From a candidate division Zixibacteria bacterium SM1_73 (GTDB lineage: Bacteria > Zixibacteria > MSB-5A5 > SM1-73): DNA of 34,644 bases. The notes beneath the pieces are model-generated. The model worked only from the letters and a program-made list of their open reading frames with translations, did no database searches and was not told the origin of the DNA. Positions 1 to 34,644 of this stretch are shown piece by piece. How positions within the stretch are numbered: the stretch's first letter is position 1; each line of letters opens with the position of its first letter. Location of the stretch: positions 1 through 34,644 of the forward strand of contig LJVD01000027.1 of NCBI GenBank assembly GCA_001304225.1, given 5' to 3'. The translations under genes were made by a program, and so were the position numbers.

Positions 1-295
1 TTTTCGGGTTTTTGGGAAATTTAAATCCCTGTGAATTCCAACTACTTAGATTGTCAAAAAAGCCAGACGAGCAAGCTCGTCCACTACAGTTTTGTGGCTT
101 TTCAACACGCCCTTAAGGTTCACCCTGACTTCGTCCCGACGACTCACTTCGTGCCGCACTTCGTCCTGAGACTCAGTGTCGAAGGAAGCGCACTCAGTGC
201 GAGGCGTCTGAGGGAAGGGCTCCTGGCCCCGCAACAATCGGGCGGGCAGGTGCTTGCCCTACAAACTAACCTTTAACTTTAGAAAGGAGTGCATA
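1..295. repeat. Gene-free leader with several short palindromes
   Basis: This stretch holds no convincing gene; the ORFs at 31-276 (+) and 46-237 (-) lie across the palindromes and resemble nothing. Visible hairpins are GACGAGC-aa-GCTCGTC at 66-81, CGCACT-c-AGTGCG at 189-201 and GGGCA-ggtgct-TGCCC at 244-259. The sequence between is rich in CTTCGT and CACTTCGTG words. The region looks like an accumulation of dispersed intergenic repeats of the kind seen again at 16.1, 25.3, 28.3 and 34.4 kb. Confidence 0.55.
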
Positions 296-787
296 ATGGC
301 AAGGAGACATTATGTATTGTTGGGGCTTGTTGTTCTAACTTTCATTTTGGTCTGGACGCCGGTTCAAGCAGAGAAAAGGCCAATTCAGATTGCTCTGGTG
401 ACACCTATTCAAATCTTCCCGGAAGATGACCCCATCGTCGGCGTCAGATTTAATCTGCTTTATGGCCGGAACGTCTCGGTATCGGGACTGGATTTGGGGT
501 TGGTCAATCACACCACCACTGGCATGTTCAAGGGGTGGCAGCATGGTTTGGTTGGCATTGCTGATACCGACTTTATGGGCTGGCAGGACTGTGCAGTGAA
601 TGTCACGAACGGCAGGTTTGAGGGTTTCCAATGGGGGATTGTAAACTACGCCCATGCTATGAACGGATTCCAGCTTGGTCTGGTGAATTATGCCCAGACC
701 ATGAAAGGTTTGCAGATAGGATTTGTAAACATTATCCGCCAGGGTGGACAGTTTCCGGTCTTCCCTATCGTTAACTGGTCGTTCTAA
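296..787 (+). CDS. Exported LA_2272-like surface repeat protein
   Basis: A 163-residue protein with a clear Sec signal peptide (about residues 1-25, ending PVQAEK). The mature part is built of short repeats of the form G-x-Q-x-G-L-V-N, for example GWQHGLVG, GFQWGIVN, GFQLGLVN and GLQIGFVN, at 12-25 residue spacing. This is the pattern of the LA_2272 family of surface repeat proteins known from Leptospira and other Gram-negatives, whose function is unknown. I place the start at ATG 296, behind AGAAAGGAG, rather than at 254, because only the shorter form begins with a normal signal sequence. The protein is probably periplasmic or on the cell surface. It stands alone, followed by about 200 nt without a gene. 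Confidence 0.8.
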   Translation: MARRHYVLLGLVVLTFILVWTPVQAEKRPIQIALVTPIQIFPEDDPIVGVRFNLLYGRNVSVSGLDLGLVNHTTTGMFKGWQHGLVGIADTDFMGWQDCAVNVTNGRFEGFQWGIVNYAHAMNGFQLGLVNYAQTMKGLQIGFVNIIRQGGQFPVFPIVNWSF

Positions 788-866
788 GGATCCTGCAGTT
801 CGGTATTACAGGTCAGGCATGGCGCAGCCTGCTTGGTAAAAAAAGATTGTCAGCCACCTCATTGTT

Positions 867-892
867 CATTTGGATTCATTGGAAGCCAAATG
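867..892. repeat. Stem-loop CATTTGG/CCAAATG
   Basis: A 7-bp inverted repeat (867-873 with 886-892) lies between the LA_2272-like gene and the next CDS. No T-run follows it on the + strand, so it is not a standard terminator. Confidence 0.35.
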
Positions 893-899
893 GCCTTTA

Positions 900-914
900 G
901 GATGGTTGACCTGC
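900..914 (+). repeat. Left copy of a 15-bp direct repeat flanking the next gene
   Basis: GGATGGTTGACCTGC here recurs as GGATGGTTAACCTGC at 1590-1604, with one mismatch. A related palindrome, GGTGGTTAACCATC, starts directly after the stop codon of the intervening gene at 1545. The three copies bracket the small exported protein at 993-1544. Confidence 0.5.
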
Positions 915-992
915 AAGAATGAACCGGACACGAAGCAGCATCTGGATACAAAGTGGCTGGTTGAAATGATTTTTTCGGAAAGAGGTAAAAGA

Positions 993-1544
993 ATGCTAAC
1001 GGTGAGACAAATTGCAGGTATATTTGTTTTTATTTCAATGCTTCTACCAAGGACTGTCTTTGGGCAGGATGAGAAGAAGGAGGATGTGTGGGAACCCCTC
1101 AGGTTCTTTGTTGGCTCGTGGGAGGGTGAAGGAGAGGGGCGACCTGGAGCCTCAAAAGCTAAAAGAGAGTATAGATTTGTTTTGCAGGGGAAATTTCTTG
1201 AGGCAAAAAACAAATCGGTCTATGAGCCACAAGAGGATAATCCCAAAGGCGAGGTGCATGAGGATTGGGGTCTTTTCAGCTACGATCAGAACAGAAAGAA
1301 GATCGTTTTTCGACAGTTCCATGCAGAAGGATTTGTCAATCAATATGTTTTGGATAGCCTTTCTGCGGACGGCAAGACTTTGGTCTTCGTTACGGAGAGC
1401 ATAGAGAATATCCCTTCTGGCTGGCGAGCAAGGGAGACGTATAAGATTGTAAGTGATGACGAATTCACTGAGACCTTCGAGCTTGCTCCTCCGGAACGAG
1501 ACTTCGAGGTATATATAGAGAACCAGTTCAAACGAAAACGATGA
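993..1544 (+). CDS. Exported nitrobindin/DUF1579-like beta-barrel protein
   Basis: A 183-residue protein with an N-terminal signal peptide (about residues 1-24, ending TVFGQ). The mature part opens with FVGSWEGEGEG, which resembles the GxWxGxGxG signature of nitrobindin/THAP4-type and DUF1579 ten-stranded barrels. A later HEDWGLFSYDQ segment and alternating strands fit the same fold. Members bind haem or other small ligands, but I cannot see a certain haem-ligand histidine, so the ligand is open. I choose ATG 993, with AGAGGT upstream, over ATG 870, because the extra 41 residues cross the repeat DNA and would bury the signal peptide. The gene is bracketed by copies of a GGATGGTTAACC repeat. 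Confidence 0.7.
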   Translation: MLTVRQIAGIFVFISMLLPRTVFGQDEKKEDVWEPLRFFVGSWEGEGEGRPGASKAKREYRFVLQGKFLEAKNKSVYEPQEDNPKGEVHEDWGLFSYDQNRKKIVFRQFHAEGFVNQYVLDSLSADGKTLVFVTESIENIPSGWRARETYKIVSDDEFTETFELAPPERDFEVYIENQFKRKR

Positions 1545-1604
1545 GGTGGTTAACCATCCTTCGGGGCTGCTCCTCAAAATAAACCTTCCGGATGGTTAAC
1601 CTGC
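1545..1604. repeat. Palindrome and right copy of the GGATGGTTAACC repeat
   Basis: GGTGGTTAACCATC (1545-1558) is a near-perfect palindrome adjoining the TGA stop of the upstream gene. GGATGGTTAACCTGC (1590-1604) matches 14 of 15 bases at 900-914. This may be the edge of a small duplicated or mobile unit. Confidence 0.5.
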
Positions 1605-1671
1605 GAAACTTCGGGCCTTGGTTCATTATATGGCAACGTGTTGAAGCTCGCTGAGGAAACGAGGTGACCAG

Positions 1672-2337
1672 ATGAATGCAAACAAATCTTCACGTAAAAA
1701 GCGAAGCTGTTTCGAGTTAGCTCCTTTGGAAAAAAAAGCATTGAGTAGCATATTCAAGACGATATTGGAATTCGGAAGGGCTCCGACAGTAGAAGAGCTT
1801 GAGCTGTCCATGAAAGAATCCGGGAGCAGGGTAATCACTATTTTAGATGAGCTTGAGGAAAAGGATCTCCTCTTAAGAAGAAAAGGAACTCAACAGGTTG
1901 TAAGCATTTATCCATTTTCCCTGACGTCTACAAAACATCAGATCGTACTGGAAGATGGTAAGGCGTTATTTGCCATGTGTGCAGTTGATGCCCTGGGAAT
2001 GCCGAACATGTTTAACAAAAATGTCGAGGTGATCTCCCAGTGCGAATGGTGCAAGCAAGAAATAACTATCGAAATCAAAAATGGAGAGGTCACAACAAGA
2101 TCTCATCCGCACATTCAGATATGGAATCTTGAAAGGCAAGAAGGCCCTTCTGCCGAAACCTGTTGCCCAGTGATCAGCTTCTTCTGTTCGGATGAGCATT
2201 TTAGAGAGTGGCAGGATAAAAATTCTGATTTAGCTAAAAAAGGGCAGAATAATGCGTTAGACCAAGCATATCCCGACATAAGAGAACGTTGGAAACGCTA
2301 TGGAGAGACAGTGGGGGTCCGGGGAAAGAAATCATAG
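1672..2337 (+). CDS. Alkylmercury lyase (MerB) family protein
   Basis: A 221-residue cytosolic protein. Residues 15-85 look like the winged-helix N-terminal part of MerB. Residues 98-175 carry the lyase core: AMCAVDALGMP supplies Cys103 and Asp106, in the positions of MerB Cys96 and Asp99, and AETCCPVISFF supplies Cys164/165, in the region of MerB Cys159. A further Cys pair, CEWC (124-127), matches the S-C-x-x-C stretch of the family. MerB protonolyses the C-Hg bond of organomercurials. No merA, merR or merT is in the window, so the protein may have another thiol or metal substrate. Length is close to MerB (about 210). GAGGTGA precedes ATG 1672. Confidence 0.85.
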   Translation: MNANKSSRKKRSCFELAPLEKKALSSIFKTILEFGRAPTVEELELSMKESGSRVITILDELEEKDLLLRRKGTQQVVSIYPFSLTSTKHQIVLEDGKALFAMCAVDALGMPNMFNKNVEVISQCEWCKQEITIEIKNGEVTTRSHPHIQIWNLERQEGPSAETCCPVISFFCSDEHFREWQDKNSDLAKKGQNNALDQAYPDIRERWKRYGETVGVRGKKS

Positions 2338-2396
2338 GCAGCTTGTATGGCTGTCTCGTAGGTGAAGCGTATCTGTACGGATTGCTTGACAAGATA

Positions 2397-2406
2397 ATTG
2401 TACAAT
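2397..2406. promoter_or_regulatory. Palindrome ATTGTACAAT upstream of nitroreductase
   Basis: A perfect 10-bp palindrome lies 18 nt before the nitroreductase start. TTGTACAA-type sites are used by several small redox-sensing repressors, so it could be an operator. A TTGACA lies at 2386-2391, but no -10 box is at the right distance. The call is weak. Confidence 0.25.
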
Positions 2407-2424
2407 AACTACGGAGGGTGTTAT

Positions 2425-3270
2425 ATGAACCTATACGATTTGATCATGAAGCGAAGGTCGACAAGAAACTTCAAAGATCAAGAAATCCCAGAACATATCA
2501 TTGAACGACTTGTTGATGCGGCAAATAATGCTCCATCCGGAGGTAACATTCAGCCCCCCTCGGTTATCCTGGTACAGGAATCGGATGCCAGGAAAGAACT
2601 GGCGAAGATGGTTGGAGATCAACCCTGGGTGAGAAATGCTCCGCTCTCGATGATCTTCTGTATTGATTTCTTCCGGATAAAAAGATGGGCATCCATATTT
2701 GATACTGATTTCAAAGGAGAGAAAGCTTTTTTACCATTCCTGATAGCATACGCTGATCTTATGTGTGCCGCCCAAAACGTCGTAATTTTGGCCCAAGGCC
2801 ATGGGCTCGGATCGGTCTACATAGGCACGATCCTGGATGTTATAGACAAAGCCAGACAGTATTTTGCCATACCGAAGTATGTTCTTCCCATGATGGTCTT
2901 ATCCATCGGGTATCCCAAGTCCGTTCCTAAAAACGTTCCCAAATTGAATAGGAAGGTGATCGCGCACAGGGAAAGGTACAAAAAATTAAGTGATGATGAG
3001 ATTAAAAAGGCTTTTGAAGATAAATATGGCAATTTCGAGGATAATGTGGAGAACTACCTTCACCGCACTTATGTGGAAGCTGTGGAGGCAGAGAAGCAGC
3101 AGAAGCCAGAATGGGCTGACATAGAATCGATCAAGAAAGAGATGAAGAAGCTGAACATAAGAAACAATGCTCAGTTTCTGTTCAAGCTCAGATACCCTTC
3201 TGACGAGATGATCAAGCTGAATGAGAGTTTGATTCGTGCATTCAAGAATGCGGGATTTGATTTCTTTTGA
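2425..3270 (+). CDS. Nitroreductase family protein (FMN-dependent)
   Basis: A 281-residue protein. RRSTRNF (10-16) and NAPSGGNIQPP are the FMN phosphate-binding and N-terminal motifs of the nitroreductase family, and YIGTILDV with MVLSIGYP is the usual C-terminal FMN contact region. The enzyme should reduce nitro groups, quinones or similar compounds with NAD(P)H as a homodimer. The last 90 or so residues, charged and helical (from KLSDDEIKK on), extend beyond the usual domain of about 190 residues and have no recognised motif. The start is ATG 2425 behind GGAGGG; the longer ORF form from 2398 would begin inside the palindrome. It follows the MerB-like gene after a gap of about 90 nt. Confidence 0.85.
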   Translation: MNLYDLIMKRRSTRNFKDQEIPEHIIERLVDAANNAPSGGNIQPPSVILVQESDARKELAKMVGDQPWVRNAPLSMIFCIDFFRIKRWASIFDTDFKGEKAFLPFLIAYADLMCAAQNVVILAQGHGLGSVYIGTILDVIDKARQYFAIPKYVLPMMVLSIGYPKSVPKNVPKLNRKVIAHRERYKKLSDDEIKKAFEDKYGNFEDNVENYLHRTYVEAVEAEKQQKPEWADIESIKKEMKKLNIRNNAQFLFKLRYPSDEMIKLNESLIRAFKNAGFDFF

Positions 3271-3371
3271 TTATAGCTGATTAGATTATCCACGACAATA
3301 ATATTCACCCAAGGGCTGCGTGGCGGACAAACAGGTGGAGGGATAGCCGAAATTGGAGGAAAGGAGTGATA

Positions 3372-4169
3372 ATGAAGATTCTTTTTAAGCACGTTTTGGG
3401 AATCGCTTTAGTCTTTTCTGTATTGCAGTTTTTCATCGGGGCATTAAGTTACGCGCAATCTACAAATCCTGAAATATCCGATGTGGACGAGATGCTTAAC
3501 GTAATGGCGAACACTTTCAAGAACAAAATTGAAGATGACTTTTCAGCAATCGCGCAGTTTGATATTAAGGACCAAAAAGATTCTTGGCACGTGATTGTGA
3601 AAAAGGGACGGAGTGTAATCGTGGGTAGGGGTCCACACAAACAGGCTCGTTTCTACTTCTCTGCTACTACGGATACGCTGCGTCTTATTTACCAGGGTAA
3701 GATGACGGCGATGACAGCGGCGGGTAAAGCAAAAGGCTCCGATAATGCACCATTAAACTTAGAATTGGCTGAGGGTTTGGAATTCACTCCAGAGATCAGA
3801 ACTCAGCTTTATACCTTTCTTTACCGCTTCTTCAATCCCTCACTCCCAGAAAGAATTTTGCTGGGTGAGGAGTATTCTCGCGTCGTACATGGTGGGCATG
3901 TTGTTCCTCTATATTATCATCCAGGATTCCGTAGCGCTTGGTATCTATTGAAAAAAGGGGAGAGATTAAATGAGCCGGGTGATACTAATCCCTATCCACA
4001 GGCTTTCATTTTTATTGAGGGCGAAGGCTTTGGAAAGATCGGGGACCAAACAATTAGAGTAAAAGCAGGTGAGTCTTATTACATTCCACCCAACTCCGAC
4101 CACGTTGTTTGGACAGAAAGTGACAAGCCCCTAGTTTTGATTTGGCTTGCTTGGGGAGAAGGAGCTTGA
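3372..4169 (+). CDS. Exported SCP2-like / cupin fusion protein
   Basis: A 265-residue protein with a signal peptide (about residues 1-29, ending LSYAQS). Residues 35-135 resemble an SCP2-type lipid-binding domain (WHVIVKKGRSVIVGRG, then TDTLRLIYQGKMTAMTAAG). Residues 175-262 are a cupin (QAFIFIEGEGFGKIG, then VKAGESYYIPPNSDH), the last part being the usual second cupin motif. The cupin metal ligands are incomplete in motif 1, so catalysis is not assured. An exported protein joining a hydrophobic-pocket domain to a cupin is unusual; a role in binding or sensing an apolar ligand is inference. AAGGAG sits 5 nt before ATG 3372. Confidence 0.75.
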   Translation: MKILFKHVLGIALVFSVLQFFIGALSYAQSTNPEISDVDEMLNVMANTFKNKIEDDFSAIAQFDIKDQKDSWHVIVKKGRSVIVGRGPHKQARFYFSATTDTLRLIYQGKMTAMTAAGKAKGSDNAPLNLELAEGLEFTPEIRTQLYTFLYRFFNPSLPERILLGEEYSRVVHGGHVVPLYYHPGFRSAWYLLKKGERLNEPGDTNPYPQAFIFIEGEGFGKIGDQTIRVKAGESYYIPPNSDHVVWTESDKPLVLIWLAWGEGA

Positions 4170-4237
4170 AACTATATGCCAACTTCGACTAACCCGGGAC
4201 TTGAAGATCTCGGCAATAGCTTACAGGAGATGAAACA

Positions 4238-5200
4238 ATGAAGGATATAATTACTACGCTGCTCAACTCAGATGAACCATCGGTGCGGTTCAAGGTCTTG
4301 GTGAACGTTTTGGGGGAGAGGCCAGACTCACCCAAAATAAGAAGACTTCAAGAAGAGATAAGGTCGTCACCGAGGGTGAGGCTACTTCTTTCCTTGAGAG
4401 ACAAAGATGGAACAATGCCATTTAACCCTTATAAGAAATGGATCGGTGCTCATTGGGTGCTGGCGGACCTGGCAGATATAGGCTATCCACCTGGGGACAG
4501 ATCACTTATTCCATTAAGGGAGAGGGTATATCAATGGCTTCTTTCAAAAGAACATGAAAGGAAAATAAAAAACATCAATGGCCGGACAAGAAGGTGTGCT
4601 TCTCAGGAGAGCAATGCTTTGTATTGTCTTCTCACACTTGGGTTAGCCGATGACCGAACCGACGAACTGGCAAGGCGATTGGTGAGGTGGCAATGGCCCG
4701 ACGGGGGATGGAATTGTGATAAAAGTCCTGAAGCGGTAAATTCCTCCTATCACGAAACCTGGATTCCCCTTCGCGCCTTGGCTCTGCATGCTAAACTTGC
4801 CGGAAACACAGAATCGAAAAAATCTGTAAGACGTGCCGCCGAAGTCTTCCTTAAAAGAAGGCTGTACAAAAAACAAAAAGACGGATCCGTTATCTCGGAG
4901 GATTTTGTTAAGCTGCATTATCCGTGTTATTGGCATTATGATATATTGTGTGGTCTGAAGGTATTGGCTGAGGCAGGCTTTATCAATGACGAACGCTGTA
5001 ATGATGCTTTGGATTTGCTGGAATCGAAGATATTGCCGGATGGGGGATTTCCGGCTGAGGCAAAGTATTATCGGGTCTCAGGTGAAGCAAAGAGCGGACG
5101 CTCTTTGGTTGATTGGGGAGGTGTGAGCAAAAGGAGAATGAATGAGTTCGTAACAGCCGATGCTTTGTTCGTGTTGAAGAGAGCAGGACGATTGAGGTGA
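4238..5200 (+). CDS. Prenyltransferase/squalene-oxidase-repeat-like toroid protein
   Basis: A 320-residue protein without a signal peptide. WQWPDGGWNCD (151-161) and LPDGGFPAEA are QW-type repeats of the alpha/alpha toroid shared by terpene cyclases and protein prenyltransferases. The long helical stretches before and after fit this fold. The DXDD or DCTAE motif of true cyclases is absent, so I do not assign a cyclase reaction. Many short bacterial members of this kind are annotated only as terpene cyclase/prenyltransferase-like. AGGAGATG lies just before the start. Confidence 0.7.
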   Translation: MKDIITTLLNSDEPSVRFKVLVNVLGERPDSPKIRRLQEEIRSSPRVRLLLSLRDKDGTMPFNPYKKWIGAHWVLADLADIGYPPGDRSLIPLRERVYQWLLSKEHERKIKNINGRTRRCASQESNALYCLLTLGLADDRTDELARRLVRWQWPDGGWNCDKSPEAVNSSYHETWIPLRALALHAKLAGNTESKKSVRRAAEVFLKRRLYKKQKDGSVISEDFVKLHYPCYWHYDILCGLKVLAEAGFINDERCNDALDLLESKILPDGGFPAEAKYYRVSGEAKSGRSLVDWGGVSKRRMNEFVTADALFVLKRAGRLR

Positions 5201-5342
5201 CCTGCCGAATTATCGCTTCACCCAAACACGTTCGAGATTTTGGCTGAATCCGGTCCGGGCCAGGATCCATTTTTCCAAAGAGGTTTTGCAAATCACCCTT
5301 TAAAAAACCATGGCAAAAAAGCTTTCATTAGAGAGGAAATGA

Positions 5343-6119
5343 ATGATGGAGCAAATAAGGATAATTGACACTAATGCAGACAATATCTGTGAATACGGAT
5401 TCTGTGGGTACAAGGACATAAAACAAGAAGGATATAAACGAAAGATAGATTGGCTTAAGAAACGGTTCTCTGAGGGCATGAGATTTAAAGTTTTGCATTC
5501 AGCTAAAAAAGGAGCTGTCGGAGCCATTGAATATGTTCCAGGTAAATATGCATGGAGGGCCATAGATGCGGATGGATATATGGTAATTCACTGCATATTC
5601 ATAATACCGAAAGAATACAAAGGAAAAGGCTATGGATCGCTTTTGGTGAAAGAGTGCTTGAAGGATGCAAAAAAGGGGAAAATGTACGGTGTAGCAGTGG
5701 TCACTCGTAAAGGCACATGGATGGCGGGCAAGGAATTATTCTTGAAAAATGGATTTGAAGTCGTTGATGAGGCGCCTCCTGATTTTGAGTTACTGGTAAA
5801 AAAATTCAAAAAGAGCGCACCTTCACCCAAATTCAAGGAGGATTGGGAAAAAAGACTTAAGCCATATGGCAAAGGCCTGACGATCATTTGTTCAGATCAA
5901 TGCCCTTATGTTGCTAAATCTGTCAAAGAAATAAACGAGACGGCGCAGAGGGAATATGGCATAAAACCGAAAATAATCGAGCTGAGAAATTGCAGAAAGG
6001 CCCAAAGTGCCCCCACAGCATATGGGATCTTCAGCATAGTATACAGCGGGAAAGTGGTTGCCGATCATCCCATAAGTAATACAAGATTTCTTAATATTAT
6101 GAACAAAGAGCTGAAATGA
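5343..6119 (+). CDS. GNAT N-acetyltransferase with YoaP-like C-terminal domain
   Basis: A 258-residue cytosolic protein. Residues 5-155 are a GNAT fold, with the acetyl-CoA loop at IIPKEYKGKGYGSLLV (88-102). Residues 195-256 match the YoaP-like domain: a CPYVAKSVKEI segment with a redox-type Cys, then HPISNTRFLNIM near the end. YoaP-type proteins acetylate unknown substrates. ATG 5343 follows GAGAGG; a second ATG at 5346 is equally possible. Another copy of the YoaP tail, now detached, lies at 6717-6782 behind the next gene. Confidence 0.85.
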   Translation: MMEQIRIIDTNADNICEYGFCGYKDIKQEGYKRKIDWLKKRFSEGMRFKVLHSAKKGAVGAIEYVPGKYAWRAIDADGYMVIHCIFIIPKEYKGKGYGSLLVKECLKDAKKGKMYGVAVVTRKGTWMAGKELFLKNGFEVVDEAPPDFELLVKKFKKSAPSPKFKEDWEKRLKPYGKGLTIICSDQCPYVAKSVKEINETAQREYGIKPKIIELRNCRKAQSAPTAYGIFSIVYSGKVVADHPISNTRFLNIMNKELK

Positions 6120-6132
6120 CGAGGTAGAGCCC

Positions 6133-6714
6133 GTGGTGAGAATAACTGAAAAGCTATATGTAACTAATAGGAATGATTGGCGCGCATGGCTTGAGAAGAA
6201 TCATGACAGCAAAAAAGAAGTGTGGTTGATCTGCTATAAAAAACACACGGGCAAACCCAGAATCCCCTATGATGCTGCAGTTGAAGAAGCATTGTGCTTC
6301 GGCTGGATAGACAGTACCGTGAAAAGGATCAATGATGAAAAGTACGCCCAAAAATTCACTCCGCGTAATGCTAAAAACAAATGGTCTGAATTGAATATCA
6401 AAAGGACCAAGAAGATGATACGAGAAGGAAGGATGACCAAGGTTGGGCTAGCAAAATGCAAAGAGGCGTTGAGGAGTGGAGGAAAGGAATCGAAAACAAA
6501 ACCATCAAAGAAGAAGCTGGTTATTCCGCCTGATCTAAAAGAGGCGTTAGTGAAAATTAGAAAAGCTTGGGAGAATTTCAACAGCTTCGCACCCAGTTAC
6601 AAAAGACAGTATATCGGATGGGTAACAAGTGCAAGAAAGGAAGAAACACGGGAAAAACGAATCAATCGGGTCGTCGAATGGGCCGCGCAGAATAAAAAGC
6701 CAGGTATGATATAA
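6133..6714 (+). CDS. YdeI/OmpD-associated family protein
   Basis: A 193-residue protein. The segments WRAWLEKNHDSKKEVWL, EEALCFGWIDSTVKRI and FTPRNAKNKWSELN are the diagnostic motifs of the YdeI/OmpD-associated family, and the C-terminal helical part ends with YIGWVTSARKEETREKRI. The E. coli member is linked to peptide stress and polymyxin resistance, but the biochemical function is not known. The start is GTG 6133 or 6136 behind GAGGTAG. It begins 13 nt after the GNAT-YoaP gene, which suggests co-transcription. Confidence 0.88.
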   Translation: MVRITEKLYVTNRNDWRAWLEKNHDSKKEVWLICYKKHTGKPRIPYDAAVEEALCFGWIDSTVKRINDEKYAQKFTPRNAKNKWSELNIKRTKKMIREGRMTKVGLAKCKEALRSGGKESKTKPSKKKLVIPPDLKEALVKIRKAWENFNSFAPSYKRQYIGWVTSARKEETREKRINRVVEWAAQNKKPGMI

Positions 6715-6716
6715 AA

Positions 6717-6782
6717 CTGCTTGCTGGTCATCCAACCGGGAATAAAAGATTCATGAACATTATGGATACGGAGATAAAATAA
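6717..6782 (+). pseudogene. Orphan C-terminal remnant of a YoaP-like domain
   Basis: Directly after the YdeI-family stop, this frame reads LLAGHPTGNKRFMNIMDTEIK and then a stop. It matches the end of the intact GNAT-YoaP protein (VVADHPISNTRFLNIMNKELK), with A, HP, N, RF, NIM, E and K conserved in register. No start codon or upstream domain accompanies it, so it is the leftover tail of a second YoaP gene. The stop lies 1 nt before the next ATG, so its DNA now serves as the leader of the HEAT gene. Confidence 0.8.
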
Positions 6783-6783
6783 C

Positions 6784-7395
6784 ATGTTGCCGGATTTGAG
6801 TAAAAAAAGTATTGATGTTGAAGGTGTGGCTAAAAAGGTATTGAAGGATGAAAAAGTGCTTTCAGAACTGTTAGAGGGGATCTTATGTAAAAAGGAAACA
6901 ATAAGATTCAACAGCTATGAGGTTTTATTGTTCTTAAGCGAGAACCACCCAAAAGTGGTATACCCCAAATGGGATTTCTTCGCAGGATTGATTGATAGTG
7001 ATAATACCTACTTAAAGTTCATTGCCATCAACGTAATTGCAAACCTTGTTAGAGTTGATACAGAAAACAAGTTTGAGAAGATATTCGCCAGGTATTATAC
7101 TCTGCTCAATGACAGTGTAGTTGTGGCTGGACACATTACAGCTAATTCTGGAAAGATTGCCAAGGCCAAACCGAAACTTCAGACAAAGATAACAAACAAG
7201 TTATTGAGCATAGATAAGACCAATCAGAAACACAAGGACCTGATAAAAGCCGGTGCCGTAGAATCTTTCGGCGAATACTTTGAAGAGGCCGCGGACAAGA
7301 AGAAGATAATAGAATTTGTCAAGGCACAATTGAATTGCAAGAGCCCGAAGACAAAAAAGATTGCAAAGGAATTCCTAAAACAGTATGAGAGATGA
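6784..7395 (+). CDS. HEAT-like repeat protein, paralogue 1
   Basis: A 203-residue helical protein without a signal peptide. Motifs such as VAKKVLKDEKVLSELLEGI, LFLSENHPKVVYPKWDFF and IANLVRVDTENKFEKIF form paired helices of HEAT/ARM type. It is clearly homologous to the protein at 8484-9104 (shared YPKWD, KLQTKITNKLLSIDKT, GEYFE and KKKIIEFV segments). Such proteins act as binding scaffolds; the partner is unknown. A decayed third copy lies at 8335-8471. Confidence 0.8.
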   Translation: MLPDLSKKSIDVEGVAKKVLKDEKVLSELLEGILCKKETIRFNSYEVLLFLSENHPKVVYPKWDFFAGLIDSDNTYLKFIAINVIANLVRVDTENKFEKIFARYYTLLNDSVVVAGHITANSGKIAKAKPKLQTKITNKLLSIDKTNQKHKDLIKAGAVESFGEYFEEAADKKKIIEFVKAQLNCKSPKTKKIAKEFLKQYER

Positions 7396-7473
7396 GAGAG
7401 GATGTAGTGCGACATGTTACGCGAAATCCGATGCCATTGCAAAATACTAATTGAGGCAGAAGAGTAAACAAGA

Positions 7474-8316
7474 ATGCTTAAAATTATATTGATCATTTTG
7501 GGGATATTGATCGTGGTTGTGGCATCAGTTATAACTGCTGGCAATGTTGTGTTTAAACAAAAAGTAAAAAATGAAGTCGAGGAGCTTTTCAAAAAGAGTG
7601 GAGAAATAAAACCAGAAATAGTCACTGAAGCAGGTTTGAAAGCACTGCCCGAATCGGTTCAACGGTGCTTAAGATTCGCACAAATCGTAGGCAAGCAAAA
7701 AATCAGAACGGTGAGACTAAGACAAAAAGGTTTTTTCAGACAAAAGCCAAACCAAAAATGGACCCCTTTTAAGGCTGAACAATACTATACAACTGATCCT
7801 CCTTCTTTTATCTGGCATGGAACTTTGAAAGCTGCTCCATTGTTCTCAATAAGTGCAAGAGACTCATACTTTGAAGGTAAAGGAAATATGCTTATCAAGT
7901 TGTTATCCACATTCACAGTTGCAGATGCAAAGGGAAAGGAGATGGACGAAGCTAATCTATTGCGATACCTTAATGAGGTTATGTGGTTTCCAACTGCCTA
8001 TTTGAGTCACAATGTCCAGTGGGAACCCATCAATGCCAACTCTGCGAAAGCGACAATGAGTGATAAAGGAGTGACAGTTACTGCGATATTGTATTTTGAT
8101 GAAAAGGGCGAGCTGACGAATTTTGTCGCAGAGCGTTTTTGTGCAGTTACCAAGGCGAAGGAAACTTGGGAAACGCCAATTCACCAATACGAAGAGATAA
8201 AAGGTATTCGGATTCCGATCAAAGGTGAAGGAGTATGGAAATTGAGTTCAGGTGATTTCAGTTACATACGATTGGAAGTCACGGATATTGAATACAATAA
8301 TCCTTCAATATATTGA
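7474..8316 (+). CDS. DUF6544 family membrane-anchored protein
   Basis: A 280-residue protein with one N-terminal transmembrane segment (about residues 3-24). The body follows the DUF6544 pattern: LPESVQRCLRFA, TVRLRQKGFFR, PPSFIWHG, ARDSYFEGKGNM, LLRYLNEVMWFPTAYL and GIRIPIKGEGVWKL. The family is widespread in bacteria and archaea and has no known function; the body is probably a beta-rich periplasmic domain. It lies between HEAT paralogue 1 and the HEAT remnant, an insertion-like position. Confidence 0.85.
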   Translation: MLKIILIILGILIVVVASVITAGNVVFKQKVKNEVEELFKKSGEIKPEIVTEAGLKALPESVQRCLRFAQIVGKQKIRTVRLRQKGFFRQKPNQKWTPFKAEQYYTTDPPSFIWHGTLKAAPLFSISARDSYFEGKGNMLIKLLSTFTVADAKGKEMDEANLLRYLNEVMWFPTAYLSHNVQWEPINANSAKATMSDKGVTVTAILYFDEKGELTNFVAERFCAVTKAKETWETPIHQYEEIKGIRIPIKGEGVWKLSSGDFSYIRLEVTDIEYNNPSIY

Positions 8317-8334
8317 ACTAATTTCTAGCAGATA

Positions 8335-8471
8335 GAGTGGTTCAGTGAGTACTTCGAAGAAGTAAAGAATAAGAAGAAGATAATAGAATTTGTTGAGAGA
8401 AAATCAAAGGCAGGAGTCCAAGGACAAGGAAGAAAGCAAAGGGATTTTTGAAGAAGTGGGATAGAGAATGA
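8335..8471 (+). pseudogene. Decayed third HEAT-like paralogue (3' end only, frameshifted)
   Basis: One frame reads EWFSEYFEEVKNKKKIIEFVERKSKA and a neighbouring frame continues RSPRTRKKAKGFLKKWDRE-stop. Together they match the C-terminus of the paralogue downstream (GEYFEQAKDKKKIIQFVKRESK, then ATRKKAERFLKKWD) and of the one upstream (KSPKTKKIAKEFLKQYER). The frame changes at about 8410, and an in-frame TAG (8326-8328) lies just before the homology, so the gene is dead. Its 3' end overlaps the AGGAG of the intact gene that follows. Confidence 0.85.
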
Positions 8472-8483
8472 GGAGATTTGAGT

Positions 8484-9104
8484 ATGAACAAAAAGTTTGA
8501 TTCAAAGATTCGGATTGCGGCAAGGAAGGTAATGAATGATGAAAAATCACTTTCAGAAGTAATTAGGGGGCTCGCCTCAGAAAAACCTAAAATTAAATAC
8601 CAAAGCGGCAAAATACTGATGTTTCTAAGTCAGGAAAATCCCAAAATGTTATATCCCAAATGGGATAGCTTTGTGGACCTATTAAACAATGAAAACACCT
8701 TTATGAAATCCATTGGCATAATCATAATTTCTAATCTTACCAGGACGGACACTAAAAACAAGTTCGATAAGATATTTGATAAGTTCTACAAACTGCTTAA
8801 TGACGAGAGCATGATTACCGCAGCCAATCTTGCAGGTTATTCTGGCATGATAGGTCAGGCAAAACCAGAACTACAAACTAAGATAACAAACAGTTTGCTA
8901 AGCATAGATAAGACCCATCACAGCCCGGAATGCAAGAACATTATCAAGGGGAAGGCAATTTTATCATTGGGTGAATACTTTGAACAAGCCAAAGATAAAA
9001 AGAAGATAATTCAGTTTGTAAAGCGAGAATCAAAGAACACTAGATCCGCCACCAGAAAAAAGGCAGAGAGATTTTTGAAGAAGTGGGATAAAGGCTGTTT
9101 GTGA
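8484..9104 (+). CDS. HEAT-like repeat protein, paralogue 2
   Basis: A 206-residue helical repeat protein, homologous over its full length to the protein at 6784-7395. Shared segments are YPKWD, ELQTKITNSLLSIDKT, GEYFEQAKDKKKII and a basic C-terminus, RKKAERFLKKWDKG. No catalytic motif is seen. I choose ATG 8484, with AGGAG 8 nt before it, over TTG 8478. With the remnant upstream, it shows that this gene family was amplified locally. Confidence 0.8.
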   Translation: MNKKFDSKIRIAARKVMNDEKSLSEVIRGLASEKPKIKYQSGKILMFLSQENPKMLYPKWDSFVDLLNNENTFMKSIGIIIISNLTRTDTKNKFDKIFDKFYKLLNDESMITAANLAGYSGMIGQAKPELQTKITNSLLSIDKTHHSPECKNIIKGKAILSLGEYFEQAKDKKKIIQFVKRESKNTRSATRKKAERFLKKWDKGCL

Positions 9105-9173
9105 AAAACAGGTTTGAATCGTTCGATTCGGCTGGATCAGTTTATCGCATTACAAAGAGGTAGATGAAGAAAG

Positions 9174-9968
9174 ATGTCAAAAGATAAGTCTAAAGATATT
9201 GAAGGTATAAAGAAGAAATGGGATAAGCACGCCGAAAGATATGATCAATGGTATGAGACTTTTGAGGGCGCCGTTGAACACCATGTGGACTGGGAGCTTT
9301 TAAAAGGTCATCTCCCCCAGAACAAAGATGCGAAGATCTTAGATGCTGCTGGCGGTACCGGTAGGATAACACTCCCTTTGGCGAAGATGGGATACCGAGT
9401 TACTCTATGTGATATCTCACCCGAGATGCTAAGTGTTGCTCGGGAGAAATTGAAAAGAGAAGGTGTCTTGGATAAAGTAGAAATCCTGGAGTGTAATGTC
9501 TGCAAACTCGGTTTTGCTGACGAGAGTTTCGATTTTGTCCTCTGTTGGGATGGAGGAATCGAAGCCACAAAGGAGCTCATACGAGTGACAAAGAAGGGAG
9601 GAAGGATTTCAGTATTTTTAGTTAATAAATGCGGTACTGCTATCAGCAAGTTTCGTGAAGATCCCCATTCTGCTCTTGCCTTACTTAGAACAAAATCGAG
9701 GTATATCTACGAAGATGAAGAGAAACACTTGGCTGTTGGCCTGGAAGAGGCCAGAGAGCTCTTTGAGAAGGAAGGAATAAAAGTTATCGAGATCTATGCC
9801 GTCTGCGGTTGGTTGGAATTTCTCTCTATCCCAGAAGAAGTTCAAGAGTCTCGCAGCTGGGACGAAAAATTCTTCAGACAGACGACTGAGCTGCTACTGG
9901 CATTGAGTAAAGATCCTTCAGTTAAAGGATTGTCAAGACACCTGGTTTTATATGGAGAGAGAATTTAA
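9174..9968 (+). CDS. Class I SAM-dependent methyltransferase
   Basis: A 264-residue protein. Motif I is ILDAAGGTG (55-63), the acidic end of strand 2 is CDIS (Asp80), and FDFVLCWDGG is motif II. ELIRVTKKGGRISVF is the post-II segment of the UbiE/COQ5-like group. The substrate cannot be told from sequence; the N-terminal helix HAERYDQWYET is typical of small-molecule methyltransferases. A GAGGTAG lies about 10 nt before the ATG. Confidence 0.85.
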   Translation: MSKDKSKDIEGIKKKWDKHAERYDQWYETFEGAVEHHVDWELLKGHLPQNKDAKILDAAGGTGRITLPLAKMGYRVTLCDISPEMLSVAREKLKREGVLDKVEILECNVCKLGFADESFDFVLCWDGGIEATKELIRVTKKGGRISVFLVNKCGTAISKFREDPHSALALLRTKSRYIYEDEEKHLAVGLEEARELFEKEGIKVIEIYAVCGWLEFLSIPEEVQESRSWDEKFFRQTTELLLALSKDPSVKGLSRHLVLYGERI

Positions 9969-10069
9969 GAAAAGAAATGTTTGACGACAAAACAGAAAAT
10001 ATTAATATCGAGGGAGCAATCAGTTATCCGGGACCAAAAGCGGTGAAAAAAACTTCGTTTCTTCACGCC

Positions 10070-10097
10070 AAGCTCGCCTGTTGAGGAGCTTCTTTTT
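10070..10097 (+). terminator. Possible rho-independent terminator
   Basis: AAGCTC (10070-10075) pairs with GAGCTT (10086-10091), followed by CTTTTT. The 6-bp stem with a 10-nt loop is weak, but it lies in the gap after the methyltransferase gene. Confidence 0.35.
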
Positions 10098-10160
10098 CAG
10101 TAGACAGAATTCACGCCGCCTTTTATAATAAATCCTGGCAATATATTTAAGGTCGTATTT

Positions 10161-10679
10161 ATGGAAACAATGTTTTTCATCTGGTTTGGAATATGTTTTG
10201 TATGTTATATGGTCCGCACAGTATTTAATATACTACAATATAAGAAAAGCTCATTAGCAGAGAACAAAAAGGTTGTGACCTCAATATTTATTGTCATGGG
10301 TATTTTGTGGTTTTCTTGGGCGCAGATGTGTTTTTCAGATCCGATGAGAATGAACATTCCTAACTGGATTAGATGTATTGGCTTGTTGTCATTTCTAATT
10401 GGAGTTTTTCTTTTTATTTTTTCACACATTAAACTGAAAGGATTTGAAGATAAGGAAAAGCTGATTATGACTGGCATCTATTCAAAAATAAGAAATCCGA
10501 TGTATTTGGGATTTATAATATGGATTATAGGCTTTCCCATATTCACCCAAAGTCTCCTCACGCTCGCCTCCTCAGCCATTTGGGTATCACACATCATATA
10601 TTGGAAGATATTAGAAGAAAGAAATACAGAGAGTATAGAGAATATAAAGAGAAGACCTGGTTTTAGTATCGATAAATGA
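10161..10679 (+). CDS. Isoprenylcysteine carboxyl methyltransferase-like protein with frameshifted C-terminus
   Basis: A 172-residue membrane protein with about four transmembrane helices. LIMTGIYSKIRNPMYLGFIIW is the core motif of the ICMT/PEMT-like family, which uses SAM and methylates a lipid-linked or membrane substrate. The end of the ORF (RNTESIENIKRRPGFSIDK) is not family-like, whereas the neighbouring frame over 10619-10666 reads KKYREYREYKEKTWF and then a stop, which is the usual EYxEYKxxTWF tail. A frameshift near 10617, with loss of a few codons, has therefore altered the last 20 residues. The protein may be inactive, or the read may hold an indel error. Confidence 0.75.
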   Translation: METMFFIWFGICFVCYMVRTVFNILQYKKSSLAENKKVVTSIFIVMGILWFSWAQMCFSDPMRMNIPNWIRCIGLLSFLIGVFLFIFSHIKLKGFEDKEKLIMTGIYSKIRNPMYLGFIIWIIGFPIFTQSLLTLASSAIWVSHIIYWKILEERNTESIENIKRRPGFSIDK

Positions 10680-10854
10680 ATCTTCTACCTGGCGTCGTGA
10701 ACTCAAGAACTGCTTCGCAATTTTGCTCTTTGAATCACGTAACAGCGGATGAAAGGAAATTACAGAGTGCAACAAATTTCCTACCGCAAATTTCTTTTAT
10801 CCGTGGAACGGCGTGCCAAATCGCCTTTTAAAAGAAAAACAGAAGGGAACTACC

Positions 10855-11385
10855 ATGGACAAACCAATGCCCAATTTCCACTTCAAATGGATGTCTTTGG
10901 AATTCAAACTCCGCGACTTGCTTTATCCCCGGGTGAGGATTTTGAAAGAGGTTGGAATAAAGCCAGGCTTTCGGGTACTCGATTATGGCTGTGGTCCGGG
11001 GAGTTATATAAATCCTCTTGCCGAATTGGTGGGCGAATCAGGGAAGATTTACGCCCTGGATATCCATCCATTAGGGATTCAGAAAGTCCAGAAGATGGCT
11101 TCAAAAAACAGACTTACCAATGTTAAAACAATCCATTCCGATTGCAGGACCGGATTGCCGGAAGGCAGCGTGGATGTGGTACTATTGTACGATACCTTTC
11201 ACGATTTGAGCGACCCTGATGGAGTCCTTGAAGAGTTACATCGAGTATTGAAGCCAAATGGGATTCTGTCGTTCAGTGATCATCACATGAAAGAAAAGGA
11301 GACAATATCGAAGGTTACAGATGGAGGATTGTTTAGATTGTTGAGAAAAGGCAAAAGAACATATAGTTTCGTGAAAGAGGAATAG
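10855..11385 (+). CDS. Class I SAM-dependent methyltransferase (UbiE-like)
   Basis: A 176-residue protein. Motif I VLDYGCGPG (41-49), YALDI (66-70), VLLYDTFHD and LHRVLKPNGILSFSDHH form a compact methyltransferase core. It is shorter than UbiE (about 250) and lacks a C-terminal substrate lid. I choose ATG 10855, with AGGGA upstream, because the 14 extra residues from 10813 precede the conserved start. The overlapping ORF at 10749-11126 is a frame shadow. The substrate is unknown. Confidence 0.82.
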   Translation: MDKPMPNFHFKWMSLEFKLRDLLYPRVRILKEVGIKPGFRVLDYGCGPGSYINPLAELVGESGKIYALDIHPLGIQKVQKMASKNRLTNVKTIHSDCRTGLPEGSVDVVLLYDTFHDLSDPDGVLEELHRVLKPNGILSFSDHHMKEKETISKVTDGGLFRLLRKGKRTYSFVKEE

Positions 11386-11509
11386 CAATGGGCGACTTAG
11401 TACGACATAAAACAAAAGATCCACCCACCGGACACAACCAAATCGCAAAATATTAAGGACCTCTTTTATCCGCAAAACATTATATGGCATGAATTGGGAA
11501 GGAGGAACT

Positions 11510-12013
11510 ATGTCGGAATGGAAAGCCATCGCTCATTTCTTGTATGGAAAGGGTTTCTGGTATGCTGATCCGCTCAGAGAGATTGACGGATTAACTGAGG
11601 AACGGCTTTTTTGGGTTCCCGATCCAAACAGCCTCTGTATTCTTTGGCATGTGGGGCACATCGCGCATAGGGAACGGACACATATAGGGAGATTCCTTCA
11701 AGGGTTTAAAGAGTCAATAATACCGCCCCAGTTTGATGTCTTCGGTACAGAGTGGTCCTCCGTTGAGAGGATTCGTCAGTCTGTGGATTCTGTGACGAGC
11801 GTGCTTGCGTGGATGCGTGAGGTCCGTGAAAAAAGTCATGAATATATTGCATCTCTTAATGACAGAGATTTTAGCTCGGTACCGCCAACATCGGAAGAGG
11901 GTCTGAGCGTGGCACATTGGCTTTTCATTACTTCAGCACATACCGCCTTGCACATCGGGCGAATACAGCTCCTACGCGCACTTATCGAAGGGAAGCCCGA
12001 AAGGGCGTGCTGA
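11510..12013 (+). CDS. DinB family protein
   Basis: A 167-residue four-helix-bundle protein. WHVGHIAHRE (46-55) carries the first metal-ligand histidine, and SAHTALHIGRIQLLR (143-156) supplies the other two (His144 and His148), as in the DinB/YfiT superfamily. These metalloproteins often act in thiol-linked chemistry, for example with bacillithiol or mycothiol; the cofactor here is unknown. GGAGG sits just before ATG 11510, which I prefer over the upstream ATG at 11489. Confidence 0.85.
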   Translation: MSEWKAIAHFLYGKGFWYADPLREIDGLTEERLFWVPDPNSLCILWHVGHIAHRERTHIGRFLQGFKESIIPPQFDVFGTEWSSVERIRQSVDSVTSVLAWMREVREKSHEYIASLNDRDFSSVPPTSEEGLSVAHWLFITSAHTALHIGRIQLLRALIEGKPERAC

Positions 12014-12124
12014 GAGGCGCATAATTAATCTCAGGATCGAACATAGAACAAGCTCCTTGGAAGGTTGACCCGGAAGACATTGACAGAAGGGAGAAAAAAA
12101 CTAACATACAGAAAGGAGAAAGCC

Positions 12125-13225
12125 ATGAAGCACACAAAATCTTCTATCTGGCCATGCTTTTCAGGATTGTTCCTCGTTTTAGCAGTAGCATTCGTCATTC
12201 CAGTTCTGTCTGAAGGACCCCCTTCGAAGTTGGTGAGCACAGAGTGGCTGAATGAGAACCTATCAAAAGAGAATCTGAGAGTAATAGATGTCCGTGGGGA
12301 GATAAAGGACTACTGGCAGGATCACATCCCCGGAGCGGTCTATTTCAACCTGGAGACTATGAGATTGGCTGACCATGGTGTTCCGGTGAAGCTTACGCCA
12401 CCTGAAGCCTCAGCCATTATGCTGGGGAAAATGGGAGTGAATGAAAAGACGATGATCGTTGTCTATGCTGAACAAAACGATTACAAAGCCACCTACCTGA
12501 TTTGGGCTCTGGACTTTTTGGGACATAGCTCTTTTGGCATATTGGACGGTGGATTTGACAAATGGCAGAAAGAAAAGCGTCCTGTTACTCAAGACTATCC
12601 TATGATAAATCCTGTTGGATACGCCTTACCATCTAAACTTAATGAAGAAGTTAGGGCCACGTTGGAGGAGGTTAAGGAATTGGTCAATGTAGGTTCCGGG
12701 ATCTTGTTAGACGTCAGACCGGTGCAACTGTATACAGGCGAGAAGGGATTCTGGAAGAGGAACGGACACATCAAAGGAGCGATAAACCATTTCTGGGGTG
12801 AAGACCTCGAAGACGATGGTACCTGGAAGAGCAAGGATGAATTGAAGCAGGCGTATGAAAAACTTGGAGCCACTCCGGACAAGACAATCATAGTATCCTG
12901 CGGACAGGGTCTGATGTCGGCTCATAGCTATTTTATGCTTAAACACATTCTTGGTTATCCGAAAGTGAAAAATTATGACGGAGGCTTCAACGAATGGTCC
13001 AATATAGATGAGCTACCAGTTGAAACCGAAACAGGCAAGCCATCGCCGGACGGCGAGAAGCTGGTGAACGAACGTTGCAACTCCTGCCACGGACTTGATC
13101 GTGTTCACAAAGCCAGAAAAGACAAAGCCGGCTGGGAGGAGACCGTTAATCGAATGATCCGCAAGGGTGCCAGGCTCAATGAGGCTGAGCGCCAAGCGGT
13201 GGTAAATTATCTCTCCGGCCATTAG
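12125..13225 (+). CDS. Exported double-rhodanese sulfurtransferase fused to a c-type cytochrome tail
   Basis: A 366-residue protein with a signal peptide (about residues 1-29). Two rhodanese domains follow. The first (about 38-150) ends with ILDGGFDKWQ and has no catalytic Cys in the VVYAEQNDYKA loop. The second (about 175-298) carries the active site VSCGQGLMS with Cys259, then NYDGGFNEW. The last 60 residues contain CNSCH (318-322), a haem c attachment motif, followed by helices ending AERQAVVNYLSGH as in small cytochromes c. It should move sulfane sulfur in the periplasm, and the haem may accept electrons. I choose ATG 12125 behind AAAGGAGAAA; the track start at 12065 would precede the signal peptide. 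Confidence 0.85.
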   Translation: MKHTKSSIWPCFSGLFLVLAVAFVIPVLSEGPPSKLVSTEWLNENLSKENLRVIDVRGEIKDYWQDHIPGAVYFNLETMRLADHGVPVKLTPPEASAIMLGKMGVNEKTMIVVYAEQNDYKATYLIWALDFLGHSSFGILDGGFDKWQKEKRPVTQDYPMINPVGYALPSKLNEEVRATLEEVKELVNVGSGILLDVRPVQLYTGEKGFWKRNGHIKGAINHFWGEDLEDDGTWKSKDELKQAYEKLGATPDKTIIVSCGQGLMSAHSYFMLKHILGYPKVKNYDGGFNEWSNIDELPVETETGKPSPDGEKLVNERCNSCHGLDRVHKARKDKAGWEETVNRMIRKGARLNEAERQAVVNYLSGH

Positions 13226-13244
13226 CTTAAGGAGGTGCCAAGCA

Positions 13245-14000
13245 GTGAAGATATGGTATGAGCAAGATACTTTTTGGAAAAAATGGGCTCCATTTCTATT
13301 TGCTAAGGAACGCTGGGAAAATGCGCCGGAGGAGGTAGCCAACCTCCTTTCCTTGCTAAAGATTACTCCGGGAGCTTCCGTTCTTGACCTTTGTTGTGGA
13401 CCTGGGAGACATTCATTGGAACTGGCCCGGCGTGGCTTCTCCGTGGTGGGTGTCGACAGAACCCAAATATATTTGGAGCAAGCGCAGAAGCAGGCAGAAA
13501 CTGAAAAGCTGAAAGTTAAGTTCATTCAGGAGGACATGAGGCGTTTCTGCAGACCCGATACTTTTGATGCGGCGATCAATCTTTTCACGTCTTTTGGTTA
13601 TTTTGAAGATGCAAAAGACGACGAACTGGTCATAAAGAACATGTATCGATCGCTGAAAGATGGTGGCGTCTTTCTGATTGATACTATGGGGAAAGAGATA
13701 CTTGCTCGGATATTCCGTGAGCGCGATTGGCAAGAGATAGATGGAGCAATTATGTTAGAGGAGCGGAAAATTTCGAAAAACTGGAACTGGATTGAGAATC
13801 GTTGGATCATGTTGAAAGATGGAAAAGCCGAGGAATTCAAGCTCGCACTCCGTATGTACTCGGCGGTTGAGCTGACTATGCTCTTAAGTAAATCAGGCTT
13901 TAACACAATCGAGGTTTACGGGGATCTGGCTGGTGCGCCATACGACCACAAAGCTAAGAGATTAGTGGTTGTGGCACATAAAGCAAAGGCAAAAGTGTGA
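13245..14000 (+). CDS. Class I SAM-dependent methyltransferase
   Basis: A 251-residue protein. Motif I is VLDLCCGPG (46-54), VVGVDRT holds the acidic residue (Asp71), and KFIQEDMRRF and FDAAINLFTSFGYF are motifs II and III. This resembles the group annotated as class I SAM methyltransferases of the Tam/UbiG type. It starts at GTG 13245 with GGAGGTG 7 nt upstream, and lies 19 nt after the rhodanese-cytochrome gene, so the two are probably one operon. The substrate is unknown. Confidence 0.85.
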   Translation: MKIWYEQDTFWKKWAPFLFAKERWENAPEEVANLLSLLKITPGASVLDLCCGPGRHSLELARRGFSVVGVDRTQIYLEQAQKQAETEKLKVKFIQEDMRRFCRPDTFDAAINLFTSFGYFEDAKDDELVIKNMYRSLKDGGVFLIDTMGKEILARIFRERDWQEIDGAIMLEERKISKNWNWIENRWIMLKDGKAEEFKLALRMYSAVELTMLLSKSGFNTIEVYGDLAGAPYDHKAKRLVVVAHKAKAKV

Positions 14001-14143
14001 TAGTCTTCGTCACTTGACAGAAGAGGTCTTAGAGGTCAAGCCTGCCCCTTCCTTCCCGGTAGTGTTCTTCACCAAAGGGAATTGGACAGCAGGAGAGGAG
14101 CACCTGAATGAAGCAGAAGTAAAATTCTAAAAGGTGTTTAAAG

Positions 14144-14338
14144 GTGAGTTTTTTAAAAAATCCAACTCTTTTAGCTTTGTTACAAACTATCCTCGCTATC
14201 CTTCTGGGTCTATTTGTGCTTTTAGCATCGTCGGCAATAATTTTCATGGGGGGATTATTCAAAACTCGAATGAGTGCATACGCATTCCCCCCTATAAAGT
14301 GGTCTCCAGGATCACAGGACTGGGAATTGCATTCTTAA
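14144..14338 (+). CDS. Possible small membrane protein (64 aa)
   Basis: A short ORF from GTG 14144, with AAGGTG 7 nt before it, encodes a protein with one long hydrophobic helix (LLALLQTILAILLGLFVLLA) and a short polar tail. No family is recognised. The overlapping ORF at 14134 reads a different frame and has no such feature. Nothing else is seen in the 470 nt between the flanking genes. It could be chance, since the region is AT-rich. Confidence 0.35.
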   Translation: MSFLKNPTLLALLQTILAILLGLFVLLASSAIIFMGGLFKTRMSAYAFPPIKWSPGSQDWELHS

Positions 14339-14469
14339 TCTGAATTCGTTATTCGATTTTTAAAATTTCCTTTGCCTTTTTCCATTTTTGAGTTATACTT
14401 CTATTGATTTCACGATACCCAAGAGATAGAGTTTGGTCAACCCCCTAACTTCAAAAAAAGGAGCCAAAA

Positions 14470-15975
14470 ATGGCAAAAAAGTTATTCATTTTAGTGATTT
14501 TGCTTTTGGTAACAACGCCCACTTTTGCCCAGGTTGACACCGCCTGGGTGAGAAGATATAATGGCGGCTACGAGGATGTTGCTTATGCCATAGCGGTAGA
14601 TGGTTGTGACAATGTCTATGTGACTGGATATAGTTGGGTAAGTGGGTCATGGGAGGACTACGCCACTATAAAATACTATCCTAACGGAGAGACTGCTTGG
14701 GTGAGAAGGTACAACGGACCAGGAAGCGGAGGTGATGTGGGTCATGCTATCGCAGTAGATGTTTCTGGCAATGTCTATGTGACAGGACCAAGTTATGACA
14801 GTGTGACAAATCATGACTACGCCACAATAAAGTATTATCCCAATGGAGAAGTTGGTTGGGTCAGAAGATATAACGGACCCGGAAACAAGGATGATGTCGC
14901 TAATGGTATAGCTGTAGACAGTTTGGGGAATGTGTATGTAACCGGATACAGCTCGAATGGCACAAACTATGACTATGCAACCATAAAGTATGATGCAGAA
15001 GGGAATCAGGATTGGGTAAAAACGTATGATGGAACTGGGAGTGCAGATGATTATGCCTGGGCAATAGCTGTAAGGGCTTCTAATGTCTACGTTACCGGAC
15101 GTAGTATTGGCCCTGGAACACACTATGACTACGCCACCATAAAATACTACGGTAATGGAGACACCGCCTGGGTAAGAAGATATGACGGAGAGTCATATTA
15201 TGTGGATGAGGCGTATGCCATAGCCGTAGATAATTCGGGGAATGTTTATGTGACCGGAAAAAGTTTTAACCCTGGAACACGCTTTGACTATACCACTATA
15301 AAGTATTACCTAAATGGAGATACAGCTTGGGTAAGAATATACAGAACCGGGGAAAATCTTTTGGATATAGCTAAGGCCATAGCTGTAGATGCTTCTGGTT
15401 GTGTATATGTGACAGGAGAAGGCATGAGCTATGGATCCTCCACCAACATTATCACTATTAAATATTACCCGAATGGAGATACCGCTTGGGTGAGAGGCTA
15501 CAATGGCCCAGGAAACCTGTTTGATTCTGGAGATGCTATAGCTTTAGATGATTTTGGAAGTGTGTATGTGACAGGCCACAGCTGCAACGCTAACCCAGAC
15601 GATGATTACGTCACCATAAAGTATTATCCCAATGGAGAAGGCGCTTGGGTAATAAGGTACGATGGGCCAGACCACGGGCTTGACGACGCTTCTGCCATAG
15701 CTGTATCTCATTCCGGCAAAGTCTATGTGACCGGCTACGGTTTCGGCGACTACGCCACCATAAAGTATGTTCAGACTTTGCGTGGCGATGCCAACGGAGA
15801 TGGAGTGATCAATTCGGCTGACGTTGTGTATTTGATAAATTACCTCTTTAAAGGCGGACCCGCTCCTGAGCCTTTGGAGGCTGGGGATTGTAATTGTGAT
15901 GGGATCATCAATAGCGCTGATGTGGTTTATCTGATCAACTATCTGTTCAAAGACGGTCCCCCACCCGGTTGTTAG
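14470..15975 (+). CDS. Secreted SBBP-repeat propeller protein with C-terminal dockerin
   Basis: A 501-residue protein with a signal peptide (about residues 1-20, ending TFAQ). Eight SBBP-type repeats of 48-54 residues follow, with the consensus [10 protein letters not shown]-x(n)[15 protein letters not shown](n)[11 protein letters not shown], suggesting an eight-bladed beta-propeller. From about residue 437 comes a type I dockerin with two calcium loops, [20 protein letters not shown] and [20 protein letters not shown]. Such dockerin tails are frequent on secreted proteins of FCB-group candidate phyla and may tether the protein to a cohesin or the surface. AAGGAG precedes the ATG. Repeat 6 is the most diverged. 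Confidence 0.88.
14530..15770 (+). repeat. Eight tandem coding repeats of about 155 bp
   Basis: The DNA encoding the SBBP blades repeats with a period of about 150-160 bp. Recurrent words include GCCTGGGT(G/A)AGAAGATA, AATGTCTATGTGAC and CTACGCCAC(C/T)ATAAA. The copies are diverged at third codon positions, so the repeats are old and held by selection on the protein. Confidence 0.75.
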
Positions 15976-16010
15976 TCCTTACCTTTCGATCCATCTGATG
16001 TTCTAATGTT

Positions 16011-16041
16011 AGCCCTAACTTTAAACAGGGCTGGGGTTTTT
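16011..16041 (+). terminator. Likely rho-independent terminator after the dockerin gene
   Basis: AGCCCT (16011-16016) pairs with AGGGCT (16027-16032), and GGGGTTTTT follows. It is placed 35 nt after the stop codon of the SBBP-dockerin gene. Confidence 0.55.
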
Positions 16042-16144
16042 CGTATTGATTAGGGGGGACCGCTCACTCCCGACCAATTATTGAGGTTTGTATAAGTAAA
16101 GGAACAATTTACCTCTACCTTGAGACTTGGTCCCGAGAAATCTA

Positions 16145-16190
16145 CGCCCGACACCCTTCGACTATGCTCAGGGTAAACAAAGATCGGGCG
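16145..16190. repeat. Inverted repeat with CACCCTTCGACTATGCTCAGGGT core
   Basis: CGCCCGA (16145-16151) pairs with TCGGGCG (16184-16190). Between the arms lies a CCCT...AGGG inner hairpin. It resembles other dispersed palindromes in this window rather than a terminator. Confidence 0.45.
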
Positions 16191-16299
16191 CTACGGCAAC
16201 TGTAGCCTCCGACATTTCTGCACGACTTCTGTGTCTTGAGATCAAACGTTCAAGGGCTTGAAAATGGAGATGTTCCATTGTTTATGCAAAAATCAATAA

Positions 16300-16325
16300 G
16301 GTTCAGGCTGAGGGCACTCTGAACC
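16300..16325. repeat. Stem-loop GGTTCAG/CTGAACC
   Basis: Seven-bp arms with a 12-nt loop lie in the gene-free region. No T-run follows. Confidence 0.35.
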
Positions 16326-16433
16326 AATGTCCTATTCTTCTCCTTTGGATTCCGTTGACCTTCTTGCACATTTGGTATCCTTCATACGGTTCATACCTTT
16401 ACAGAAAATATGGGACGACTTCAGAATTTTTGC

Positions 16434-16462
16434 TTGACATGGTAAAATTAAAATATTATCGT
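16434..16462 (+). promoter_or_regulatory. Possible sigma-70 promoter for the TPR-pepQ operon
   Basis: A perfect TTGACA (16434-16439) is followed at 17 nt by TATCGT (16457-16462), or at 14 nt by TATTAT (16454-16459). Both -10 options are imperfect. The site lies about 42 nt before the first gene of the block. Confidence 0.4.
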
Positions 16463-16503
16463 TTGTCAAACATGGAAAGGGGGTAATCACGGAGGAAAAA
16501 ATC

Positions 16504-16800
16504 TTGGAACAGTCAAAGTCGGACGAACCGAAGAACCCTTATCCCCAGGAATCGAGAAAGGAAGCTGACGTAAAAACGGAGGAGGTCTCCGAAAAAGAGA
16601 GGAAAATCTTTTTTGAAACCAAATCCATGGCGGAGGTTTATGCCAAACAGGGACATACCACAATCGCCTTGGAGATTTATAAAAGGATTCTTCAAAAGGA
16701 TTTCTCGGACTTGGAAGCTCAGAAAAGAATCACGGAACTTGAGGCAAAACTTTCTTCCAGAAGGGAGAGATTCGCAAAACCTCAAAGGAATTCCAGATGA
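16504..16800 (+). CDS. Small TPR-like protein
   Basis: A 98-residue protein starting at TTG 16504, with GGAGG about 8 nt upstream. The first 40 residues are charged and probably disordered. MAEVYAKQGHTTIALEIYKRILQKDFSDLEA forms one TPR-like helix pair of the kind 'x-A-x-x-Y-x-x-Q-G-x-x-x-x-A-x-x-I-Y'. It ends in an ATGA overlap with the peptidase gene, so the two are translationally coupled. A similar short protein before pepQ is plausible in related candidate phyla, but I cannot confirm this. Function unknown. Confidence 0.75.
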   Translation: MEQSKSDEPKNPYPQESRKEADVKTEEVSEKERKIFFETKSMAEVYAKQGHTTIALEIYKRILQKDFSDLEAQKRITELEAKLSSRRERFAKPQRNSR

Positions 16801-17870
16801 GAAATAGAATCAAAAGAATAAAAGAAATTTTGGAAAGCGAAAAATTAGATCTTCTTTTGGTCACCTTTCTGCCTAATGTCCGCTATCTTTCCGGATACAC
16901 TGGCACCAATGGACTGGTTTTGATTTCCCCAAACGGATCGATATTTTTGACCGATTTTCGATACAAAGAGCAGTCCAGGGAGCAGGTTAAGTATTTAAAG
17001 ACAGTGATAGCGGAAAGGGATCTTATTCAGACCCTTCCCACCCTATCGTTGTTTAAGCCAAAAAGATTAAAACTTGGTTTCGAGTCCAATCACCTCAGTT
17101 GTGGGACTTATCGTAACTTGAAAGCCCTTTTGCCGGATTGCCTGTTGGTTCCCACCGAAAACTTAATTGAATCCGTCTCGGTGAAAAAGGATCAAATCGA
17201 AATTGATAAAATAAGAAAAGCGGTAAAAATAACTGATCAGGTTTTTTTCGAGATTCTGGATTTTATAAAACCTAAAGTGAAGGAACAGGACATAGCTGCA
17301 GAGATCGAATATAGATTTAAAAGATATGGTTCAACCACTCCCCTCTATGAGACCATCGTGGCTTCTGGAAAAAGATCCGCTCTGCCGCATGGGAGGGCTT
17401 CAGGCAAAAAGATTGAAAAAGGAGATTTGGTCACTCTGGATATGGGGGCGGTTTATGAGGGTTATACTGCTGATTTGACCCGAACCGTGGTGGTGGGAAA
17501 AGCAAACAAACGGCAAAAAAATCTGTATAACATAGTCTTGAAAGCCCAGAGAGAAGCCTTAGGCAGAATCAAACCGAAAATGAGAGCATGCGACTTAGAC
17601 AAAGTGGCCCGAGGGGTAATTAAAAGGGCTGGATATGGAAAGTATTTTGGACATGGTTTAGGACATGGGATAGGACTGGTGATTCATGATAACCCCGCGA
17701 TAAACACGAGAAACGAACAGCTTCTGCAACCGGGGATGATTATCACCATCGAGCCGGGAATTTATATCCCCAACTGGGGTGGAATAAGAATAGAGGATGA
17801 CGTATTGGTCACTAAGAAAGGATGCGAAATCCTGACCAAAGCAGAAAAGAACTTAATTGAATTATATTAA
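16797..17870 (+). CDS. pepQ: Xaa-Pro peptidase (M24 family)
   Basis: A 357-residue cytosolic metallopeptidase that removes residues next to proline. The N-terminal creatinase-like domain (1-130) contains NVRYLSGYTGTNG. The catalytic pita-bread domain shows the five metal ligands: Asp215 (LDMGAVYEGY), Asp226 (TADLTRT), His286 (FGHGLGHGIGL), Glu319 (ITIEPGIYIP) and Glu333 (GIRIEDDV). Length is typical of the 350-370 residue bacterial family. It overlaps the TPR gene by 4 nt and comes before accB, an order also found in other bacteria. Whether it is a dipeptidase or an aminopeptidase P cannot be fixed by sequence alone. Confidence 0.92.
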   Translation: MRNRIKRIKEILESEKLDLLLVTFLPNVRYLSGYTGTNGLVLISPNGSIFLTDFRYKEQSREQVKYLKTVIAERDLIQTLPTLSLFKPKRLKLGFESNHLSCGTYRNLKALLPDCLLVPTENLIESVSVKKDQIEIDKIRKAVKITDQVFFEILDFIKPKVKEQDIAAEIEYRFKRYGSTTPLYETIVASGKRSALPHGRASGKKIEKGDLVTLDMGAVYEGYTADLTRTVVVGKANKRQKNLYNIVLKAQREALGRIKPKMRACDLDKVARGVIKRAGYGKYFGHGLGHGIGLVIHDNPAINTRNEQLLQPGMIITIEPGIYIPNWGGIRIEDDVLVTKKGCEILTKAEKNLIELY

Positions 17871-17965
17871 GTAATTGTAGGGGCGGGGCTTGTCCCCACC
17901 CGTGATTTTTACAAAAGAATAAGAGCTTTTGACAATTAAGTGCAGATTTTTTTGCTCTACAAAAA

Positions 17966-17981
17966 CCCTCAAAACTGAGGG
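17966..17981 (+). promoter_or_regulatory. Small hairpin over the accB ribosome binding site
   Basis: CCCTC (17966-17970) pairs with GAGGG (17977-17981), and GAGGGGG is the likely Shine-Dalgarno of accB. The 5-bp stem with a 6-nt loop could hide the site and damp translation. This is weak evidence of regulation. Confidence 0.3.
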
Positions 17982-17988
17982 GGTACTT

Positions 17989-18465
17989 ATGCGGGTTTCT
18001 AAAATTAGAAAATTGATAAAACTGGTGGAGGAATCAAACATTGGTGAGTTGGAGGTAGGGGGTTGGGGACAAAAGGTGAGAATCACCAAAAAGCCCAAAC
18101 AGGAAAACAATCCATCCCCTGACCAATCGGTGACCAGCATCACCGTGGAACCTAAAAGTGAACCGACACCAAAGACTCAAACCGTTCCTCCGCAGCCACC
18201 AAAGGTGGTAGAGGAGACAGACCACCTGGTTCCCATAAAATCCCCTATGGTGGGGACCTTCTACCGGGCTCCCACTCCGGATGCCAAACCTTATGTGGAG
18301 CTAAACCAGCAGATTGCAGCGGGACAGGTAGTTTGTATAATCGAAGCCATGAAACTTATGAACGAGATAGAGTGCGAGGTAGCGGGGAGAGTGGCCAAGA
18401 TACTGGTGGAAAATGCCAAACCGGTGGAGTTCGGACAAACCCTCTTTTTGATTGAACCAGCGTAA
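17989..18465 (+). CDS. accB: Biotin carboxyl carrier protein of acetyl-CoA carboxylase
   Basis: A 158-residue protein that carries biotin between biotin carboxylase and carboxyltransferase in the first step of fatty acid synthesis. The N-terminal part (VSKIRKLIKLVEESNIGELEV) is the usual AccB start. A Pro/Thr-rich linker follows, then the biotinyl domain with IEAMKLMNEIE, Lys122 being the biotinylation site. GTFYRAPTPDAKP is the AccB thumb. The start is ATG 17989; the longer ORF from 17929 adds a non-homologous leader. accC follows after pilT rather than directly. Confidence 0.95.
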   Translation: MRVSKIRKLIKLVEESNIGELEVGGWGQKVRITKKPKQENNPSPDQSVTSITVEPKSEPTPKTQTVPPQPPKVVEETDHLVPIKSPMVGTFYRAPTPDAKPYVELNQQIAAGQVVCIIEAMKLMNEIECEVAGRVAKILVENAKPVEFGQTLFLIEPA

Positions 18466-18641
18466 TGGCAGCGTGAAATTTTGGATTTAAGCCTACTTGT
18501 GTTCTTGGAATAGTATCCAATTATTTTGGCAAGCAAAGTTAATAACCCCTATGTTTATGTCGAAGTTAGTGGTAGAAAAGCTAAGAACTGAGCTGGACAA
18601 CGGCTTGGATGAACATGATATGAACAAAAAGGAGGGGAAAT

Positions 18642-19766
18642 ATGACTTTAAAACAGATGTTGGAACAGATGCTTTCCACCAAAGCTTCGGATCTTCATAT
18701 CCGGATCGGGGTTAGACCAACTTTGCGTATTGACGGTATGCTTCGTACTATTGCGGAAGAACCCGTGAGTCCTCAGGAAATGGAAGAGATAATGAACCAG
18801 ATCCTAAACGAAGATCAGAAAAAAAGGTTTCTTCAAAGGAGCGAGTTGGATCTGGCATTAAGCGTCTCCAAGATGGGGCGTTTCAGGATCAACTTTTACC
18901 GGCAGAGAGGAACCGCGGGTGTTGCCATCAGAGCGGTGAATACCATTATTCCCTCATTTGAGGAACTGAATTTACCTCCGGTGCTTAAGAATTTAGCCGA
19001 TCATAGAAGAGGATTGATTATCCTCACCGGAACCACCGGGAGTGGGAAGTCCACCACATTGGCATCCATGATTGACCACATCAATTCCACTCGAGGAGAG
19101 AACATCCTGACCATCGAGGACCCTATAGAGTACATCCATCGCAACAAGAAAAGCATCATCTCTCAAAGGGAGGTGGGTGCGGACACGGAATCCTTCATCG
19201 CCGCCTTAAGGCACGCTTTTCGTCAGGACCCAGACGTGATCTTGGTGGGAGAGATCAGAGATCTGGAAACCATGTCCATAACCTTGACCGCTGCAGACAC
19301 CGGACACCTGGTATTAACCACCTTACATACTCTGAATGCGGTGGAGACGGTGAACCGAATTATCTCTTTCTTTCCGCCGCATCAACATCAGCAGATCAGA
19401 CTTCTTTTGGCCGCCACCCTGAGGGCCATAATCTGCCAAAGGCTTTTGCCCAGATCCGATTGTCCGGGGCGGGTTCCGGCAGTGGAGGTTTTGGTGAACA
19501 CGGGCTTGGTAAGCGAATACGTAGTTGATCCTCTTAAAACCTCTTTGATCCCTGAGCTTATCGAAAGCGGTGCCATTCAATACGGCATGCAATCTTTCGA
19601 TCAATCCATCATGGATCTTTATAAGAAAGAGATGATCTCTTATGAAGAGGCACTCCTTCAGGCAACTAATCCCTCTGACTTTGAGCTCAGGGTTAAGGGA
19701 ATTATGGGTGCGTCCGATCGGGGATGGGATGAATTTCAGAAAGCCGCTCAGAAGAAGGAGTCTTAA
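18642..19766 (+). CDS. pilT: Type IV pilus retraction ATPase PilT
   Basis: A 374-residue hexameric ATPase that depolymerises type IV pili at the inner membrane. The N-terminal PAS-like part (KASDLHIRIGVRPTLRIDG) is followed by the Walker A GTTGSGKST (130-138), an Asp box (TIEDPIEYIH), Walker B (DPDVILVGEIRD) and the His box (GHLVLTTLHT). AIRAVNTIIP is the PilT/PilU-specific segment. AGGAGGGG lies 4 nt before ATG 18642. It sits between accB and accC, with no other pilus gene in the window. Confidence 0.93.
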   Translation: MTLKQMLEQMLSTKASDLHIRIGVRPTLRIDGMLRTIAEEPVSPQEMEEIMNQILNEDQKKRFLQRSELDLALSVSKMGRFRINFYRQRGTAGVAIRAVNTIIPSFEELNLPPVLKNLADHRRGLIILTGTTGSGKSTTLASMIDHINSTRGENILTIEDPIEYIHRNKKSIISQREVGADTESFIAALRHAFRQDPDVILVGEIRDLETMSITLTAADTGHLVLTTLHTLNAVETVNRIISFFPPHQHQQIRLLLAATLRAIICQRLLPRSDCPGRVPAVEVLVNTGLVSEYVVDPLKTSLIPELIESGAIQYGMQSFDQSIMDLYKKEMISYEEALLQATNPSDFELRVKGIMGASDRGWDEFQKAAQKKES

Positions 19767-19889
19767 AGCAGTTTTATCGGAATTTTGGATTTGGAATTAG
19801 CCACCATAGGGAACTGCAATCTCCTAGATGGGGTGTAGCCTCACAAGTGGGCATCCGCTCATCTGGGGAAGAATTAGTTGGGAGTACCC

Positions 19890-21257
19890 TTGTTTAAAAA
19901 GATATTGATCGCCAATCGCGGAGAGATTGCACTCCGTATCATCCGCGCCTGCAAGGAGCTGGGCATAGCCACGGTGGCCATCTTTTCCGAGGCAGACAGA
20001 GGTTCTCTCCATGTCCGCTTTGCAGACGAAGATGTCTGCATAGGTCCTGCCAAATCCCAGGATAGCTATTTGGACCCTAAAAGAATAATCAGTGCAGCCG
20101 AGGTCACCAACTCAGATGCCATCCATCCCGGCTACGGTTTTCTGGCTGAAAATCCCGATTTTGCCGAGATCTGCGAATCTTGTGATATGAAATTCATTGG
20201 TCCCTCCTCTGAGATGATCAGGTTGATGGGGGACAAGGCCTGGGCAAAAAAGACCATGCGCGATGCAGGCGTCCCTGTCATACCAGGAAGCGAAGGAGTG
20301 GTGGAGTCGGTGGAAAGAGCTTTAAGCATCTGTTACCAAATAGGCTTTCCGGTTATCATCAAAGCTGCCTATGGGGGAGGAGGGAAAGGAATGAGAATTG
20401 TCAGGGATGAGGATGAGTTGAAAAAAGGACTGGAGATGGCACAATTGGAAGCGGGAAGCGCTTTCGGTAATCCTGCAATTTACGTCGAGAAATATATCCC
20501 CAATCCCAGGCATATAGAATTTCAAATTCTGGGCGATGGCTTCGGAAATATCATTCATCTGGGAGAGAGAGATTGCACCGTCCAAAGGAGACATCAGAAA
20601 CTTCTGGAAGAATCCCCATCCCCAGTTCTGGATGACGATCTGCGTAAAAGGATGGGAAGGGCGGCGACAGATGGTGCAGGAAACGTGGGCTACCAGAGTG
20701 CGGGGACCATGGAGTTTCTATTAGATGAGGACAGGAACTTCTACTTCATGGAGATGAATACCCGGATTCAGGTAGAGCATCCAGTCACCGAGGAGGTCAC
20801 GGATATAGATTTAATAAAGGAACAAATTCGTCTGGCCTATGGGGAAAAACTTGCTCTTTCGCAAGAGGATATCTCTTTGAAGGGACACGCTATCGAGTGT
20901 CGGATAAATGCTGAAGATCCTCAAAGAGACTTCCTTCCCTGCCCTGGAGTTATCACCAGCTTTCACATTCCCGGCGGTCACGGCATCCGTGTGGATACTC
21001 ATGCCTATGCTAAGTACGAAATCCCCTCTTTCTATGATTCGATGATTGCTAAATTGATTGCCCATGGAAAGACAAGGGAGGAGGCGATTTTGAAAGCCAG
21101 AAGGGCTTTAGAGGAGTTCATCATCGAAGGAGTGGAAACCACCATCGAATTTCATAGGAAAATCCTTTCGGACAAAAGATTTATAAGTGGCAGATTTGGC
21201 ACCTCTTTCGTGGAAGATTTGTTCAAAGAAAAATTGGAGGAGGTGGGAAAATATTAA
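19890..21257 (+). CDS. accC: Biotin carboxylase of acetyl-CoA carboxylase
   Basis: A 455-residue ATP-grasp enzyme that carboxylates the biotin of Acc[17 protein letters not shown] is the family's N-terminus. Others are the glycine-rich loop [34 protein letters not shown] and the active-site stretch [15 protein letters not shown]. Length is close to E. coli AccC (449). I choose TTG 19890, with GGGAG 5 nt before it, because it gives the usual [14 protein letters not shown] start; TTG 19878 in the track would add four residues. It forms a broken accB-pilT-accC set; no accA or accD is seen here. Confidence 0.95.
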
Positions 21258-21287
21258 TTTGAGGAATGTTCGGTTCACGGTGACGAT

Positions 21288-21372
21288 GCTCGTATCGTTG
21301 CTCGAAGCTGGTCAATCGAAGTTTCGGTTTTTTTCGAACATCGGGTTTCGACTAACGAGTATCGATACGAGC
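21288..21372. repeat. Inverted repeat GCTCGTATCG / CGATACGAGC
   Basis: Two 10-bp arms (21288-21297 and 21363-21372) enclose 65 nt rich in TCGAAG words. A palindrome GTATCGATAC overlaps the right arm. It lies between accC and gcvH and may be a decayed short mobile element. No glycine riboswitch features are seen. Confidence 0.45.
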
Positions 21373-21423
21373 TTCGTAAACGATAAACTAATAACGCGAA
21401 TACTTTAGATCCAAGGAGGAATC

Positions 21424-21822
21424 GTGGAAGTAAAGGTGGAAATAAGGGACGATCTGAAATATACTAAAGAGCATGAGTGGGTGAAGGTGGAAGGAGATGA
21501 GGTCACGGTGGGGATTACAGATTATGCTCAAAAACAGTTGGGGGATGTGGTCTTTGTGGAGCTGCCGCAGGTGGGAACACAGGTGGAGCAGATGAAGCCT
21601 TTCGGGGTGATTGAGGCGGTAAAGGCAGTTTCCGATCTTTTTGCACCTCTCTCCGGCGAGGTGACCGAGGTTAACACCCAACTGGAATCGCAATCCAACC
21701 TGATAAATTCGGACCCTTACGGACAAGGATGGATCATCAAGATCAAGGTGAAAGATCCAAAAGAGCTTGAGGCTTTACTCTCTTCTGCTGATTATAGGAA
21801 ACTGGTGGAAAGCAAAGCTTGA
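21424..21822 (+). CDS. gcvH: Glycine cleavage system H protein
   Basis: A 132-residue lipoyl carrier protein of the glycine cleavage complex. LKYTKEHEWVKVEGDEVTVGIT is the usual start, GDVVFVELPQVG follows, and GVIEAVKAVSDLFAP contains the lipoylated Lys67. It shuttles the methylamine group from GcvP to GcvT. It starts at GTG 21424 with AAGGAGG upstream. gcvPA lies 160 nt downstream; gcvT is absent from the window. Confidence 0.95.
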   Translation: MEVKVEIRDDLKYTKEHEWVKVEGDEVTVGITDYAQKQLGDVVFVELPQVGTQVEQMKPFGVIEAVKAVSDLFAPLSGEVTEVNTQLESQSNLINSDPYGQGWIIKIKVKDPKELEALLSSADYRKLVESKA

Positions 21823-21983
21823 TCATGGAACCCCCAGCCGGGAGGAAACCCGTATGGTTTGGCGTCAGCTCCTCTAAGAAAAAACTAAGTCTTAAATTCA
21901 TTCGTAGAGTTTGCCTTTGTCCACACTGCTTTAGCTTCTTTGGAGCTGCACCGTCCATTTCCTGATTAAGATTATGGTATCAT

Positions 21984-23324
21984 ATGAGCAACGTTCCCAA
22001 TACCGAACATGACAGAGAGGAGATGCTGAAAAGAATCGGGGTGGCAAGTTTTGAAGACCTGATTCAATGCATTCCTGAATCCATCCGCCTTAAAAAAGAA
22101 TTAAATCTTCCTCGACCTCTATCCGAGCCTGAGCTGAGCAGGCTTTTAACGGAATTATCTTCTCAAAACAAAAATACTTCTCAGGTCATCAGCTTCTTAG
22201 GAGGAGGAGCATATGATCATTTCATCCCTGCAGTTGTGGATCACATAATCTCCAGATCAGAATATTACACGGCTTATACGCCTTATCAGGCGGAGGTGAG
22301 TCAGGGTACACTTCAGACCGTATATGAATTTCAGTCCCTGATCTGTGAGCTAACCGGGATGGATGTAGCCAACGCCTCCATGTATGACGGAGCCACGGCA
22401 GTGGCGGAGGCGGCTTTGTTGGCTCACGGGCAGACCCAAAGAGAGCAGGTTCTGGTGGCCGGCTCACTCAATCCCAGCTATAAGGAAGTTCTTTCTACTT
22501 ATTGTGGATCAATCAGGCTCAAGGTAAAAACTCTGCCTTCAATTGATGGGTTGGTTGATCTTGAGGCGGTCAAGAAAAGCATTTCCGAAAAGGTCGCCTG
22601 CGTGATCTTACAAAGCCCCAACTTTTTTGGATTGATTGAAAATATCGAAGATATAGAACCTATGGCTCATTCAGTGGGCGCTCTTTTGGTTTTAGTCTGT
22701 GATCCGATCTCTTTAGGAATTTTGAAACCTCCAGGTGAATATAACGCTGACATTGCGGTGGGCGAAGGGCAGGCTTTGGGAAACAATCTATCCTTTGGAG
22801 GGCCATACTTCGGTTATTTTGCCAGCAAACGAAATTTGGTCCGAAGGATGCCGGGAAGGATTGTGGGCGCCACAACTGATACTCAGGGAAGAAGGGGCTT
22901 CGTTCTAACCCTTCAGACCAGAGAGCAGCACATAAGGAGAGAAAAAGCCACCTCCAACATCTGCACCAATCAGGCTTTGTGCGCCTTAGCTTCTTGTGTT
23001 TACCTTTCCCTCCTCGGGAAATCCGGAATCAAAAAGGTAGCTGAATTGTGCTTACACAAAAGCCACTACGCTTTTGACGAAATCACCAAAATGGAAGGAT
23101 TCAAAAAGAGATTCGATGCGCCCTTCTTCAAAGAATTTGTAGTCCAAACGCCGATCCCACCGAAGAGAATAATAGGATCACTTATGAAAAGAAATCTCTT
23201 TGCTGGAACCGATTTATCACAGTTCGATCGAAAACTGAAGAATTGTCTTCTGATGTGCGTTACCGAAAAGAGAACTGAAGAAGAGATCGATTATTTGGTG
23301 GATGAGTTGAGAAAATTGGTTTAA
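21984..23324 (+). CDS. gcvPA: Glycine dehydrogenase (decarboxylating) subunit 1
   Basis: A 446-residue subunit of two-component glycine decarboxylase, which with GcvPB forms the P protein. The N-terminus NVPNTEHDREEMLKRIGV, the segment YTAYTPYQAEVSQGTLQTVYEFQ and AVGEGQALGNNLSFGGPYFG are family signatures. It has the fold of PLP enzymes but lacks the PLP lysine, which is in GcvPB. Length is normal (about 440-450). The Shine-Dalgarno is weak. Its partner is 2.1 kb downstream, an unusual separation. Confidence 0.95.
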   Translation: MSNVPNTEHDREEMLKRIGVASFEDLIQCIPESIRLKKELNLPRPLSEPELSRLLTELSSQNKNTSQVISFLGGGAYDHFIPAVVDHIISRSEYYTAYTPYQAEVSQGTLQTVYEFQSLICELTGMDVANASMYDGATAVAEAALLAHGQTQREQVLVAGSLNPSYKEVLSTYCGSIRLKVKTLPSIDGLVDLEAVKKSISEKVACVILQSPNFFGLIENIEDIEPMAHSVGALLVLVCDPISLGILKPPGEYNADIAVGEGQALGNNLSFGGPYFGYFASKRNLVRRMPGRIVGATTDTQGRRGFVLTLQTREQHIRREKATSNICTNQALCALASCVYLSLLGKSGIKKVAELCLHKSHYAFDEITKMEGFKKRFDAPFFKEFVVQTPIPPKRIIGSLMKRNLFAGTDLSQFDRKLKNCLLMCVTEKRTEEEIDYLVDELRKLV

Positions 23325-23327
23325 ATA

Positions 23328-23360
23328 GCAACAATGAATTGTTGCACTCCTGGAGTGCAA
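23328..23360. repeat. Two overlapping hairpins after gcvPA
   Basis: GCAACAA-tgaa-TTGTTGC (23328-23345) and TTGCACTC-ctg-GAGTGCAA (23342-23360) share the TTGC at 23342-23345, so only one can form at a time. No T-run follows on the + strand. It could be a processed or attenuating RNA structure, or two adjacent palindromic repeats. Confidence 0.45.
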
Positions 23361-23478
23361 AAAACTTTGTTTTTGCGAAGTGCTAAAAACAACAATGATT
23401 CTATAAGCCTCTAAACCGCACGGTTCGGGGCAAGCACACCAGAGTGGAAAAACTGTGTTTTTGCAAAATACTTGAAAT
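23351..23478 (+). repeat. Imperfect direct repeat upstream of the zinc-ribbon gene
   Basis: The segment TGGAGTGCAAAAAACTTTGT and what follows (23351-23388) recurs as AGAGTGGAAAAACTGTGT and what follows (23441-23478), both continuing into TTTTTGC and a short run ending in AAA. The second copy runs up to the start of the next gene. A palindrome AACCG-ca-CGGTT (23414-23425) lies between. Confidence 0.45.
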
Positions 23479-23483
23479 GGATT

Positions 23484-23813
23484 ATGTTTTGCCCAAATTG
23501 TAGATACGAGTATAAACCGGGAATAGAACAATGCCCCGATTGCGGAGCAGACCTGGTGAAAAAGTTGGACGAGCCAAAGCTGGCGGTTGAAAAAGAATCG
23601 AAGTTCGTATTTCTTTGTGTCGCTCAAGATCTAGTATCTGCCACTCTTATAAAGGAAACATTGGAATTTAATGATATACCATGCTTGGTGAAGAGTGCGG
23701 GAGGGATAATGGCGACCCTTGAGCCGTTGTCGGGGCAAGCTGAAATTTATGTTCCAGAAGAAAAATATGAAGAGAGTCGAAAGATCAAAGAGCAATTGGT
23801 GAATGGTCTTTAA
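23484..23813 (+). CDS. Zinc-ribbon/DUF2007 protein, paralogue 1
   Basis: A 109-residue protein. FCPNCRYEYKPGIEQCPDCGADL is a CxxC-x(n)-CxxC zinc ribbon. Residues 35-108 match DUF2007 (putative signal-transducing protein domain), with ATLIKETLEFNDIPC and a final EIYVPEEKYEESRKIKEQL. The function is not known. I choose ATG 23484 over TTG 23472, because the family starts right at the ribbon. A diverged paralogue follows at 23988. Both lie between gcvPA and gcvPB. Confidence 0.8.
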   Translation: MFCPNCRYEYKPGIEQCPDCGADLVKKLDEPKLAVEKESKFVFLCVAQDLVSATLIKETLEFNDIPCLVKSAGGIMATLEPLSGQAEIYVPEEKYEESRKIKEQLVNGL

Positions 23814-23987
23814 TAGAAGATGGTTTTGGGAAAGGCAGTCGGGAGTGTCTGCCTTCAGGCAGACCATAAAACCGCTGAAGAAAGTTTTGGATTTTGATCC
23901 AGAAACCTATTTTATGCTTTTAGGCTTCTCATGAAATTAAAGAGATGACAAAGGGTTTTTCTACAGTCTTATTTGGAGAAAAGAATT

Positions 23988-24347
23988 ATGCCGTTCTGTC
24001 CTTTATGTAAGGCTGAATACAGTCCGGGGACAAAAAGATGTCCTGACTGCGAATGCGATTTAGTGGACGAGCTTCCGGAAGAAGAGGAGGCGGAGGATTT
24101 AAGGGTGGAGGATAAACCTGAAAATCTGGTTCTTTTATACAGCACTCGCAATCGTGTCTATGCAGAGTTTCTAAAGGAGACTTTGGAGAATGCCAATATC
24201 CCCTGCTATATAAAATCTCTGGGGAGCTTCTTAGAAGAAGGATTGGGTTATGCGACTAAGGGGAAAGGCGGCTACAGAATCTATGTTCCTGCGGATAAAT
24301 ATGAAGAAAGCATGGCCATAAAAGAACAAACCGTGGGCGATCTTTGA
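23988..24347 (+). CDS. Zinc-ribbon/DUF2007 protein, paralogue 2
   Basis: A 119-residue protein with the same architecture as its neighbour: a zinc ribbon (FCPLCKAEYSPGTKRCPDCECDL), an acidic linker (PEEEEAEDL) and a DUF2007 domain (AEFLKETLENANIPCYIKS, then RIYVPADKYEESMAIKEQ). I choose ATG 23988, with GGAG about 9 nt upstream, over TTG 23973. It lies 42 nt before the selenoprotein gene and may share its transcript. No function is known. Confidence 0.8.
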   Translation: MPFCPLCKAEYSPGTKRCPDCECDLVDELPEEEEAEDLRVEDKPENLVLLYSTRNRVYAEFLKETLENANIPCYIKSLGSFLEEGLGYATKGKGGYRIYVPADKYEESMAIKEQTVGDL

Positions 24348-24389
24348 CCCACCCTTTAAATCATTTAACTCTTAGCGGGAGAAGCACAA

Positions 24390-25244
24390 ATGAAAAGGGA
24401 AGCTTTGGTGATAGCAGTTTTGTTTTTGGGAGCAATTCTTTTTAGCTCCTGTACCCAGGAAGTGCCTGAGGGAATCGAATGGGCTTCCTCTTTGGACGAT
24501 GCCTTGAAAACTGCCCAGGATCAAGGCAAGTACATAATCGCTGACTTTTGGTCAGATGGGTGAAAGTGGTGTGAGAGGTTGGAGGATTCAACCTTTACTA
24601 GCGAAGATGTGATCGCTTTGTCCAGAGACATGATCTTTGTGAAGGCTGAGGCTAAGAAAGATACTGCCGTAGGGGAACAGTATGAAATTGCTGGTTTTCC
24701 CACCATCATACTCATGAAGAGCTCGGGTGAGGAGATAGACAGAATTTACGGTTATCTTCCGCCAGAAGAGTTCGTGTCGACCATTCGAAATTACTTAGAA
24801 GGTAAAGAAACCCTGGAAGATATAAGAAATAGATTTCAAGCAGATTCAACCGATGTGGAGCTTGCCTTTAAGTTGGCGGATAAATATGAAGCGCGCAGAG
24901 GGTATGACGAGGCTTTTTACTACTACCAAAAAGTGGTGGATTTGGATCCGGAAGATGAAAAGGGGAAGTCACAAGATGCGCTCTTTAACATAGCCTGGCT
25001 GGAAATTAGAAAGAAAGACTATCCTGAAGCTGTAGATGCCTTCAAGAATTTTTTGGAGAAATATCCGGAAAGCAAAATGGCTCAGGATGCTGAAATATAT
25101 ATTCCCTACGCCTATGCCCAAGCCGCTGATACCGCCAAAGCTTTAGAGCTTTATCAAAAATTCTTAATAGATCACCCCGACTCTAAGGATAGCAGCTGGG
25201 TGAGGGAAAAGATCGAGGAATTGAAAGAAGGATCAGCGGATTAA
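24390..25244 (+). CDS. Predicted selenoprotein: lipoprotein with thioredoxin-like UxxC domain and TPR region
   Basis: The ORF track shows only 24579-25244, but the same frame extends upstream through one TGA (24561-24563) to ATG 24390. Read through, it gives 284 residues. Residues 1-21 form a lipoprotein signal with the lipobox FSSC (Cys21). Residues 35-140 are a thioredoxin-like domain: ADFWSDG-U58-K-W-C61-ERLEDSTF, then IAGFPTIILMKSSGEE with the cis-Pro. The TGA falls exactly on the first Cys of CxxC, so it most likely encodes selenocysteine. Residues 145-280 are TPR helices (EAVDAFKNFLEKYPESKMAQDAEI and the following pair). TGA serves as a normal stop elsewhere, and a SECIS-like hairpin follows. 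It should act as a periplasm-facing, membrane-anchored redox protein. The alternative is a nonsense mutation. Confidence 0.8.
24561..24563 (+). other. In-frame TGA, predicted selenocysteine codon (Sec58)
   Basis: The codon replaces the N-terminal Cys of a thioredoxin CxxC motif, giving U-K-W-C. Coding homology continues without break on both sides: ADFWSDG before, KWCERLED after. This makes a chance stop less likely than recoding. Confidence 0.75.
24574..24596 (+). promoter_or_regulatory. Candidate bacterial SECIS hairpin
   Basis: The stem pairs AGAGGTTGG (24574-24582) with TTCAACCTTT (pairing 24588-24596), about nine pairs with two G-U, and the loop is AGGAT with two G residues. It begins 10 nt after the TGA. 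Bacterial SelB binds a short stem-loop at this distance with a G in the loop; the E. coli fdhF element has a GGTTGC-AGGTCT-GCACC core of similar look. The hairpin also encodes RLEDSTF. Confidence 0.65.
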
Positions 25245-25287
25245 AGGGTCAACGGATGGAGCGGATTAAACGGATGAAAATATCTAT

Positions 25288-25328
25288 GTCGGGTTGCGCC
25301 CCCGCCTCTGGCGGGAGAGCTACCCGAC
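25288..25328. repeat. Nested palindrome GTCGGGT...ACCCGAC
   Basis: The outer arms are GTCGGGT (25288-25294) and ACCCGAC (25322-25328). The inner hairpin is CCCGCC-tct-GGCGGG (25301-25315). No T-run follows. It looks like a dispersed palindromic repeat after the selenoprotein gene. Confidence 0.55.
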
Positions 25329-25343
25329 AAAAGGAGACCGATT

Positions 25344-25396
25344 GTAGTTGCCCAATTTATTGGGCTCCTTATAAGCTCGATAAATCGAGCAACTAC
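25344..25396. repeat. Three-way-junction palindromic element before gcvPB
   Basis: The outer stem GTAGTTG (25344-25350) pairs with CAACTAC (25390-25396). Inside are two perfect hairpins, CCCAAT-tt-ATTGGG (25351-25364) and GCTCGAT-aa-ATCGAGC (25375-25390). The design of two hairpins closed by an outer stem recurs at 27673 and 33235. Confidence 0.6.
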
Positions 25397-25466
25397 AGTT
25401 GGGTAATTTTTCCAGAAACCTGAGAAGACCTGCTGGACAAGATTACAATCACGGAGTTTTGAATAG

Positions 25467-26927
25467 ATGAGCGAAAAACTGATATTTGAACTTTCTTCAC
25501 CCGGAAGAAACGGGTATTCCTTGCCTCAATTGGATGTGCCTGAGAAGAAGATAGAAGAGTTATTGCCTAAGGAGAAAATTAGAGAAAAAGAGCCTCTCCT
25601 ACCAGAGGTCAGCGAGGTGGATGTGGTCAGGCATTTTGTCAGAGTCTCCATTATGAACCATCATGTGGATAAGGGATTCTATCCTCTGGGTTCCTGCACC
25701 ATGAAATATAATCCCAAAATAAATGAAACCCTTTCACGCCTTCCTGGATTTTCGTATCTTCATCCTCAGCAACCCGAAGGAACTTGTCAAGGCGCGTTAA
25801 AATTAATGTTTGAGCTGGGAGAGTATCTCAAAGAGATTGGTGGAATGGATGAGATAACCTTGCAGCCATCCGCTGGAGCGCAAGGGGAATTGGCGGGTTT
25901 GTTGATGATCCATGCTTATCATAAGAAAAAAGGGAATCCCAGATCCAAGATCATCATTCCCGACTCAGCTCACGGCACCAATCCGGCCTCCGTGGTCACA
26001 TCGGGGCATACCACAGTTCAGATCAAATCCAATGAAAAGGGACTGGTCGATTTGGAGGAACTGAAAAGGGCAACCGACGAAGAGGTTGCAGCTTTGATGC
26101 TGACCAATCCCAATACCTTGGGTCTTTTTGAGTCTCAAATATCGGAGATTTCCCAAATGATCCACGATGCCGGAGCACTCCTTTACATGGACGGAGCCAA
26201 TCTAAACGCCATGATGGGTATGGCTAAGCCAGGAGATATGGGGTTTGATGTAGTTCATTTCAACCTGCATAAGACCTTCTCCACGCCCCATGGTGGAGGT
26301 GGTCCAGGTTCAGGGCCAGTGGGAGTGAAAGAAAACTTGGCTCCTTTTCTTCCTGTCCCTTTGGTGGCTAAAAGAATAAATAAGAAGGGGGTGGAGGAAT
26401 ATTACTTTGATTTCAAGCGTCCCGATTCGATCGGAAGAATGCATAGTTTCTATGGTAACTTTGGAGTATTGGTGAAAGCCTATTGCTATATCCGGCAAAA
26501 CGGAGCATCCGGCTTAAGGGAAGTCAGTGAGAATGCAGTTATCAACGCTAATTATTTGAAAGAAAGTCTCAAAGGGCATTATCACCTTCCTTATCCTGAC
26601 CATTGTCAACACGAGGTGGTTTTTTCTGGAACAAATCAAAAAACCAAAGGAGTAAAGACTTTGGACATCGCCAAAAGGCTTTTGGATTTTGGACTGCATG
26701 CACCAACAGTATATTTCCCCCTGATCGTTCCCGAAGCTTTGATGATAGAACCCACCGAGACTGAAAGCAAGGAGAGTCTGGATGAATTTATCCAGGCCAT
26801 GATTCAAATTGCAGAAGAAGCCGAAAAGAATCCTGAAATAGTCAAATCTGCCCCACACAATACACCGGTTACCCGGTTAGATGAAGGCAAGGCTGCCAGA
26901 GATTTGGATGTGAGATGGAAGGGGTAA
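25467..26927 (+). CDS. gcvPB: Glycine dehydrogenase (decarboxylating) subunit 2
   Basis: A 486-residue PLP-dependent subunit that decarboxylates glycine together with GcvPA and passes the methylamine to Gcv[34 protein letters not shown] and HGTNPASV are family motifs. [19 protein letters not shown] holds the PLP lysine, Lys269. The C-terminus ends [23 protein letters not shown]. Length is as expected. It is separated from gcvPA by the zinc-ribbon pair and the selenoprotein gene. ATG 25467 has a GGAG about 11 nt upstream. Confidence 0.95.
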
Positions 26928-26960
26928 GATTTTTCTTCAAGATTAAATCTCATTCCACAG

Positions 26961-27026
26961 TCCTCCTCTCCATTCCATGTTGAAAATTCTGCCAAGGGTG
27001 GGGAGAGGGAGAGATAGGGAGTGAGG
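26961..27026. repeat. Degenerate copy of the CCCTCTCC/GGTGAGGGGG repeat
   Basis: TCCTCCTCTCC, then GTTGAAAATTCTGCC, then GGGAGAGGGAG and AGTGAGG follow the order of the intact copy at 33235-33307 but with several changes. It fills the gap between gcvPB and the MTH1187-like gene. Confidence 0.45.
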
Positions 27027-27075
27027 TAAAGAAGCATAAAACCGGTTAAACTCTATGCCCATCAAGGAGGCTCTA

Positions 27076-27381
27076 ATGTTAGTTTCTTTTAGCATTTTCC
27101 CTTTGGACAAAGGGGTATCAGTGGGGAAATATGTAGCAAAAATGATAAATATTGTGGACAGAAGTGGTCTGCCTTATCGCACCTCTGCCATGAGCACCGT
27201 GATAGAGGGAAGTTGGGATGGTGTTTTCAAGGTGATCAAAAAATGCCATCAAGCGATGATGAAGGATTGCAAAAGAGTGTATATGGTGATGACCATAGAC
27301 GACCGGAAGGGAGCAAGAAACAGAATAAAAGGCAAGGTGGATAGAATTGAACAGGTTCTAAAAAGGAAGATCAACAGATGA
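27076..27381 (+). CDS. MTH1187 family thiamine-binding protein
   Basis: A 101-residue protein of the MTH1187/YkoF-like ferredoxin-fold family. LVSFSIFPLDKGVSVGKYVAKMI, GLPYRTSAMSTVIEG and KRVYMVMTIDDRKG are typical. Family members bind thiamine or related pyrimidines, although the physiological role is uncertain. I choose ATG 27076, with AAGGAGG 5 nt before it, over ATG 27055. It overlaps cutA by ATGA (27378), so the two genes are coupled. Confidence 0.85.
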   Translation: MLVSFSIFPLDKGVSVGKYVAKMINIVDRSGLPYRTSAMSTVIEGSWDGVFKVIKKCHQAMMKDCKRVYMVMTIDDRKGARNRIKGKVDRIEQVLKRKINR

Positions 27382-27740
27382 CAGATTATATTGTTGTTTT
27401 TGTGACTGCTGCATCTGAAAAGGAAGGCGAAAAAATAGCTCAAGCTTTGGTGAAAGAAAGATTAGCAGCTTGTGTGAATATTGTTCCCGGAATGAAATCT
27501 GTATTTCGCTGGAAAGGGCAGATTAGCACGGAAGAAGAAGCTCTGTTGATAATTAAAACTAAAGATAGGCTCTTCGAGAAGTTGAAAAAGAGGATAATCG
27601 AACTTCATAGTTATGAGGTTCCGGAGATTGATAAAGGGGTTCTAAAAAAGTCAAGCCGGGAAAGATTTTACTGGAGTGTCAAGCTTCAGCTTGACCCGAA
27701 AGCTATCGAAACTCAAAGAGCTTTTACATGGTTCACCTAA
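27378..27740 (+). CDS. cutA: Divalent-cation tolerance protein CutA with altered C-terminus
   Basis: A 120-residue trimeric protein of PII-like fold. VFVTAASEKEGEKIAQALVKERLAACVNI, FRWKGQISTEEEALLIIKT and ELHSYEVPEI are strongly conserved family motifs. After FYWSV (near residue 100) the sequence KLQLDPKAIETQRAFTWFT is unlike CutA and coincides with a palindromic element (27673-27753). The normal end of about 105 residues has been replaced by repeat-derived codons, and the TAA lies in a hairpin loop of the repeat. Its role in copper tolerance is doubtful in many bacteria. Confidence 0.9.
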   Translation: MTDYIVVFVTAASEKEGEKIAQALVKERLAACVNIVPGMKSVFRWKGQISTEEEALLIIKTKDRLFEKLKKRIIELHSYEVPEIDKGVLKKSSRERFYWSVKLQLDPKAIETQRAFTWFT

Positions 27741-27753
27741 AGGTGAACACTCC
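27673..27753. repeat. Cloverleaf-like palindromic element over the cutA 3' end
   Basis: The outer arms are GGAGTGT (27673-27679) and ACACTCC (27747-27753). Inside are TCAAGCT-tc-AGCTTGA (27679-27694), AAAGCT...AGCTTT (27699-27724) and GTTCACCT-aa-AGGTGAAC (27731-27748). The cutA stop codon TAA (27738-27740) is in the loop of the last hairpin. It is not a tRNA: no anticodon arm or T-loop consensus is present. Confidence 0.6.
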
Positions 27754-27839
27754 AAATACTCATACAGGATAAATTCAGGAATCGATCTGATCCCCTGATC
27801 CGCCAGCAGAAGAGTTAAGTCAATTACAGGAGTGACGAA

Positions 27840-28259
27840 ATGCATTTCAGAAAAACTCAAAATGGTTATTTGGTAAGGTTGGTTAAAGGAGAGGAGGTAA
27901 TAAAAAGCCTGTCTTCTTTTGTGGAGGAGCAGAAGATCTTGGGCGGTTTTGTTTTTGGTTTGGGAGCGTTCAGGGATCTGACCTTAGGATATTACGATTC
28001 GGCAAAAAAGGAATATGTAAAGAAATTCATTGGAGATGATTTGGAATTTAGCAACCTCACCGGAAGCATCGCTTATGTAGAAGGCAAACCCTTTGTGCAC
28101 GCCCATGTGAGCGCGGCAGGTTCTGATATGAAGGCATTCTGCGGGCATCTTTTCTCTGCCACCATCTCCGGCACTGGTGAATTCATAATCATTCCCTCTG
28201 AAAGCAAAGTAGAAAGAAAGCCTGACCCCGAGACAGGATTAACTCTTTTGGATTTATGA
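27840..28259 (+). CDS. PPC/DUF296 domain protein
   Basis: A 139-residue protein with the PPC (DUF296) fold. VKGEEVIKSLSSFVEEQKILGGFVFGLGAFRDLTLGYYD opens the domain. FVHAHVSAAGSDMKAFCGHLF supplies the H-x-H...H metal-type triad of the stand-alone bacterial group. Members are trimers, often described as DNA-binding by analogy with plant AT-hook proteins, although these short bacterial forms have no hook. The function is unknown. It begins 100 nt after cutA. Confidence 0.85.
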   Translation: MHFRKTQNGYLVRLVKGEEVIKSLSSFVEEQKILGGFVFGLGAFRDLTLGYYDSAKKEYVKKFIGDDLEFSNLTGSIAYVEGKPFVHAHVSAAGSDMKAFCGHLFSATISGTGEFIIIPSESKVERKPDPETGLTLLDL

Positions 28260-28321
28260 TCCAAGAAATTGTCGGCTAAGGATAACCTTACAGGAATGTT
28301 GAAAAAGTGTAAGGAAGGGAC

Positions 28322-28341
28322 TGCGCAAGCTTGCTTGCGCA
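28322..28341. repeat. Hairpin TGCGCAAGC-tt-GCTTGCGCA
   Basis: A perfect inverted repeat with 9-bp arms lies between the PPC gene and the SAM hydrolase gene. No T-run follows, so it is more likely a dispersed palindrome than a terminator. Confidence 0.55.
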
Positions 28342-28397
28342 CTCGAAGATACTTCTTCAATAATTCTTTTCTTTGATCAATAGTTTTCAAAATATAA

Positions 28398-29174
28398 ATG
28401 GGAAACAAGATAATAACCCTGCTCACAGATTTCGGCACCAAGGACGGCTATATAGGTGCAGCCAAAGGGGTGATCAAAAGGATCAACCCGCAAGCTGAAA
28501 TCGTGGACATCACACACGATATTGATTCATGTGACGTATTTGGCGCCTCCTTTGCTCTGAACAATTTCTACAGATATTTTCCCAAAGGAGCCATTCATCT
28601 GGCGGTTGTGGATCCGGGAGTGGGAAGCCAGCGTCAGCCGATGTTGATAAAAACTAAAGACTTCTTTTTTGTAGGTCCGGATAATGGGATCTTCAGTTTC
28701 ACTTATGAAAGAGAGGATTTGACTGACATTGTTGTGATTTCAAACAAAAAGTATTTCCTGGCAGAATTGTCCAGCACCTTTCATGCCAGAGATATCTTCG
28801 CTCCGGTAGCAGCATATCTTTCCTTAGGTGTCAAAACCGAGGAGTTCGGATTACCCGCAAAAGAATGCATGAAATTTATCATTCCTCGACCTGAATCAAA
28901 AGGTAAAGGTCTAAAGGGGCAGATCATACATATTGATCGCTTTGGCAATCTGATCACCAACTTTCCAGCCGATCTTTTGGAAAAGCAGAAAATTGCGGAA
29001 ATAAGGGTGGGAAAAAGAAGGATAAAGGGAATAAGTGCATCGTATTTTGAAATAAAGGGATTAGGTGCTCTTATTGGGAGTTCGGGCTTTTTGGAATTGG
29101 CAGTGAATCAAGGCAGTGCACAGAAGCTTTTGAAAGCAAAAGTCGGCGAAGGGGTAGGGATTGATTTTGAATAA
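28398..29174 (+). CDS. SAM hydrolase/halogenase-fold protein (DUF62)
   Basis: A 258-residue protein of the SAM hydroxide adenosyltransferase family, which splits S-adenosylmethionine to adenosine and methionine. [19 protein letters not shown] holds the catalytic Asp, [13 protein letters not shown] holds the Arg, and [11 protein letters not shown] holds the His and the family signature. [12 protein letters not shown] is a C-terminal motif. The halogenases of this fold need a chloride- or fluoride-binding pocket, which I do not see. Its end overlaps the longest form of the deaminase ORF by 14 nt. Confidence 0.88.
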
Positions 29175-29796
29175 AAGGAAAAACTTCACATTGGATCGGA
29201 AAATAAACAAACCCCTAAAAAGAAAAACAAACGCCCAGAAATCCCCTCTCCCCGCTGGGGAGAGGGATAGGGTGAGGGGGCAACATCGCATCAAAAGCGA
29301 AAAGGTTGGTATCAAACCTAATAGAACCCGCCCCTCCTGGGATGAATATTTTATGAACATAGCCGAATTGGCGGCTACCCGCTCCACCTGTTTGAGGCGT
29401 CAGGTGGGTTCGGTGATCGTAAAGGACAAAAAAATATTAACCACAGGGTACAACGGTGCACCATCCGGACTCAAACACTGTCTGGACATAGGTTGCCTCA
29501 GAGAAAAGTTGGATATCCCTTCAGGAGAGAGGCATGAGCTGTGCAGAGCCACTCATGCGGAACAGAACGCCATCGTTCAAGCAGCTTTGTTTGGCGTAAG
29601 TATAAAAGATGCCACCTTGTATTCCACCACCCACCCATGTATTTTATGCACGAAGTTAATCATCAATGCGGGTATACAAAAGATGGTGATCAAAGACAGC
29701 TATCCAGATAAGATGTCCAGAGAGATGTTGAAGGAGGCAGGAGTCAGAATTCAGATTTTTAAAAGTCAGAAAGTTAAAAAGCGAGGAAAGACATGA
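29161..29796 (+). CDS. dCMP/cytidine deaminase with repeat-derived N-terminal extension
   Basis: The deaminase domain begins at [21 protein letters not shown] (about residue 57) and contains the zinc motifs [11 protein letters not shown] and [10 protein letters not shown], as in dCMP deaminase/ComEB. It supplies dUMP for thymidylate synthesis. No start codon lies directly before RPSW. Candidates are TTG 29161 (211 aa), GTG 29272 (174 aa, with GGAGAGGG 5 nt upstream) and ATG 29353 (147 aa, which cuts the RPSWDEYF motif). A palindromic repeat at 29243-29280 lies in frame between the upstream start and the domain and carries the GTG and its Shine-Dalgarno. The true start is open; the product is certain. 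ATGA couples it to nrdR. Confidence 0.85.
29243..29280. repeat. Palindromic repeat copy inside the deaminase ORF
   Basis: CCCTCTCCCC-gct-GGGGAGAGGG (29244-29266) is followed by GGGTGAGGGGG (29270-29280), the right arm of the repeat. The left arm CCCCCTCACCC and the second inner hairpin are missing, so it is a shortened copy. In frame it encodes [13 protein letters not shown]. Confidence 0.7.
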
Positions 29797-30242
29797 AATG
29801 CCCTTTTTGTGGACAGGAGAAAGACAGGGTAGTCGATTCAAGACCCTCACAGGATGGAAGATCGGTGAGAAGAAGAAGGGAATGCGAATCCTGTGGCAAA
29901 CGTTTCACCACCTATGAGTACATCGAAGAGGTCCCCTTGACCGTGATAAAAAACGACGGCCGTAGGGAGCCATTCAATAGACAGAAACTGCAAACTGGAA
30001 TCGAGCTGGCTTGTAAAAAGCGTCCCATAAGTGCAGAGAAGATAGCCTCCATGGTGGATGAAATCGAGGAGCAATTACAGAGCCTTTCTAAAACCGAGAT
30101 CACCAGCAAACAGGTGGGGGAGACGGTGATGAAAAAATTGAAGGATTTGGATGAAGTGGCTTACGTCCGATTTGCCTCGGTATATCATAAATTCAAAGAC
30201 ATAAACGAATTCATGAATGAGCTTAAAAATCTTTTGGGATAA
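29793..30242 (+). CDS. nrdR: Transcriptional repressor NrdR
   Basis: A 149-residue repressor of ribonucleotide reductase genes. A zinc ribbon ([15 protein letters not shown], then [16 protein letters not shown]) binds NrdR boxes, and residues 49-139 form the ATP-cone that senses ATP/dATP ([16 protein letters not shown]). Length and motifs are standard. It starts by ATGA overlap with the deaminase gene, which joins two functions in dNTP supply. No ribonucleotide reductase or NrdR box is seen in the window. Confidence 0.95.
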
Positions 30243-30395
30243 TCAGTGTTAAACTAATTTCACCACAGGTTGGTTTCCTATAGCATCTGGATTTTGTTCA
30301 ATCTGGATGCATTTTTATTTTTGTTTTTGATTGACAATCAATTAAGGGGATATTATTTAGTCGAATGCATTTTATTTAACCTGAGACGAAGCGAT

Positions 30396-31121
30396 ATGGT
30401 GAAAGAACTAAAACAGATGGGCTTTCTGGAGCATCTGGAGGAATTAAGAGGAAGGATAATCAAATCTCTTGTCTCCATCATCCTTTTTTCCATCGTGGCG
30501 TATTTTTTTTCAGAAAAACTGATAGATTTTGTCTCCAAGCCCATTCCTGAGCTTTATTTCATGTCACCCACAGAAGCTTTCGCCACAAGGATTAAGCTCT
30601 CCCTGATAGCCGGGATAATTGCCAGCGTGCCGGTGATATTTTATCATTTGTGGCAGTTTGTGGTGCCAGGACTTTTTGAAAGAGAAGTCAAACTGGTGGT
30701 TCCGGTGGTGCTCTCTTCCACCATTTTCTTTTTAATTGGAGCAACCTTTTGCTTTTTGCTTGTGTTACCTTTAAGCATGAAAATTCTTTTGGGATTCGGG
30801 ACGTCAAAACTGAAGCCCATGATAAGAATCGGAGATTACATCAGTTTCATAGGTTATCTAACTTTAGCCTTTGGAGCTGTCTTTGAGCTTCCGGTTATCT
30901 CTTATTTTCTGGGAAAACTGGGAATAGTAACTCCTCAGACTTTGATAAAGGGGAGAAAATATGCTGTCGTGGGAATCTTAATTTTGGCGGCGGCGCTTAC
31001 CCCTGGTCCGGATGTGTTTTCTCAATTAATGTTAGCGGGGCCTCTCTATTTCCTTTATGAAGTCAGCATCGTGGTGGTCAGAATCGTTCAAAAGAAAAAG
31101 AAGGGGGAAGAACAAGAATGA
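30396..31121 (+). CDS. tatC: Sec-independent protein translocase TatC
   Basis: A 241-residue inner membrane protein with six transmembrane helices, which recognises twin-arginine signal peptides. FLEHLEELRGRI is the N-terminal signature. YHLWQFVVPGLFEREVK and FGAVFELPVISYFLGKLGIVTP are core motifs, with the conserved Glu in FELP. I choose ATG 30396; the ORF form from 30270 adds 42 residues not found in the family. tatA and tatB are not in the window. It overlaps the solenoid gene by ATGA. Confidence 0.93.
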   Translation: MVKELKQMGFLEHLEELRGRIIKSLVSIILFSIVAYFFSEKLIDFVSKPIPELYFMSPTEAFATRIKLSLIAGIIASVPVIFYHLWQFVVPGLFEREVKLVVPVVLSSTIFFLIGATFCFLLVLPLSMKILLGFGTSKLKPMIRIGDYISFIGYLTLAFGAVFELPVISYFLGKLGIVTPQTLIKGRKYAVVGILILAAALTPGPDVFSQLMLAGPLYFLYEVSIVVVRIVQKKKKGEEQE

Positions 31122-33106
31122 AAAAAGTGATGTCAATCCTATTATTGGGTTTGGCAATCTTTTCCGGAGGTTATTCTCCAATAAGCTCTCAACAGGAAAC
31201 GATTTTGCTGAGCGATTCAAAAGCATCATGGCAAGCTGCGCTTCATGATGCTCTAAAATGCATAAAGATGACCCCAAGCGATTTGACTTTCAGAGATGAT
31301 TATGTGGATGTAGATTCCTTTAGGTTAAAACTTATCGATTCTTTCATGCACAAGCCTTTGGATGTTATCCTTTTCAATAATTCTATCAGTCAAGACTTCA
31401 AACAAGCCACTCTGAGTTCAGAACTTGATTTGATTCCTTCTTTTGCCGCTTATCTTCAAGCTAAATCTATAGAAGATTTGCTATCTAACCGAGAAGCCAA
31501 GGATTTAGTGATTGATCCCGAAGCCAATAGATTTCTAATGCATTACTCGAAGGCATTAAAAGACCTTCCTTTTGCTCTAAGGAACTCTCTTTGTTATCTA
31601 TTCGAGGGTTTATACCTGGCAGATTCTCTGTCCCGGGAAGCCTTTGTCGATCTTACCGACGAAGAGAGAAATTTCATCAAGAACAACTTTCCGGTTATCC
31701 TTTTAGAGGACGTAAGAGATGAATTCAAGTCTCCAGAGGAATTAGACCAGGAGATGAAATACGAAGAAGGCCTTGCCAAAAACATGATCCCTTATTTGGA
31801 GAAAATAAAGAGGGAGAAGATTTATGAGGCAGGGATAAAACTTTCTTTAGCAGCCAAAGCCTCTCTTTCGATTATGAAAGATTATTTGGAGAGTGAATCT
31901 CAGATAAAACCAATTACAAAAGATAAATTGAAAATCCCGCCAAAGGCGGGGAAAGATTTAGAAAATGATATCATCTTTAGATTGGATACCTCTTTTGGCC
32001 AGTTAGTCATTGGAGGATTTGGATCCACTAACTATCGGGGAACTCCCGCAGTGATAATAGATCTGGGAGGAGATGACCTTTATTCCTTGTCAAAGATTGA
32101 CGAGGAGAGCACAAACTCTTCGGCGATCATCGACCTGGCTGGAGATGATATTTATCGATCAGAAGGTGACTTCCTCTTCGGAGCTGGCTTCTTGGGATGC
32201 GGCATCTTGGTGGATGTGTCCGGGAATGATACATATCTGACAGATAATTTCTCCTTAGGTTCCGGTCTTTTTGGCGTGGGGATGCTTGTGGATGAGGAGG
32301 GAGATGATAAATATTTCGGGGACACTTTCACTATGGGAGCAGGGAGCTTCGGTTTAGGCGTTTTAGTTGATATTAAGGGAGCTGACCAATACACTGCTGC
32401 CCTTTACGCCCAGGGTTTTGGATTTATATCCGGATTTGGGGCTTTGATTGACTCATCCGGAAATGATAATTACTTCGCGGGAGGAAAATACAAGGATATT
32501 CTTAGATATAAAGATCATTATATAAGTCTATCTCAAGGTTTCGCATATGGCCTAAGACCCATGATGTCGGGTGGAATCGGACTGCTCTATGACCTATCGG
32601 GAAACGATCTTTATACTTCCGATATTTTCGGCCAGGGATCAAGTTATTGGTGGGCATTGGGAAGCCTCGTGGATAAAGAGGGGAACGACAAATATGTTTC
32701 TTATCAATATGCTCAAGGTGCAGGAACACATCTAACCCTGGGAATTCTGGAAGATGGATCAGGAGACGACGTTTACATATCTAAGGGCGTATCGCAGGGA
32801 TGCGGTCATGACCTGGCTTTGGGATTTTTGTATGATAAGTCAGGCAATGATGATTATATCGCTTGCGATCTGTCTCAAGCTGCGGGAAGCGCCAACGGAA
32901 TCGGAATGCTTATAGATGAAGAGGGAAATGATGGTTATTATGTGGAGAAGACGAACAATACTCAGGGATATGGAAATCCAAGAAGGGATTATGGCTCGAT
33001 AGGAATCTTTTTGGATTTGTCGGGAAGTGATCATTATGATGGAAATGGAAAAGACAGCACCTGGTGGATCATACCATCCAAATGGGGAGTGGGAATAGAT
33101 AGGTAG
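31118..33106 (+). CDS. Exported 12-repeat solenoid protein with D-x-x-G-x-D-x-Y motifs
   Basis: A 662-residue protein with a signal peptide (about residues 1-24). Residues 25-290 are helical and unrecognised. From about residue 310 there are 12 repeats of about 26 residues with the consensus G-x-L-x-D-x-S-G-N-D-x-Y-x(5)-x-Q-G-x-G, for example ILVDVSGNDTYLTDNFSLGSG. The pattern, with Asp and Gly at turns, suggests a beta-solenoid that may bind calcium, as in RTX-like sequences, but the RTX nonapeptide itself is absent. Repeat 6 has a 20-residue insertion. It overlaps tatC by ATGA. I do not know a named family. It is probably periplasmic or outer-surface. Confidence 0.8.
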   Translation: MKKVMSILLLGLAIFSGGYSPISSQQETILLSDSKASWQAALHDALKCIKMTPSDLTFRDDYVDVDSFRLKLIDSFMHKPLDVILFNNSISQDFKQATLSSELDLIPSFAAYLQAKSIEDLLSNREAKDLVIDPEANRFLMHYSKALKDLPFALRNSLCYLFEGLYLADSLSREAFVDLTDEERNFIKNNFPVILLEDVRDEFKSPEELDQEMKYEEGLAKNMIPYLEKIKREKIYEAGIKLSLAAKASLSIMKDYLESESQIKPITKDKLKIPPKAGKDLENDIIFRLDTSFGQLVIGGFGSTNYRGTPAVIIDLGGDDLYSLSKIDEESTNSSAIIDLAGDDIYRSEGDFLFGAGFLGCGILVDVSGNDTYLTDNFSLGSGLFGVGMLVDEEGDDKYFGDTFTMGAGSFGLGVLVDIKGADQYTAALYAQGFGFISGFGALIDSSGNDNYFAGGKYKDILRYKDHYISLSQGFAYGLRPMMSGGIGLLYDLSGNDLYTSDIFGQGSSYWWALGSLVDKEGNDKYVSYQYAQGAGTHLTLGILEDGSGDDVYISKGVSQGCGHDLALGFLYDKSGNDDYIACDLSQAAGSANGIGMLIDEEGNDGYYVEKTNNTQGYGNPRRDYGSIGIFLDLSGSDHYDGNGKDSTWWIIPSKWGVGIDR

Positions 33107-33416
33107 GCTGGACAAACATGAAGCTGAGCTTTTGGTGATACAATTAAAAATTGCAATTCAAAACTCAAAAATTCTATGGCCTGAATTTCCGAATTTCTTT
33201 TAATACAGACTCATTCTTTTTTGATCCGAAGTTGCCCCCTCACCCTGACCCTCTCCCCGAAGGGAGAGGGAAGGTCGAAAATTCCACCAGAGGTGGGGGT
33301 GAGGGGGAAATCGAATAGAGTGTAAAAACATTTTGTGCATTTGCATTATTAAATGATTTTAAATTTTTAGTTGTAATTTTTCATTTTGTGTTTTGAATTT
33401 CTAATTTCATGCAGAG
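33107..33416. other. Gene-free region of about 310 bp with one repeat copy
   Basis: The region is AT-rich on both sides of an intact palindromic repeat (33235-33307). No coding ORF is seen and no clear terminator follows the solenoid gene. Confidence 0.6.
33235..33307. repeat. Intact 73-bp palindromic repeat with 11-bp terminal inverted repeats
   Basis: CCCCCTCACCC (33235-33245) and GGGTGAGGGGG (33297-33307) are perfect terminal inverted repeats. Inside are two hairpins, CCCTCTCCC-cgaa-GGGAGAGGG (33249-33270) and CCACC-aga-GGTGG (33284-33296). Related copies are at 26961, 29243 and 34524. Confidence 0.75.
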
Positions 33417-34373
33417 ATGAAAAGACTAATTTTATTCCTCATTTATTCATTCGTCATCCTTCATTCAGTTTATGGTGAGGAAAGTCGAACCACTTCGGCA
33501 GATGAATTAAAGGAGAGAGTTGATAGTCTTTTCATAAAAGCGTGTGGGGGACTGGAAAAATACAGAGATTTGGCAGAGCCTTCTAAAGAGGCTTTAATCG
33601 AGATGGGGGAGGAGGCGGTTCCTTATCTTCTGGATAAATTGGACACTCAGAGTGCTCGAGAAAAATGGACCTTGATTGACATCGTGAGCAAAATCGGTGA
33701 GCCGGCAGTTATGCCATTGATCGAATATCTAAAAAGCGATAACAAGGATGAAGTCAAACTCGCCTCACGCATCTTAGGAGATATAGAAGACAAAAGGGCA
33801 GTCAGCCCTTTAATTGAGCTTCTGGATAAAGAGGATTTTAATATTCGCGGTTATGCCTGTGAGTCTTTGGGCAAAATCGGAGATACCACTGCTTTTACAG
33901 ATGTATCCTCTTGTCTAAAAGATTCAGTGGAGGTGGTCAGGAAAAGTGCGGCAGTAGCTTTGGGGAAAATGAAAGAGAGTCGCGCAGTTCCCCATTTGAT
34001 TGAGGGGTTATCCGATCCACATTTCAGCGTTCGTATGACTTCTGTATCCTCTTTAGTGGAGATAGGAGAACCATCTCTTAAACCTTTAATTAAACTACTG
34101 AACCTCTCCACCGATCCTATGGATCCTGCGGACACTATGGCAGTTTTTTTGGCAATAGAATCTTTGGGCAAGCTCAAAGACAAACGGGCACTAAAACCAC
34201 TTATAAAAAAATTGAAGGATGACGATTGGGCTACCAGAGCTTTTGTGGTTGAGGCTTTGGGAGAAATTGGTGACAAGAAGGGAATCAAAGCTATTCGGAA
34301 CTTGAAAAAAAGAGAAACCCATCCGTTTGTTCTAAAGAAAATAGAAGAGGTTTTGGGTAGGTTAGATAGATAG
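33417..34373 (+). CDS. Exported HEAT-repeat protein
   Basis: A 318-residue protein with a signal peptide (about residues 1-20, ending SVYGEE). Six or more HEAT/PBS-lyase-type repeats follow, such as AVPYLLDKLD, AVMPLIEYLKS, AVSPLIELLDKED, AVPHLIEGLSDPHF, SLKPLIKLLN and ALKPLIKKLKDDD, with the I/L-G-E/D-I turns between. They form a superhelical binding scaffold, here in the periplasm. No enzymatic motif is seen. Its distance from the soluble HEAT paralogues of 6.8-9.1 kb is large and the repeats differ, so it is not a member of that family. Confidence 0.85.
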   Translation: MKRLILFLIYSFVILHSVYGEESRTTSADELKERVDSLFIKACGGLEKYRDLAEPSKEALIEMGEEAVPYLLDKLDTQSAREKWTLIDIVSKIGEPAVMPLIEYLKSDNKDEVKLASRILGDIEDKRAVSPLIELLDKEDFNIRGYACESLGKIGDTTAFTDVSSCLKDSVEVVRKSAAVALGKMKESRAVPHLIEGLSDPHFSVRMTSVSSLVEIGEPSLKPLIKLLNLSTDPMDPADTMAVFLAIESLGKLKDKRALKPLIKKLKDDDWATRAFVVEALGEIGDKKGIKAIRNLKKRETHPFVLKKIEEVLGRLDR

Positions 34374-34644
34374 TTATGGCAAACGAATCAAATAGAGTGA
34401 CATAATCACCCTCCCCCCCCCCCTCCCATTCCGCCAGAGGCGTCCGCCTGCCCGCCTTAGGCGGGCAGGCAGGACGGGCAAAGATCCGCCTTCGGCGGAC
34501 AAGGGAAGGGAGATTTCCGAAGTCCCCTCTCCCCTTGTGGGAGAGGGTAAGGTTGTAAATCCCGCCAGAGGTGTGAACCGTATGGTTCACACCAAAGGCG
34601 GGGGTGAGGGGGAATCAAAATGTAATAAGTTTCCGTTGTGGGGG
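34374..34644. repeat. Repeat cluster at the right end
   Basis: After the HEAT gene come an 11-base C run (34413-34423), a long hairpin GCCTGCCCGCC-tta-GGCGGGCAGGC (34446-34470) extended by CGTCC/GGACG across one unpaired A, a hairpin TCCGCC-ttc-GGCGGA (34485-34499) and a copy of the CCCTCTCC repeat (34524-34612). No gene is seen. Confidence 0.65.
34524..34612. repeat. Palindromic repeat copy with a nested hairpin
   Basis: CCCTCTCCC-cttgt-GGGAGAGGG (34525-34547) and the right end GGGTGAGGGGG (34602-34612) match the copy at 33235. The second hairpin, CCACC-aga-GGTGG there, is CCCGCC...GGCGGG here and encloses an extra palindrome GTGTGAACC-gtat-GGTTCACAC (34571-34592). Confidence 0.7.

Follow-up and report, generated by a model that had tools for sequence, protein, structure and literature searches.

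A probable selenocysteine in an exported thioredoxin–TPR protein encoded within the glycine cleavage cluster of Zixibacteria

Introduction

The CnoX/YbbN chaperedoxins, which are cytoplasmic partners of GroEL, carry an N-terminal thioredoxin domain followed by TPR repeats, and to our knowledge none of them is a selenoprotein. The protein described here has the same order of domains, but it differs from them in having a signal peptide and a UxxC motif and in the arrangement of its domains (TM-score 0.30). Two papers (PMC6282202, PMC8129009) describe CnoX as a chaperedoxin with both a holdase and a redox function. With the C-terminal (gamma) domain of DsbD and with DsbH, which are among its nearest solved thioredoxin folds by both sequence and structure, our protein shares the fold; it lacks the membrane electron-carrier and alpha domains of DsbD and is a stand-alone signal peptide, thioredoxin domain and TPR tail.

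Among selenoproteins, the closest described kind is found in a 2026 catalogue of 119 prokaryotic families (PMC13188914), Table 1 of which includes, under the name 'thiol:disulfide interchange protein', a PF13098 UxxC family represented by WP_011366075.1. Our protein likewise has a Thioredoxin_2 domain and a UxxC motif with Sec first, whereas the TPR tail, the lipobox and the phylum Zixibacteria are absent from the description given in that catalogue, and it is by this description only that the two are set apart. The best NCBIfam match was TsoB (NF045694, a rhodanese/DsbD fusion-like selenoprotein), of which the C-terminal thioredoxin part, residues 433-570, was aligned (E 2.5e-18); however, the score was 65.5 bits against a cut-off of 805, and neither a rhodanese nor a DsbD part is present in our protein. 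A Leptospira 'thioredoxin family protein' (WP_000735721.1) resembles it in having a membrane signal, a thioredoxin domain and a TPR-like tail, with residues 10-231 matched, but belongs to another phylum, has the Cys form (CSYC) and is only 23.6% identical.

Results

The gene and its active site

We analysed a stretch of 34,644 nucleotides from candidate division Zixibacteria bacterium SM1_73, here called the window. The frame at 24390-25244 (ATG to TAA) is preceded by a purine-rich GGGAG and contains a single in-frame TGA, at codon 58, in the context ADFWSDG-U-KWCERLED, where it takes the first Cys position of the thioredoxin CxxC (U58-K-W-C61). The first-pass annotation had placed the TGA there, and translation of the frame confirmed this; its remark that gene callers begin at 24579 and lose the active site also agrees with the mechanical ORF list, in which the ORF starts at a TTG at 24579, on the 3' side of the TGA. 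The features of the gene are as follows.

24390..25244, plus strand: selenoprotein gene as read here, with signal peptide, thioredoxin domain (UxxC) and TPR tail; 284 residues with U58, TAA stop
24390..24452, plus strand: predicted signal peptide, a hydrophobic stretch then SSC; its FSSC resembles a lipobox, with Cys21 presumed to carry the lipid
24513..24797, plus strand: thioredoxin-fold domain, residues ~42-136, with cis-Pro at P104 (Pfam, alignment and model)
24561..24563, plus strand: TGA codon, as read here for Sec58, which opens the UxxC motif (TGA in 69 homologous genes, a Cys codon in 54)
24570..24572, plus strand: TGT, Cys61, resolving cysteine of UxxC (codon and alignment columns)
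24574..24596, plus strand: predicted bacterial SECIS hairpin AGAGGUUGGA-GGA-UUCAACCUUU, with a 10-bp stem, a GGA loop and an energy of -8.9 kcal/mol, spaced 20 nt from the UGA
24855..25232, plus strand: TPR-like helical hairpins, residues ~156-281 (Pfam, model and Foldseek)

When the whole window was screened for TGA codons with a frame open for more than 45 codons upstream and more than 100 downstream and with a SECIS-type hairpin of at most -5 kcal/mol, only two were found, the second being at 29402 on the minus strand, antisense to the ORF 29161-29796.

Export, fold and proposed function

Based on Pfam the protein contains Thioredoxin_2 (PF13098) at residues 42-129 (E 4.5e-14, 53.1 bits against a cut-off of 27) and, C-terminal of it, TPR_6 (E 2.1e-12). 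A signal peptide, as judged by eye, was seen at the N terminus of the window protein and of nearly all full-length homologues. A lipobox-like Cys was found with a loose pattern in 22 of 69 U forms, 35 of 53 Cys forms and all three Ser forms, with motifs such as LSSC, LNSC and LWSC in the relatives; the FSSC of the window protein at residues 18-21 has, compared with [LVI][ASTVI][GAS]C, a Phe at -3, which is less common than Leu. To judge from these N termini, export is the constant of the family and lipidation varies. The lipid anchor proposed in the first-pass annotation is probable for the window protein, which has a lipobox-like motif, and fails as a family-wide feature. Two further exported proteins are encoded on the plus strand of the window, one at 14470-15975 with repeats and two dockerin-like repeats at its end, and one of 662 residues at 31118-33106 with many GxGxLxDxxGNDxY-type repeats.

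The AlphaFold2 model, made from a 58-sequence alignment with the TGA as Cys, has a mean pLDDT of 95.5 and shows a thioredoxin fold to residue ~136 followed by helical hairpins. We propose the following course of events. The UGA at 24561-24563 would be decoded by SelB and Sec-tRNA with the aid of the downstream hairpin, for which the computational evidence is strong, and the signal peptide, as its sequence strongly suggests, would take the product across the inner membrane, where the window protein is probably lipid-anchored. Homology and model point to a thioredoxin fold like that of DsbD-gamma and DsbH, with Sec58 and Cys61 as its redox pair, of which Sec58 would attack and Cys61 resolve. The targets that this pair reduces are most likely disulfides or oxidised thiols on envelope proteins; recharging may come from CcdA/DsbD-type membrane carriers, and two DsbD_TM proteins are encoded in the genome. 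The TPR tail would hold clients or a partner, and Sec may raise the rate or the oxidation resistance of the nucleophile, with Cys able to replace it. We give about an even chance to this reading of the protein as an envelope reductase of disulfides or oxidised thiols.

A different function, with the protein still a selenoprotein, would be that of an envelope chaperedoxin, i.e. a CnoX/YbbN-like holdase outside the cytoplasm rather than a simple reductase, which would protect envelope proteins through a mixed disulfide or selenosulfide and then hand them on. Over the full length, Foldseek matched E. coli YbbN (E 2.1e-9) and the homologous Salmonella protein best, and both share the domain order of our protein, but the global TM-score of 0.30 reflects a different domain arrangement and the identity is 17%. 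Moreover, the thioredoxin part was closer to DsbD-gamma and DsbH and the tail to BamD/YbgF types, with consensus TPR also among its Foldseek matches, and the signal peptide puts the protein away from GroEL; the chaperedoxin, the main rival of the reductase reading, is in our view rather unlikely.

Homologues and Sec machinery

A homologue (match at E 1e-20) was found in 122 of 133 Zixibacteria genomes. Codons were read from the DNA of the matches after three doubly fetched loci had been taken out, and the 126 genes that cover column 58 have TGA in 69, TGC or TGT in 54 and Ser in three cases; column 61 is Cys in nearly all homologues. Since 69 homologues within the phylum have TGA at the same column and 54 have a Cys codon there, chance is excluded. 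When 58 members were aligned with Cys in place of the TGA, no variation was seen at column 58, P104-T105 or R118, and PF13098 was matched in all 58. Outside this survey, a contig scan with a Cys-version query returned one close relative, Candidatus Zixiibacteriota bacterium PFL53, and two matches at the level of the TPR; the scan, which relied on Cys peptides translated back into DNA, has little power to detect TGA forms. A plasmid search gave distant Cys thioredoxins only.

The assembly of the window's genome (2.22 Mb, 147 contigs) is 77% complete and contains the four sel genes on a single contig (C8): selB at 20048-21901 (361 bits), selA at 22039-23406 (580 bits), selD at 23523-24449 and tRNA-Sec at 27559-27650 (62.9 bits; SeC with anticodon TCA according to ARAGORN). 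This selD (L047) also encodes a selenoprotein: an in-frame TGA stands in SFG-U-ASK, with a SECIS-type hairpin after it. Across the 133 genomes, selA was over the cut-off in 117 and tRNA-Sec in 107.

We put the probability that TGA 24561-24563 is a selenocysteine codon, and the gene that of a selenoprotein, at about 94%. This reading rests on the Sec machinery, the U and Cys homologues, the SECIS-type hairpin and the purifying selection upstream of the TGA. The first-pass annotation had called the gene a selenoprotein and named selA to selD and homologues with Cys at this column as the points to check; both were found, and the exchange of U and Cys and the synteny presented below support the call as well.

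Four TGA-bearing genomes (G070, G096, G099, G128) had neither selA nor tRNA-Sec over the cut-off, and their selB matches were partial or to generic elongation factors. Missing contigs are the likely explanation; the completeness rating of G128 is 100%, and the alternative for the four genomes is a real loss of the Sec machinery. These genomes are what speaks for a mechanism other than Sec insertion, by which the UGA would be read as Cys, Trp or some other residue. However, Cys accounts for 54 of the 57 forms without TGA and the site is that of a redox CxxC, the Sec machinery is found in nearly all remaining genomes, and a SECIS-type hairpin follows the TGA, which makes such read-through very improbable.

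The SECIS-type hairpin

In the bacterial SECIS model of PMC13188914, the loop has 3-9 nt with a G in the first two, the spacing is 16-37 nt and the stem 4-16 bp, and the minimum free energy must also be no higher than -7.5. Our scoring used perfect stems and stem-only energy within the loop and spacing limits of that model. The 69 U genes reached a mean of -5.89 kcal/mol against -1.55 in their synonymous recodings, and 78% of them reached -5, compared with a mean of -1.96 against -1.15 in recodings and 12% reaching -5 for 52 Cys genes. The difference between U and Cys genes was significant (Mann-Whitney p 1.3e-10) with kinship ignored; a tree-based pair test of hairpin against U favoured the association by about 5 to 0, on a number of pairs too small for significance (median p 0.06). 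By the stem-only score 20% of the U genes, the window's gene included, have -7.5 or lower, and 9 of 69 have no hairpin under the published model as scored here.

None of 300 synonymous recodings of the window's gene gave a hairpin as good as its own. In the window background, about 1-2% of 60-mers reach -8.9. The hairpins differ by clade, with spacings of 16, 17, 20 and 23 nt, and within the largest group, whose loop is GGUC, 22 U genes have G-C and 10 have C-G at the stem pair 21-36. The Cys neighbour of the window gene, L017, lacks the window hairpin (-1.8). Four other Cys forms (L110, L085, L097, L103) retain a strong hairpin of the SECIS type downstream of the Cys codon, and these are probably fossils of a recent change from Sec to Cys.

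Selection and exchange at codon 58

Compared with the nearest relative, dN was 0.169 and dS 0.866 before the TGA, and 0.133 and 1.146 after it, which shows purifying selection on the codons that precede the TGA as well as on those that follow. That the TGA is a true stop, be it in a pseudogene, by a sequencing error in a TGC/TGT codon or between two products with a restart at TTG 24579, agrees with standard ORF calling, which ends at the TGA, but is refuted by the comparative data and retains practically no probability, because 69 genes share the TGA at this column, both sides of it are under purifying selection, a SECIS-type hairpin follows and the Cys orthologues are uninterrupted.

When the U/C state was mapped on a tree of 124 proteins, built with U masked, about 18 changes were needed; the tree was made quickly and many of its forks are weak, and the starred branches by themselves force 9-11. 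In-place differences were also seen between sister pairs of the same genus (L016 TGA and L017 TGT; L091 TGA and L085 TGT; L135 TGA and L110 TGT).

Ser was observed in the active site of several members, at both residues in L027 (SKWS) and L073 (SAYS), at the first in L056 (SPWC) and at the second in L041, L053, L059 and L126 (CPWS). L027 and L073 show that the predicted redox centre can disappear while the gene persists. As both active-site residues are replaced by Ser and the gene is retained, these two lineages speak for a putative redox-independent job of the protein, and members with one or both residues Ser may have such a role.

Gene neighbourhood

The gene lies among genes of the glycine cleavage type, and its conserved neighbours in the window are listed below, with the gcv names assigned from sequence, as were the accC and ABC names used further below.

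21424..21822, plus strand: gcvH-type gene (glycine cleavage H protein), conserved neighbour
21984..23324, plus strand: gcvPA-type gene, conserved upstream neighbour
23973..24347, plus strand: zinc-ribbon/DUF2007 protein, frequent upstream neighbour, with a further copy at 23472-23813
25467..26927, plus strand: gcvPB-type gene, conserved downstream neighbour

Same-strand genes for gcvP subunits were found both up- and downstream at 66 of the 81 loci whose flanks were long enough, among them 38 loci of the U form, 26 of the Cys form and 2 of the Ser form. Other neighbours were, upstream, accC (63 loci), gcvH (54) and a zinc-ribbon/DUF2007 gene (49) and, downstream, an ABC ATPase (52). Because this synteny is common to U, Cys and Ser forms, the U and Cys forms are mostly orthologues that changed in place. 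Second copies outside the gcv cluster belong mainly to family f19 (L127, L131, L137, L138, L140, L141).

Phylum-wide, an exported redox gene together with one or two DUF2007 zinc-ribbon genes is lodged between gcvPA and gcvPB (21424-26927 in the window; 81 loci). We rejected a functional link to glycine cleavage, as the protein is exported whereas GcvH and GcvP are cytoplasmic, and for the same reason the shared cluster is taken as co-expression only.

Discussion

The protein is a member of a new selenoprotein subfamily whose UxxC active-site kind was already known. The first-pass annotation had called it an undescribed selenoprotein, which holds for the architecture, with its TPR fusion, and for the lineage, but not for the active site, which is the PF13098 UxxC kind of the 2026 catalogue as far as Table 1 describes it. 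In the portions examined of that catalogue (PMC13188914) and of the deep-Sep paper we found no TPR-fused and no Zixibacteria entry, and in the literature found to join Zixibacteria with selenoproteins or selenocysteine there was no mention of a thioredoxin. The catalogue of selenoproteins thus gains an exported, TPR-fused architecture.

More tentatively, the family may consist of phylum-wide envelope 'seleno-chaperedoxins', in which a Sec-thioredoxin is joined to a TPR client holder within the glycine cleavage cluster, with many in-place replacements between Sec and Cys and with fossil SECIS hairpins in recent Cys forms.

At least 69 genes in one phylum lose their active site under standard ORF calling, and because the active site is cut off in this way annotation can easily overlook the redox role of the protein. 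Within the family, Sec and Cys have also been exchanged in place between close relatives while the gene context stayed constant, and this natural series makes the benefit of selenium compared with sulfur directly testable outside the cytoplasm.
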